From the NCBI RefSeq assembly GCF_025602895.1, contig NW_026516218.1:840127-904126 (forward strand): a stretch of 64,000 bases of DNA, read 5' to 3'. The notes under the pieces were generated by a model. It did not search any database. It was not told the DNA's origin and saw nothing but the letters and a program-made list of their open reading frames with translations. This DNA is from Polychytrium aggregatum. Its lineage: Eukaryota > Chytridiomycota > Chytridiomycetes > Polychytriales. A program made the position numbers and the translations under genes. Below, piece after piece: positions 1-64,000 of this stretch; the stretch's first letter is position 1, and each line of letters starts with the position of its first letter.

Positions 1-338
1 CACCAACTGTTGCATCAAGAACGTCCGGGGTGGCAAGACGGAAATGTCAGGGGAGCCAGCCGGGAGAGAATCACCAGACATGATTGGGGAGCAGGCAGCA
101 TATCCCGGGTGGTGGCAACAAAGCACCCCGGAGCCCACCGACGATGGTGCAAACATGCATCCGGGGGGGGGAAGTGAACAAGCCAAGGCGACCATGAGAT
201 GCGATATCGGATCAGTGCTTGCCACCGGCGAGCCGCCAGGCGGATTGTATCAGCGAGGATGGACTGGCTGCATCGATAGCGCTGCAGCAGAGCAAAAGCA
301 GAAGCAGAAGCAGAAGCAGACGCCAGCAGAGACCGTAC

Positions 339-405
339 CGACGGCGACGGGGAGGCTGATGGTGGCGTCGAACTCGGCCTTGGAGGAGATGATCTTGGGA
401 GCCAT
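339..405 (-). CDS. Thioredoxin, first coding exon only (runs off left edge)
   Basis: The minus-strand ATG at 405 begins MAPKIISSKAEFDATI, which matches the usual N-terminus of cytosolic thioredoxins (a small dithiol-disulfide oxidoreductase). A GT donor at 338-337 closes the exon in phase 1, and a CAACAG acceptor at 12-7 would resume it at base 6, giving ...LPVAVVG, the first beta strand before the WCGPC active site, which lies outside the window. The intron (7-338) carries a GCTTCT-type repeat near its 5' end. A TATA box sits about 105 bp upstream. The exon is too short to exclude another thioredoxin-fold protein. Confidence 0.55.
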
Positions 406-508
406 GGCGATAGAGGATGCGACTGGAGATGTTGCGGTTTGATGGGCGGTTTGATGGGCGGCGGCTTGGAACGGCACAGAGACGATGCAGGAAACGGGCG
501 AAAGAAGC

Positions 509-516
509 CTTATATA
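509..516 (-). promoter_or_regulatory. TATA box of the thioredoxin-like gene
   Basis: Read on the minus strand the sequence is TATATAAGG, about 105 bp upstream of the ATG at 405. The spacing suits a fungal core promoter. Confidence 0.45.
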
Positions 517-605
517 CCAGGTGCGGCGCGACTGCTGGCCAGCCATCGACTGGCTATAGGCTGGCTGTTGGCTCGGCTGGGGTGTCCCACAAATGGCAGC
601 ATCGC

Positions 606-1867
606 ACAAGGCGAATGCGACACCCGCTGCCCAATCGGCGCCGGCAGAGAGCTGCGCTGCTGACTAATGAGCTCCATTGGCACGACGCCGCGCATTTCTC
701 AGCTCGCGCAATGTGCGCAGCCGCTGAGATACTGCCGGGACGGATGTGCGCAGCAGCAAACCGCAGTGTGGCTGGCCCGCCTTGCGCCACGCGTTCATTC
801 ATCTATCCAAATGTGGGCGTGTGTGACGGCGATGTCCGAATGCGGTATTATCGATTCTCCCTCCCCCCGGCGGGATCCACCACGCCCAATCCAGCAAAAT
901 CACCTTCCAAAGATCGCCTAATCGATTGCACCTCTTCGCTTTTGTCTTTGCCGGCCCTTCCCCTCGCTCGTCCTGCGTCCTGCCTCGGGCGTCTCGCTCC
1001 CAGGACACAGAGCCCTCAGAGTCCTTCCAGAGCTCTTCCAGAATCCTCCGGTGACCCACCCAGTCGCTCGGACTGCCATCAGCGCCATTGCCCTCGCTCC
1101 TTCCCAGAGCCCAGCTTGGTCGCCACGCCGCCTTTGCGTTGCAGCGTGCGTCTCTCGACAGTGTTGCACTCGAGACCGTCTCTCTCGCTCCGAGGTCGTG
1201 TCTGTCTGTCTCGACTGCAGCCGCATCTACTGCTCCGGTCTGCTGTACCATTCGAGCAGTACAAAGCACCAAACAATCACGCCAAAGGCGGATAACTCTG
1301 TCCGCTCGTTTCTGTTCGCCCCTCAAGCGTTCGGCGGCGTCAACGGCGTGTACCGACATCTGCGCACTTTGTGATTATCTGTCGTGTTGCCCGGATTCTC
1401 GTGGCGTTCTAGTTGCCGTCACCACAGCCCAATCGAGCCCAGATACCGGCACGCCCATTTCTTCGGAAGACAGCCCTCTGGCACGCATTCGCTTCGACCT
1501 TCTTGGACACGTCCCAAAGTTCATATCCAGATCCCCGTCCGCTGTCGCTCTGTCAGCTCACCAAAGCGTGTCTGGAGCTATTGCATAGACCTTGGCTCGC
1601 AACCTGGGCCAACTGAAAGCTGCACTAGAAGCCTATAGATCATCTCTCCGCCTGTCCGATACCAAGGCAAGTGGCCTGCGGTCTCGCTTGCCGACTCGTG
1701 TCGGACGCGACAAATGCAATGTCTCTCGAGGTCGCCGATCGCGGGGTTTCTTTGCTCTGGCTCGTGCAGCAACCTGCTCAATCTGTACTGACTTGTCACC
1801 CCTCGTTTCCGACCACTGCAGGCCACAACCACCTGCCGAAACCAGCAAACCACCGCCGACCGCCCAG
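606..1867. other. Intergenic region, no gene recognised
   Basis: Open frames here have no recognisable domain and overlap each other. CT-rich stretches around 950-1250 on the plus strand are typical of fungal promoters and 5' leaders, and probably belong to the homeodomain gene that follows. Confidence 0.4.
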
Positions 1868-3487
1868 ATGGAAACCAACGACTCTGCTGCGGTATCAGCA
1901 CCCGGATACCCACCATCAAGCCCGCACTCTGGCACCGCGGCGACATCACCACCGACACTTGCGCCCTTGCTCCCTGTCCCCCTGGCATCGTCGTTTGCCC
2001 CTGAGAATTCGGGCTCGTCTTCACACATGTCTGGACCACCGCTAACCCCGTCGTTCACCTACAAAAGACTCAACTGGATCAACTCCCAGCCACACCATTT
2101 CAATCCTGACGACTCCTCCATCATCGGCAAGAAGCGCCGCAGACGTACCACCCAGGACGAACTGCATGTTCTTGAGTCGTACTTTGAATCCAATCAACTT
2201 CCGAATGCCGCCATGCGCGAGAAGCTTGCCAAGGAGACCGGCATGACCACCCGTGCGGTGCAAGTTTGGTTCCAGAACAAGCGCCAAAGCTTGAAGAAGA
2301 AGCAATGTTCCCAGCCGCCCGTCTCCCCGCCGCCGTACCACGCGAGGCCCTTGGAGCTCAGCTCGCCGATCCGGGTGTCGAATCCGCTGCCCCTTCCCGC
2401 CAGCATAGCGTCCAGCCCGTCCAATCCATCCAATCTGCCGAGTCCATCAAATCCATTACAGGCCTATTTGATCGGCTCACCTGAAGTCGAGTCGCCCCAG
2501 AAGCGCTCGGGAACCAAGGCGACACCCGTGTTCCAAAAGTTCAAGTTCCACACTTACAGCTCCCCATCCTCCTCAGCATCAAAGATCGCCGTCCCTGATT
2601 CGCCCGCAGAGCTCACGGCCATGTCCCCGAGCAGGCGCCCCATGTCTCAGGCTCATCACTCTCCTCTGAAGCCGCCGGCTCCGTCAGCTCGCAGAGCTCA
2701 CTCTCACCTTTCGCCATCGACACCGACCCGTCCCGCTGCCCAGATGCCGGCGAGTGTCCAAGACGACGACCTGGCGGCGATTGCTCTCGTCGATTTGTCC
2801 CAGTCACTCTTCAACTCGCCGACCCGGCCCCGTGTTCGAGCCACAAAGACCCCACAGAGCCGTCGTGCCGTACCCGTTGGCAGCTCCGAAAAGCGAAGCG
2901 GCCTGCCATCCGACCATCACGAGCCCTCTAACCTGGTGCCCCAACTCACCCTTTCCGACTCTCTGCTTTCGTGCGTTTCATCGTCATCGTCGAGCTCTTC
3001 GCCGCCGAGCTTGATATCTGCCCTCGCTGCTGCATCATCGTACGACTCGGATCGCGGGCCGCCCGGCCTGGCCCTGGACTCGGCCAGCTCCTGTGACTCT
3101 GTGGATCTGTCGGATATGGAGTCGTTCAAGGCGAAGCGAACAAAGACATCTGGCCTTGACAGAGCACCCAGGTCCTCGGTGGCAAACGATTCTGGCGAGG
3201 ACACTGAGTCGGATGCATCCACCGCATCCACCGTTGTGCTTTCGAGATCAGACTCGTCTCTGCCAGCAAAGCCGGTCTGGGCACCGAGTCCCCCAGTATC
3301 CGGAGCAAGTGTTGGCACGCTGCAGGCGGCACCGACGCTCACCTCGTATATCTCGTCCAAGGAGGAAGAAGAGGCTCTGGCGGTGCTGACGTCGCTGTCA
3401 GGGTGTGCTGCCGACAATGTCGGCCCCACAGATGCAGTGGCCGAGTCTCCTCTCGATGTTGATGGCCCCTCAAATCGATCGTCGTGA
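1868..3487 (+). CDS. Homeodomain transcription factor
   Basis: A 539-aa protein from the ATG at 1868 (METNDSAAVS). The frame is open upstream to 1592 but has no in-frame ATG there, so this start is preferred. A homeodomain occupies residues about 88-146: a basic N-terminal arm KKRRRRTT, then helix 3 with VWFQNKR at 133-139, the DNA-contacting signature of sequence-specific homeobox factors. The rest is low-complexity and rich in Ser, Pro and Ala, with several SP and TP sites, as in fungal regulators of the Yox1/Pho2/Pah1 type. No second domain is visible. It should act in the nucleus; targets cannot be inferred. The single-exon coding region ends in TGA at 3485-3487, followed by a T-rich 3' flank. 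Confidence 0.85.
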   Translation: METNDSAAVSAPGYPPSSPHSGTAATSPPTLAPLLPVPLASSFAPENSGSSSHMSGPPLTPSFTYKRLNWINSQPHHFNPDDSSIIGKKRRRRTTQDELHVLESYFESNQLPNAAMREKLAKETGMTTRAVQVWFQNKRQSLKKKQCSQPPVSPPPYHARPLELSSPIRVSNPLPLPASIASSPSNPSNLPSPSNPLQAYLIGSPEVESPQKRSGTKATPVFQKFKFHTYSSPSSSASKIAVPDSPAELTAMSPSRRPMSQAHHSPLKPPAPSARRAHSHLSPSTPTRPAAQMPASVQDDDLAAIALVDLSQSLFNSPTRPRVRATKTPQSRRAVPVGSSEKRSGLPSDHHEPSNLVPQLTLSDSLLSCVSSSSSSSSPPSLISALAAASSYDSDRGPPGLALDSASSCDSVDLSDMESFKAKRTKTSGLDRAPRSSVANDSGEDTESDASTASTVVLSRSDSSLPAKPVWAPSPPVSGASVGTLQAAPTLTSYISSKEEEEALAVLTSLSGCAADNVGPTDAVAESPLDVDGPSNRSS

Positions 3488-3942
3488 AGAATTTGGTGGC
3501 TCTGCTTTCTTTATCACTATTTTTTCTTGCTTCCTCATGATTTTTTTTTTTGGAACCTTCACAAATTGGCTCTGGGCCTTGACCCGCGACGATGATGCCG
3601 ACGTGCCCCTGATGTATTCACTTTCGCTTGTTCGACCTGTCCGAGGCCTGCCCCCCCCCTTGGCCATCACATGAACGACCTGGCAGCCAGCAACAGGGCG
3701 CAGCCGTCTTCGTTTCGGTTTGTAATGCCATGTAATTGGTGACAATCTGTTTTGGAATGGCCCGTCGCCATTTTCTGGAGCCTGAATACACACATATCTC
3801 GAGAGCTTCCAGGATCGGAATCGTCGCCAGGCTGACCAGAGTCGCGTCTGGTGGTCGCTGTCGAGATACCGCCCCCTCCAAATGCAAGCCCAGGCTTGGC
3901 CTCCCATCTCGCCTTCATCTCGTCCATCGCATCCCAGCCGCC

Positions 3943-4965
3943 ATGAGCAACCCTGACGGCTCGGCCATCCGCGGTCTCGGACTCGACCAGTTCCTGCTCT
4001 TTGGAGACTCGATCACCCAGTGGAACTATGATCCCTCGAACCACGGCTGGGTTGCCTCCTTGGCCCACAAATACATCCGTCTGGTCGATATCGTCAACCG
4101 CGGGTTCTCGGGTATGGATTCCGGGAGTCCTTAACTGCGTTATCTTTGGCTCGCTGGCAAATCTCGCAGGAAGATCCTGTGGATCCTTCGTTCATCTAGA
4201 ATACGAGCAGGCGTGCGCTTGCTCTACGATTCCAACATCCTACTCTCCCCATCGCCCACTTGCGCAATCCGACGCATCTTGAGATCCGGCTGATGGTGTA
4301 TCTCTTGCTGGCGACCAACACAACCTACTTTCTGCCATCCAGGCTACAACACCGAGTGGTGCCTCCCGATACTGCCCTCGATCCTCGAAACCACCCTCCC
4401 CAGCCAGGGCAGAAACAAGATCCTGCTGGTTGTGCTATTCCTCGGGGCCAACGATGCAGCATTCCCTGCCACCCACCGCCAGCATGTGCCTCTCCAGCAA
4501 TACAGCGACAATCTCACCAGCATGATCCGCATCGTGCGGGCCCACCACCCCGAAGCCCGGATTCTGCTGGTGACGCCCCCGCCTGTCTTTGCCGACGACT
4601 GGGAGGTCAACTGCGTCGCGAAGGGCCGCCCACTGGACCGCACTGCCGACATAACCTTCAAATACCACACAGCCAGTCTGCAGGTTGGCCAAGCGACGGG
4701 TGTGCCCACGCTGGACACTTGGAAGCTCTTCTTTGGCCCCGAAGGCCGGTACGACCCCGTCGTCGCCAAGTCGGTTTTGCACGATGGGCTTCACTTCAAT
4801 GCCAAGGGCAACGACATTTTTGCCGCGGGCATCCAGGACCGCATTGCGACGCTTTGGCCCGAGTTGACCCCAGAGCAGCTCTTCAAGGATCTGCGTCTGC
4901 CATGGCACGACCAGCTGGATGTCGACGACCTTCCCGAGAGCCTGTTCCGTAACGAACGCAAATGA
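3943..4965 (+). CDS. GDSL/SGNH esterase, IAH1 (isoamyl acetate hydrolase) type
   Basis: Two exons, 3943-4111 and 4343-4965, joined across a GTATGG...CCAG intron, give 263 aa. The splice restores RGFSGYNTEW, a conserved block of IAH1-like esterases. The SGNH blocks are present: FGDSIT with nucleophile Ser23, the Gly57 turn, LGANDA with Asn93, and DGLHFN with Asp204 and His207. The family hydrolyses small acyl esters and is usually cytosolic; no signal peptide is seen. Length agrees with the family (about 240-260 aa). The frame stays open without the intron only to a TAA at 4132-4134, so splicing is required for a functional enzyme. Confidence 0.88.
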
Positions 4966-5083
4966 AGGCCATCCCACCGATAATCACTGCCGATCGGAGG
5001 GGCAGCACGAGCGACGACGCTGTCGAGAGGAGAGATCCGTTGACAGTGCCAGATTCCACAATGGCCGTAAACCACGTCGAAAA

Positions 5084-5331
5084 AATCCGATCCAATAAAA
5101 AACGGGAAACCCTTGATTTGACCATTGATCAAAAATTTGTTGTCCTAGACCATCGCGCGCTGGCCATGACCATTCTGTGATTTGAATCAAGGACGACACC
5201 CAGGCGACCAAGTCCCAAGATTCCCGGGATGGCTTTCTTGCAATACATTCGCCATGTGTCCGATGGAGACATGCTGGATAAACAGCTGTACTCCAGCCTG
5301 ACCCGGCGACGGCGATTCAAGCAACTCGATC
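5084..5331 (+). mobile_element. Internally deleted relic of the Fanzor/Tc1 transposon
   Basis: Bases 5084-5177 match the transposase end of the full element at 21472-21380: the TIR core CCAATAAAAAACGGGA, the spacer TTTGACCATTGATC, then CATCGCGCGCTG and ATGACCATT around the transposase start codon. From about 5201 the sequence jumps to the Fanzor coding region, encoding YIRHVSDGDMLDKQLY and LTRRRRFKQLDL, equivalent to about 18409-18535 reversed. Both parts are in the same order and orientation as in the full element, so this copy lost the transposase body and most of Fanzor and then decayed. The far end is lost near 5331. Confidence 0.8.
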
Positions 5332-5926
5332 TATTTCGAGCAATTCATCCATGTGTGCCAGGACGGGAAGGGCTGGCTGAACGGAAGACTGGCCGAGTGA
5401 GGGACATGGAGCATTGGGGCAGGTCCAAGCCAAAGCGTTCGTCTGGCTGGCGGGGCACCGGTCAAATTTGCACTCCTTGCAAGGAGAGCGGCCCGCACTT
5501 TGCTTGCCAGGACAAGTGCAGCTATGTTTGGGCACAAGAGGAAAGCGCTTGTTGGCGGTGGAGTGCTTCTTGGGCTCATGGAACCCGGCTTGCTCGCAGG
5601 AGGCCGCTGTGCGTGTCGAGAGCAAGGAGCAGCGGGCGGCTGTTGACAAGCACCGGCCAGAAGAGCCGCGTCTCCAATAGGGGAAGTCCGCGATGTACAA
5701 GGCAGGCACAGCAAAGTGCCCACGCTCGCACAGCAGGGCATACTCGTCTGTACTCCAGATCGGCCTGGGCAACAAGCGATCGCCGGCCATGGATATCCCT
5801 GTGAGGTCCTGTGCGTCCGCGAAAACGCAAGAGCGATCCGCGTGCCTGGCGGTGGGGGCGGGTGGGCCCGACACAAGACAGCTCCTGGACGGCCGATTTC
5901 CCACACGAGGGCGGCTGGTGCAGCGA
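5332..5926. other. Upstream region of the chitinase gene, no gene recognised
   Basis: Long overlapping frames on both strands lack domain-like features. This is probably promoter and remnant sequence between the transposon relic and the chitinase gene. Confidence 0.35.
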
Positions 5927-5934
5927 TATAAAGG
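5927..5934 (+). promoter_or_regulatory. TATA box of the chitinase gene
   Basis: TATAAAGG lies about 80 bp upstream of the ATG at 6008, with a short leader between. Confidence 0.55.
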
Positions 5935-6007
5935 CTTGCCCCCGAGCGCAACATTCGTAGGGGCAGCACTGTTGCTTCCTCTCGCCATCCTCGCAACCGC
6001 TGTCGCC

Positions 6008-7861
6008 ATGAAAATCGCCTTGGCCCACCGCTTGCTTGCCCTCTCCGCGCTGGCCTGTGCCGGCGTCGCTGCCCGCACCTCTCCTTCGGCCACTTGCCAG
6101 GAGTGGAGCGCTGCCGGCTCCTATGTCTCTGGCGACTGCGTCGAATATGCCGGCAGCTCCTGGCACTGCGCCACCAGCTACTGCGTTGTTTCGCCCGACA
6201 GCCATGGCACCGGATGGGAGCTTGCATCCAGCGGGGATCTGGTCGCCGCTGCTGCAAAAACGACCAAGACAACCAAGACCAAGACAACCAAGACCAAGAA
6301 TACCAAGACGACCAAGACCAAGAAGACCAAGACCACCAAGACAAAGCCCACCAAGACAACCAAGACAACCACCACGAAGAAAACCACCACCACTACCACC
6401 ACCCCTGCTCACACCACCACTACAACGACCACCACCACTCCCGCTCGAACCACGACCACCACCACCACCACTCCGGCTCGCACTTCAACCACCACCAAGG
6501 CCGCAACCTCGACCACCACGACCACGACCACCCCGGCTCGCACAACGACGACGACGAGCTCGGCCGGCCCCGCCCCGACCGGCACCCTCCCGACCTGCCA
6601 CCAGGCCTGGGTTGCCGTCTGGACCTACCAGGGCGGCTCCATCGTCAGCTACAACAACGTCGACTTCAAGAACAGCTTCTATGCCAACGCCGGCGACGAG
6701 CCCACAAAGTCAAACAACTGGGTCTCGCTCGGCCCGTGCGATCCAAACGGCATGCCCGACGGCCCTGGCCGCGACGGCGTTCCCACCCTCGCCCAGGCCC
6801 GCGCCTTCGAGGCCTCCCAGACCAGCTCGGACCTGTTCCAGAAGATCAAGCGCTCGATCGCCACCCTCGACAACTCGGTCGTCGAGCAGGTCGCTCCCGG
6901 CAAGGCCTCCAACCCGCCCAACGTCAAGCGCGTCGAGCAGATCATCCCCCAGAGCAAGTGGAACTACTACTTCTCGGTCGCCAACCCGCTGTACACCTAC
7001 ACCGGGTTCCTCCAGGCCGTCGCAAAGTTCACGGCCTTCTGCGGCGACTACTCGGACGGCCGCGACGCCAACGCCATCTGCAAGCGCTCGCTGGCGGCCA
7101 TGTTCTCGCACTTTGCCCAGGAGACCGGCGGCCACAGCGTCCAGCAGTACGGCATCGCCGAGTGGCTGCAGGCCCTCGTCGCCGTGCGCGAGAACGGCTG
7201 TCCCGAGAGTCCCGGCTGCAGCTACAACAACGGCTGCGTCGACCCTGTCTGGAACTACATCTGGACCTGCGGCAAGAACCCCGACGGCTCGTTCATGAAC
7301 TACTTTGGCCGCGGCGCCAAGCAGCTGACCTACTTCTTCAACTATGCGCCCTTCAGCCAGATCATGTTCAACGGCGACCCGACCGTGCTGCTCAACGACC
7401 CCGATCGTGTGGCCACCTCCTGGCTCAACCTGGCCTCGGCCGTGTTCTTCTTTGTCTACCCGCAGCCGCCCAAGCCCTCGATGCTGTTTGTCGTTGACGG
7501 CACCTGGGTGCCCAACGCCGACGACATCTCGCGCCAGCTCGGCAACGACTTCCCCACCACCATCCAGATCATCAACAGCGAGTGCCAGGACTCGCCCACC
7601 AAGGCCGCCGCCCAGAACCGCATCAACTACTACCGCAACTTTACCGCCGACCTCGGCATCGACATCAGCCACGACAACCTCAAGTGTGCCGGCATGGGTC
7701 TCTTCAGCGGCCAGAGCTCGGCCGCGCTGTTCATCTACTGGGACAAGGCCGACTCGCCCTTCACCTGCAAGCTGGTCAACTACCAGACGGCCTTCAACGC
7801 CCTGATCGACGACCAGTATGTCTCTTGTGTTGAGCACAAGTGGAACGTGACCCTCAAGTAA
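6008..7861 (+). CDS. Secreted GH19 chitinase with chitin-binding modules
   Basis: A 617-aa single-exon protein. Residues 1-22 are a signal peptide (MKIALAHRLLALSALACAG). A chitin-binding-like module follows at about 29-73 (CQEW...GDCVEY...W...GW, CBM5/12 style). A 110-residue linker at about 84-193 is almost only Lys, Thr and Pro, first KTTKTKT repeats and then poly-Thr with PAR breaks, probably O-glycosylated. A second CBM5/12-like module runs from about 196 to 245. The C-terminal half is a GH19 endochitinase: FAQETGGH holds the likely catalytic Glu, and YFGRGAKQLTYFFNY is the second conserved block. It should hydrolyse beta-1,4-GlcNAc chains by inversion outside the cell. The upstream in-frame extension is non-coding, because the TATA box and signal peptide fix the start. 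GH19 is common in plants and bacteria and patchy in fungi. Confidence 0.88.
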   Translation: MKIALAHRLLALSALACAGVAARTSPSATCQEWSAAGSYVSGDCVEYAGSSWHCATSYCVVSPDSHGTGWELASSGDLVAAAAKTTKTTKTKTTKTKNTKTTKTKKTKTTKTKPTKTTKTTTTKKTTTTTTTPAHTTTTTTTTTPARTTTTTTTTPARTSTTTKAATSTTTTTTTPARTTTTTSSAGPAPTGTLPTCHQAWVAVWTYQGGSIVSYNNVDFKNSFYANAGDEPTKSNNWVSLGPCDPNGMPDGPGRDGVPTLAQARAFEASQTSSDLFQKIKRSIATLDNSVVEQVAPGKASNPPNVKRVEQIIPQSKWNYYFSVANPLYTYTGFLQAVAKFTAFCGDYSDGRDANAICKRSLAAMFSHFAQETGGHSVQQYGIAEWLQALVAVRENGCPESPGCSYNNGCVDPVWNYIWTCGKNPDGSFMNYFGRGAKQLTYFFNYAPFSQIMFNGDPTVLLNDPDRVATSWLNLASAVFFFVYPQPPKPSMLFVVDGTWVPNADDISRQLGNDFPTTIQIINSECQDSPTKAAAQNRINYYRNFTADLGIDISHDNLKCAGMGLFSGQSSAALFIYWDKADSPFTCKLVNYQTAFNALIDDQYVSCVEHKWNVTLK

Positions 7862-8330
7862 ACCAAGCGGCAGCAGGCGCCGTGCCGTTCCACTGACGAG
7901 CATGCATATGAGCATGCATATGAGCATGTAGATGGGCATGTGGATGGGCATGGCCTGTGGCAGCGACCTGCTGGTGGCCATGGCTCGTGGCAGCGATCTG
8001 CCGATGAGCGTCTTCATGGCCCTGCTTGTCTCCCCGGCCCTGCTTCTCTCCCCCCCTAATCCTCCTCCGTAATCGCCTCCGAAACTGTAATAAACGCCGT
8101 TCCTATGGACACACATGCTGCTCCGTCCCAGAGCGGCTGCTTGGCCGTGTCTGCCTCCCGCGCTCGCCCAATGAGGCATCCAGGATCTCATCCTCACCAC
8201 AGACACATGTGCCTGATGGCGCTCGTGTTGGGGGACAGCAATCTCACGACAGCCTCGAGACTCACTCGCTCGACTTCATGGTGCTGTTTGATGGCACTGG
8301 GATCAGCACATTGCCGTGGCGCATCGGACA
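7862..8330. repeat. Intergenic region with CATATGAGCATG-type direct repeats
   Basis: Between the convergent chitinase and reductase genes, 7900-7990 contains degenerate short direct repeats (GAGCATGCATAT, then GATGGGCATGTG, then GGCAGCGACCTGC and GGCAGCGATCTGC). No gene is seen. Confidence 0.5.
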
Positions 8331-11300
8331 TCAGTTGCGGCCAGTGCGGGTGACCACGCTGGTCTCGGGATACTTGATCTTGAAGGACGAAGACGGGTCC
8401 AGGGGATCGCCCAAGAAGCGAACGTGGTGCAGATAGCTGAGACACTTCTCGACGACCTCCTCCAGCGAGGGACAGGGAGTCGGGTAGATCGAGCGGGTGT
8501 TGGCGTTGTCGATCGTGAAGGACATGTCCATCATGATGTGCATGAGCGGGAACAGGGCGTTGCTCTCGACGGCGGGATGGGAGTGGAATGCCTCTTTGAA
8601 CTGCTCGCGGGTCTCGAACAGGATCGGCCAGCCATGGTTCCTGACAATCTCAAACAGCCGGGTCTCGGAGAGGACACTGTGGTGAGTGAGTGAGTGAGTG
8701 AGTGGGTGAGTGAGTAATCAGAGTCGGAATCCACCATCCACACCACATCGCACACCACATCGCACTTCACACCACATCACACACTCCTCACCTGTGCTCC
8801 GAGTCGCTGATGTGGAACACAAACTTGGACAGGGCCTCCTCCGAGCCGGCAATCTCGGCAACCACCTTGGCGACATGGTCGACGGGATCCATGGTCATCG
8901 TGACGAGAGTGGCGTGCGAGGGAGCAACACCGAGCTGAATGCATCCCTTGACATATCGCCAGATGTAGTCATCAGAGTTGGACACTGGAGCGATGGAGGG
9001 TGTGAAGGCGTCAGTTGATGTCAGTTGGTGGATGAGTGGCACTTGACAATCGAGACCATCGATTCATGGCCAGTCCATGTGACGATTGAGACATCTGCAC
9101 CACACCACACCACACCACACCACACCACACCACACCACACCACACCACACCACATCACATTCGACTCACCTCCGTACTGGCTGTCGCCGGCAATGACGGC
9201 TGGGCGAATGATCGTCGCAGGTACTCCCCTCGATCGTGCCTTGTTGACCAGCTGCTCAGAGACCCACTTGGTCTGGCCATACCCGCCAGAGATGTTCCAG
9301 GCCGAGTAGATCTTCTCCTCGAGCGGCTTGTCTGCCTTCTTGGCCATCGGGATCGTGCCGATGGTCGAGATGTAGTGCAGCGGCTTCAGGTGGTGGGTTG
9401 TGGCCAGTCTCAGGGCCGTCGCCGTGCCGAGGACGTTGGGTCCCCTGAGTCTGTCATAGTCAAACAGCCAGTGGACCTCGGCGCCATTGTGGACAATCAT
9501 GTCGGTCTCCTCGCTGATCTCCTTCCATCGCTCGTCCGAGAGTCCCCACTTGTCCTGCGACAGGTTGCCGCACAGTCCAACGAGTCGAGACTTGAGGTTG
9601 TGGTCAAGGAAGGCTCTCTGGCTCGGATCGAGGACCAACTTCTGAGCCGTGTTGATGATGCGGTCGATGGCGGCCTGCTCGGTCGGGGCTCGGACCAGGC
9701 AGTTGATCTTGGCCCGAGGGAACTTGTGTGCCAGCTCAAAGACCAGGAAGGCACCGAGGAAGCCAGTGGCACCGGTCAGGACGATGCCGCGAGGGTCCTT
9801 GGGATAGACAAACGGAGGGAGACCCTCGGCCGTCACACTCGCATCGTCGAGCTTGGCGGCCTCAGCAGCCAGATCAACTGTCGGCGGAATCATCGGTCTG
9901 TCGTCGAGGATGTCGACAACCAACTGGGCGACATCAGTCGGTGTCATTCCGTTCGACAGCAAGATCAGCGGCGAGATCTCGACATTGAACTCGTCCTTGA
10001 TGGCGAGGGCCAGACGGCCGACACTCAGCGAGTCAAAGCCGACGCCGCCGATGTAGTAGTTGCGGCCGTCGAGGGCGGGGTTGTCGATGATCTGGCTTCC
10101 AAGTGTGGAGATCTTGGCGGCAGTGCGGGACAGGGGAGTGTTGGCGAGTTTCAAACGAGGGTACTCGACCGACTTGCCGAACTGATCGACATTCTCGGCG
10201 ATGCGCCTGAGCTTCTTGAGGTCGCGCTTGCCCGAGTCGTTGAAGGGGAACTCGTCGAGCTCGAAGCAGTTGTGGATCGGGAACTTGGCGACGTTCGTCA
10301 GCGCAAACATGTCCTCGGTCAGCTGCAGAAGCTCGGCAGGAGTGGGGTTGACCTGAGAGCCGCTTCTGCGGACAAAGAGCATCACGATCTTCTTCTCGGA
10401 GGTCTGGATGAAGGCACAGTCCGAGATGACCTTGGACATGTTTTCGTTGGCCAGCTCCTCGAGGGCGTTGAGGTCGACATAGACGCCGTTGACCTTGATC
10501 TTCTGGTCGAATCTGGAGTGATGGTGTGGAGTGAGGGAGTGGATGGCGTGAGTATCCGGGATACAGGAGTGGGATGTGTCCTCAGGGTACCGGATGTGCA
10601 CTCGCCATCAATGAGAGATGCAACACCCAGCCATTGACTCACCTTCCAACCACAGTGAACTGGTTCTCGCCAACCATCTCGACCCAGTCCATGGTGCAGA
10701 CACGGGGCGAGCCATCCTCAAGGAAGCCGAAGGGTGAGAGTTTGTTGTTTGGATCGGCATTGACAAAGTTGGGGTGGTTCTTGATGGGATGGTCCTTGTC
10801 GACGGCAAAGACGAGCACACCAGTCTTCGAGACCTTCTGGTCGACAATGTTGCCCTCCTCGTCAAAGAGGAGACAGCGCACACCGGGTTTGACGAGCTTG
10901 TAGACCAGCTTATCAGGAACATCGCTGTTGGCTGGAAGGAATGCCACTGAGAGACCACCCACAAGCAGCGACTGATGATCGAGATGGAGTGAGAAACAGC
11001 CTTTGTTCCGGAAAGTCATGTCAACCCAGATTTGGCTCTGCACTTACCTCACTGGATGCATAAGCAAGCTGAAGTTCAGCATTGGGGAAAACCTGTCTCG
11101 CACTCTGGACAACACTTGACGGAACGAGCTCGGAGCCGAGGCCGATGATTTTGGCGGCCGCCCACTCCACATCCGAGCGACCGGACTGGGCCATGCTGAT
11201 GATCATCTTCATGAACGAGGGAGTCTGACCGATGAGAGTGACAGCACAATATCGTTCGTCAGCATCCATATCGTGAACGACTCCTCCGAGGCAGGTTGAC

Positions 11301-12822
11301 AGCTTACCAGGTAGAGGTACCACACGCCATCATCCAGTGTCCGTATGATACTCTTGACCTTGTCGACAGTGTTGTGTGTTGGCTCAGGCATCCATAACGA
11401 GCCCTTCAGATTGAGCGTGCCGAGCAGCAAGGTCATTGTTGCCACAAACGATGGCGTCTGACGGCCACAGCGATATCATTGGTTACAAGGCCGAGTGTCG
11501 AGCCATCTGGGCTGCAAAGGTCGGCCATCTCACCTGACAGATCCCAGTCCTGATTCCGGCAAGACGGATGGAATTTCGAATTGCGATTCCTCCGGTGTGC
11601 GAGAACTTGAAGCTGCATCGATGGATGCGAAACCCAAATGGGATCAGGTCGGGTGCTGAGGCTCCTCCACTGGGATCCAGAGGCGAGAGTTCAAACATTG
11701 CAATATGTGATCAACTGTCTCAGGAAGACTCACGACTTGGGGATGCCTGTGGGATCGGCCCCGAGACAAGATGGATCAGCGTCACGGATCGGAAATGCGT
11801 CGTCGACACAACATCATCCTCAGCCTTCCTGCTGTGACATCCACTCAGCCTGGCAGGTGTACCTGTTGTTCCGGAGGTGCATTGGATGGTCACAAACTCA
11901 TCAAGCGGCCCACAGACATCGAGAGACGGGGACGGAATGCTGTCCAGCACCGGGAAGGTGGCGGCATCGATCAGCGTCACACCCTCGGTGCGGCCGGGTT
12001 TGGTGTGGTGGTGGAGAATGTACTTGGTCGCATGTCTGTCAGTTGGTGGTGAAGCGAGTGTCAGATCGGGATCGGGCATAGCTGGCCCGATTCAAACCTC
12101 GGACCAGCCTGCTCATCCTCACGACAACAGGACAGGGACATGCCTCTCGCACAGGGCCTTGCGGGCTGCAGGAGGCAGGTTGAGGGCAAAGTTGAGTGTT
12201 TTCCTGGATGGCAACAAGAGACAGGTGAGACTCGACCCTTGTCATGGAACGGAGCAAGGGTTGGGCATGTGATGTGGGTTGTGAATATCGCCTCGAACAA
12301 GCGACAACATCACAACATCACAACATCACAACATCACAACATCACAACATCACAACATCACAACATCACAACATCACAACATCACAACATCACAACATCA
12401 CAACACCACAACATCACAACATCCCACCAGACCAGCGACACTCACTTGCCCAGCATCCACACGGCGAGCGAGTCGATCACCCAGCTGGCTTCGGCCTCGC
12501 AGAAGGTGCCGATGACCTCGTGGTCGTCGTCGTCCCAGCCGGGAAGAGCCTTGAGAGCCTGGGCGACCGAGTACGCCTGCTTCCACACACGGAGATAGCT
12601 GAGTCGCTCCGAGGCGCCGCTCTCGTAGGTGTTGATCAGGAGGGAATCGGGTTCGTCGCGGGCAGTGTTGACAAGACACTCGACGGGATGGAGCCAGGGG
12701 CCAAAGGGATCGAGCGGAGAAGGGAAGGTTGGCTGCTGGGAGACAGGGGTCTGCGACGAGACATCTCGGTCGCTGGATGGGACGGCGAGTCCCCCAAAGC
12801 AACAAGAGATTGCTCTGAGCAT
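8331..12822 (-). CDS. Adenylation-carrier protein-thioester reductase (NRPS-like reductase)
   Basis: A multi-exon gene. The clear 3' exons are 8331-8676, 8792-8984, 9170-10512, 10643-10971 and one ending at 11048, all joining in phase across GT-AG introns. Exons between 11.2 kb and the ATG at 12822 are approximate and include a very short exon. Order: an AMP-binding domain (TSGTTG near 11.86 kb, followed by IPKS), a carrier domain with GFDSL whose Ser takes phosphopantetheine, then an NADP-binding reductase (LTGATGFLG, and YGQTK with the SDR Tyr-Lys pair). Such enzymes activate a carboxylic acid with ATP, load it on the carrier and release it as an aldehyde, as in Lys2 and fungal aryl or amino acid reductases. 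The N-terminus is shorter than in Lys2, so a secondary-metabolite reductase is likelier. The frame is open upstream to 13431, so an earlier start is possible. Confidence 0.8.
8681..8716 (+). repeat. (GTGA)n microsatellite inside a reductase intron
   Basis: About eight GTGA units on the plus strand (one changed to GTGG) fill the 3' end of intron 8677-8791. The acceptor CACCACAG ends directly in the repeat. Confidence 0.8.
9099..9154 (+). repeat. (CACAC)n repeat, period 5, inside a reductase intron
   Basis: About eleven near-perfect CACAC units lie within the 185-bp intron 8985-9169. Confidence 0.85.
12304..12424 (+). repeat. (AACATCAC)n repeat, period 8, about 15 copies, inside a reductase intron
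   Basis: Near-perfect tandem copies of AACATCAC, with one CAC variant near the right end, lie between the first A-domain exon (ending near 12445) and the next exon near 12.2 kb. Confidence 0.85.
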
Positions 12823-14843
12823 GGCGGGGTTGGGTGAGGGAGTCAAGAGACGTTTGGTTCCAAAGACGTGCAGATGAGGTCCAGAGAGTGAGGGAGAGCC
12901 AGAGGGCGAAAGCAGAGGGAAGGGAAAGCCGAAAGGAAAGGACAGACGCTTTCCCCCTGTCGGGTTGGCAAGCCAGGAGACGGCCTTGGTGTGGCCGTTC
13001 TGCCAGATTGCATCGTGAGTGCTGTTGTGTTCACTGGGCTGCTGAGTCTGCCGATGTGACTCTGTGCTTGGGCGGTGGATCTGGCTGGTTGTCTCCTCGA
13101 TGCTGTGCTGTTGCCCTGCTCGGCAAGCCTGCTGTTCCAGCACTCGGCTGTTGGACAGTTCACTCAAGCTGACATCGTCAGGCCGTTGGTGAGTGGTTTC
13201 TTTGGTGAGCAGCTCTGATTGTGGATATCGTGTCTTGTTCTGTCGAACCACCTCGATGCTCTGTCGGTCGACGCACCCGCAGTCATGCTTCTCCATCAAC
13301 TGCATTGCGATGGTAAGCTTCTGGACCGTTGTGGAGTGCAGTGTGGGAGCTGCCGATACCGACATTGGCCTTGCATCTCGTCCTGCCATCTCATGAATCG
13401 CATCTTGCAGAACGATGGTGAGGGCCACCATGATCTTGCACTCGGGGTGTGGTTTGGGGTTGTGGATAGCGTTGCTGCTCGCCCAGGCTTCGTTCGACTC
13501 CCCTCATCCGAGACAGCAGAGCGGATGACATCAGGTTTGGAGAAGACGAGTGTCTGGCAAATGAATACGGGACGACTGCCAGCTCTGATTCACCCGCATC
13601 TCGCAAGTTCTTCAACCTCTGCCAGCTGGAATCGGACCGAGACTGGTTGTGCAGATATTTCATTGCTGTGTGTCTATTTCATGGATTCGGGACCATCGAG
13701 GACCACAGCAGGTAGGCAAGCTGCTGGACCTGCTCAGTTTCGATCGCACTCCCCCTCGCAGTCGCAACCCTCCCGCACTTGGATCACTTGTTGCTCATGT
13801 ATCCGCTCCCCGCACTGCCTTCCGAGCATTCGCACTTGGTGCACACCCTGCACTAGCACCCACTCCCACACTCAGTGTAGTCCCACCCTTGCAGTCTCCC
13901 CCTGCACCCTCATCACAGCGTAGTATAGTGCCAGCATTTGCCACTCCACCACCCTGACCTCCCTTCGATCCTGCTGTTCCCTTGTGGGAACTGCTTGAAA
14001 ATGTGTTGACCCGCTTGGTCTCTGACCTTGTGGGCAGCTGAGGCAGCACTAGGCTGCAACAGGAGTAAATAGGCTTGCCTGTGTACTCAACGTGCCGGGG
14101 GTACCAACCTGTTGAACCTGATGATTTGTCTTCTTGAATAAAGTTGACTATAGTAACAAATATAATCGAACATCTTCAGCGCTGGCCACGGGATGGATGG
14201 AGGGTAGGGTCATCTGATCACGGCGACTCTGGTGGGTGAATGATCAATTGCTCGCCAATGCGAGAGAGTATTCGAGAGACTGGTTGGCTCTGTCGACGAT
14301 GATGGAGTGGTCAAGCCCTGCTGGCGATACGATGCGATGTGGTGCGACGGCCCGCGCCATGTATGTGGTTGGAAGGGGGGAGGTTTATGTGCCGAGAGGA
14401 ACTGATCTGGTCGTGGGTCATGTCGGATCGAGGGAAGATGGTCTTGGTGTCGGGGAAGGCTGGTGGCTGGTGGCTTGCTGCCTGCTTTCTTCCTAACGAT
14501 GAGGCGAGGGATGGTCTGGGTCGTGCTCATCATCTATGGCTGCAGAGCGGGTATCGATGAGTGAATGTTGATAATGGCGTTTTCGAGTCATTCGATGGTT
14601 CTGTAAATCAATATGAGCAACGGATGTGGGACAGCACTCTTGTATATTGGATGTATTGAATGTATTGGGTGTATTGGTTGCCAAATACAACATCACTCGG
14701 CCATTGCCACAACATCGGAATCACTTTGCGAGCTCACTCTTTGGTATCGCGCTGTCTGGGGTGGGTGTTGGTGCAGTTTGCTCGGCTGCTCTGGCCATAG
14801 GCTCGGTGATGATGATATGGCAGTTGGGAATGACAATCGATAA
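12823..14843. other. Intergenic region, no gene recognised
   Basis: An open minus-strand frame continues upstream of the reductase start to 13431 and is rich in Gln, Ser and His; it may be leader or an N-terminal extension. From 13.4 to 14.8 kb no domain, RNA gene or transposon end was seen on either strand. Confidence 0.4.
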
Positions 14844-16001
14844 TCAGGGCCACTTGCCGAGATACTTGAGGGTGGTGATGGCATCTCTGTTTCCCTGGTC
14901 GGCGGACTGTTGCCACCAAAAGATGGCAGAATCAATGTCCTTGGGAACGCCGTCACCTTCATTGCGACACCAACCAACCCAACACTGTCCGTACCGATTT
15001 CCCTGTTCAGCCGACTTGCTGAACCACTCGAATGCCTTTCTTCTGTCCTTGGCAACCCCGCGCCCATAGTAGTAGCATCGACCAACCCTCCACTGTCCAT
15101 ATGAGTTGTCTTGTTTGGTCGACTTGCTGTACCACTCAAACGCCCTCACCAAGTCCCGAGATACTCCATCGCCGTAATCGTAACTCATTCCGATCCACAC
15201 CTGGCTGTCACTATGGCCGTCGTTGGCGAGTTGCTCGAAGGTTCTCGCTGCTCTCGTCTGGTCCTGGGTGGTTCCGAATCCATGAAACAGACACACAGCC
15301 ATCAAGTGGCTGCAGAGCCAGTCTCGATCAGATCCCGACTGGCACAGTTCGAAGAACTTGTGGGCTGTGGGTGATTCCGACTTGACATTGTTCCACCACT
15401 TGACAAGGCACTCGTCCTCCCCGAGCTTGAAGTCATCCGACTGGTTGTCGCGGATGGTCTTGATTCCATTCTGTTTGTCGAGGGGTGTGCCCCGGCCAAG
15501 ATAGTGCATCCACCCGACCATGTGGGTGGCGATGGGCTTGAGAACCGGGTCGGTGGACTTGCTGCTGACTTCCTGCCAGAACCAAAGGGCGCGGCGGTCG
15601 TTCTTGACCATTCCTTCGCCCAGGAATGCGACCCAGGCCATCTGGAAGGACGCTTCGAGGTTGCCCCGTTCGGCGGCGGCCTTGAACAACTGAGCGGCGA
15701 GCTTCCACTCATTATGGTCGATCGGGAGACCCTCTGAGACCAACTTGGCAGCATCGAAACAAGCAGAGGGATCACCTTGCTTGGCGCGAGAGACGAGTGA
15801 GTCAGGGAGGCGAGTGGCTGAGGAGTAGATGCCATCAAACTTGAACTTGGCAGAACGACTGGACCTGGACGAGGAGCAACTGTCCCTGTTGAGAGTGGCC
15901 GAGTCGCTGGCATGAAGGTCGACCGAAGAGGCCTCGATGGTGGAGAGAGGGGGAGGGACAGGGACTTCAGGGTCCGTGGGAACGAAGGCTTGGCTTGCCA
16001 T
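14844..16001 (-). CDS. Sel1-like repeat protein
   Basis: A 385-aa single-exon protein from the ATG at 16001 (MASQAFVPTD). After a Ser-rich N-terminus of about 60 residues, it consists of Sel1/TPR-type helical repeats: A-x(2)-LF-x-AAAERGNLEA, FEQLANDGHSDSQ, FEWYSKSTKQDNSYGQ, FEWFSKSAEQGNRYGQ and a terminal FWWQQSADQGNRDA, each followed by G-x-CY-x-GxGVxxD-type loops. Sel1 repeats are protein-binding scaffolds. It resembles the C-terminal half of the protein at 32300-33823 but lacks that protein's F-box-like N-terminal domain. No membrane segment is seen. Confidence 0.82.
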   Translation of the reverse strand: MASQAFVPTDPEVPVPPPLSTIEASSVDLHASDSATLNRDSCSSSRSSRSAKFKFDGIYSSATRLPDSLVSRAKQGDPSACFDAAKLVSEGLPIDHNEWKLAAQLFKAAAERGNLEASFQMAWVAFLGEGMVKNDRRALWFWQEVSSKSTDPVLKPIATHMVGWMHYLGRGTPLDKQNGIKTIRDNQSDDFKLGEDECLVKWWNNVKSESPTAHKFFELCQSGSDRDWLCSHLMAVCLFHGFGTTQDQTRAARTFEQLANDGHSDSQVWIGMSYDYGDGVSRDLVRAFEWYSKSTKQDNSYGQWRVGRCYYYGRGVAKDRRKAFEWFSKSAEQGNRYGQCWVGWCRNEGDGVPKDIDSAIFWWQQSADQGNRDAITTLKYLGKWP

Positions 16002-16379
16002 ATTGGAGCGATACGATGGACAGCGTCGAGTTCAAGTGAGAAGAGATAGGCGACAACGGTGAATGTCGATACCACTTGATGGTGCTCGCTTGGGTCGGAG
16101 AAAGCCCTTTTCTCGGAGTGATGAGCGAAAACGGGCGGATACTCGTTTGGATGACGCAACATCACAGGGCGTTTCGGAGGATTGGGTCGGCTGGGGTCGT
16201 TGTTGATCTTCCAATCATACACAAGATGCTTTGATTGAGCCCATTGGGCAACATCTCGAATCAATATGCCGTGGCCTTGAAGTGGCTCGAATGAGCCAAC
16301 CGCTACTGTATTCAGGGGGAAACGGGACACGCTCACCATCCCACATGCCAGCGTAGTATGCGATGGCATGCATAAAGCT

Positions 16380-16665
16380 CAGCCATAAGAAACGGAACAG
16401 ATCACTTTGGCAGCCTCCGAGTGAAGACCTCCAGTCGCTCTCCGGTCACCACAATCGACCTGCACACAGTGATCATGCTGTTCTTGGACACATTGAAGAT
16501 GGTGGCGACCTTGGTACTCTGCGGAGCAGCGAGTAGCATCGCAGTGCAGCGATGCGGAAATCGATGGTACTGCGTTTGGTCGTGACAAGCGATGAGTGGG
16601 TGGGTATTCAGGTTCCAGAAATAACATCAGTCCTGTCTCAAAACGAGTGTCCTATTTAGTTTTGA
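16380..16665 (-). pseudogene. Relic of a second, divergent IS630/Tc1 transposase end
   Basis: Reading from 16563 down, the minus strand encodes DFRIAALRCYSLL and, after a frameshift, KVATIFNVSK, matching DFRTAALRCYALI and KVASIFSVSK of the transposase at 21.3 kb. About 100 bp outside this, as in the full element, lies AAATAGGACACTCGTTTTGA, resembling the terminal repeat region AAACGGGACACCCAGGTTTT. Only the helix-turn-helix start survives; the rest is lost at about 16380. Confidence 0.65.
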
Positions 16666-16671
16666 AACGCT

Positions 16672-16828
16672 CAAGAGATCCTCCCAGTTTGGGTAGTTGT
16701 TGAGAATGGCATCGACTGCCTCGTTGACGACAGGGCCTTTGCAGGGCGGCGCTGGTTCATGTCGTCACCGGGCCGCCACATCATCAGCGGGTTGTTCTCG
16801 GATGGCAGGGTGCAGTCCGTGAAGTAGT
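16672..16828 (-). pseudogene. Unidentified coding remnant with one frameshift
   Basis: The minus strand encodes YYFTDCTLPSENNPLMMW, then WRPGDDMNQRR, and after a one-base shift KGPVVNEAVDAILNN and YPNWEDLL. The composition looks like real protein, but the family was not recognised. It abuts the transposase relic and may be a gene interrupted by it. Confidence 0.35.
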
Positions 16829-16847
16829 ATAGGGGTATATCGGTGAC

Positions 16848-16891
16848 TATACCGTTTTTGAGAGATGATGTAGATGGGGAAAAACGGTATA
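16848..16891. repeat. 12-bp perfect inverted repeat
   Basis: TATACCGTTTTT at 16848-16859 is the exact reverse complement of AAAAACGGTATA at 16880-16891, with a 20-nt spacer, so a hairpin can form. Confidence 0.7.
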
Positions 16892-17340
16892 GGCGTTAGG
16901 GTAGGGGTAGACGTGGGGTGGGGGCTGTGGAGGACGGTAGGGTTAGCGTAACCTAACGGAAGACGGGGTAGTCGTAGGGGTACGGCGGGGTAGGGGTAGA
17001 TGATGTGGTTGGCGGGGGTGGTGGTAGGGGAGGACGGTAGGGTTGGGGTAGTTGGGGTGGATGTGGTAGTGGTGTTAGTGGTGGTAGTTGTGATATTTGT
17101 GGTATATGGTGTTTTATTGTGAGGGTTTAGGTTAGGTTAGGTTAGGTTTAGGTTAAGTGTGGTTGTGGTTGTCGTGGTAGTCGTGGTAGTCGTGATAGTC
17201 GTGATAGTTGTGGTGTTGTGGTAGTCGTGGTTGCTGTGGTTGCTGTGGTTGCTGTGATAGTAGTGGTAGTCGTGATAGTAGTGGTAGTCGTGATAGTTGT
17301 GATCGTCGTGGTAGTCGTGGTAGTCATTGGGTTTGGACGT
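16892..17340 (+). repeat. G/T-rich low-complexity tract
   Basis: The plus strand is almost free of C for about 450 bp. It begins as GGGGTAG-type repeats (16.9-17.06 kb) and ends as GTGGTAGTCGTGATAGT-type repeats (17.16-17.32 kb). No gene is supported. Confidence 0.75.
17123..17155 (+). repeat. Telomere-like (TTAGG/TTAGGT) interstitial array
   Basis: GGGTTTAGG is followed by four GTTAGG-type units and GTTTAGGTTA, close to the fungal TTAGGG telomere unit but degenerate. Confidence 0.5.
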
Positions 17341-17815
17341 CCATCGGGTTTGGGGGGAATTCGTCCTCTTTTATATTTCTGTCGTCTGCTTGCGTGTGGC
17401 TTGGGTTTGTGTGGTCCGTGTGACTTGTGTTATCGGGGGCACAGTGTGGTAGATACCGTATCTGTTGGGTTCGTTGGAATTTGGTGTGGGATGTCGTCGA
17501 ATGTGGAATATTGATATATCGTTGTTATTGTGGTTTGTTGATGGTTCCGTGGTATCCGTGCGCAGTTGTGTTTCATGTCTGTTTGTGTGGTGTCCGTTGG
17601 GGTTGTGAGAATGGTGTTATCGGTGTGTATGTTCTGGGATGGTGGGTATTGTGGTTCGTGGTGTTGTTTGGTGCTGCGCTATCATCGTGGGCACTCGTCG
17701 ATGGCAGATCTTTCTGCTTGGTCGAACATGGTGGTGCGTGAGGCTTTCAGGTCGCGTCTACATGGTCGTTGTGGGTTCATGTTGACGCTTGAGGAATAGC
17801 ATATTGGTCGTACTG
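17341..17815. other. Intergenic, no gene recognised
   Basis: T/G-biased sequence leading to the left end of the transposon. The short open frames look like chance. Confidence 0.4.
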
Positions 17816-17817
17816 TA

Positions 17818-17843
17818 CAGTCAAACCAGAAAGAAACGGGACA
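17818..17843 (+). repeat. Terminal inverted repeat, Fanzor-side end
   Basis: A 26-nt end that pairs with 21447-21472 with five mismatches; the inner AAACGGGACA is exact. The Fanzor stop codon lies two bases further in. Confidence 0.88.
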
Positions 17844-17844
17844 G

Positions 17845-20544
17845 TCACTTCCTGGCATCAGCGACACAGGTCTGCTGATCCGTAGACCCCAGTGGGCAGG
17901 TCGTGCGATTGTTTCCCGTCCTGGTTGGCAATCTCTTTGTTTTGGGTGGGTCCGGAAGCACAGTCTTGAATACACCCGGTCGATCTCCTGTGGCGATGAT
18001 CGACTGGCATACCGAGATCATATTCCTGGCTGCATTGATGTCTCGATCCCACAGCGTATGGCAGCTTGCACAGCTCCGGACAAAGTGTGGTTTCTCGACA
18101 TCAAGATGCTCGACCTTCTCGAGTCGCTTGGCTTCCCGACAATGTGAGCACACCTGGGATGTGTTGAACTCGTTCACCGAGCACACATGGATCTTGGAGA
18201 CGGATCGGTCTGGTGGGCCTCTCTGGTGGTGGTGGAACTGCTCAAAGTACTTGGCGAACCTGAGTCTCCTGGGACTGGAAGCATATCCCTTCCCCTGTTT
18301 CCAGGATGCATTCCCAAAGGCAATCACCACTTCGGTCTCCCTTGGTGCCTGGTCAATGACTCGCTTGCACATCTCGTGGACGGTGCGCTGTCGCTTGCTG
18401 TGGAGATCGAGTCGCTTGAATCGCCGTCGCCGGGTCAGGTTGAAGTACAGCTGTTTGTCCAGCATGTCTCCATCGAACACATGGCGAATGTATCGCAAGA
18501 AGGAAGCCAACCCAGGGATCTTGGGACTTGGTGTGGTGCTCATCCATTGCTGCAGACCAAGGATCTTGTGGGTGCTCTGGATCCACTTGGTCGCTTGGGT
18601 GGTGCCAGTTCGATGCTGGTACTCCTTGTTGGAGAACGACACGATCTTCTCGTTGGCGCGCTGTGCCTTGGTCACCTTGACACCGTCTTGCTCCTGGATG
18701 GATGGTTGACCGGGAGCTCGAATGACAGCGGTGAAGATCGATCCCACACCAGGGTCGATCCCGATCCATGTGGTCCGAGAGTCGTCAATGGGACCGACTC
18801 TGGCCTGGATCTTCTTCTCGAGAGTGAGCTTGGGTGTCTTATCGTCCTTGTCTGTGGTTTCTGGTTTGGCATCAGGATCCTTCTTCTTCAGAATCTTGTA
18901 CCTGAGTGTGGTAATCGAGCACCCGACTCCATCGGTGGTGATCTCGCAACCAAAGAGCTGCTTTCCCTCCTTCCTGGCACCAAAGAGTCTCGGATCCAGC
19001 TTGAAGTTGGTCTGCCAGAAGGTCTCTTGCCTTGTGGTGCCATTGACCTTGGTCTTCAGGTCGTCCCACTTGAGTCCAGTGCCAGTCTGGTATCCAAGGA
19101 TTTCCCACAGTGCTTTGGTGTCGAGCTTGACATACTTGGCTCGGGCATCGCAGAGCGGGACCAAGGTGCACTGTGCTCGAGGGACATTGTGTCGCTTCTT
19201 CGTCTGGGCAAGCCGGTCGGTGAGGCGCTTGATCCGCTTCATGTTCACAGCGATCTTCTTGTCCACCTCCTCGTGCTGGGTCTGGAGTGCGTTGTGTTGA
19301 TCCAACTGCCTGCGTTCGATAGCGCGACACATCTCCTCGTTCAGTCGTCCGCGCTCTCCTTTCAGATCATCGGTATCCCTCACGAGCCTGGGGATGATTC
19401 TGTTTCGAATGGTCGCCACGAACAGTGTCTCCTTTCGGTGGGTCAGCCGAGAGACTTCACTGGCCAATACTGGTACGACTTGATACAGGTCCTGCTGGCT
19501 TTCGTACCGAAGCTCATACAACTGGTCGGCATGGTGGGCGAAGGATTTTCTCAGATCACCGAGGAGTGTCTTGGAGAGGGGATTCTCCATCAACTTGACA
19601 CAGTTGTCGACGTGTGTGTGCCGTTTCACACCCTTGGGAGCAACCAGGACCAGATTGCAGAATCGGCGTAGAAGGGACCAATACCGATCGAGAATATGGG
19701 TCTCACAGTTGACGGCATAGGCCTTGTCAGCCAAACCAAGGACCTGTGAACCAGTGCCCTTTGGGAGGATTACAGGAGGTAGGGCACACGATCCACTCCA
19801 TGTACTTCGATACAGCTCATAGGTGTCGAGGAGGTGCTTGTCTTCTTGGATCGTGCCATTCTTGACATCTGTAGCTCCGGTATGCACCATGTTGAAACAC
19901 TTTCGAACGAACGAAGGGTCACTCGACGACACAGTGGGGATGGTGATGCCCTCGTCCAAGCATCGCCTGAGATGCAGCTCCAGGAGCCGAGATGCTTCGT
20001 ACTGCACATGGGTCATGGCCCGGACAGTCTCCTCGATCTTGTCGTGCAAGGCGCCGTTCTTGATGATGGCGTCAAGAGTGCACTTGATGATCGAGTACTC
20101 GGCCTTGGCATACTCGTTTGGACCACAGTCGGGCTCGGTAGAGCTCCAAAGGGGGTTCTTTTTTGAACACAACGAGCTGCTGCTTCTGGCATGACCCTCT
20201 TCCCCACATGTGGTACATACAGGGACTTTTGGTGCAGGCGTCTCGACCACGAGGGCCGGAACGGCGATGTCTTCACTGGACTCGTCTGGAGGGGGTGCTT
20301 GGCAAACGGCGCCAAAGGCAGACGCCGAGTCAGAAGGGGGGCCCAACTCGGTTCGGGCCTTGCATTTCTTGGTGAATGGCTTGACGTGGTTGGTCAATCC
20401 ACAGGCACGACATGATTTGATGACGGGTTTTTTGGCAGCAGGTGCGTCACTGGGTTGTCCAGGATCTGGATTTGGGTCAGGCGGGGATTTTTTCTTGCGG
20501 GGAGCCATCTGTCGCGATTTCGACACCCCGCTGGTTCTACCCAT
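17845..20544 (-). CDS. Fanzor (eukaryotic TnpB-like RNA-guided endonuclease)
   Basis: An intact 899-aa frame from the ATG at 20544; MAPRKKK at residue 13 is an alternative start. Residues 1-120 hold basic stretches and two CX2CX4HX7C knuckles (CRACGLTNH... and CTTCGEEGH...). The C-terminal part is the OrfB/TnpB RuvC nuclease: RuvC-I WIGIDPGVGS with Asp597, a RuvC-II block VVIAFGNAS near 744 that lacks the usual Glu, VNEFNTSQVC with Glu792 about 48 residues later, a zinc ribbon C799/C802/C825/C828, and RuvC-III WDRDINAA with Asp835. Fanzors cut DNA guided by an RNA made at the transposon end, and a relocated catalytic Glu is a known Fanzor trait. The arrangement inside a Tc1-type element fits Fanzor1. 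The stop codon lies next to the TIR, so the guide RNA probably overlaps the gene's 3' end. Activity is not shown. Confidence 0.9.
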   Translation of the reverse strand: MGRTSGVSKSRQMAPRKKKSPPDPNPDPGQPSDAPAAKKPVIKSCRACGLTNHVKPFTKKCKARTELGPPSDSASAFGAVCQAPPPDESSEDIAVPALVVETPAPKVPVCTTCGEEGHARSSSSLCSKKNPLWSSTEPDCGPNEYAKAEYSIIKCTLDAIIKNGALHDKIEETVRAMTHVQYEASRLLELHLRRCLDEGITIPTVSSSDPSFVRKCFNMVHTGATDVKNGTIQEDKHLLDTYELYRSTWSGSCALPPVILPKGTGSQVLGLADKAYAVNCETHILDRYWSLLRRFCNLVLVAPKGVKRHTHVDNCVKLMENPLSKTLLGDLRKSFAHHADQLYELRYESQQDLYQVVPVLASEVSRLTHRKETLFVATIRNRIIPRLVRDTDDLKGERGRLNEEMCRAIERRQLDQHNALQTQHEEVDKKIAVNMKRIKRLTDRLAQTKKRHNVPRAQCTLVPLCDARAKYVKLDTKALWEILGYQTGTGLKWDDLKTKVNGTTRQETFWQTNFKLDPRLFGARKEGKQLFGCEITTDGVGCSITTLRYKILKKKDPDAKPETTDKDDKTPKLTLEKKIQARVGPIDDSRTTWIGIDPGVGSIFTAVIRAPGQPSIQEQDGVKVTKAQRANEKIVSFSNKEYQHRTGTTQATKWIQSTHKILGLQQWMSTTPSPKIPGLASFLRYIRHVFDGDMLDKQLYFNLTRRRRFKRLDLHSKRQRTVHEMCKRVIDQAPRETEVVIAFGNASWKQGKGYASSPRRLRFAKYFEQFHHHQRGPPDRSVSKIHVCSVNEFNTSQVCSHCREAKRLEKVEHLDVEKPHFVRSCASCHTLWDRDINAARNMISVCQSIIATGDRPGVFKTVLPDPPKTKRLPTRTGNNRTTCPLGSTDQQTCVADARK

Positions 20545-20595
20545 AGGCAAGAAAAAACCAAGGGTGATTTTGACGCACTTTTTCGATGGTATGAT

Positions 20596-21389
20596 TCACG
20601 CCCAGAAACACATCGCGCGCTCAATCAGCCGTGGGAAGACATCTGGAAGCACCCTCCGAACGGCAGACTCAAACAGGGTCACCATCCCGACTCTGAACCC
20701 CTCGGACGCATTCAGCGCTGCTGCCTTCCTGTACTGATGCTTCACAATCCCAAAGAAGTTCTCGATGGGATTGAAGTCGGGCGAGGCAGGTGGGGTGAAG
20801 ATCACTGACCATCCTCGGTGCTCGATGCAGTCCAGGACAGCCCTTGTCTTGTGCATGCTGACATTGTCCATCACAATCACAGAGTCGTCTGGGAAGCACC
20901 CTTCGGTGAGTATCCGTAGAGAGGGAAAATGGATCTCCTGATCCCTGTCTCGTCGACAAAAACAAATCGCCGTCGGGGTCGATGGAGCGGACCCTGGTCC
21001 CTGAACTGTGCCACTCGCTCATCCAGTCGCTTGGACTTGTAGAGGTGTGTTGCCCTCTTGTGTGAGAGACCTGCTCGGTGGATGGCAGTGTGGCAGAGTG
21101 AGAGCGACACTTTCCTCTGGAGGATGGACTCGAGCTTGCATCGCAACACAGGACCAGTCTGGAACGGGTCCTGTTCAATCAGGGTGCGAATGACTGGACA
21201 TGCCTGCTCGAAGAAAGTGGATCTGCGAGCCGGGACCCGGGATGGGTCATCCAGCTTGCATCCTCGGTGCCATCGATGGATGGTGCTCTTGGATACACTG
21301 AATATGGAGGCGACCTTACGCAGGCTATGGATGAGGGCGTAGCATCGCAATGCGGCGGTGCGAAAGTCGGATGTGTGGCGAATGGTCAT
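20596..21389 (-). pseudogene. Broken IS630/Tc1-type DDE transposase of the Fanzor element
   Basis: The ATG at 21389 begins MTIRHTSDFRTAALRCY, a helix-turn-helix DNA-binding region (KVASIFSVSKSTIHRWHRG). The first catalytic Asp is in VFVDETG (about 20950). The frame then ends at 20877 just after GYSPKG. A second frame begins CFPDDSVIVMDNVSMHK with the second Asp, then SPDFNPIENFF with the third acidic residue, and stops at 20596. In Tc1/IS630 proteins about 50 residues separate GYxPKG from the DN motif; here they nearly touch, so an internal deletion with a frameshift is likely. The protein could not form a complete RNase H fold. The 52-bp gap to the Fanzor start suggests shared transcription. 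Confidence 0.82.
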
Positions 21390-21446
21390 GGTCAGCGCGC
21401 GATGGTTTTGGGTAACAAAATAATCGATCAATGGTCAAAACCTGGG

Positions 21447-21472
21447 TGTCCCGTTTTTTATTGGATTGGCTG
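21447..21472 (-). repeat. Terminal inverted repeat, transposase-side end
   Basis: Read inward on the minus strand: CAGCCAATCCAATAAAAAAC then GGGACA. It matches the other end at 21 of 26 positions. Confidence 0.88.
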
Positions 21473-21474
21473 TA

Positions 21475-22499
21475 AAATGATGGTCCGGGGTATCGACGTC
21501 ATGTGGGGGCTGGCCCTGGCCCCATGGCGGGATGAGCACATCCTATAGGAGTGATTCGTGCTGGCGGGTATTGGCGGGTTGGCTTTGGCGGGCTGGGTTT
21601 TGGCGGGCTGGGTTTTGGCGGGAATCCTGGCCCATAAATTCGGCTCGTTCTGATGGTGCTGTTTGCTCCCCAGGCAGTTGGGCAGCAGCAAATCTCAAGA
21701 CCGTAACGTAAGTGCATTTCCTTCCGTGATGATACTCCATGCATGTCCGTGTGTCATGCTGTGCGATGGCTAACATGACTCGGCACCTCCAGTCTGCACG
21801 TTCCATTCGCAGAAACCAAAAATGACAATCACAATCATGCTCCTCCTGGCCTTCGTCCTCTGGCCCATTGCCCACTGCCTACTTCATACTGCCTCTTCTA
21901 CGGCCTATACTATCATTGCCTACATTGCCTATATTACCTATATTGCCTGCTATCTTCCGGCACAAACCATCCTATCCATCGCATTCCGCGATTACTACGC
22001 GTCGCACGTCACCATCGACGCCTCAAGACACTCCTGCCCATCCATGGCACATCCGAGACCATTCCTGTCTCTATTGATCCACTCGAGCCTCGCTCGCGAC
22101 ACCAAGACCACCAAGCTCGATACTCTCCCGACTCAAATGGGAACCACTCCTGGAACATGACTCTGTTGATTTGATATGATTTGATAAGCCCTCTGCCGCC
22201 GCCCATCACCAACTGGTTCGCCAGTTGAGACCTCCAGCTTTGTCTGGAACCACCGTGGCTCCGGCCACACGCGAGACTGGTTCATTGGTCTTCGCTTCAA
22301 CGACCATTGTGGTCGGGTTTGAACGCAAATTTGGCGGCGGCAGAGGCGGACCTATGCCCAAATTCACACGGCATACGGACACCATGTATTCAATATTTCG
22401 CATGCAATACATTCCAATTGCACTTGCGTTCTTCCCACACTACTTGCGGAACCACTTGAACAGACCCTTCGGTTTGGCTTGTTCTTCGGTGACTCAAGC
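21475..22499. other. Intergenic with a short GGCGGGCTGGGTTTT tandem repeat
   Basis: About 3.5 units of a 15-nt repeat (TGGCGGGCTGGGTTT) lie at 21571-21624. A TTGCCTATATTACC-type low-complexity stretch lies near 21.9 kb. No gene is recognised. Confidence 0.5.
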
Positions 22500-25400
22500 T
22501 TACTCATCGACTGCTGTTCTTGCCACTTCGAAAGCGGCAGTGATGGCTGGTCGAGCTTCGATGTATCTGGCAACCTCGGCTCGGATCTCTCGGGTGTTGA
22601 GGTAGATTGGCTGTGGTGGTAGGAGTGTTAGTTGAGGGACTGGAGGAGTGGTGACAAGTGGCTGGACTTACCAGGATGATGACTGGACGGTAGGGTGTTT
22701 CAAGGGACAAAATAGCAACCCCGTCGGATGGAGTGAAGACACGTTCCCTCCAATTATCAAAGAGGGAGTGTGGGACCTTGGTGATGTGGATGCCATGGCG
22801 GATCCATTGGGGAGCGCTGCGTCGGTCGATTTCGGTCCACTGGGACGATGCATGTGGGTTGGATGCGGCGGTAAAGTTGGAGGGATCTTCGTCGGAGCGA
22901 ACCCACTCGTCACCGCGACGGACCCAGAGGATTTGATTGCCACCCACGTCGCGAGACAGAATTGAGTTGCCATCGGGCGAGATCGCCACAGAGAACACAT
23001 AGTCTGTGTGTCCCTCGAGGGTGTGCTTCACCTGGCCTGTGGTGGCATCCCACACCTTGATGGTCTTGTCCTCAGAGCCAGAGGCAATCCACTTGCCATC
23101 GGGTGAGATCGCCACAGAGTACACATAGAGTGTGTGTCCCTCGAGGGTGTGCTTTAACTGGCCGGTGGTGGCATCCCACACCTTGATGGTCTTGTCCATA
23201 GAACCAGATACAATCCACTTGCTATCGGGTGAGATCGCCACAGAGTTCACACTTCTTGTGTGCCCCTCGAGGGTGTGCTTCACCTGGCCTGTGGTGGCAT
23301 CCCACACCTTGATGGTCTCGTCCCCAGAGCCAGAGACGATCCACTTGCTATCGGGTGAGATCGCCACGGATCTCACACTGCCTGTGTGCCCCTCGAGGGT
23401 GTGCTTCACCTGGCCTGTGGTGGCATCCCACACCTTGATGGTCTCGTCCCCAGAGCCAGAGACGATCCACTTGCTATCGGGTGAGATCGCCACAGAGTTC
23501 ACACTTCTTGTGTGCCCCTCGAGGGTGTGCTTCAACTGGCCAGTCGTGGCATCCCACACCTTGATGGTCGTGTCCTCAGAGCCAGAGACAATCCACTTGC
23601 CATCGGGTGAGATCGCCACGGATCTCACACTGCCTGTGTGCCCCTCGAGGGTGTGCTTCACCTGGCCTGTGGTGGCATCCCACACCTTGATGGTCTTGTC
23701 CTCAGAGCCAGAGACAATCCACTTGCCATCGGGTGAGATCGCCACAGAGTTCACACTTCTTGTGTGTCCCTCGAGAGTGTGCTTCAACTGGCCAGTCGTG
23801 GAATCCCACACCTTGATGGTCTTGTCCTCAGAGCCAGAGACAATCCACTTGCCATCGGGTGAGATCGCCACAGAGTTCACACTTCTTGTGTGTCCCTCGA
23901 GAGTGTGCTTCACCTGGCCTGTGGTGGCATCCCACACCTTGATGGTATTGTTGTCACCAGAGCCAATAATTGACCCGGACCCAGAGACAATCCACTTGCC
24001 ATCGGGTGAGATCGCCACGGAGAACACAGTATTTGTGTGTCCCTCGAGGGTGTGCTTCAGCTGGCCTGTGGTGGCATCCCACACCTTGACGGTGTTGTCT
24101 TTGGAATCATGTGATCCAGAACCAGAGGCGATCCACTTGCCATCGGGCGAGATCGCCACAGAGTTCACATAGTCTCTATGCTCCGTAAGTGTCATCACAC
24201 ACGGATCCCAGGTGGGTGCTGGACCGCAAGTGACCAGGAACGGGATCTTGTCCTCGAGTTGGTCAGCATATGTCTTGTAGATCGCCGTCTCCTTCGGTGT
24301 GAATGCATATCCCGAGTTGTACACCTGTGGTGCACTCTTGATGATCGGGTCGGCAAATTCGCGGATGAATCGATACGTGTCCTTGACCAGTTCCTTCGTG
24401 GTGTCGTCGACGATGGTGCTGGGTGCCTTGGCGATCACTCCTCGCAGCACAGCCAGTTGCTCGGCAATCTCCTGAATACGATGTGTGAGTGACCCACACT
24501 CGAGCCAGTGGAACACATGGGTCGACATGAATTGGGTGAGAGACGGGGCCAATTCTTCGAAGGATTGTGTCTCAAAGGGACCATCCAACTCAACACCATT
24601 GACCTTGGTACCCTCAATCAGATGGGTGACCCAGTGGGCGACGCTGTATCGCAGCGACGGTGTGATGGTTTTGTTAACCCTGTCCTCGAGGTCTGGGATC
24701 TTGTCGTGAAAGTCGAAGATCTCGCAGATGTTGACCACTGGCTCGTGCGAGAGGATCACACCGAGACATCCCTTGGCAAACACCGTGTGGAACGAGCTCG
24801 ACACATGCCATGGCTCATTCTTGGACTCGTCGCCGAGGAGATAGTCCGCCACCGACTTGTGGTTGAACTTGACCTCGCCATCGTCGGTGGATCCGTTGGC
24901 ACCAGGAGCGAGAACCAAGTTGAGACTCCTCAGGCATTCGTGAACTATGCGGAGTGCATATCCCTCGGCCACGTTGCGGAAGAAGACCCCGGAAATCATA
25001 TTGGGCGTGAGGATGGTCTGCGATGTGGCGATAGCCGAGATCACGGTGATCAGTTCGCCCTTACGGCTCGACCCGGAGTGGATCTTGGTGAATGTGATCC
25101 CGTAGAGCTGCTTGACATCAGTGGCACTGTCATTGAGCTCCCTGATCTTGGTGAGTGTGATGGCTTCGCTCTTGGCCTGCTCCTTGAGCGTGTTAAGGAT
25201 CAGGTTGATCCACACGAATGTCTTGGATTTGTCATCGTCAGCCGAATCCTTGGTATCAGCTGGCTTTCCATGTTCATTCGACTGAGCCGGGTTGTGGAGG
25301 ATGATCTCGATGGCCTGATCTCTATCGACCTCGGTGAGTCCCTTGTGCTCGTTGGTGAGTCGGTGTCTGATGAATACCCTCAAGTCGGCGATATTCTCAT

Positions 25401-28128
25401 CGCTCGAGGGCTCGATTGTTTTGGCATTCACTCCATGGAATGCTGCCTTGATGTCGTCCTCGGGACGAGATGTCAGCAGCAGCTTGAGCCACGGACGGGT
25501 CTTGTTCAGCTCGACGAACCGCCAGGCAAGCAGACTGAGCAGCTGGTCGCGTGGAGAGCACTCGTCGAGTGCATCCACCAGGATCATCACCGATCCCTTG
25601 GGTCTGTATTTGCCGATGGCCTCGAGTGGATCGGCAATCACAGCCTTGAACAACTCGGGGATGGGCATCTTGTCGAGACTGTCCTTGGAGTGGCCAGCAT
25701 CGAGCAGCTTGCGGCCAATCGGGGCATACCACTGGCACAGGCCGTATGCGATCGTGCTCAGCACGGCCCGCGGATCGCTCTTGCGGGTGTCGTTGTACTT
25801 GAGGAACAGCGCCGACACCAGCTGGTTCTTGCCCCGGAGGAAGCTGGCCAGCTTGGCTGCGGCAACAGACTTGCCCACACCAGCAACGGCATTCACCCAC
25901 AGGACAGTGTCTTTGGTGTCTTCGTTGACCCAGTGAGTGACTTGGTCGAACAGCCACTGGCGGGTACCCTCGACATACAGATCCTCAAGGTCGTGCTGGT
26001 CCTGGGTCGAGTCGACGGGATCGAGGAGGGATCGCAGGAGCGAGTCTTGTTCGGCGGTGAGGACGACACTGCCGCCTTGTGTGTACACGTCGCCCTCCTT
26101 GGCGGCAGTGGAAGTCTTTGTTATGAGCTCGTGAATATTGGGCACTAGTCTGTCGAATATCAAGAGTGTGAGATTGTATCGATAACATGATATACAACAG
26201 TGATACGCTTACCTCCGCAGTGCGTTTCCGTCCGAGGCATCAAGAGCCTGTAGCTTCATCAGCTCGGCAAAAGTTTCACGGATCGACATTGGCTTCCCAT
26301 CGAACAACGGGCTCTTCTCGTGGATCGGAGGGTAGTCAGGGAGCTCTTTGATGGGCGGGAAGTACTTCTTCTGGAATGTCTCGCCATCGATCTCTTTTGA
26401 ATACCACATGAAAATTGGCTGGATGGTAACGGGGTTGCCACTCTTCTCGCCATCCTTCATTCTCTTGAGAGCGTGCTGGATCTATAGACACAATGGATGT
26501 GAGACTGCGAGTTTGAGGGTAAAGAGGGAGAAGTGAAGATACGTACCTCGAGAAATTGATTGTCTTTCTCATTGTGCGCGTTGTAGGTTTGATCGAGTCC
26601 AGCCTCGGAGAGAACTAGGACAATCACGTCCGATTGGTAGAGACCATTGATGAAACCTTGTTCCCAGGGCATGCCGTCACAGAGACAGAGACTGTCGAGA
26701 TAGGGATGAAGTGCCATTTGGCCTCGCGGAGTGACAGCGAGGGTTCCATGCAGGGCAGTCGCATTGCTGGCGTCACTACGGACTCGGTAACTGTGGGGGC
26801 ACATGTTAGCTGGGTGAAATGACGTGGTTGCGAACGAATCACCGCTTACCTGATGAAGACGTCGTGCTTCACATAGTGTGTTTTGCACTTCCAATTCTGG
26901 GTCGGTTCTGCCGGAGTGTACTCGCTTGGATCCAGGAGACGTTTGGGCGGAACAATAGTGGGTTTGGAAGGTTTTGTTGGCTCCTTTGGTTTATCGAGTC
27001 TGGGTGAACCATGCTTTTGTTGTGCAATTTTGAGTTTCATGATGGCACCATCATTCAGGCCGACCTTGGCAATCTGGATATCATCGAGAGCAAGGAGCTG
27101 TGGAGTGCAAGGGTCAGTAACGCACTTGGTTGATTCTATGGATGGTAAAGGATACCTACCACATCGACGGTGTCGTAATCGCGTTCCTCAAAACGGCCTT
27201 TGAATTTAGTGAGTCCGTTGTCCTCAAGGAATTTATGGAACGTATTCGAAGTATTGCGTAGTGGCTCCTCGTCTGAGGCAGTTGCTTGGATAGGCTCTGT
27301 CTGAATGATATCGTTGACACTGGTTTGGTAATCTGGTGGTGGAGATGTCAGAATGTTGTCCAGGGGCGTTTCATCACCCTCCACTTTGATATCCGATTTG
27401 GGTTGGGGAGTGGCTTCTTTGTCTTCAGTAACATTTGTTTGCTGGATAGTGGAAGTGGATGCTGGTGCCGGATTGGAACTGGAGGGGGAGGCAAGAGCTT
27501 GACGATGCCTTTCCTGCGCATTCTTGAGGGTTTTGATATGACCAATCTTCAAGCCAATATCCTTCATCTCTTTGCCATCTAAGGTGAGGAGCTATGGTGC
27601 ACACGTTAGCAATGCGGGTCAAAGTACCGAGGATTGGAGCCGAGATCAAGCTTACTAATTCGATAGAATTCAATCCGTTTTCGATGAAGCAATCTCTTTG
27701 CTCATTGAGGCCATATTTCTTAAGGAATTCATCAAATTCTTTAGACTCCTCTGTCAATTCGGTCTCTTCGTCTTCATTAGAGGTCCTAGCGGTTTTGGAT
27801 TGAATGTCGCCGGGTTCCTTGGTGTTAACTTGGGGGGTGTCATCTTTGGATCGAATGAATGAAAGTCAGATCACATGACAAACCAATCCAATTCGAACCA
27901 CACTGGATCCGTGGCTCGATCCACGATCACTCCGATGACGGGGGTTCGATTCCCGACATCGCCATTTTACCGAGAAGTCGTCCTGGTTTATCTCCAATCC
28001 ACGACCATTATTGTTCAGAATCGATTCAGCAATCAACGACACTGACCTGGTGCTTGTTTCTTCTGGTGCAACCACCAGAGGGACAGCAGTCCAACGAGGG
28101 CTGATATGACGATGATCCTTTGGAGCAT
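22500..28128 (-). CDS. SAM-SAM-TIR-NACHT-WD40 NLR-like protein
   Basis: Eight exons: 28046-28128 (tentative), 27656-27785, 27160-27591, 26850-27097, 26547-26790, 26213-26481, 22672-26149 and 22500-22610. All junctions are GT-AG and in phase; the model is 1,664 aa. Domains: a hydrophobic N-terminus (5-21), SAM1 (about 45-105), an acidic Ser/Thr/Pro linker, SAM2 (about 189-245), a TIR domain (about 291-410) opening HDVFISYRV, with Glu341 in PWEQGF at the position of the NADase catalytic Glu and VLVLSEAGL after it, a NACHT P-loop ATPase (Walker A AVAGVGKS with Lys562, Walker B ILVDALDE), then ten WD40 repeats (1126-1555) and a short helical tail. SAM domains oligomerise, TIR can cleave NAD+, NACHT switches on ATP binding and WD40 is the likely sensor. 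This suggests an immune or allorecognition NLR whose output is a SARM1-like NADase. Function is inferred. Confidence 0.85.
22870..24180 (-). repeat. Ten WD40 repeats of 42 codons, nearly identical at DNA level
   Basis: The 126-bp units encode H-T-x-x-V-x-SVAISPDGKW, then SGSxDxTIKVWD and TTGQ(L/V)KHTLEG. Units 1 and 2 carry short insertions after SGSG, and unit 10 is degenerate. Units 3 to 8 differ mainly at the residues after HT, before SVA, and in SxDxT. Confidence 0.9.
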
Positions 28129-28459
28129 CGTGGATGAGATCAGGGCGATGGGGGAAAAGGGAGGACCGGGGGTTGGGTGGATGCTTTATACTCCCCATCC
28201 CCGGGTGGATTGGGGACCCGAGCCCCCAAACTCGGCCAGAGTCGCGCGATGCGAAAGGGGAAGGACGGACGCCATCGACAAAGCAAAATGTAAAACACCT
28301 CGTCAAGTCGGATACAACGGTAAATGTCTGTGGATGGCGATAAGCTATCGAGCCGCACAGCACGAGCCTGCTGCGCTGACAGGCGGTGCCACAGGCATGG
28401 CACAAGCTGCGCGCGAACCCGATTGGATAGAATGGCCGGGCATCAAAGGCCGACTTGGG

Positions 28460-28681
28460 CTCGGAGAGGGAGCGAGGGAAGCAAAGATCCGTTCAAGATA
28501 AGACTTGTCTCGAAATGAGACGTGAGGAACACTCAGAGAATAACGTAGAAGGCACTTTATTTAGTCCTATTTTGAACGCTGAGGTTCGACTACACATCGC
28601 GGGGGTCAGGCTATTTACAGGCAAGCCCGGACTAGGCAGCGATGGGCAGCCAAGGGATGGAAAAGTGGGCGATCGAGCAGG
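28460..28681 (-). repeat. Truncated family A LTR fragment
   Basis: About 222 bp match the 5' middle part of the family A LTR (as at 36211-36431), from CTCGGAGAGGG to GCGATCGAGCAGGGCG. Both ends are lost, there is no target duplication, and the TATA box is mutated (TGTAAATA for TATAAATA). Confidence 0.8.
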
Positions 28682-28957
28682 GCGGTGCTTCTCAAGCCAG
28701 AGCCGGAATCGGTTCACTTTGGTGTCCAAAATGAAGTTTGCCTGCTTGCATACCAGTCGCAGATTCCCGATAACTGTGAGTGGAAGGGAGAACTGGAAAG
28801 AGTCGTTGCAGCATATGATGGTGAAGATGTCGGGGACAAGGCCCCGATGAACCGGCTGGACAGGGTTGAGGTTCGCGGGGCTTGTACCCGCACCGGCTAA
28901 GGCGAGGGCTCGACGGGTCTGCGAGCGGGTCACTCGGCGCTCAGGAGGGCTCGCCAT
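28682..28957 (-). pseudogene. F-box-like family gene truncated at an LTR fragment
   Basis: From the ATG at 28957 the frame encodes MASPPERRVTRSQTRRAL, then PDIFTIICCNDSFQFSL, LRLVCKQANF and VNRFRLWLEKH, the N-terminal domain shared with the genes at 29196-30425 and 32300-33823. Directly after LWLEKH the sequence becomes LTR (28681 and below), so everything downstream, presumably the repeats, is lost. An upstream in-frame extension to 29203 exists but begins outside the conserved part. Confidence 0.65.
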
Positions 28958-29195
28958 ATTGGCTGGATGGGAGATGGGAGATTGTCGCTGGAGCTGGGGA
29001 GGCAGGGGGGAATCCGCATCCAACCCGAGACGAAGATCACCGAGCCTGTCCGAACCGCGGATCGAATCGGATCCAGCCGGTTCACGTGGTTGCTGGCAAG
29101 GATTCGACCTGTCACTCGTCCCACAAGGACCGCCAAACACAAAGACTCCATGTCCCATCACCCAGAGTACATGTACACGGATCAAAGCAGTGTCT

Positions 29196-30425
29196 TTATT
29201 CAATCAATTCATCCTCAGAGTCAGAAGTCAAGTCAAAGATCGCACCATTGAGCTCGGAGGGAATGGAAACAGAATCATCCAGCACAAAAACATCACCATC
29301 ATCGTCAATGTCCATCGATTCACTGCAGAAATCCGCCAATTCATCATCCGACATGGAGTATTCGTCTTTTTCAAATTCGGCCTCGTAAAAGTCGTTCGCC
29401 CGGTACCATTTGTACAAACGTCGGCTCTCCCTGCCACTCAGAGGCTTGAAATCCGGGTGATCCCTGAAGCACTTGACGTTGTGGGCGATGAGGTCGACGA
29501 TGGCTTGGGGAATGCTGATGACGGATGTGTGAGTGACGACCTCCCTTCTGTAGAACCTGCGGACGGACGCCCAGTGTTCAGCACTCTGTGTCCACTGGGC
29601 GTTGAATAGGAGCCTCCAGAACTTCATTTCCTTTCGATTGCCTCGATGGTAGAGCCACTTGCGTCGGTAGATCGTAGCGAGAATGGCGGTGGCAAACGGA
29701 TACCCGGCGGCACTCGCATTCTCGAGTCTGGGAATCGCCTTCTCCTCGACAACATTGTCCGAGTATATAACCGAGAGGCCGTATCGACTCAGATATCCGA
29801 TGCCCAGCATATACACCGCGACAGTGTCCCCGAGTTTGGCGGCATTTTCGACGGCATCGTAATAAGTCTTCAATTTGTTGCGGGTAATTCGATATTTACC
29901 CTCCGATCCAATGCAGCGGTTCATCAAAATGCGGGCAAAGACGGCAGAGGCAGTTGCTCGCTCGGCCTTGGTGTACATCGTGGTGTCCTCGGGTGCGTCC
30001 ATAATCTTCAAGAGCCAGCGGTCGTCGTAGAAGCTCGGGGACGGGGAAGGGTAGCTCCGGAAGAGGCGCTTGGCGTCTTGGTCCAGAATCGCTTTCTGTA
30101 CGTCAAACTCACCATATCGATTGGCGAGGTAGTCTCCGTGGCTATGGTAGATATCCATCCCATTCATGTCGAGCCAAAGTCGGAATTGGACCAACTTGGA
30201 GCCTCGAATGAATGAGTCGATCGTCTTGCAGGTCTGCTTGAGTCGGAGCAGGGTAGAGACATCCAGACGCCAGAGGAAGGAATCGTTGGACACCACAATG
30301 GAGGCTTGGACCAGAGGCGAGACTTGGTGGCCTTGGTGGTCTTGGGGGAGACAGAGACGCTTGCCGGAAATCTCGGGAGTGTCGACCATGGAGGCGAGAG
30401 CGGTGGAAGAGAGAGTGTGCTTCAT
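29196..30425 (-). CDS. Lineage-specific protein with F-box-like N-terminal domain
   Basis: A 409-aa single-exon protein from the ATG at 30425 (MKHTLSSTAL). Residues about 40-90 (IVVSNDSFLWRLDVS, LLRLKQTCKTID, VQFRLWLDMNG) match the N-terminal domain of its neighbours and look F-box-like: a short helical domain ending in (R)FRLWL. The middle contains two or three weak Sel1-like helical repeats (AVYMLGIGYLSRYG, PRLENASAAGYPFATAIL). The C-terminus is acidic (DDDGDVFVLDD, SDSEDELIE). If the F-box reading is right it would be a substrate adaptor of an SCF ubiquitin ligase, but this is inference. It belongs to the family at 28682-28957 and 32300-33823. Confidence 0.7.
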   Translation of the reverse strand: MKHTLSSTALASMVDTPEISGKRLCLPQDHQGHQVSPLVQASIVVSNDSFLWRLDVSTLLRLKQTCKTIDSFIRGSKLVQFRLWLDMNGMDIYHSHGDYLANRYGEFDVQKAILDQDAKRLFRSYPSPSPSFYDDRWLLKIMDAPEDTTMYTKAERATASAVFARILMNRCIGSEGKYRITRNKLKTYYDAVENAAKLGDTVAVYMLGIGYLSRYGLSVIYSDNVVEEKAIPRLENASAAGYPFATAILATIYRRKWLYHRGNRKEMKFWRLLFNAQWTQSAEHWASVRRFYRREVVTHTSVISIPQAIVDLIAHNVKCFRDHPDFKPLSGRESRRLYKWYRANDFYEAEFEKDEYSMSDDELADFCSESMDIDDDGDVFVLDDSVSIPSELNGAIFDLTSDSEDELIE

Positions 30426-30714
30426 AGTGAATATATAGTGTAGTAATAGTAGGGAGTAGTGTGTAAATCGTGGGATAGAGCGGTGATGCGAGGTGTGGTT
30501 GCGTCGGAGACGGAGGGAACGGCCTCCCTTTTATCATCGGGGGGTGCATCCGCTGCCTGCGTGCACATGGGACATGTCGATTAGCTGGGGTTTGTTTCAA
30601 AATCGATAGCAAGGCATTCTCCTTGATGGGCGCCCCAGCGAGGATCGTATGATGCGAAAAAAAGATAGGCTTTGACATCCTGAATGCCAATCACCTTCAT
30701 TTGATCCGTTTGGT
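30426..30714. other. Upstream region of the minus-strand F-box-like gene
   Basis: AT-richer sequence just upstream of the ATG at 30425 (TATATAGTGTAGTAATAGTAG on the plus strand near 30430-30450) may contain its promoter. No gene is seen. Confidence 0.35.
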
Positions 30715-31065
30715 GTGGTCAGCATGATGCATGCGACTCCTTCGAGTGTCCCGGGCTTGACACCCACCACACCACTCGGGAGGATGCGGCGCAGTATGAT
30801 TATCTGCGGATCTTGTTCTCTGGCGATGACAAGCACATCCCATGTCGTTTGGGGCAGTCCACATGCATCATGCGGCTCATTCGAGTGTCCCGGGCTTGTC
30901 GTCCAATGCACCAATCGAGAGAATGCGGCGCAGTATGATTTTCTGCGGACCTTGTTCTCTGGCGACGACAAACACATCCCATGTCGTTTGGGGTAGCCCG
31001 CATGATGCATGCGGCTCCTTGGAGTGTCCCGGGCTTGTCGTCCACCACACCACTCGAGAGAGTAC
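30715..31065 (+). repeat. 139-bp tandem repeat, about 2.5 copies
   Basis: The landmark GTGTCCCGGGCTT recurs at 30746, 30885 and 31024, exactly 139 bp apart each time. Each unit also holds GCGGCGCAGTATGATT and CATCCCATGTCGTTTGGGG. Units diverge by several substitutions. Confidence 0.88.
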
Positions 31066-31163
31066 TTGCTTTTTTTCCTTGTCGTTGGGTTTTCTCATTG
31101 ATGTGATTTGATTTGGGTGGAGACCACTTGCTCCGAGGCGCATGGGGGTATTTGGCTGGCGGT

Positions 31164-31171
31164 GATAAATA
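31164..31171 (+). promoter_or_regulatory. TATA-like box upstream of the Cys/His-rich gene
   Basis: GATAAATA on the plus strand, about 190 bp upstream of the ATG at 31352, is followed by a CT-rich leader (31185-31250). Confidence 0.35.
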
Positions 31172-31351
31172 GCCCATCGTCTCCCACCTCCAAGTTCTCA
31201 TCCCCCACCAGTCTCTACTCGACTACGACCTACTTCTCTACAAGCGACTACGCTCTACGATTTACACCAGGTTCGTGCTCTCCCACGCACATTGCGGGAT
31301 GCTTCAATGCTCACAGTTACTGACACACCCACCTTTCATCCAGATATAGAC

Positions 31352-32194
31352 ATGTCTACACCTTCCGCCTCCCCCACTGCCCCTCTGCGCTCCCTCCGCT
31401 GCACCGAGGTCCTCGTTGATGGCACTCGCTGCCCCGGCCGCGCTGTCCAGACCGGGCTCAAGTGCAATGTCCATTGCACCAAGGTCGGCTACAATCACCG
31501 CTGTCCCTATGCCACGGGCATGTCGGGATACACCATACAGTGTTCGAAATCCTGTATGGAGGGGTACGATGGTTGCTTCCATCACCGCCGCTTCCCCGAA
31601 GCGGACTATGTGGGTCGCTGCACCCACATGACCAAGAAATCCGACTTGAAGATCCGCTGTTCCTGCAAGTCTTTGCATGGCCGAGACGTTTGCGAGTGGC
31701 ATGATCGTTATCCCACTCGCTCCTACTTGGATGTAATGCAGGTCGATCACAAGCCTGCGTATTACGACTCGGACTCGGACGACGAGCCCGGACCATCGAC
31801 TCCTCGTCGCGCTCCCGTGAAGCGCATTACCCGCACCCCCGAAGCCTTTTGGGATGCCGAGGACCATGATGAACCCGCCTTTGTCTCCCCTGAGCAGAAG
31901 GCCGCCGATGTCAAGAAGGCCGAGGAACTCGCCAGGATCGTGAGTGCCCTCATGTCTGTCTCAGACAGAGGTGAGGCCATTGATACGGATGCCGTTAGCA
32001 AGGTGAGCCTCGGACCCGCAGCACCCAGTCCTGTCTTTCTGGCTCTCAATCGCGTCAATGTTCTCAACTGGCTTCTCTCCACCCCAAAGATTATTGCTGG
32101 TGTCATGGGTGAACGGTCCCCCAGAGAGCGTCGCGCCTTCACTCCCGCACCCAAGGCCTCCAAGGGCACCAAGGTCAAGACTGAGCGTGGCTAA
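31352..32194 (+). CDS. Cys/His-rich protein with C...C...CxxH modules
   Basis: A 280-aa protein from the ATG at 31352 (MSTPSASPT); an in-frame ATG at 31307 is an alternative. Two modules of the form C-x(9-10)-C-x(10)-CxxH are visible: RCTEVLVDGTRC...LKCNVH near residues 15-40 and RCTHMTKKSDLKIRC...DVCEWH near 90-120. Between them lies CPYATGMSGYTIQCSKSC then GYDGCFHH. The spacing suggests zinc binding, like the C-x8-C-x7-CxxH motifs of some bacterial and viral proteins, but no named family was recognised. The C-terminal half is acidic, then basic, with TP and SP sites. A paralogue lies at 34196-35014 and a damaged one at 35484-36125. Confidence 0.7.
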   Translation: MSTPSASPTAPLRSLRCTEVLVDGTRCPGRAVQTGLKCNVHCTKVGYNHRCPYATGMSGYTIQCSKSCMEGYDGCFHHRRFPEADYVGRCTHMTKKSDLKIRCSCKSLHGRDVCEWHDRYPTRSYLDVMQVDHKPAYYDSDSDDEPGPSTPRRAPVKRITRTPEAFWDAEDHDEPAFVSPEQKAADVKKAEELARIVSALMSVSDRGEAIDTDAVSKVSLGPAAPSPVFLALNRVNVLNWLLSTPKIIAGVMGERSPRERRAFTPAPKASKGTKVKTERG

Positions 32195-32299
32195 ATGGGT
32201 GGATGTATTGTTTTGTTTGCACAGTCATGAATACATTTGACTGACTCCAACCACGAGCACCACAGAGATGGGATATACTGAATACTTCGTTCACTGACT

Positions 32300-33823
32300 T
32301 CAATTGATTCGCTTCCTGGCCTCTTCGTGTCCCTGCACAGCGGACTCGAGGAACCAATTGGTGGCTTCGTCTTGATCTCTTGCGACACCTTGGCCATACC
32401 AGTAGCAGATGCCAAAACGATACTGACCGTAACGATTTCCCTGCCAGGCTGACTTACGGAACCATTGGAATGCTTCGACATGGTCTCGGTCCGCCCAGTT
32501 GCCCCATAGGTAGCATAGTCCGACTTGGTGCTCGGCGTAGGAGTTGCCCAGGGCAGCGGACCTCAGGAACCACTCGAATGCTTGCTGTTGGCTGGCAGCA
32601 ACACCAGTTCCGGAGGAGTAGCACCGGCCGAGTAGGTTCTGGCTGTCACTGTGACCATCATTAGCGAGCCCTTGCAAGATTTGCACTGCTCTCTGAGGGT
32701 CCGTGGTGACACCATACCCATAGAGCAGACATATGGCCTTGAGATGCAGACAAAGCCAATCGTGACTTGCTCCCATTTCACAGAGCCAGTAGAGCGTTCG
32801 ACGTGTTGTGTTGGGTGCTTGATAGTTAAAGCGACAGGGATCCACGAAGCATTCGTCTTCGCCAAGAGCGAGGCCACTTTCGCGGATCATCTTGACGCCC
32901 CTGGGCTTGTCCTGAGGAACGGATCGACCAAGGTAGCGAAACCATCCAACCATGAAGGTGGCGATGGCTACATGGGCTCGAAGATTGGAATGCTGGCGAA
33001 CTTGCTCCCAGCACCCAAAAGCGTCGGTGTCACTCTGCCCTACCCTTTGGCCGAGGAAGTAAAGCCAGCCACGGAAGAAGACAGGACGGTAGCTGTGGTA
33101 GCCATATATGGGTACATCCGCCTTGAAGTACCAGTCGATCGCTGTATCGAGATTGAAGTCGACACCCTCACCCTGCTCGTAGCAGCTTCCGAGGGCAACT
33201 TGAGCTTGAACCAGACCGGCTGCGGCAAGCTTCCTATAGATGGCGATGGCCTTGGTGTCGTCCCGGCCGACTCCATGGTTCCCCTGGTAGCACTTGGCCA
33301 GGTGGAATTGGGCCATAATATGGCCAGCATCGGTCGCTTGCACCAGTCTTCGGAAGATTGCACGCTCCACTTTGTTACCCCATCCAGGAGGCGACATTGG
33401 GTCAATCGTCTCGATGAAAAGGCGAGCCAGAAGGTAGGAAGCGGAGGCGTTTCCTTGGTCTGCTTGAGCGTTGAGCCAGGAAAGATCGTCGGCAGCTTGA
33501 TCGGAGTAGTGGCGGACGACAGCGTAAACGTCTGCACAGATGTTGTGGCCAAAGATCGATTGGCTCATGAACGTGAGCCCGTTTCGCATGAACCACCGAC
33601 GGACACGGAGAATCCGGGAGCTGGCAAGACGCTCGGCTTGCTTGCAAACGAGGAGGAGGGCATCGACGTCCTCCAGGGCGAGGGAGAGCTGGAAGGTATT
33701 GTTCCAACAAACGATCGTGAAGATGTCTGAGTCGTGGTGAAAGGGATTTTGCCTGGGGTCCAGGACGGGCAAGCTTGTGTCCGCTCCGAGGAGCCGGTGC
33801 TGACTGGCGGTACCAGAGGTCAT
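32300..33823 (-). CDS. F-box-like plus Sel1-repeat protein
   Basis: A 507-aa protein from the ATG at 33823 (MTSGTASQHR). The frame is open further upstream but that part is Pro/Ala-rich and non-conserved. Residues about 30-85 are the family N-terminal domain (DIFTIVCWNNTFQLSL, LLLVCKQAERL, RRWFMRNG). The remainder consists of Sel1 repeats: FRRLVQATDAGHIMAQ, YRKLAAAGLVQAQ with GSCYEQGEGV, LQGLANDGHSDSQ, FEWFLRSAALGNSYAE, FQWFRKSAWQGNRYGQ and a terminal NWFLESAVQGHEEA. The repeats form a curved helical scaffold for protein binding. The C-terminal half is close to the protein at 14844-16001, so domain gain or loss has occurred within the family. The gene is convergent with the Cys/His-rich gene at 31352. 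Confidence 0.8.
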   Translation of the reverse strand: MTSGTASQHRLLGADTSLPVLDPRQNPFHHDSDIFTIVCWNNTFQLSLALEDVDALLLVCKQAERLASSRILRVRRWFMRNGLTFMSQSIFGHNICADVYAVVRHYSDQAADDLSWLNAQADQGNASASYLLARLFIETIDPMSPPGWGNKVERAIFRRLVQATDAGHIMAQFHLAKCYQGNHGVGRDDTKAIAIYRKLAAAGLVQAQVALGSCYEQGEGVDFNLDTAIDWYFKADVPIYGYHSYRPVFFRGWLYFLGQRVGQSDTDAFGCWEQVRQHSNLRAHVAIATFMVGWFRYLGRSVPQDKPRGVKMIRESGLALGEDECFVDPCRFNYQAPNTTRRTLYWLCEMGASHDWLCLHLKAICLLYGYGVTTDPQRAVQILQGLANDGHSDSQNLLGRCYSSGTGVAASQQQAFEWFLRSAALGNSYAEHQVGLCYLWGNWADRDHVEAFQWFRKSAWQGNRYGQYRFGICYWYGQGVARDQDEATNWFLESAVQGHEEARKRIN

Positions 33824-34195
33824 TTTCTTGTACAGGTGGAAGACAAAGGGTCGTTTGAGCTGACGGACAGGCAGGCAGGCAGAAGAACAAAGGGCCGAGA
33901 TAGCGGTGGAAGGTGGGCGGGCTTGTTGGGCGGGCGGGAGGTGGGCTTGTGGACCCGGCGGAGTTGAGCCACCAGCACGGGGCGCGCTGACCATGAGGAT
34001 GGGTCGACACGTGCACATCAGGTGTACAGCTGCTGCGCATGGACACTCTCTGGGCAGGTCTGGGTGGTGTCTGGCGCTGACACAGCACACCATCCATGAG
34101 TCGACACCACAATTGGACTTTGGGCAGCAATCTGGTTTATTGAATCCATGGAATCACACCTACACTCGATTATAGATGCTGTCTGGAATATTCGC
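33824..34195. other. Intergenic, no gene recognised
   Basis: A GC-rich upstream region of the Sel1 gene, on the minus strand, and the 3' flank of the next gene. Confidence 0.4.
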
Positions 34196-35014
34196 TTAGT
34201 TCCCGAGCGACTTGCGGCTCTTGCGGAGATTGGCTTTGAGGGTCTCCTCGTGGATGGTGACCGCAAAGGCCGTTTGAAAGCGCTCGGCATCGAATGGTGC
34301 CTTGGTCTTGGCCAATTTCATGCTATCCCTGAAAATAGAGATGAGTTCGTCCATGACCGAATCATCAGCAGCATCGGCATCATCGGCAGCATCGTCATCG
34401 AGACTGGTTTCCTCCTTTTTAACATTGCCTTGGGCGGCAATACTGCTGTATGAATTTTGACTTTGGAACCGGTCGGCGCCGTTTCGCTGAGAAGGCGTGT
34501 TGTGTGCACTGGTTGACACTCTAGGATAGGTTGAGGGTGTAGGTCTCATCAACGGTCGAGCGGGAGTGATAGGTCCACCGAAGGGGCGAAACTTGTCGGC
34601 GGGCTTGCGCACAGGACCATCGGGTCCAGGAATCGTAGGGGGTGCATCTGGGTGGAGTTTGTAGCTGAGTGCATCGTGATGACGCTGGCAGAAATAACTG
34701 CCTTCGATCCGAGGAATGACTTGGCAGCGCTCCTTGTACTGGGTGTTTTTCTTCATGGCCCAGCAGCGTGGATCGCGAGGGTCGAGCGGATAGACTCTGT
34801 GGAACACACAGCCGTCATATCCAGGAACACAGGGCTTACTGCAGGTCGCAGTTCCTCCGGATTTGGTGGTTGGATAGGGACAATCAGAGTTCCCGGCTTT
34901 GGAGTGGACGTTGCAATATTGCGAGTCGACGAGTCGACGACCTGGGCAAGTTTGGCCGCTGTCAAGCACAAAAAGGCAAGGAGCGATAGGATTGATTCGT
35001 TGGTTCTGAGACAT
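34196..35014 (-). CDS. Cys/His-rich protein, paralogue of 31352-32194
   Basis: A 272-aa protein from the ATG at 35014 (MSQNQRINPIAP). It has the same layout as the gene at 31352: PCLFVLDSGQTC...QYCNVH, then CPYPTTKSGGTATCSKPC and GYDGCVFHRVYP, then RCWAMKKNTQYKERC...YFCQRHHDAL. The C-terminal half has a Pro-rich linker, a Lys/Glu site (NVKKEE), an Asp/Ala-rich stretch (DDDAADDADAADD) and a helical end. Metal binding is inferred from the Cys/His spacing. No known function. Confidence 0.7.
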   Translation of the reverse strand: MSQNQRINPIAPCLFVLDSGQTCPGRRLVDSQYCNVHSKAGNSDCPYPTTKSGGTATCSKPCVPGYDGCVFHRVYPLDPRDPRCWAMKKNTQYKERCQVIPRIEGSYFCQRHHDALSYKLHPDAPPTIPGPDGPVRKPADKFRPFGGPITPARPLMRPTPSTYPRVSTSAHNTPSQRNGADRFQSQNSYSSIAAQGNVKKEETSLDDDAADDADAADDSVMDELISIFRDSMKLAKTKAPFDAERFQTAFAVTIHEETLKANLRKSRKSLGN

Positions 35015-35483
35015 GGCGATTCTAAGGTGGCTACGGATGCCAAGTCGAATCACAAGTTGAGGGAGCTAAGGCAAACTGAGTCGATAGACGTCGCCTCCGA
35101 AGCGAATACCATCCAGAAATGATCTGGAACACCGAGAGGCAAGATGGAGTGTCCTTGGCCCTCTGGCCGAACCGTCAATTAATTCATTAATTTAACTGCC
35201 ATGTGGCGCATTTTTTTCTCTCTCGCTCTCTGATTGGGTGAGACCATGGAGGGGTGAAACTGAAGACACAGGCTCTGCGTATAATTTATTCAGACGAAAC
35301 AACCTCTACAGTGGAAGTGCATTGACAAGAAAACACAAGCCTGAAAGAAATCAACCTAAATTTATCACTCCTGTTCAAAAATGAAGAGGATGAAGTTTCA
35401 AACCAAATTGTGGCCATCCAGGGTCTTTCTCAAGAGGACCTTGGGAGGGGAGGCATATTGCTTGGGCCACAAGTTGATGGGAG
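35015..35483. other. Intergenic, no gene recognised
   Basis: AT-rich around 35170-35350 (ATTAATTCATTAATTTAAC), otherwise featureless. Confidence 0.4.
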
Positions 35484-36125
35484 CTAAAGGAGAGGCTCCA
35501 AGATATCGTCCCCTTCTTCGTCGGGCTCTGGGATGGCCGGCTCGGGGACAGCGGGTTTGGGGGCTCTGGCGACAGCCTGGTCCTCGGCTTGGTGGGGCGG
35601 AGTTGCCGGAGGGGTAGGCGGGGCCTCGACGGGAGCGGGAACCAGGGCGTTGGAAGGGGTGTCTGGATGTTCGGGGGCTCTGGCGACAGCCTGGTCCTCA
35701 GCTTGGCGGCGCGGAGTGGCTGGGGGGGTGAGCAGGACCTGGATGGGAGCCGGGACAGGATCCTCGGTAGCTTCGACACGGGCCTCAGGATCGGGGTTTT
35801 CCAAGATTGGGAGACGAGCCTGGAAAACGGAGGGGTGGAGGGTGAACTCCTCCGGGTGTGCAATTCTAAATAAAAAATGTACAAAGCATAAAAGGCGGTG
35901 CCCGTGCAACTTATGGTTGCGGCACCTGACGATAAAATCAGATTTCTTGGTCGCAGCAAAACATCGGCGCTGGTTAAAACCAAATCCCAAGCCAAAAATA
36001 AGAAAATTGTTCATGTCGATAATCGCCTGTTGGTCGGCTATTCTAAGTAAAAGTGCGGAGCTAAGAGGTCCGAAGAGGGAGGTTTGCTTGGCGGCCGAGG
36101 GTGAAGAGCAAAAGAGGAGGAAACC
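35484..36125 (-). pseudogene. Damaged third Cys/His-rich paralogue beside the A4 LTR
   Basis: The minus frame contains only one module, RRCFAATKKSDFIVRC...LLCFVHF, matching the second module of the paralogues (RCTHMTKKSDLKIRC). The first module and the start codon are missing, and the frame runs directly into the A4 LTR at 36126. The C-terminal part holds two copies of a Pro-rich unit (TPPATPxxQAEDQAVARAP, about 96 bp apart) and ends in DEEGDDILEPLL. It could be an exon of a spliced gene, but with the LTR adjoining it a truncated gene is likelier. Confidence 0.5.
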
Positions 36126-36915
36126 TGTTAGAGTCCGAAGGGGACTCAACGGCAAAAGAAGAAGTGAGCTCGAAGTGAGCTCAGGGAAGGCAAGGGTAAA
36201 GTCCGAAGTGGACTCGGAGAGGGAGCGAGGGAAGCAAAGATCCGTTCAAGATAAGACTAGTCTCGAAATGAGACGTGAGGAACACTCAGAGAATAAAGTA
36301 GAAGGCACTTTATTTAGTCCTATTTTGAACGCTGAGGTTCGACTACACATCGCGGGGGTCAGGCTATTTATAGACAAGTCCGGACTTGGCAGCGAAGGGC
36401 GGCCAAGGGAGGGAAAAGTGGGCGATCGAGCAGGGCGAAGGGGGCGATGCACGAACGAGGGCCGAGAAGGACCACCGAGACAGGCAGAGAACCAAAGCGA
36501 GGGAGGCGCAAGCAAAAGCGAAGCACCTGGCAGGAGAAACGTGCAAAGGCGAAGCAATGTGACTCAACGTCCAAGAAGCGGATTGGTCAAGTATAAGGTT
36601 GGGGCAAATGCATGCGAGATGAACAAGAGATCGGGGCGGTCAGGCAGGTCATGAGTCACCGGTGGTGGGACACATGACCGGCAGCCGAATTGCAACCAAT
36701 CGCAGCAAGGCGCGTGCACAAACAAACCGGCGCGTGCGAAGAAGACAAAGGAAGCGGAGCAGCGCGGGGAAACGGAAGTGCGGAAGGAGCGGAAATGGCA
36801 GGCAAAAGGCGGAAAATTGGAGGGGAACTGCAAAGCTACACACAAACAAACAGAAAGGCAAAAGAACAGCCAAGTGTGCAGTCAAAGTGGAGAACAAGCA
36901 GAAGCTATCCCTAAC
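36126..36915 (-). repeat. A4 3' LTR (790 bp)
   Basis: Ends TGTTAG...CTAACA. This subtype starts TGTTAGAGTCCGAAGGGG, as in A5, while A2 and A3 read TCCAAAGGGG. It contains a TATAAATA box and an AATAAA signal on the minus strand. Confidence 0.9.
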
Positions 36916-37016
36916 ATCATCCCCTTCCTTAGCGACGAACTCCGGGCGTCGCCTTCGGCTTTGAGGGATAGCGAAGGTGGAAGTCAGCAACAAGATCAGT
37001 GGCGTGGGAAACATTG
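36916..37016 (-). pseudogene. pol: A4 pol C-terminal tail
   Basis: Encodes the end of the chromodomain region (VADFHLRYPSKP...) with its stop at 36928-36930. It is separated from the rest of A4 pol by the 12.8-kb A3 insertion; the join is exact through the CATTG duplication. Confidence 0.85.
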
Positions 37017-37404
37017 TGTTAGAGTCCAAAGGGGACTCAACGGCAAAAGAAGAAGTGAGCTCGAAGTGAGCTCAGGGAAAGCAAGGGTAGAGTCCGAAGT
37101 GGACTCGGAGAGGGAGCGAGGGAAGCAAAGATCCGTTCAAGATAAGACTTGTCTCGAAATGAGACGTGAGGAACACTCAGAGAATAAAGTAGAAGGCACT
37201 TTATTTAGTCCTATTTTGAACGCTAAGGTTCGACTACACATCGCGGGGGTCAGGCTATTTATAGACAAGTCCGGACTTGGCAGCGAAGGGCGGCCAAGGG
37301 AGGGAAAAGTGGGCGATCGAGCAGGGCGAAGGGGGCGATGCACGAACGAGGGCCGAGAAGGACCACCGAGACAGGCAGAGAACCAAAGCGAGAGAGGCGC
37401 AAGC
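37017..37404 (-). repeat. A3 3' LTR, left part
   Basis: Interrupted at ...GGCGCAAGC by A2; the sequence resumes at 43821. Confidence 0.88.
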
Positions 37405-37948
37405 TGTTAGGGATAGCTCCTGCTTGTTCTCCACTTTGACTGCACACTTGGCTATTCTTTTGCCTTTCTGTTTGTTTGTGTGTAGCCTTGCAGTTCCCCT
37501 CCGATTTTCCGCCTTTTGCCTGTCTTTTCCGCTCCTTCCGCACTTCCGTTTTCCCGCGCTGCTCCGCTTCCTTTGTCTTCTTCGCACGCGCCGGTTTGTT
37601 TGTGCACGCGCCTTGCTGCGATTGGTTGCAATTCGGCTGCCGGTCATGTGTCCCCCCACCGGTGACTCATGACCTGCCTGACCGCCCCGATCTCTTGTTC
37701 ATCTCGCATGCATTTGCCCCAACCTTATACTTGACCAATCCGCTTCTTGGACGTTGAGTCACATTGCTTCGCCTTTGCACGTTTCTCCTGCCAGGTGCTT
37801 CGCTTTTGCTTGCGCCTCTCTCGCTTTGGTTCTCTGCCTGTCTCGGTGGTCCTTCTCGGCCCTCGTTCGTGCATCGCCCCCTTCGCCCTGCTCGATCGCC
37901 CACTTTTCCCTCCCTTGGCCGCCCTTCGCTGCCAAGTCCGGACTTGTC

Positions 37949-37956
37949 TATAAATA
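37949..37956 (+). promoter_or_regulatory. A2 LTR TATA box
   Basis: TATAAATA, 39 bp before the self-primer sequence at 37988, so transcription probably starts near 37988. Confidence 0.7.
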
Positions 37957-37987
37957 GCCTGACCCCCGCGATGTGTAGTCGAACCTT

Positions 37988-37999
37988 AGCGTTCAAAAT
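37988..37999 (+). promoter_or_regulatory. A2 predicted RNA 5' end / self-primer
   Basis: AGCGTTCAAAAT is exactly complementary to the primer-binding site at 38198-38209. Confidence 0.72.
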
Positions 38000-38197
38000 A
38001 GGACTAAATAAAGTGCCTTCTACTTTATTCTCTGAGTGTTCCTCACGTCTCATTTCGAGACAAGTCTTATCTTGAACGGATCTTTGCTTCCCTCGCTCCC
38101 TCTCCGAGTCCACTTCGGACTCTACCCTTGCTTTCCCTGAGCTCACTTCGAGCTCACTTCTTCTTTTGCCGTTGAGTCCCCTTTGGACTCTAACATC

Positions 38198-38209
38198 ATT
38201 TTGAACGCT
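38198..38209 (+). promoter_or_regulatory. A2 primer-binding site (self-priming)
   Basis: ATTTTGAACGCT begins 2 nt after the LTR, where a tRNA-primed element would show a tRNA 3'-end complement starting TGG. Instead it pairs with the element's own leader, as in Tf1/sushi elements. Confidence 0.72.
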
Positions 38210-38266
38210 CCCTCTTGGCTTCCCGGCCTTTCTTCTTCTTTCGCCTCTCTTTCCCTCGTCGATCCG

Positions 38267-39220
38267 ATGGCTGAGCCTGCTGCACCCCCGGCAGATCTCA
38301 ATGCGTACCTGGCGCGCATGGAGGAGCGTATGAACGCCCTCATGACCCAGAACGCTGCTCTCCATCGTCAGATCCAAGATCTGCAAGCTCCCGCCGCCGC
38401 TCCCCGCCAGGTCTACCAGGTGAACAAGCCCAAGGAGTTCCTAGGTTCCCGCGACGAGACGACGGCCTTCCTCGCCCAGTGCCACCTCGTCTTCCTCGCC
38501 GATCCTGCCTTCTTTGCGCCCGAGCGCCAGAAGGTCCTTTATGCCACCTCCTTCCTCCGCGGCGAAGCTTTCAAATGGTACGAGGCCGCCTTTTATATGG
38601 CCAACCGCTTCCCGGCTTCCTTCGCGGATTTTGAAGTTGCCCTCAAGTCGACCTTCGGTGAGGACACGGCCTCCTCGCAAGATAAGGCCTTGAACGACCT
38701 CAAACGCTTGGTCCAGCTCAAGTCCTGCCAAGCCTTCGCCACCCGCTTCGTCCAGCTCGCCGCCCGCGTCCAGACTGACGAACCCACCAAGATGCACTTC
38801 TTCAAGGAGGGTTTGAAGTCTGAGGTCAAGTTCCACCTCATCGGTCTCCGCCCCGCTCCCGCTTCCTTGCCCGAGTTGATCAAGGCAGCGGTCGAGTACG
38901 ACGATGCCCTCCATCGTCTCAAGGTCTCCTCCCGTTCCCAACCTCCTCCTCCTTCTTCTCGCTCTGCTCCCCATCACCACCATTCTCCCGCGCATGTTTC
39001 TTCTTCCTCCTCTTCTGCACCCACTCCCATGGACCTTGACTCTGTCTCGGTCCGCCCTGCTAAGCTCTCCGACGTCGAGAAAAAGCGACGTCGTGAGCAG
39101 GGTCTCTGCTTGTACTGCGGGGAAAAGTCTTGTCCCGGCAGTCGCGATGTTCAGCAGTGCCCGGTTCTGGTCAAACGGAACTCGGGAAATGCTCACAGCC
39201 GAGCAGCACCTCGCAAGTAA
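38267..39220 (+). CDS. gag: A2 Gag
   Basis: A 317-aa structural protein of the virus-like particle, starting at the first ATG after the LTR (MAEPAAPPADLN). An N-terminal coiled-coil segment (LARMEERMNALMTQNAALHR) precedes a retrotransposon Gag core (YATSFLRGEAFKWYEA, FATRFVQLA, FKEGLKSEV) and a Ser/His/Pro-rich linker. The C-terminal knuckle reads CLYCGEKSC...CPV, in which Cys replaces the usual His of CX2CX4HX4C. The stop TAA (39218-39220) lies inside the frameshift hairpin. The frame is intact in this copy. Confidence 0.88.
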   Translation: MAEPAAPPADLNAYLARMEERMNALMTQNAALHRQIQDLQAPAAAPRQVYQVNKPKEFLGSRDETTAFLAQCHLVFLADPAFFAPERQKVLYATSFLRGEAFKWYEAAFYMANRFPASFADFEVALKSTFGEDTASSQDKALNDLKRLVQLKSCQAFATRFVQLAARVQTDEPTKMHFFKEGLKSEVKFHLIGLRPAPASLPELIKAAVEYDDALHRLKVSSRSQPPPPSSRSAPHHHHSPAHVSSSSSSAPTPMDLDSVSVRPAKLSDVEKKRRREQGLCLYCGEKSCPGSRDVQQCPVLVKRNSGNAHSRAAPRK

Positions 39221-39239
39221 GCGAGGTGGTCTGTTCGGC
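39184..39239 (+). promoter_or_regulatory. A2 gag-pol -1 frameshift signal
   Basis: The slippery heptamer GGGAAAT (39184-39190) is in the right phase (G GGA AAT). After 7 nt, a hairpin forms: GCCGAGCAG (39198-39206) pairs with CTGTTCGGC (39231-39239) with one G-T pair, and CACCTCGC pairs with GCGAGGTG. The loop AAGTAA carries the gag stop, and a 2-nt bulge (GT) lies on the 3' arm. Confidence 0.72.
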
Positions 39240-42200
39240 GATACGAACATCTTCCCCCTCTGACTCGTCACTATCGGACGATAAGCTTCTTCTTCCGGCC
39301 ACTCTTATCGTCATGAGTCTTTCTGGCCCGGTCTCCATCTCCCTTTCTGTTTTTATTGATGATGGATGTTCCGCTCTTGCCCTCATTGATCCTGCCTTTG
39401 CCGATCTCCATAAACTCTCTCTTATCCCTCTTTCTACTCCTTACTCCGTTTCCCTTGCTGATGGTTCTTCGGCCGGTTTCATTCGTTTCCAAACCGCGCC
39501 TTTGACTCTGACCATTGGTTCCCACACCGAGTCGATTTCTTTTCTTGTGACTCGACTCTCCACCACTCCCATCACTCTTGGTCTTCCCTGGATGCGCTTG
39601 CATAATCCAGTTGTTAATTGGAAGTCCCTCTCCCTTTCATTCTCCGATCCCTCTTGCCTTGCTGATGGACACATCCTCGCGGATGTCTCTGCTTCTTCCT
39701 TGGACACTCCGTCCGCTTCCGGCTCCTCGCCTCCCCCTTCGGGCACTTCGCCTTTGACTCCTCCTCCCTCCGGTCCTTCCCTTACACCGGTTCCCTCCTT
39801 TGGCACTTCGCCTTCCCTTTCTTCCCGCCTTGACTCTGCTTCGCTTTCTGAAGAGCCAACGGCTTTATCTTCACCCGACATTGAGCTCGTTAATGCGGCG
39901 AGTCTTCTCCGTCTTGCACGGGAAGACAAGCTCGACATTTTCGCTGCCCAAATGGATATCCGTCCTCCTTCGCCGGAGACGTATCCTACGGTGTCGATAA
40001 GGTCCGTGCTCACGACGAAGGTGTATGCCGAGTCTGGCACCCCTGTTGACTCTCGAGGCGTCCCACTCAAATACAATGAGTTTGGCGACGTTTTCAGCCT
40101 CAAGTCTGACCCTCCTTCTTCCTTGCCTCCTCATCGTCCGTATGACTTGTCCATTGAGTTTGTACGGACCGAGGATGGAAAGGAACCTCGTTTGCCAAAG
40201 CCGGGGAAAGTCTATCCTTTGTCCCCGGCCGAGGAATCTGCTCTTTCGGAGTATCTGACCAACGCCCTCGCACGTGGTTGGATCTCCAAATCCTCTTCTC
40301 CCGTTGGTGCTCCCTGCTTCTTCGTGAAGAAGCCCAATGGTGGTCTTCGCCTTTGCGTCGACTACCGAGGCCTCAATGCCATCACGAAGAAGAACCGTTA
40401 CCCACTTCCCCTCTTCCAGGATCTTCTGGATAAACTTTCTTCTGCCCGCGTCTTCTCACACCTCGACCTTCCTGATGCTTACCACTTGGTTCGTGTCAAG
40501 AAGGGCGATGAGTGGAAGACTGCTTTTGTTTGCAAATCTGGCTCATTTGAGTACAATGTTATCCCCTTTGGTCTTTCGAATGCCCCCGCTGCTTTTCAGT
40601 TTTTTATGAACGACATCTTCTCGGACCTCCTTGGTGTCTGTGTTGTCATTTATCTTGACGACATCCTGATCTTCTCAAAAGATCCCCAGGAGCATGAGGA
40701 GCATGTTAAGCTTGTTCTCTCTCGCCTTCGTGAACACTCCCTTAAGGTCAATCCGGCCAAGTGTTCTTTTGACCTTTCTGAAGTTGACTTTCTCGGCATG
40801 ATCATTTCTGCCGATGGCATCAAAATGGACCCTGCCAAGGTCGAGGCCGTTTCCCTTTGGCCTGTTCCCTCTTCTGCTCGCGATATCCAAGTCTTTATTG
40901 GTTTCGCAAACTTTTACCGCCGCTTCGTCAAGGACTTTTCCGCACTTGCTCGTCCTTTGACTTCCCTCACTACCAAATCCTCCACCTTCTCTTGGTCTCC
41001 CGAGGCCCAAGAGGCTTTTGATTCTCTTAAACTTTCCTTCACTTCCGCACCTATTCTTCGATACTTTGATTTCTCTAAACCCGCTGTCATCGAGCCCGAT
41101 GCTTCTGACTTTGCTTTGGGTGCCGTCCTTTCTCAGTTTGACCCTGACGGCGCTCTTCACCCCGTTGCTTTTCACTCTCGGCAATTCCGTCCCGCCGAGG
41201 TGAATTATGACACTCACGACAAAGAGCTCCTCGCCATTGTCGATTCCTTTACCGCCTGGCGTCATTACTTGATGGCTGCCGACCCTGATATTCCCACTCT
41301 TGTTTTCTCTGATCATCAGAACCTTACCCGGTTCACTGCCGCTTCTCAACTTTCTCGCCGCCAGTTCCGGTGGGCCCAATTCCTTTCTGACTTTGCTTTT
41401 CGCATTTACCACCGCCCTGGTCGTCTCAACACCAAAGCCGATGCTCTCAGTCGCCGTTCTGACTTTGAGATAAAGCCTGGTGACTCCCTCCACTCCACCA
41501 ACTTCCTTCAGCTGTTCGAGTCTATTTCTCTCGACAGCATCACTGTTATCGGCTCGAATCCCGACTTTCTTTCCGAGATTCGAGCTGCCACCCTTTCTTG
41601 TTCCCTCCTTTCTGACTTTAACGCCAAACGTCTTGATGGCGATTACTCCTTCCGTGACGGTCTCCTTTACTTTAAAGACCTGATCGTTGTCCCTTCCCCC
41701 GAGCTCCAGCTCAAAGTGTTTGAGCAACGTCACTGCTCCGCTGCCGCTGGTCACTTTGGTCTTGCCAAGACCGTTGAGCTCGTCTCCCGGGACTTTCACT
41801 GGCCCCGGCTTCGTAAGTCTGTGCGTCGCTTCATTGCTAATTGTGAAGCGTGCCAGCGAGCCAAGCCGTCCCGTCACTCCCCTTATGGTTTACTTCATCC
41901 TCTCCCCGTTCCTTCCGAACGTTGGTGGGACCTGTCGATGGACTTCATCACGGATCTCCCACCTTCGAACGGTTTTGACTCGATCTTCGTGGTTAAGGAC
42001 CGCCTGTCCAAACAAGCACACTTTGTGCCCACCACGAAGACGGTTACAGGCGAGCAAACCGCCGAACTCTTCCTCTCCCACATCTTCCGCTTGCATGGTT
42101 GTCCCCGGTCTATTGTTTCGGACCGAGGAACTCAGTTTACTTCGGCCTTCTGGAGGCGCTTCAATGAGCTTCTGAAGACGAAGATTTCCCTTTCTTCTGC

Positions 42201-43011
42201 CTTCCACCCCGAGACCGACGGTTCGACCGAGGTTCTCAACCAGGTCATCGAGCAGTATTTGCGTATCCATTGCAATTACCTGCAAGACGACTGGACCCTT
42301 CACCTTCCCCTTGCCGAGTTCACTTACAACAACTCGGAAAACACCTCCACTGGCATGACTCCCTTCTTTGCAGTCCATGGCCATCACCCCATTTTCGATC
42401 CCTCTATCATTCGTGATCCCTCTGTTGTGCCCTCTGCCGAAGAACGTGTCGACCGACTTCAGACCGTTCTCGAGGATCTCAAGGCCAACCTCCGGGTTGC
42501 CCAAGAGTCCTACACTGTGCAGGCCAACAAATCCCGTCTCCCCACTCCCGACATCTCCGTTGGCGACCTCGTTTTTCTGGATCGTCGCCACATTCCGCAC
42601 CCTTCGTCCCTCCAACAAGCTTGATCCAGAAAAAGCTTGGCCCCTTTAAAGTTCTTCGCCGCATCAACCCCGTTGCCTTTGAAGCTTAAACTCCCTTCCA
42701 CACTCAAAGTCCACCCCGTCTTTCATGTATCCCTCCTTGAACCCCGAACGAAGGACATTGTTCCCGAGTTCACCCAACCCGAACCTCCACCCATTCTTGT
42801 TGACTCCCAGGAAGAGTTTGAGGTCGAGACTGTTCTCGATTCTCGGCTCTTCCGTGGTCGCTTACAGTACTTGGTTCAGTGGAAGGGCTATTCCGAGACT
42901 GACCGGTCTTGGGAGCCCGCTGCCAATGTTTCCCACGCCACTGATCTTGTTGCTGACTTCCACCTTCGCTATCCCTCAAAGCCGAAGGCGACGTCCGGAG
43001 TTCGTCGCTAA
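39190..43011 (+). CDS. pol: A2 Pol (protease, RT, RNase H, integrase, chromodomain)
   Basis: Read in the -1 frame after the slippery site. Protease block VFIDDGCSALALID (DDG instead of DSG/DTG), reverse transcriptase VVIYLDDILIFSKD, RNase H IEPDASDFALGAVLSQ, integrase zinc motif (H...H...CEAC) and DDE core (MDFITDLPPS, SDRGTQFTSAF, ETDGSTE), and a chromodomain (LQYLVQWKGYSETDRSWEP) that targets integration to marked chromatin. Three one-base insertions near 42591, 42625 and 42683, relative to the other copies, break the frame and together restore it; a TGA results at 42622. They may be assembly errors. The stop is TAA at 43009-43011. Confidence 0.85.
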
Positions 43012-43023
43012 GGAAGGGGATGA
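43012..43023 (+). promoter_or_regulatory. A2 polypurine tract
   Basis: GGAAGGGGATGA between the pol stop and the 3' LTR primes plus-strand synthesis. Confidence 0.7.
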
Positions 43024-43815
43024 TGTTAGGGATAGCTCCTGCTTGTTCTCCACTTTGACTGCACACTTGGCTATTCTTTTGCCTTTCTGTTTGTTTGTGT
43101 GTAGCCTTGCAGTTCCCCTCCGATTTTCCGCCTTTTGCCTGTCTTTTCCGCTCCTTCCGCACTTCCGTTTTCCCCGCGCTGCTCCGCTTCCTTTGTCTTC
43201 TTCGCACGCGCCGGTTTGTTTGTGCACGCGCCTTGCTGCGATTGGTTGCAATTCGGCTGCCGGTCATGTGTCCCCCCACCGGTGACTCATGACCTGCCTG
43301 ACCGCCCCGATCTCTTGTTCATCTCGCATGCATTTGCCCCAACCTTATACTTGACCAATCCGCTTCTTGGACGTTGAGTCACATTGCTTCGCCTTTGCAC
43401 GTTTCTCCTGCCAGGTGCTTCGCTTTTGCTTGCGCCTCTCTCGCTTTGGTTCTCTGCCTGTCTCGGTGGTCCTTCTCGGCCCTCGTTCGTGCATCGCCCC
43501 CTTCGCCCTGCTCGATCGCCCACTTTTCCCTCCCTTGGCCGCCCTTCGCTGCCAAGTCCGGACTTGTCTATAAATAGCCTGACCCCCGCGATGTGTAGTC
43601 GAACCTTAGCGTTCAAAATAGGACTAAATAAAGTGCCTTCTACTTTATTCTCTGAGTGTTCCTCACGTCTCATTTCGAGACTAGTCTTATCTTGAACGGA
43701 TCTTTGCTTCCCTCGCTCCCTCTCCGAGTCCACTTCGGACTCTACCCTTGCTTTCCCTGAGCTCACTTCGAGCTCACTTCTTCTTTTGCCGTTGAGTCCC
43801 CTTTGGACTCTAACA
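43024..43815 (+). repeat. A2 3' LTR (792 bp)
   Basis: Follows the purine tract directly; nearly identical to 37405-38195. Confidence 0.92.
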
Positions 43816-43820
43816 CAAGC

Positions 43821-44223
43821 AAAAGCGAAGCACCTGGCAGGAGAAACGTGCAAAGGCGAAGCAATGTGACTCAACGTCCAAGAAGCGGATTGGTCAAGTA
43901 TAAGGTTGGGGCAAATGCATGCGAGATGAACAAGAGATCGGGGCGGTCAGGCAGGTCATGAGTCACCGGTGGGGGGACACATGACCGGCAGCCGAATTGC
44001 AACCAATCGCAGCAAGGCGCGTGCACAAACAAACCGGCGCGTGCGAAGAAGACAAAGGAAGCGGAGCAGCGCGGGAAAACGGAAGTGCGGAAGGAGCGGA
44101 AAAGACAGGCAAAAGGCGGAAAATCGGAGGGGAACTGCAAGGCTACACACAAACAAACAGAAAGGCAAAAGAATAGCCAAGTGTGCAGTCAAAGTGGAGA
44201 ACAAGCAGGAGCTATCCCTAACA
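43821..44223 (-). repeat. A3 3' LTR, right part
   Basis: Continues AAAAGCGAAGCACC and ends CTAACA at 44223. Together with the left part it is 791 bp. Confidence 0.88.
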
Positions 44224-44235
44224 TCATCCCCTTCC

Positions 44236-47200
44236 TTAGCGACGAACTCCGGACGTCGCCTTCGGCTTTGAGGGATAGCGAAGGTGGAAGTCAGCAACAA
44301 GATCAGTGGCGTGGGAAACATTGGCAGCGGGCTCCCAAGACCGGTCAGTCTCGGAATAGCCCTTCCACTGAACCAAGTACTGTAAGCGACCACGGAAGAG
44401 CCGAGAATCGAGAACAGTCTCGACCTCAAACTCTTCCTGGGAGTCAACAAGAATGGGAGGTGGTTCGGGTTGGGTGAACTCGGGAACAATGTCCTTCGTT
44501 CGGGGTTCAAGGAGGGATACATGAAAACGGGGTGAACTTTGAGTGTGGAAGGGAGTTTAAGCTCAAAGGCAACGGGGTTGATGCGGCGAAGAACTTTAAA
44601 GGGGCCAAGCTTTTTCTGATCAAGCTTGTTGGAGGGACGAAGGGTGCGGATGTGGCGACGATCAAGAAAAACGAGGTCGCCAACGGAGATGTCGGGAGTG
44701 GGGAGACGGGATTTGTTGGCCTGCACAGTGTAGGACTCTTGGGCAACCCGGAGGTTGGCCTTGAGATCCTCGAGAACGGTCTGAAGTCGGTCGACACGTT
44801 CTTCGGCAGAGGGCACAACAGAGGGATCACGGAATGATAGAGGGATCGAAAAATGGGGTGATGGCCATGGACTGCAAAGAAGGGAGTCATGCCAGTGGAG
44901 GTGTTTTCCGAGTTGTTGTAAGTGAACTCGGCAAGGGGAAGGTGAAGGGTCCAGTCGTCTTGCAGGTAATTGCAATGGATACGCAAATACTGCTCGATGA
45001 CCTGGTTGAGAACCTCGGTCGAACCGTCGGTCTCGGGGTGGAAGGCAGAAGAAAGGGAAATCTTCGTCTTCAGAAGCTCATTGAAGCGCCTCCAGAAGGC
45101 CGAAGTAAACTGAGTTCCTCGGTCCGAAACAATAGACCGGGGACAACCATGCAAGCGGAAGATGTGGGAGAGGAAGAGTTCGGCGGTTTGCTCGCCTGTA
45201 ACCGTCTTCGTGGTGGGCACAAAGTGTGCTTGTTTGGACAGGCGGTCCTTAACCACGAAGATCGAGTCAAAGCCGTTCGAAGGTGGGAGATCCGTGATGA
45301 AGTCCATCGACAGGTCCCACCAACGTTCGGAAGGAACGGGGAGAGGGATGAAGTAAACCATAAGGGGAGTGACGGGACGGCTTGGCTCGCTGGCACGCTT
45401 CACAATTAGCAATGAAGCGACGCACAGACTTACGAAGCCGGGGCCAGTGAAAGTCCCGGGAGATGAGCTCAACGGTCTTGGCAAGACCAAAGTGACCAGC
45501 GGCAGCGGAGCAGTGACGTTGCTCAAACACTTTGAGCTGGAGCTCGGGGGAAGGGACAACGATCAGGTCTTTAAAGTAAAGGAGACCGTCACGGAAGGAG
45601 TAATCGCCATCAAGACGTTTGGCGTTGAAGTCAGAAAGGAGGGAACAAGAAAGGGTGGCAGCTCGAATCTCGGAAAGAAAGTCGGGATTCGAGCCGATAA
45701 CAGTGATGCTGTCGAGAGAAATAGACTCGAACAGCTGAAGGAAGTTGGTGGAGTGGAGGGAGTCACCAGGCTTTATCTCAAAGTCAGAACGGCGACTGAG
45801 AGCATCGGCTTTGGTGTTGAGACGACCAGGGCGGTGGTAAATGCGAAAAGCAAAGTCAGAAAGGAATTGGGCCCACCGGAACTGGCGGCGAGAAAGTTGA
45901 GAAGCGGCAGTGAACCGGGTAAGGTTCTGATGATCAGAGAAAACAAGAGTGGGAATATCAGGGTCGGCAGCCATCAAGTAATGACGCCAGGCGGTAAAGG
46001 AATCGACAATGGCGAGGAGCTCTTTGTCGTGAGTGTCATAATTCACCTCGGCGGGACGGAATTGCCGAGAGTGAAAAGCAACGGGGTGAAGAGCGCCGTC
46101 AGGGTCAAACTGAGAAAGGACGGCACCCAAAGCAAAGTCAGAAGCATCGGGCTCGATGACAGCGGGTTTAGAGAAATCAAAGTATCGAAGAATAGGTGCG
46201 GAAGTGAAGGAAAGTTTAAGAGAATCAAAAGCCTCTTGGGCCTCGGGAGACCAAGAGAAGGTGGAGGATTTGGTAGTGAGGGAAGTCAAAGGACGAGCAA
46301 GTGCGGAAAAGTCCTTGACGAAGCGGCGGTAAAAGTTTGCGAAACCAATAAAGACTTGGATATCGCGAGCAGAAGAGGGAACAGGCCAAAGGGAAACGGC
46401 CTCGACCTTGGCAGGGTCCATTTTGATGCCATCGGCAGAAATGATCATGCCGAGAAAGTCAACTTCAGAAAGGTCAAAAGAACACTTGGCCGGATTGACC
46501 TTAAGGGAGTGTTCACGAAGGCGAGAGAGAACAAGCTTAACATGCTCCTCATGCTCCTGGGGATCTTTTGAGAAGATCAGGATGTCGTCAAGATAAATGA
46601 CAACACAGACACCAAGGAGGTCCGAGAAGATGTCGTTCATAAAAAACTGAAAAGCAGCGGGGGCATTCGAAAGACCAAAGGGGATAACATTGTACTCAAA
46701 TGAGCCAGATTTGCAAACAAAAGCAGTCTTCCACTCATCGCCCTTCTTGACACGAACCAAGTGGTAAGCATCAGGAAGGTCGAGGTGTGAGAAGACGCGG
46801 GCAGAAGAAAGTTTATCCAGAAGATCCTGGAAGAGGGGAAGTGGGTAACGGTTCTTCTTCGTGATGGCATTGAGGCCTCGGTAGTCGACGCAAAGGCGAA
46901 GACCACCATTGGGCTTCTTCACGAAGAAGCAGGGAGCACCAACGGGAGAAGAGGATTTGGAGATCCAACCACGTGCGAGGGCGTTGGTCAGATACTCCGA
47001 AAGAGCAGATTCCTCGGCCGGGGACAAAGGATAGACTTTCCCCGGCTTTGGCAAACGAGGTTCCTTTCCATCCTCGGTCCGTACAAACTCAATGGACAAG
47101 TCATACGGACGATGAGGAGGCAAGGAAGAAGGAGGGTCAGACTTGAGGCTGAAAACGTCGCCAAACTCATTGTATTTGAGTGGGACGCCTCGAGAGTCAA

Positions 47201-48056
47201 CAGGGGTGCCAGACTCGGCATACACCTTCGTCGTGAGCACGGACCTTATCGACACCGTAGGATACGTCTCCGGCGAAGGAGGACGGATATCCATTTGGGC
47301 AGCGAAAATGTCGAGCTTGTCTTCCCGTGCAAGACGGAGAAGACTCGCCGCATTAACGAGCTCAATGTCGGGTGAAGATAAAGCCGTTGGCTCTTCAGAA
47401 AGCGAAGCAGAGTCAAGGCGGGAAGAAAGGGAAGGCGAAGTGCCAAAGGAGGGAACCGGTGTAAGGGAAGGACCGGAGGGAGGAGGAGTCAAAGGCGAAG
47501 TGCCCGAAGGGGGAGGCGAGGAGCCGGAAGCGGACGGAGTGTCCAAGGAAGAAGCAGAGACATCCGCGAGGATGTGTCCATCAGCAAGGCAAGAGGGATC
47601 GGAGAATGAAAGGGAGAGGGACTTCCAATTAACAACTGGATTATGCAAGCGCATCCAGGGAAGACCAAGAGTGATGGGAGTGGTGGAGAGTCGAGTCACA
47701 AGAAAAGAAATCGACTCGGTGTGGGAACCAATGGTCAGAGTCAAAGGCGCGGTTTGGAAACGAATGAAACCGGCCGAAGAACCATCAGCAAGGGAAACGG
47801 AGTAAGGAGTAGAAAGAGGGATAAGAGAGAGTTTATGGAGATCGGCAAAGGCAGGATCAATGAGGGCAAGAGCGGAACATCCATCATCAATAAAAACAGA
47901 AAGGGAGATGGAGACCGGGCCAGAAAGACTCATGACGATAAGAGTGGCCGGAAGAAGAAGCTTATCGTCCGATAGTGACGAGTCAGAGGGGGAAGATGTT
48001 CGTATCGCCGAACAGACCACCTCGCTTACTTGCGAGGTGCTGCTCGGCTGTGAGCA
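44236..48056 (-). pseudogene. pol: A3 Pol, frameshifted
   Basis: Same domains as A2 pol. The frame is intact from the gag junction to the integrase zinc region (down to about 45350). It breaks there at an extra C in CATCCCTCTCCCC, and again near 44850 and 44530 by single-base changes. All domains are still recognisable, including the DDE core and chromodomain. Confidence 0.82.
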
Positions 48057-48981
48057 TTTCCCGAGTTCCGTTTGACCAGAACCGGGCACTGCTGAACATC
48101 GCGACTGCCGGGACAAGACTTTTCCCCGCAGTACAAGCAGAGACCCTGCTCACGACGTCGCTTTTTCTCGACGTCGGAGAGCTTAGCAGGGCGGACCGAG
48201 ACAGAGTCAAGGTCCATGGGAGTGGGTGCAGAAGAGGAGGAAGAAGAAACATGCGCGGGAGAATGGTGGTGATGGGGAGCAGAGCGAGAAGAAGGAGGAG
48301 GAGGTTGGGAACGGGAGGAGACCTTGAGACGATGGAGGGCATCGTCGTACTCGACCGCTGCCTTGATCAACTCAGGGCAAGGAAGCGGGAGCGGGGCGGA
48401 GACCGATGAGGTGGAACTTGACCTCAGACTTCAAACCCTCCTTGAAGAAGTGCATCTTGGTGGGTTCAGTCAGTCTGGACGCGGGCGGCGAGCTGGACGA
48501 AGCGGGTGGCGAAGGCTTGGCAGGACTTGAGCTGGACCAAGCGCTTTGAGGTCGTTCAAGGCCTTATCTTGCGAGGAGGCCGTGTCCTCACCGAAGGTCG
48601 ACTTGAGGGCAACTTCAAAATCCGCGAAGGAAGCCGGGAAGCGGTTGGCCATATAAAGGCGGCCTCGTACCACTTGAAAGCTTCACCGCGGAGGAAGGAG
48701 GTGGCATAAAGGACCTTCTGGCGCTCGGGCGCGAAGAAGGCAGGATCGGCGAGGAAGACGAGGTGGCACTGGGCGAGGAAGGCCGTCGTCTCGTCGCGGG
48801 AACCTAGGAACTCCTTGGGCTTGTTCACCTGGTAGACCTGGCGGGGAGCGGCGGCGGGAGCTTGCAGATCTTGGATCTGACGATGGAGAGCAGCGTTCTG
48901 GGTCATGAGGGCGTTCATACGCTCCTCCATGCGCGCCAGATACGCATTGAGATCTGCAGGGGGTGCAGCAGGCTCAGCCAT
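48026..48981 (-). pseudogene. gag: A3 Gag, frameshifted
   Basis: Begins at the ATG at 48981. Single-base indels near 48660, 48545, 48475 and 48390 break the frame in the capsid core; the C-terminal knuckle is intact. The frameshift signal GGGAAAT lies at 48062-48056. Confidence 0.8.
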
Positions 48982-49052
48982 CGGATCGACGAGGGAAAGA
49001 GAGGCGAAAGAAGAAGAAAGGCCGGGAAGCCAAGAGGGAGCGTTCAAAATGA

Positions 49053-49843
49053 TGTTAGAGTCCAAAGGGGACTCAACGGCAAAAGAAGAAGTGAGCTCGA
49101 AGTGAGCTCAGGGAAAGCAAGGGTAGAGTCCGAAGTGGACTCGGAGAGGGAGCGAGGGAAGCAAAGATCCGTTCAAGATAAGACTTGTCTCGAAATGAGA
49201 CGTGAGGAACACTCAGAGAATAAAGTAGAAGGCACTTTATTTAGTCCTATTTTGAACGCTAAGGTTCGACTACACATCGCGGGGGTCAGGCTATTTATAG
49301 ACAAGTCCGGACTTGGCAGCGAAGGGCGGCCAAGGGAGGGAAAAGTGGGCGATCGAGCAGGGCGAAGGGGGCGATGCACGAACGAGGGCCGAGAAGGACC
49401 ACCGAGACAGGCAGAGAACCAAAGCGAGAGAGGCGCAAGCAAAAGCGAAGCACCTGGCAGGAGAAACGTGCAAAGGCGAAGCAATGTGACTCAACGTCCA
49501 AGAAGCGGATTGGTCAAGTATAAGGTTGGGGCAAATGCATGCGAGATGAACAAGAGATCGGGGCGGTCAGGCAGGTCATGAGTCACCGGTGGGGGGACAC
49601 ATGACCGGCAGCCGAATTGCAACCAATCGCAGCAAGGCGCGTGCACAAACAAACCGGCGCGTGCGAAGAAGACAAAGGAAGCGGAGCAGCGCGGGAAAAC
49701 GGAAGTGCGGAAGGAGCGGAAAAGACAGGCAAAAGGCGGAAAATCGGAGGGGAACTGCAAGGCTACACACAAACAAACAGAAAGGCAAAAGAATAGCCAA
49801 GTGTGCAGTCAAAGTGGAGAACAAGCAGGAGCTATCCCTAACA
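49053..49843 (-). repeat. A3 5' LTR (791 bp)
   Basis: TGTTAG...CTAACA. The internal side carries the self-primer site (AGCGTTCAAAAT on the plus strand, 49039-49050), 2 nt from the LTR. Confidence 0.9.
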
Positions 49844-49848
49844 CATTG

Positions 49849-52372
49849 GCAGCGGGCTCCCAAGACCGGTCAGTCTCGGAATAGCCCTTCCACTGAACCA
49901 AGTACTGTAAGCGACCACGGAAGAGCCGAGAATCGAGAACAGTCTCGACCTCAAACTCTTCCTGGGAGTCAACAAGAATGGGTGGAGGTTCGGGTTGGGT
50001 GAACTCGGGAACAATGTCCTTCGTTCGGGGTTCAAGGAGGGATACATGAAAGACGGGGTGGACTTTGAGTGTGGAAGGGAGTTTAAGTTCAAAGGCAACG
50101 GGGTTGATGCGGCGAAGAACTTTAAAGGGGCCAAGCTTTTTCTGATCAAGCTTGTTGGAGGGACGAAGGGTGCGGATGTGGCGACGATCAAGAAAAACGA
50201 GGTCGTCAACGGAGATGTCGGGAGTGGGGAGACGGGATTTGTTGGCCTGCAAAGTGTAGGACTCTTGGGCAACCCGGAGGTTGGCCTTGAGATCCTCGAG
50301 AACGGTCTGAAGTCGGTCGACACGTTCTTCGGCAGAGGGCACAACAGAAGGATCACGGATGATGGAGGGATCAAAAATGGGGTGATGGCCATGGACTGCA
50401 AAGAAGGGAGTCATGCCAGTGGAGGTGTTTTCCGAGTTGTTGTAAGTGAACTCGGCAAGGGGAAGGTGAAGGGTCCAGTCGTCTTGCAGGTAATTGCAAT
50501 GGATACGCAAATACTGCTCGATGACCTGGTTGAGAACCTCGGTCGAACCGTCGGTCTCGGGGTGGAAGGCAGAAGAAAGGGAAATCTTCGTCTTCAGAAG
50601 CTCATTGAAGCGCCTCCAGAAGGCCGAAGTAAACTGAGTTCCTCGGTCCGAAACAATAGACCGGGGACAACCATGCAAGCGGAAGATGTGGGAGAGGAAG
50701 AGTTCGGCGGTTTGCTCGCCTGTAACCGTCTTCGTGGTGGGCACAAAGTGTGCTTGTTTGGACAGGCGGTCCTTAACCACGAAGATGGAGTCAAAGCCGT
50801 TCGAAGGTGGGAGATCCGTGATGAAGTCCATCGACAGGTCCCACCAACGTTCGGAAGGAACGGGGAGAGGGTGAAGTAAACCATAAGGGGAGTGACGGGA
50901 CGGCTTGGCTCGCTGGCACGCTTCACAATTAGCAATGAAGCGACGCACAGACTTACGAAGCCGGGGCCAGTGAAAGTCCCGGGAGATGAGCTCAACGGTC
51001 TTGGCAAGACCAAAGTGACCAGCGGCAGCGGAGCAGTGACGTTGCTCAAACACTTTGAGCTGGAGCTCGGGGGAAGGGACAACGATCAGGTCTTTAAAGT
51101 AAAGGAGACCGTCACGGAAGGAGTAATCGCCATCAAGACGTTTGGCGTTGAAGTCAGAAAGAAGGGAACAAGAAAGGGTGGCAGCTCGAATCTCGGAAAG
51201 AAAATCGGGGTTCGAGCCGATAACGGTGATGCTGTCGAGAGAAATAGACTCGAACAGCTGAAGGAAGTTGGTGGAGTGGAGGGAGTCACCAGGCTTTATC
51301 TCAAAGTCAGAACGGCGACTGAGAGCATCGGCTTTGGTGTTGAGGCGACCAGGGCGGTGGTAAATGCGAAAAGCAAAATCAGAAAGGAATTGGGCCCACC
51401 GGAACTGGCGGCGAGAAAGTTGGGAAGCGGAAGTGAACCGGGTGAGGTTCTGGTGATCAGAGAAAACAAGAGTGGGATGATCGGGGTCGGCAGCCATCAA
51501 GTAATGACGCCAGGCAGTAAAGGAATCGACAATAGCAAGGAGCTCTTTGTCGTGGGTGTCATAATTCACCTCGGCGGGACGGAATTGCCGAGAGTGAAAA
51601 GCAACGGGGTGAAGAGCGCCGTCAGGGTCAAACTGGGAAAGGACGGCACCCAGAGCAAAGTCAGAAGCATCGGGCTCGATGACAGCGGGTTTGGAGAAAT
51701 CAAAGTAACGAAGAATAGGTGCGGAAGTGAATGAACGTTTAAGAGAATCAAAAGCCTCTTGGGCCTCGGGAGACCAAGAGAAGGTGGAGGATTTGGTGGT
51801 GAGTGAAGTCAAAGGACGAGCAAGTGCGGAAAAGTCCTTGACGAAGCGGCGGTAAAAGTTTGCGAAACCAATAAAAACTTGGATGTCGCGAGCAGAAGAG
51901 GGAACAGGCCAAAGGGAAACGGCCTCGACCTTGGCAGGGTCCATTTTAATGCCATCGGCAGAAATGATCATGCCGAGAAAGTCAACTTCAGAAAGGTCAA
52001 AAGAACACTTGGCCGGATTGACCTTAAGAGAGTGTTCACGAAGGCGAGAAAGAACAAGCTTAACATGCTCCTCATGCTCCAGGGGATCTTTTGAGAAGAT
52101 CAGGATGTCGTCAAGATAAATGACAACACAGACACCAAGGAGGTCCGAGAAGATGTCGTTCATAAAAAACTGAAAAGCAGCGGGGGCATTCGAAAGACCA
52201 AAGGGGATAACATTGTACTCGTAAGAGCCAGATTTGCAAACAAAAGCAGTCTTCCACTCATCGCCCTTCTTGACACGAACCAAGTGGTAAGCATCAGGAA
52301 GGTCAAGGTGTGAGAAGACGCGGGCAGAAGAAAGTTTATCCAGAAGATCCTGGAAGAGGGGAAGAGGGTAGC
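49849..52372 (-). pseudogene. pol: A4 Pol, reverse transcriptase to chromodomain
   Basis: One open frame of about 810 codons, from the reverse transcriptase palm region (NRYPL cut off by A5) through YLDDILIFSKD, RNase H, integrase and into the chromodomain (RSWEPAANV), where A3 cut it. It shares subtype changes with A5 (SLKRSFTSAP, DPDHPTLVFS) against A2/A3 (SLKLSFTSAP, DPDIPTLVFS). Protease and gag lie beyond the window. Confidence 0.85.
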
Positions 52373-53163
52373 TGTTAGAGTCCGAAGGGGACTCAACGGC
52401 AAAAGAAGAAGTGAGCTCGAAGTGAGCTCAGGGAAGGCAAGGGTAAAGTCCGAAGTGGACTCGGAGAGGGAGCGAGGGAAGCAAAGATCCGTTCAAGATA
52501 AGACTAGTCTCGAAATGAGACGTGAGGAACACTCAGAGAATAAAGTAGAAGGCACTTTATTTAGTCCTATTTTGAACGCTGAGGTTCGACTACACATCGC
52601 GGGGGTCAGGCTATTTATAGACAAGTCCGGACTTGGCAGCGAAGGGCGGCCAAGGGAGGGAAAAGTGGGCGATCGAGCAGGGCGAAGGGGGCGATGCACG
52701 AACGAGGGCCGAGAAGGACCACCGAGACAGGCAGAGAACCAAAGCGAGGGAGGCGCAAGCAAAAGCGAAGCACCTGGCAGGAGAAACGTGCAAAGGCGAA
52801 GCAATGTGACTCAACGTCCAAGAAGCGGATTGGTCAAGTATAAGGTTGGGGCAAATGCATGCGAGATGAACAAGAGATCGGGGCGGTCAGGCAGGTCATG
52901 AGTCACCGGTGGTGGGACACATGACCGGCAGCCGAATTGCAACCAATCGCAGCAAGGCGCGTGCACAAACAAACCGGCGCGTGCGAAGAAGACAAAGGAA
53001 GCGGAGCAGCGCGGGGAAACGGAAGTGCGGAAGGAGCGGAAATGGCAGGCAAAAGGCGGAAAATTGGAGGGGAACTGCAAAGCTACACACAAACAAACAG
53101 AAAGGCAAAAGAACAGCCAAGTGTGCAGTCAAAGTGGAGAACAAGCAGAAGCTATCCCTAACA
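52373..53163 (-). repeat. A5 3' LTR (791 bp)
   Basis: Same subtype as the A4 LTR (TCCGAAGGGG). Confidence 0.9.
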
Positions 53164-53175
53164 TCATCCCCTTCC

Positions 53176-55500
53176 TTAGCGACGAACTCCGGGCGTCGCC
53201 TTCGGCTTTGAGGGATAGCGAAGGTGGAAGTCAGCAACAAGATCAGTGGCGTGGGAAACATTGGCAGCGGGCTCCCAAGACCGGTCAGTCTCGGAATAGT
53301 CCTTCCACTGAACCAAGTACTGTAAGCGACCACGGAAGAGCCGAGAATCGAGAACAGTCTCGACCTCAAACTCTTCCTGGGAGTCAACAAGAATGGGTGG
53401 AGGTTCGGGTTGGGTGAACTCGGGAACAATGTCCTTCGTTCGGGGTTCAAGGAGGGATACATGAAAGACGGGGTGGACTTTGAGTGTGGAAGGGAGTTTA
53501 AGTTCAAAGGCAACGGGGTTGATGCGGCGAAGAACTTTAAAGGGGCCAAGCTTTTTCTGATCAAGCTTGTTGGAGGGACGAAGGGTGCGGATGTGGCGAC
53601 GATCAAGAAAAACGAGGTCGCCAACGGAGATGTCGGGAGTGGGGAGACGGGATTTGTTGGCCTGCAAAGTGTAGGACTCTTGGGCAACCCGGAGGTTGGC
53701 CTTGAGATCCTCGAGAACGGTCTGAAGTCGGTCGACACGTTCTTCGGCAGAGGGCACAACAGAAGGATCACGGATGATGGAGGGATCAAAAATGGGGTGA
53801 TGGCCATGGACTGCAAAGAAGGGAGTCATGCCAGTGGAGGTGTTTTCCGAGTTGTTGTAAGTGAACTCGGCAAGGGGAAGGTGAAGGGTCCAGTCGTCTT
53901 GCAGGTAATTGCAATGGATACGCAAATACTGCTCGATGACCTGGTTGAGAACCTCGGTCGAACCGTCGGTCTCGGGGTGGAAGGCAGAAGAAAGGGAAAT
54001 CTTCGTCTTCAGAAGCTCATTGAAGCGCCTCCAGAAGGCCGAAGTAAACTGAGTTCCTCGGTCCGAAACAATAGACCGGGGACAACCATGCAAGCGGAAG
54101 ATGTGGGAGAGGAAGAGTTCGGCGGTTTGCTCGCCTGTAACCGTCTTCGTGGTGGGCACAAAGTGTGCTTGTTTGGACAGGCGGTCCTTAACCACGAAGA
54201 TGGAGTCAAAGCCGTTCGAAGGTGGGAGATCCGTGATGAAGTCCATCGACAGGTCCCACCAACGTTCGGAAGGAACGGGGAGAGGGTGAAGTAAACCATA
54301 AGGGGAGTGACGGGACGGCTTGGCTCGCTGGCACGCTTCACAATTAGCAATGAAGCGACGCACAGACTTACGAAGCCGGGGCCAGTGAAAGTCCCGGGAG
54401 ATGAGCTCAACGGTCTTGGCAAGACCAAAGTGACCAGCGGCAGCGGAGCAGTGACGTTGCTCAAACACTTTGAGCTGGAGCTCGGGGGAAGGGACAACGA
54501 TCAGGTCTTTAAAGTAAAGGAGACCGTCACGGAAGGAGTAATCGCCATCAAGACGTTTGGCGTTGAAGTCAGAAAGAAGGGAACAAGAAAGGGTGGCAGC
54601 TCGAATCTCGGAAAGAAAATCGGGGTTCGAGCCGATAACGGTGATGCTGTCGAGAGAAATAGACTCGAACAGCTGAAGGAAGTTGGTGGAGTGGAGGGAG
54701 TCACCAGGCTTTATCTCAAAGTCAGAACGGCGACTGAGAGCATCGGCTTTGGTGTTGAGGCGACCAGGGCGGTGGTAAATGCGAAAAGCAAAATCAGAAA
54801 GGAATTGGGCCCACCGGAACTGGCGGCGAGAAAGTTGGGAAGCGGAAGTGAACCGGGTGAGGTTCTGGTGATCAGAGAAAACAAGAGTGGGATGATCGGG
54901 GTCGGCAGCCATCAAGTAATGACGCCAGGCAGTAAAGGAATCGACAATAGCAAGGAGCTCTTTGTCGTGGGTGTCATAATTCACCTCGGCGGGACGGAAT
55001 TGCCGAGAGTGAAAAGCAACGGGGTGAAGAGCGCCGTCAGGGTCAAACTGGGAAAGGACGGCACCCAGAGCAAAGTCAGAAGCATCGGGCTCGATGACAG
55101 CGGGTTTGGAGAAATCAAAGTAACGAAGAATAGGTGCGGAAGTGAATGAACGTTTAAGAGAATCAAAAGCCTCTTGGGCCTCGGGAGACCAAGAGAAGGT
55201 GGAGGATTTGGTGGTGAGTGAAGTCAAAGGACGAGCAAGTGCGGAAAAGTCCTTGACGAAGCGGCGGTAAAAGTTTGCGAAACCAATAAAAACTTGGATG
55301 TCGCGAGCAGAAGAGGGAACAGGCCAAAGGGAAACGGCCTCGACCTTGGCAGGGTCCATTTTAATGCCATCGGCAGAAATGATCATGCCGAGAAAGTCAA
55401 CTTCAGAAAGGTCAAAAGAACACTTGGCCGGATTGACCTTAAGAGAGTGTTCACGAAGGCGAGAAAGAACAAGCTTAACATGCTCCTCATGCTCCAGGGG
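53176..55500 (-). pseudogene. pol: A5 Pol, C-terminal part (RT after YLDD to chromodomain)
   Basis: Open from EHEEHVKLVLSRL through RNase H, integrase and chromodomain to the stop at 53176. The N-terminal part continues at 61422, on the other side of B. Confidence 0.86.
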
Positions 55501-55885
55501 TGTGAGGACCACGACAAGCAACGACACTGGACGACCAGGTGCTTGGCGAACAACGATAAGCTATATTACGACTTATCAGATAACAACAAGTGTTGTTCGA
55601 ACTGAAGATACAAAATGGGTGCAAGAAAGGAGGGGCTTTATAGCCAAGAGGGAAACCGAAGGGCGAAAGTGGGCGAGAAGGGTGGAGCGACAAACGAGGG
55701 ACGAGAAGGGGGTGCGAGGGAGGCGGAGCATCCAGCGAGAGGGGCGAAGCACAGCGCAGTCGGAGGCGAAGTAAGAGTCATCGGCGCCAGCCAATCAGGG
55801 AATACACGCCAAGACAAACAAACATGACTCACGGTGCATCACGCGCAGCAGTCCACACGTGTTCCCAACGTGCATGATCATCACA
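55501..55885 (-). repeat. B 3' LTR (385 bp)
   Basis: Ends TGTGA...TCACA. Confidence 0.92.
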
Positions 55886-55898
55886 TCATCCCCTCCCC
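55886..55898 (-). promoter_or_regulatory. B polypurine tract
   Basis: GGGGAGGGGATGA on the minus strand abuts the 3' LTR and overlaps the pol stop. Confidence 0.7.
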
Positions 55899-58800
55899 AA
55901 ACTACGGCCACTCCTACGAACAATAAGTCCAGGCTTGTCGGGGTACCGGCGGTGGAAGTCGGCTATCTTGTCGGGAGCGTTAACGTAGTTGGCGGGCTCC
56001 CAGCTGCGATGATCAGTCGAGTAGCCCTTCCAATCAACGAAATAGCTCAACTTACCGCGGACCAGCTTGGAGTCGAGGATCTCCTGAACTTCATACTCCA
56101 AGTGGTCGTCGACGCGGACTGGCGGAGGAGGGTCTTGGATGCGGCCGGGGAGGGTGTTCGACTTGTGGGGCTCGAGGAGGGAGACATGGAACACCGGATG
56201 GATCTTGAGATCCTTGGGAAGGTCGAGGCGGAAGGCGAGGGAACCGATGGCTTCGACGATCTTGTAGGGTCCGATGCGCTGGTAGTCCAACTTCTTGCTT
56301 GGACGGGTGGTCTTGATGTTGCGTGTTAGGACCCAGACTTGATCGCCAGGAGCGAACTTGGGAGCGTCGGACTTGTGGGCATCCGCAAAGCGCTTGTAGT
56401 CCGCCTTGGCCTTCTCGAGGTTCTCCTTCAGCAACGCCAAGTTGTGCTGAAGGTGTTCGACTCGGTCGGTCGCGGAGGGGACATCGAGACTGGAAGGAAG
56501 GACCGGAGACTCGAATCGAGGGTTGAAGCCGTAAGTCGCCAGGAACGGGGAGGCCTTGGTCGAGGTGTGCTCGAGGTTGTTGTATGAGAACTCGGCGAGC
56601 GGGAGCAGCATCGCCCAGTCATCCTGCTGGTACGAGGTGTAGCAGCGGAGATGCTGGTTGATGACTTGGTTGACCCGCTCAGTCTGTCCATCGGTTTGGG
56701 GATGGAACGCCGTGGACAGACTGGTCTTGATGCCGAGTTCCGAGCACAGGGCCTGCCAGAACCGCGAGGTGAACTGGCTTCCTCGGTCCGAGACGATGTT
56801 GTCCGGGAGACCGTGGAGGCGGAAGATGTTGTCGAGGAACAGCGACGCTGTTTCCTCGGCACTTGGGAGGGACCGACAGGGAAGGAAGTGGGCCATCTTG
56901 GTCAGGCTATCGACGACGACAAAGATGCAAGTCTTGCCGTTGGACTCGGGGAGGTCGGTGATAAAGTCCATCGTCACCAGAGACCAGGGTCGCGATGCCG
57001 TCGGGAGGGGCTGCAAGTATCCAAACGGCTTATGTCGAGGGACTTTCGAGCGTGCACAAGTGTCGCACGTCGAGACATAAGCCTGGACATCCTTGCGGAT
57101 CGAGGGCCACCAGAACTGCCTCGAGATCAGTGCTCGGGTCCGCCGAATGCCAGGATGTCCAACAGCGACAGGGTCGTGGCATGACTTGAGGACGGGGACT
57201 CGACACGACTCTGGCACAACGATCTTGTCCATGAAGGTGAGGAGATCATCCTTCAGGACATACTTGGGATCGTTGCGGAGCTGGTCCAGGGACGGGTCCT
57301 TTGGTTGCTCCTCGGCAATGAGCTTGAGCAAGTCCACAGGGCGAGTGGAACTTGCATCCGAGGAGCGACGGACGGCACAGGCGAACGCCGAAGGTGGCAG
57401 CAACGGGGGAGGCTCCTTGGACACAGGTGCGGACGGAGGGACGTAGTCCGGGCGGCGGGAGAGAGCGTCGGCCTTGCCGTTCTTTGGACCGGGGAGGTAT
57501 TGAATCCGGAGGTCGAACCGAGACAGGAACTGCGACCACCGGGCGTGTCGCTGGTTGAGGATGCGGGCCGACGCCAGGTATTCCAAGTTCTTGTGGTCGG
57601 TAAGGACTTGGACTGGGTGTTGGGCGCCTTCGAGGTAGTGTCGCCAGACCTCGAATGCCTCCTTGATGGCCAAGAGCTCCTTCTCATAGATGCTGTAGTT
57701 GCGTTCAGCATCCATGAGCGTGCGGGAGTGAAAGGAGCACGGGTGCAGGTGGCCATCGGAGCCGCGCTGGGACAGGACGCATCCGATCGCAAAGTCTGAG
57801 GCATCAGACTCCACGACAAAGGGCTTGGATGGGTCGGGGTGCGCAAGGACGGGCTCGGAGACGAAGGCTTCCTTGAGGGACTGGAAAGCCTTGTGGGCGT
57901 CGGGGGACCAGCGGAAGACCTGGGACTTCTTGAACAGGAGCGTGAGCGGACCGGCGATCTTGGCATATCCGTCAATGAAGCGACGGTAAAAGTTCGAGAA
58001 CCCAATGAAGGAGCGAAGGTCGGAGACATTGCGGGGGACGGGCCAGTCGACAATGGCGGAGAGCTTTGCTCGTTCCATCTCGATACCCTTGGGCGAGATG
58101 ACGTAGCCGAGGAACGAGACCTTGTCCTTGGAGAACTCGCACTTCTCCAGCTTGCAGTACAACTTTGCAGCCTGGAGCTTGGCCAGGACCTGCTTGACGT
58201 GATTTGCATGCTGAGTGGGGTCAGCGCTGTAAATCAAGATGTCGTCAAGGTAGGCAATCGCAAAGTTGTCCAGCTCCTCACGAAGGACATCGTTGATGAA
58301 GTGCTGGAAGGTGGCCGGAGCATTGGTGAGTCCAAAGGGCATCACCAAGTACTCGAACTGGCCGTAACGAGTGCGGAAGGCCGTCTTCCACTCGTCGCCT
58401 GCGCGGATACGCAGCAGGTTGTAGGCCCCGCGGAGGTCCAGCTTCGTGAACACCTTCGCGTCCCGGACTCGGTCCAGCATCTCGTTGATCAACGGTAAGG
58501 GATAACGATTCTTGACCGTGATCGTGTTCAATGCGCGATAGTCCACGCAGAGACGCAGAGAGCCGTCCTTCTTCTTGACGAAGAGGATCGGGGAACCGGC
58601 GGGAGAGGACGAAGGACGGATGAACCCTTTGACGAGGTTGTCGTCGAGGTATTCACGAAGGGCCTTGAGTTCGGGCTCTGACAGGGAGTAGAGTGGTCCG
58701 AACTTGGGGGTCTTGCCGGGCTCCAGGTCGATCGGGCAGTCGTACGTCCGGTGCGGGGGCAACGAGTCGGCTTCCTGCTTCGAGAAGACTGAGCCAAACG

Positions 58801-59947
58801 ACTTGTACTCCTCTGGGATCGACGTCGAGAGGGGCGTCGGATCCGGATCGGTGGCAGGAAGGACGAGGACTTGGAACACAGTCAGGGGGTCGGGGCTAGA
58901 CTGTGTGTCGAGGACGGACTGCTCCAACGACTTGTACCTGATCGCTTGGACACGGACAGGAGCGGGGCTGGGAGCAACGGGACCGGGGAGACCAGGACGG
59001 ACGGAGACGAGACCGGAGGGACCAGGACGAGCAGCACAGGAACAGGGCACCTCACTCGGAACACAATCAGAATAACGTTGAGCGATCACTTTATTCTGAT
59101 CATCTTCGCGAGTACAAACGGTGCGAGGCGAAGAAGCGAGCACCACAGTGGTGTCGGTAGAGGCACGAGGGAAAACATTGGGTGTGTCGCCAACAAGAGG
59201 AAGGGGAGAAGGAGAAACGGAAGAAACGGAAGGGAGGGAAGAGGCATCCACAACCTTGAGGATGTGGTTTGCAGGACGGGGAAGGCAAAGGAGTCCACGA
59301 GCCCAGTGGAACCTGGGTTCGATGGACTGCAGCCAGGGATAGCCAAGGATAACAGGTTGGTGGGGAGACTTAATGACATCAAAGGAAAGGTGTTGAGTGT
59401 AGTCCCCAAGAACAATCTTGAGGGGTTCCGTCTCAAAAGTGATGGGGCCGGAAGAAAGTGGCTGGCCATCGACACCTTGGACAGGGAGGGGAGTGGATTT
59501 GGAAACGAGGGGGACCGAGAAGCGGTCAACAAAGCTCTCGTCGATGAAGTTGCCGGAGGCACCAGAATCGACGAGAAGTTGGCAAGAGAGGGAGCGACCA
59601 GAAGGGAGAACAAGAGAAGCGGAAAAAACGGGAGAAGACGAAGAAATCGACGAGACGCACGAAGAAGGCTCGGAGCAGAGATCAGTGTCGGCAGCATGGT
59701 TCGAGCAGATGACCAAGTTCGCAGGTGGTGTGGAGATCGGGAGCTCTGTCAAAGACATCTGGGAGCCAGATGTGCCCTTAGAAGAGGCGGGTTTGACAGA
59801 GTGCGATCCACCACCGACTACATTGATCATTCCACACATAGCCATGCGTTCGACACTTACCTCATGCTCCTTACCATCGACGCTTGCTTCTGGAGGAAGG
59901 GGAGACGGCTCCAGATCTAAGCCTCCACTTAGATCTGGGCCTGGTCG
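55886..59947 (-). CDS. pol: B Pol (protease, RT, RNase H, integrase, chromodomain)
   Basis: About 1,350 codons in the -1 frame after the slippery site; the first ATG in frame is at 59845. Protease with the normal active site LLVDSGASGNF; reverse transcriptase FAIAYLDDILIYS; RNase H VESDASDFAIGCVLSQ; integrase zinc region (HPGIRRTR...CDTCARSK) and catalytic core (MDFITDLPES, SDRGSQFTSRF, PQTDGQTE); chromodomain (LSYFVDWKGYSTDHRSWEP). The stop TGA (55886-55888) is the last codon before the LTR and is part of the purine tract. No frameshift is seen, in contrast to the A copies. Confidence 0.9.
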   Translation of the reverse strand, partial: RPGPDLSGGLDLEPSPLPPEASVDGKEHEVSVERMAMCGMINVVGGGSHSVKPASSKGTSGSQMSLTELPISTPPANLVICSNHAADTDLCSEPSSCVSSISSSSPVFSASLVLPSGRSLSCQLLVDSGASGNFIDESFVDRFSVPLVSKSTPLPVQGVDGQPLSSGPITFETEPLKIVLGDYTQHLSFDVIKSPHQPVILGYPWLQSIEPRFHWARGLLCLPRPANHILKVVDASSLPSVSSVSPSPLPLVGDTPNVFPRASTDTTVVLASSPRTVCTREDDQNKVIAQRYSDCVPSEVPCSCAARPGPSGLVSVRPGLPGPVAPSPAPVRVQAIRYKSLEQSVLDTQSSPDPLTVFQVLVLPATDPDPTPLSTSIPEEYKSFGSVFSKQEADSLPPHRTYDCPIDLEPGKTPKFGPLYSLSEPELKALREYLDDNLVKGFIRPSSSPAGSPILFVKKKDGSLRLCVDYRALNTITVKNRYPLPLINEMLDRVRDAKVFTKLDLRGAYNLLRIRAGDEWKTAFRTRYGQFEYLVMPFGLTNAPATFQHFINDVLREELDNFAIAYLDDILIYSADPTQHANHVKQVLAKLQAAKLYCKLEKCEFSKDKVSFLGYVISPKGIEMERAKLSAIVDWPVPRNVSDLRSFIGFSNFYRRFIDGYAKIAGPLTLLFKKSQVFRWSPDAHKAFQSLKEAFVSEPVLAHPDPSKPFVVESDASDFAIGCVLSQRGSDGHLHPCSFHSRTLMDAERNYSIYEKELLAIKEAFEVWRHYLEGAQHPVQVLTDHKNLEYLASARILNQRHARWSQFLSRFDLRIQYLPGPKNGKADALSRRPDYVPPSAPVSKEPPPLLPPSAFACAVRRSSDASSTRPVDLLKLIAEEQPKDPSLDQLRNDPKYVLKDDLLTFMDKIVVPESCRVPVLKSCHDPVAVGHPGIRRTRALISRQFWWPSIRKDVQAYVSTCDTCARSKVPRHKPFGYLQPLPTASRPWSLVTMDFITDLPESNGKTCIFVVVDSLTKMAHFLPCRSLPSAEETASLFLDNIFRLHGLPDNIVSDRGSQFTSRFWQALCSELGIKTSLSTAFHPQTDGQTERVNQVINQHLRCYTSYQQDDWAMLLPLAEFSYNNLEHTSTKASPFLATYGFNPRFESPVLPSSLDVPSATDRVEHLQHNLALLKENLEKAKADYKRFADAHKSDAPKFAPGDQVWVLTRNIKTTRPSKKLDYQRIGPYKIVEAIGSLAFRLDLPKDLKIHPVFHVSLLEPHKSNTLPGRIQDPPPPVRVDDHLEYEVQEILDSKLVRGKLSYFVDWKGYSTDHRSWEPANYVNAPDKIADFHRRYPDKPGLIVRRSGRSLGRG

Positions 59948-59953
59948 TTTCCC
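59911..59953 (-). promoter_or_regulatory. B gag-pol -1 frameshift signal
   Basis: Minus strand: slippery GGGAAAC (59953-59947) in phase G GGA AAC, 8-nt spacer, then an 11-bp perfect hairpin CCAGATCTAAG / CTTAGATCTGG with a 6-nt loop. The gag stop TAA is in the 5' arm. Confidence 0.75.
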
Positions 59954-60912
59954 GACTCGAAGTGTTCCTCCTCACCATCATCGTAGACGATGGTTCGGAC
60001 AACCTTCGAACGGGGACGGGAGCCGGGAGCCTGAGGACGGGAGCCGGGGAAGCGGGAACCAGAGGCGGGAGCACGGGAGCCGGACTTGAGGGGGCAGGAC
60101 TTGGCGACGTGGCCGGGCTTGCCACAGCGGAAGCAGAGGCGCTCCTGGAAGCGGCGGTTCTTCTCCTCGGGGGTCAGGCGGCTGACGACGGCGGCGTCGA
60201 TCTGCATCGGCTCGGAGTAGAGAACCGGAGGCTCCTGGGCGGGCGGCTGGAAGGACGGGGTGCGGGAGTTGAAGGCCTGGGTGCCGAAGGAAACAGGGCC
60301 AGTGTTTCGGAGCTCGTTGTTGAGCTCGATGATGCGTGCATCGATCTTGAGGCAACGCTCGACGAACGGGACCAAGCGGAGAGGGAGAGGGTCGATGAAG
60401 GAGAGGCGCTGCTTGATCTCCCTCGACAGGCCACGGCGGAAGGCGGAGATCTTGGCTTCGTCGTTCCAGGGAAGGTCGGCGGCAACGCGGAGGAACTCTG
60501 AGGCATAATCCATGCACGAGCGGTTGCCCTGTGCCATGGAGGAAAGGAGCAGCTCGGCAGTGTGGGTGCGGTCGGGATCGTCAAACGCTTGGCGAAAGCG
60601 TTCCATGAACGAGTCGAACGAGTGCAGGATTTGATCGTTCGATTCGATCAAGGGAGTCGCCCACTGGAGGGCCGGACCAGTGAGCAAACTCAAGACGTAA
60701 CCCACCTTGACTTGCTCGGACGGGAACCTGGATGCCTGGAGCATCATGAGCAGGCGGCACTGGTTGACGAAGGGGCGGAACTTTGACCTGGTGCCGTCGA
60801 ACTTGTCCGGGGTCGGCATGTGCGGGAGCTGCGGGGCGGCGGAAGAGTGTGTGGTCCGGAGGAGGACCAGTTCCTCCTGGAGGGCAACGATTTGGGCCTG
60901 GAGTTGGTCCAT
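59929..60912 (-). CDS. gag: B Gag
   Basis: A 327-aa protein from the ATG at 60912 (MDQLQAQIVALQEEL), with an N-terminal coiled coil, a capsid core (FDGTRSKFRPFVNQC, LLTGPALQWA, FMERFRQAFDD) and a classical zinc knuckle CFRCGKPGHVAKSC of the CX2CX4HX4C type, followed by an Arg/Ser/Pro tail and an acidic end. The frame is intact. The stop lies in the frameshift hairpin. Confidence 0.9.
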   Translation of the reverse strand: MDQLQAQIVALQEELVLLRTTHSSAAPQLPHMPTPDKFDGTRSKFRPFVNQCRLLMMLQASRFPSEQVKVGYVLSLLTGPALQWATPLIESNDQILHSFDSFMERFRQAFDDPDRTHTAELLLSSMAQGNRSCMDYASEFLRVAADLPWNDEAKISAFRRGLSREIKQRLSFIDPLPLRLVPFVERCLKIDARIIELNNELRNTGPVSFGTQAFNSRTPSFQPPAQEPPVLYSEPMQIDAAVVSRLTPEEKNRRFQERLCFRCGKPGHVAKSCPLKSGSRAPASGSRFPGSRPQAPGSRPRSKVVRTIVYDDGEEEHFESGNDQAQI

Positions 60913-61018
60913 GTGGGATATGGGGGCGGGGGGGAGAGTGCAGGGAAGACAACAGAGAATAGAAGGATGAGGGCAGCAACGAAGCCTCAGCCAAGCAGGT
61001 GGTCAGACAGAGAGAGGG

Positions 61019-61029
61019 AGTTCGAACAA
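61019..61029 (-). promoter_or_regulatory. B primer-binding site (self-priming)
   Basis: On the minus strand TTGTTCGAACT begins 2 nt after the 5' LTR and is exactly complementary to AGTTCGAACAA at the predicted RNA start (61134-61124). Confidence 0.72.
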
Positions 61030-61123
61030 TATGTGAGGACCACGACAAGCAACGACACTGGACGACCAGGTGCTTGGCGAACAACGATAAGCTATATTAC
61101 GACTTATCAGATAACAACAAGTG

Positions 61124-61134
61124 TTGTTCGAACT
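61124..61134 (-). promoter_or_regulatory. B predicted RNA 5' end / self-primer
   Basis: AGTTCGAACAA on the minus strand, 39 bp downstream of the TATA box, the same distance as in A2. Confidence 0.7.
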
Positions 61135-61166
61135 GAAGATACAAAATGGGTGCAAGAAAGGAGGGG

Positions 61167-61173
61167 CTTTATA
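61167..61173 (-). promoter_or_regulatory. B LTR TATA box
   Basis: TATAAAG on the minus strand. Confidence 0.65.
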
Positions 61174-61421
61174 GCCAAGAGGGAAACCGAAGGGCGAAAG
61201 TGGGCGAGAAGGGTGGAGCGACAAACGAGGGACGAGAAGGGGGTGCGAGGGAGGCGGAGCATCCAGCGAGAGGGGCGAAGCACAGCGCAGTCGGAGGCGA
61301 AGTAAGAGTCATCGGCGCCAGCCAATCAGGGAATACACGCCAAGACAAACAAACATGACTCACGGTGCATCACGCGCAGCAGTCCACACGTGTTCCCAAC
61401 GTGCATGATCATCACAAGGGG

Positions 61422-62912
61422 ATCTTTTGAGAAGATCAGGATGTCGTCAAGATAAATGACAACACAGACACCAAGGAGGTCCGAGAAGATGTCGTTCATA
61501 AAAAACTGAAAAGCAGCGGGGGCATTCGAAAGACCAAAGGGGATAACATTGTACTCGTAAGAGCCAGATTTGCAAACAAAAGCAGTCTTCCACTCATCGC
61601 CCTTCTTGACACGAACCAAGTGGTAAGCATCAGGAAGGTCAAGGTGTGAGAAGACGCGGGCAGAAGAAAGTTTATCCAGAAGATCCTGGAAGAGGGGAAG
61701 AGGGTAGCGGTTCTTCTTCGTGATGGCATTGAGGCCCCGGTAGTCGACGCAAAGGCGAAGACCACCATTGGGCTTCTTCACGAAGAAGCAGGGAGCACCA
61801 ACGGGAGAAGAGGATTTGGAGATCCAACCACGTGCGAGGGCGTTGGTCAGATACTCCGAAAGAGCAGATTCCTCGGCCGGGGACAAAGGATAGACTTTCC
61901 CCGGCTTTGGCAAACGAGGTTCCTTTCCATCCTCGGTCCGTACAAACTCAATAGACAAGTCATACGGACGGTGAGGAGGCAAGGAAGAAGGAGGGTCAGA
62001 CTTGAGGCTGAAAACGTCGCCAAACTCATTGTATTTGAGCGGGACACCTCGAGAGTCAACAGGGGTGCCAGACTCGGCATACACCTTCGTCGTGAGCACG
62101 GACCTTATCGACACCGTAGGATACGTCTCCGGCGAAGGAGGACGGATATCCATTTGGGCAGCGAAAATGTCGAGCTTGTCTTCCCGTGCAAGACGGAGAA
62201 GACTCGCCGCATTAACGAGCTCAATGTCGGGCGAAGATAAAGCCGTTGGCTCTTCAGAAAGCGAAGCAGAGTCAAGGCGGGAAGAAAGGGAAGGCGAAGT
62301 GCCAAAGGAGGGAACCGGTGTAAGGGAAGGACCGGAGGGAGGAGTCAAAGGCGAAGTGCCCGAAGGGGGAGGCGAATAGCCGGAAGGGGACGAAGTGTCC
62401 AAGGAGGAAGCAGAGACATCCGCGAGGATGTGTCCATCAGCAAGGCAAGAGGGATCGGAGAACGAAAGGGAGAGGGACTTCCAATTGACAACTGGATTAT
62501 GCAAGCGCATCCAGGGAAGACCAAGAGTGATGGGAGTGGTGGAGAGTCGAGTCACAAGAAAAGAAATCGACTCGGTGTGGGAACCAATGGTCAACGTCAC
62601 AGGAACGGTTTGGAAACGAATGAAACCGGCCGAAGAACCATCAGCAAGGGAAACGGAGTAGGGAGTAGAAAGAGGGATAAGAGAGAGTTTATGGAGATCC
62701 GCAAAGGCAGGATCAATGAGGGCAAGAGCGGTGCATCCATCATCAATAAAGACAGAAAGGGAGATGGAGACCGGGCCAGAAAGACTCATGACGACAAGGG
62801 TGGCCGGAAGAAGAAGCTTATCGTCCGATAATGACGAGTCAGAGGGGGAAGATGTTCGTATCGCCGAACAGACCACCTCGCTTACTTGCGAGGTGCTGCT
62901 CGGCTGTGGGCA
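61422..62912 (-). pseudogene. pol: A5 Pol, N-terminal part (protease to RT palm)
   Basis: Open from the frameshift site (GGGAAAT, 62918-62912) through the DDG protease block (FIDDGCTALALID) and reverse transcriptase to IYLDDILIFSKDP, where B is inserted. Confidence 0.86.
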
Positions 62913-63836
62913 TTTCCCGAGTTCCGTTTGACCAGAACCGGGCACTGCTGAACATCGCGACTGCCGGGACAAGACTTTTCCCCGCAGTACAGGCAGAGAC
63001 CCTGCTCACGACGTCGCTTTTTCTCGACGTCGGAGAGCTTAGCAGGGCGGACCGAGACAGAGTCAAGGTCCATGGGAGTGGGTGCAGAAGAGGAGGAAGA
63101 AGAAACATGCGCGGGAGAATGGTGGTGATGGGGAGCAGAGCGAGAAGAAGGAGGAGGAGGTTGGGAACGGGAGGAGATCTTGAGACGATGGAGGGCATCG
63201 TCGTACTCGACCGCTGCCTTGATCAACTCAGGCAGGGAAGCGGGAGCGGGGCGGAGACCGATGAGGTGGAACTTGACCTCAGACTTCAAACCCTCCTTGA
63301 AGAAGTGCATCTGGTGGGTTCATCAGTCTGGACGCGGGCGGCGAGCTGGACGAAGCGGGTGGCGAAGGCTTGGCAGGACTTGAGCTGGACCAAGCGCTTG
63401 AGGTCGTTCAAGGCCTTATCTTGCGAGGGAGGCCGTGTCCTCACCGAAGGTCGACTTGAGGGCAACTTCAAAATCCGCGAAGGAAGCCGGGAAGCGGTTG
63501 GCCATGTAGAAGGCGGCCTCGTACCACTTGAAGGCTTCACCGCGGAGGAAGGAGGTGGCGTACAGGACCTTCTGGCGCTCGGGCGCGAAGAAGGCAGGAT
63601 CGCGAGGAAAACCAGGTGGCACTGGGCGAGGAAGGCCGTCGTTTCATCGCGGGAACCTAGGAACTCCTTGGGCTTGTTGACCTGGTAGAACCTGGCGGGG
63701 AGCGGCGGCGGGAGCTTGCAGATCTTGGATCTGACGATGGAGAGCAGCGTTCTGGGTCATGAGGGCGTTTCATACGCTCCTCCATGCGCGCCAGATACGC
63801 GTTGAGGTCTGCAGGGGGTGCAGCAGGCTCAGCCAT
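62882..63836 (-). pseudogene. gag: A5 Gag, frameshifted
   Basis: Starts at the ATG at 63836. At least five single-base indels between 63300 and 63780 break the frame; the knuckle and linker are intact. Confidence 0.8.
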
Positions 63837-63906
63837 CGGATCGACGAGGGAAAGAGAGGCGAAAGAAGAAGAAAGGCCGGGAAGCCAAGAGGGAGCGTTC
63901 AAATGA

Positions 63907-64000
63907 TGTTAGAGTCCGAAGGGGACTCAACGGCAAAGAAGAAGTGAGCTCGAAGTGAGCTCAGGGAAGGCAAGGGTAAAGTCCGAAGTGGACTCGGAGA
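63907..64000 (-). repeat. A5 5' LTR, partial
   Basis: Begins TGTTAGAGTCCGAAGGGG and runs off the window. The neighbouring self-primer site lacks one A compared with A2 and A3. Confidence 0.88.

Follow-up and report, generated by a model that had tools for sequence, protein, structure and literature searches.

Does a chytrid gene lead a fungal NLR with an effector built like that of animal SARM1, and what would such a receptor do? The question is raised by a locus of Polychytrium aggregatum, a chytrid described as a saprotroph, in the window, the whole 64,000-nucleotide stretch analysed here. The window stops at the contig end, and retroelement frames adjoin the gene.

Gene model and receptor architecture

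Our gene model comprises eight exons on the minus strand (28128-22500), giving a 1683-aa frame that encodes, in this order, a hydrophobic N-terminal segment, two SAM domains, a TIR domain, a NACHT domain (NPHP3_N) and ten WD40 repeats. Exon 1 (28047..28128, residues 1-27) encodes the hydrophobic segment, a possible membrane anchor with a Kyte-Doolittle 19-mer mean of 1.83, and nine relatives range from 1.70 to 2.58. The first half of SAM 1 lies in exon 2 (27656..27843, residues 28-90), while its second half, a linker and the first half of SAM 2 are found in exon 3 (27160..27591, residues 91-234). Exon 4 (26850..27097, residues 235-316) comprises the second half of SAM 2, a linker and the TIR start (HDVFI), exon 5 (26547..26790, residues 317-398) the TIR core with Glu360, and exon 6 (26213..26481, residues 399-487) the C-terminal half of the TIR domain. 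Exon 7 (22672..26149) carries the NACHT domain (NPHP3_N, residues 549-716), a helical region and the WD40 repeats (about 1214-1560), with a tandem array on the same strand (22967..23951; 126-bp unit, 7.8 copies, 91% matches). The C-terminal 36 residues and the stop are encoded by exon 8 (22500..22610), which has a counterpart in L031, L032, L037, L038 and L044. Intron 1 contains a stretch resembling a tRNA, which was discarded because ARAGORN made no call there.

The first-pass annotation had described five small exons joining a NACHT-WD40 exon in phase. The in-phase joining agrees with the spliced models of 20 paralogs, which contain no stops and share recurring intron phases, and the proposed SAM-SAM-TIR-NACHT-WD40 order was recovered by the eight-exon model and a profile search for the SAM, TIR, NACHT and WD40 domains. 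Ten WD40 stretches were found, as had been claimed, and the named motifs were located in the model: HDVFISYRV starts at residue 312, VLVLSEAGL at 374 and AVAGVGKS at 575, and PWEQGF surrounds Glu360. The exon count needed correction: there are six small exons upstream of the NACHT-WD40 exon, counting the one that encodes the hydrophobic segment, and a short terminal exon downstream of it.

The NPHP3_N match scores 97.3 bits (cut-off 24.8) and includes the Walker A motif AVAGVGKS. The predicted protein combines an N-terminal effector, a NACHT/STAND domain with Walker A and repeats, which is the composition of a fungal NLR. As for plant TNL features, the full domain list for residues 489-1088 contains NPHP3_N and a weak NACHT match, and neither NB-ARC nor LRR.

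The architecture resembles that of the Podospora HNWD proteins (HET-E, HET-D and HET-R), which likewise join a TIR-superfamily effector to NACHT and near-identical WD40 repeats, except that SAM-SAM-TIR stands here in place of the HET domain. The N-terminal pieces gave no match to HET, and a genome-wide HET search returned no matches, nor did its controls. The WD40 repeats of the window gene are near-identical, and five of their 41 positions vary most; the same five also rank top in seven other loci. Their spacing matches HNWD positions 11, 12, 14, 30 and 32, that is, five of the seven positions listed in PMC12222747. At these sites pN/pS was 1.90, against 0.13, in 26 repeats of four loci, selected with a pattern in which most of the remaining positions were fixed. 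With a more permissive choice, 43 repeats of these four loci gave 1.45 against 0.52 and 59 repeats of seven other loci gave 0.98 against 0.46, and in either set the five sites were still the most variable. Given this value of 0.98, positive selection at the five sites is unsupported in the seven other loci.

Likeness to SARM1

When the PDB was searched with the TIR profile of the family, SARM1 was the only TIR retrieved, and Glu360 aligned with a SARM1 Glu; the catalytic Glu had earlier been assigned to residue 341, which the eight-exon model does not uphold. The nearest sequences of known structure by profile are SARM1 and TIR-1, both named NAD(+) hydrolases in the PDB. By sequence profile, then, the window TIR is nearest to SARM1, with its Glu in register. 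SARM1 was reached through profiles only: single-sequence PDB searches, which are not a like-for-like control for profile searches, gave no SARM1 with the window TIR, no matches with the L049 TIR, and four TIR proteins, none of them SARM1, with the L001 TIR. In a fold search, SARM1 was tied by Z with other TIRs and not ranked above them. The window TIR alone scores 23 bits, below the Pfam cut-off of 28. Among homologues, the TIRs of P0001, P0002, P0008, P0009 and P0010 are above the cut-off and that of P0003 is below it.

The SARM1-like effector proposed in the first-pass annotation is therefore accepted in part. What is shared with SARM1 and TIR-1 is the tandem SAM arrangement followed by TIR, the TIR profile match and the Glu in register. 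The SAM sequences differ, the chytrid SAMs being nearest to those of Caskin and Eph rather than SARM1 (SAM profile A3: Caskin 3.4e-12, SARM1 0.032). No ARM family, a feature of SARM1, appears in the full domain lists for the N-terminal pieces. The BB loop of the window TIR reads LCLCDG where SARM1 has E(R/K)LEAG, the motif given for SARM1 orthologues (TIR group 24) in a passage of PMC7075850. Finally, the chytrid TIR is internal, with NACHT and WD40 added. In view of these differences in SAM sequence, ARM repeats, BB loop and TIR position, we use "SARM1-like" for parts and order only; on sequence grounds, this is a SARM1-like assembly and not a SARM1 orthologue.

Proposed mode of action and alternatives

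On balance, we favour an intracellular receptor in which WD40 sensing leads, through a NACHT oligomer, to NAD+ cleavage by the SARM1-like TIR. The WD40 region, the likely sensor, would bind a non-self or altered-self ligand, upon which the NACHT ATPase would switch to an oligomer and gather the TIR domains. The tandem SAM domains would likely help the TIRs to pack, and the clustered TIRs would likely cleave NAD+, so that the cell is killed or disabled. The N-terminal hydrophobic segment may tether the receptor to a membrane. We infer oligomerisation, SAM packing, tethering, NAD+ cleavage and the cell-death output. If this reading is true, the NLR performs the gating that ARM provides in SARM1 and would keep SAM-TIR silent until a trigger arrives. 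The HET-type effectors of fungal NLRs have been suspected to be enzymes of a TIR-like kind, which a passage of PMC10197012 describes as not yet demonstrated. A fungal NLR with a SARM1-like TIR, in which the Glu is present and natural Ala versions exist, would make this question directly testable.

Rather than simply depleting NAD+, the TIR could, like the TIRs of plant and bacterial systems, produce a signalling nucleotide that acts on a second protein, for instance an isomer of cyclic ADP-ribose or a similar compound. We regard this as possible but not probable, given that the TIR profile is nearest to SARM1. It is rather unlikely that the TIR acts as a scaffold which recruits other TIR or SAM proteins without cleaving NAD+ itself, as in animal adaptor TIRs. 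Such a role would fit the BB loop, which is unlike that of SARM1, and the natural Glu-to-Ala copies that keep a conserved TIR: L041, a natural Ala member, shows a TIR dN/dS of 0.10 against the window, within the range of 0.10-0.27 observed in 7/10 pairs where the ratio was defined. It would also fit the chytrid alignment, in which the Glu is found in 5/8 rows and replaced by K, N or Q in the other three. Against it stand the two nearest known structures, named as hydrolases, and the retention of the Glu in 19/21 rows of the dN/dS TIR set and in 36 of 40 TIR exons that match one motif (Ala in the other four), although these exons represent a minority of TIR places.

The favoured receptor reading could be extended, tentatively, to a network in which Glu-bearing executors and Glu-to-Ala sensors, decoys or brakes form mixed assemblies. 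A SAM-SAM-TIR NADase might then be the standard NLR effector of chytrids, and SAM-TIR death effectors might have been present in the fungal-animal ancestor, or the pairing might have arisen twice.

A genome-wide family and the continuity of the gene

Genome-wide, with haplotype copies counted separately, NACHT lies downstream at 91 of 99 TIR places and TIR upstream at 94 of 101 NPHP3_N loci. As TIR-NACHT genes occur at about ninety places, most NACHT-type receptors of P. aggregatum probably act through a single cell-death effector of animal style. One type of effector would thus head nearly the entire NACHT repertoire, in comparison with the 14 N-terminal modules counted in fungal NLRs in a passage of PMC10197012. 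That the family is mostly decaying or selfish, maintained by duplication rather than function, is very improbable: the contig-end position, the number of places, the retroelement frames alongside and apparently shortened copies, such as L042 in its WD40 part, would suit this explanation, but dN/dS is low in both SAM and TIR, all 20 models are without stops, and variability is focused on the five repeat positions.

A protein search with residues 305-720 retrieved Chytriomyces proteins, 47-50% identical over this region, whereas residues 28-560 gave no matches. These relatives, P0001 (HDU78_009105), P0002 (BC830DRAFT_1141173) and P0003 (BC830DRAFT_1233804), are SAM-TIR-NACHT-WD40 proteins. At the Glu position, P0001 has Lys and P0002 Asn, unlike the window gene, and P0001 continues into a second SAM-TIR. 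A PB1 domain at the N-terminus of P0009 found no support. TIR-NLRs of Chytridiomycota have been mentioned before (PMC9815663, PMC10197012), in passages that name neither the SAM-SAM-TIR-NACHT-WD40 order nor a likeness to SARM1 or a family of such size. The earlier view that no described fungal NLR with this exact order was known has to be qualified for P0002, which has the same order, with two SAMs; P0002 and the one-SAM relatives are named "hypothetical protein" in databases.

The N-terminal effector lies in the same polypeptide as NACHT, judging from the genome sequence and predicted proteins, and SAM-SAM-TIR and NACHT-WD40 are very likely one gene. All 20 spliced paralog models keep the frame and most intron phases, while the introns vary in length: the intron at 317/phase 2 is present in 20/20, those at 398/phase 0 and 488/phase 2 each in 18/20, that at 234/phase 0 in 15/20 and that at 90/phase 0 in 8/20. 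In the two paralogs without intron 488, the C-terminal half of TIR and NACHT share a single exon, with the frame intact. Two adjoining genes are scarcely credible, even though P0121 and P0122, two database models that most likely belong to this organism, stop inside the TIR, since their last matched stretch is followed at no more than 0.6 kb by NPHP3_N in the same orientation, the intron at 488 behaves as just described, and the long Chytriomyces proteins, themselves gene predictions, carry both halves. L029 and L030, where TIR and NACHT seemed to share an open frame, were not used as proof of fusion, because this frame runs across introns (138/132 and 63 bases) whose lengths are multiples of three. 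P0121 and P0122 are the only two named database rows from the organism and end before NACHT, which makes the family easily overlooked.

The same genome also holds L049, a single 1423-aa frame with a TIR-like start, a P-loop and TPR repeats, its core domain being judged by eye. It has TPR instead of WD40, no SAM was seen in it and its TIR_2 match is below the cut-off, but, like the window gene, it is TIR-led and receptor-like.

Gene model and exon joins

The receptor gene of the window is predicted to encode a protein combining SAM, TIR, NACHT and WD40 domains. The spliced model runs from 28128 to 22500 on the minus strand and comprises eight exons encoding 1683 residues, with seven introns, all GT-AG, of 203, 64, 62, 59, 65, 63 and 61 bases. 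The first-pass annotation had proposed five small exons spliced in phase onto a NACHT-WD40 exon; the in-phase fusion was retained, but the exon total had to be revised. The HMM search (Pfam) recovered the proposed domain content: SAM_1 in two stretches (4.6e-10, in the piece containing both SAMs), TIR_2 at 1.2e-4 with 23 bits, which is below the cut-off of 28, the NACHT-type family NPHP3_N (1.4e-27) and ten WD40 stretches. The residues encoded by exon 1 form a hydrophobic stretch (Kyte-Doolittle mean 1.83 over 19 residues), and such a start is common to seven paralog models and to the P. aggregatum database proteins P0121 and P0122 (1.70 to 2.58). A tRNA-like stretch at 27918-27970 on the plus strand, without an ARAGORN call, lies within intron 1.

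Twenty paralog loci (L029-L048), chosen from the listed genome matches, were modelled with a purpose-written spliced aligner, which recovered the window model. None of the 20 paralog models contained a stop. Introns were shared at residue 317 (phase 2) by all 20 paralogs, at residues 398 (phase 0) and 488 (phase 2) by 18 each, at residue 234 (phase 0) by 15 and at residue 90 (phase 0) by eight. As the aligner penalises stops and may invent introns to bypass indels, as appears to be the case in L040 and L047, the shared intron positions weigh more than the stop-free models. L034 and L035 each have a single unbroken, intronless frame that spans the TIR C-terminal half and the NACHT. Together with the shared intron positions, this argues at the sequence level for the proposed in-phase joining of SAM-TIR to NACHT-WD40.

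With E values up to 0.05, tblastn gave SAM evidence for 18 paralogs, all of the 20 except L029 and L030, and two distinct SAMs were clear in L031, L032, L037, L041 and L042. When ten paralogs were each compared with the window (Nei-Gojobori), dN/dS was 0.10 to 0.27 for the TIR core in the seven defined pairs and 0 to 0.27 for the SAMs where defined, several of the dS values used exceeding 1; undefined pairs had zero differences or saturated dS.

P0121 (Chytridiomycota, Polychytriales; 417 aa) consists of a hydrophobic start, two SAMs and a TIR. It is matched by C57:39509-40900 in stretches 88-96% identical, whose ends run into introns. Both P0121 and P0122 end inside the TIR, and as NPHP3_N follows on the same strand (C57:38432-38935 and C101:655694-656197, respectively), both are likely cut-short gene models.

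Affinities of the TIR and SAM domains

A profile of nine family TIRs, searched against PDB up to E 1, matched 20 sequences, 17 of SARM1 and three of VCAM-1; SARM1 was not found in PDB with the window TIR as a single-sequence query. Glu360, in the PWEQGF stretch, was aligned by this profile with the glutamate in the KFEDKL stretch of SARM1, which we take to be Glu642. With a SAM2-TIR alignment of eight chytrid rows, TIR-1 and SARM1 occupied the first 19 of 43 PDB matches, and AbTIR (0.07) and plant Roq1 (0.14) were also matched. A structural model was built for P0121 (eight sequences, mean pLDDT 61; SAM blocks about 76-92, TIR blocks about 68-82). The model matched Caskin tandem SAMs and TIR folds; among the TIR rows listed, SARM1 had the highest identity (30%) but not the highest Z.

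In contrast, the SAM profile was nearest to Caskin, Eph and ANKS, the SARM1 SAMs being more distant (0.032). The likeness to SARM1 is therefore confined to the TIR and the order of parts, and the SARM1-like SAM-SAM-TIR of the first-pass annotation holds for these two aspects but not for the SAMs. The gene is not a SARM1 orthologue. Judged from its sequence, the protein would most likely work like SARM1, gated by an NLR.

The predicted catalytic position varies within the family. At the 40 genome places with an exact W-x-QGFING match, the residue is Glu in 36 and Ala in the other four (on C24, C125, C161 and C374, with L041 and L042 among them). Among the models of the window and the 20 paralogs, 19 of 21 have Glu. 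These counts cover the places and models named, a minority of the TIR places. In the eight chytrid rows, five have E and the remaining three K, N and Q. These substitutions count against a single catalytic story for all members and suggest a mixed set.

Extent of the family

With P0121 as query, at least 102 matches were found in the assembly (64.7 Mb, 418 contigs), at least 99 of them TIR places, a lower bound with the best 100 of 222 candidates scored. Of the 99 places listed, 91 are followed on the same strand by an NPHP3_N match no more than 2 kb downstream, and a TIR lies upstream of 94 of 101 merged NPHP3_N loci. As near-identical places recur on different contigs and were counted separately, different genes are fewer than counted places. 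The window gene is one member of a large family, which likely accounts for most NACHT-type receptors of P. aggregatum. One locus, L008, has several TIR-like segments, judged by eye from translated frames. Another, L049 (1758-6027), encodes in a single 1423-aa frame a TIR-like start, a P-loop and many near-identical TPR repeats, and may represent another receptor class headed by a TIR in this fungus.

A protein search with residues 305-720 scored 7989 candidates, of which 183 passed. The first 13 of the best 120 listed comprise three proteins without a name and ten named chytrid proteins: P0001 (47% over 100% of the query) and P0005 from Chytriomyces hyalinus, P0002 and P0003 from Chytriomyces sp. 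MP71, and P0008 to P0013 from Phlyctochytrium, Entophlyctis, Obelidium, Chytridium, Nowakowskiella and Rhizophlyctis, respectively. Some of these align over NACHT alone. In the N-terminal parts (Pfam), P0002 has two SAM stretches and a TIR above cut-offs, P0001 a TIR above and a SAM below, P0003 both below, P0008 a TIR above with a weak SAM, P0009 and P0010 a TIR without SAM, and P0012 neither. Four shorter proteins, two of them from P. aggregatum, match the SAM2-TIR alignment. Outside the named chytrid rows, P0057 (1231 aa, no protein name) carries TIR and NPHP3_N by precomputed Pfam.

No described SAM-SAM-TIR-NACHT-WD40 protein was found in the literature searched, which lay mostly outside subscription papers. 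PMC9815663 states that TIR has been reported in NLRs of Chytridiomycota and, in separate remarks, mentions an N-terminal SAM_Ste50p and the SAMs of SARM1. Other papers give a SARM1 motif (BB-loop, E(R/K)LEAG; PMC7075850) and treat HET as a TIR relative (PMC12881547, PMC4986451).

Other features of the window

A homeodomain ORF and a GH19 chitinase with CBM5/12 lie at 1589-7858 on the plus strand. A 916-aa Fanzor/TnpB-like ORF occupies 17845-20595 on the minus strand (Cas12f1-like_TNB, 1.3e-9), adjoined by ORFs at 20596-21434 that appear transposase-like by eye, with a weak HTH_23. With introns allowed, ARAGORN called one tRNA-Ser inside the Fanzor-like ORF (18521-18629), which is likely spurious. 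Six retroelement pol-like frames at 39097-63005 have RVT_1 matches, one below cut-off, with a chromodomain in three; they end about 1 kb short of the contig end.
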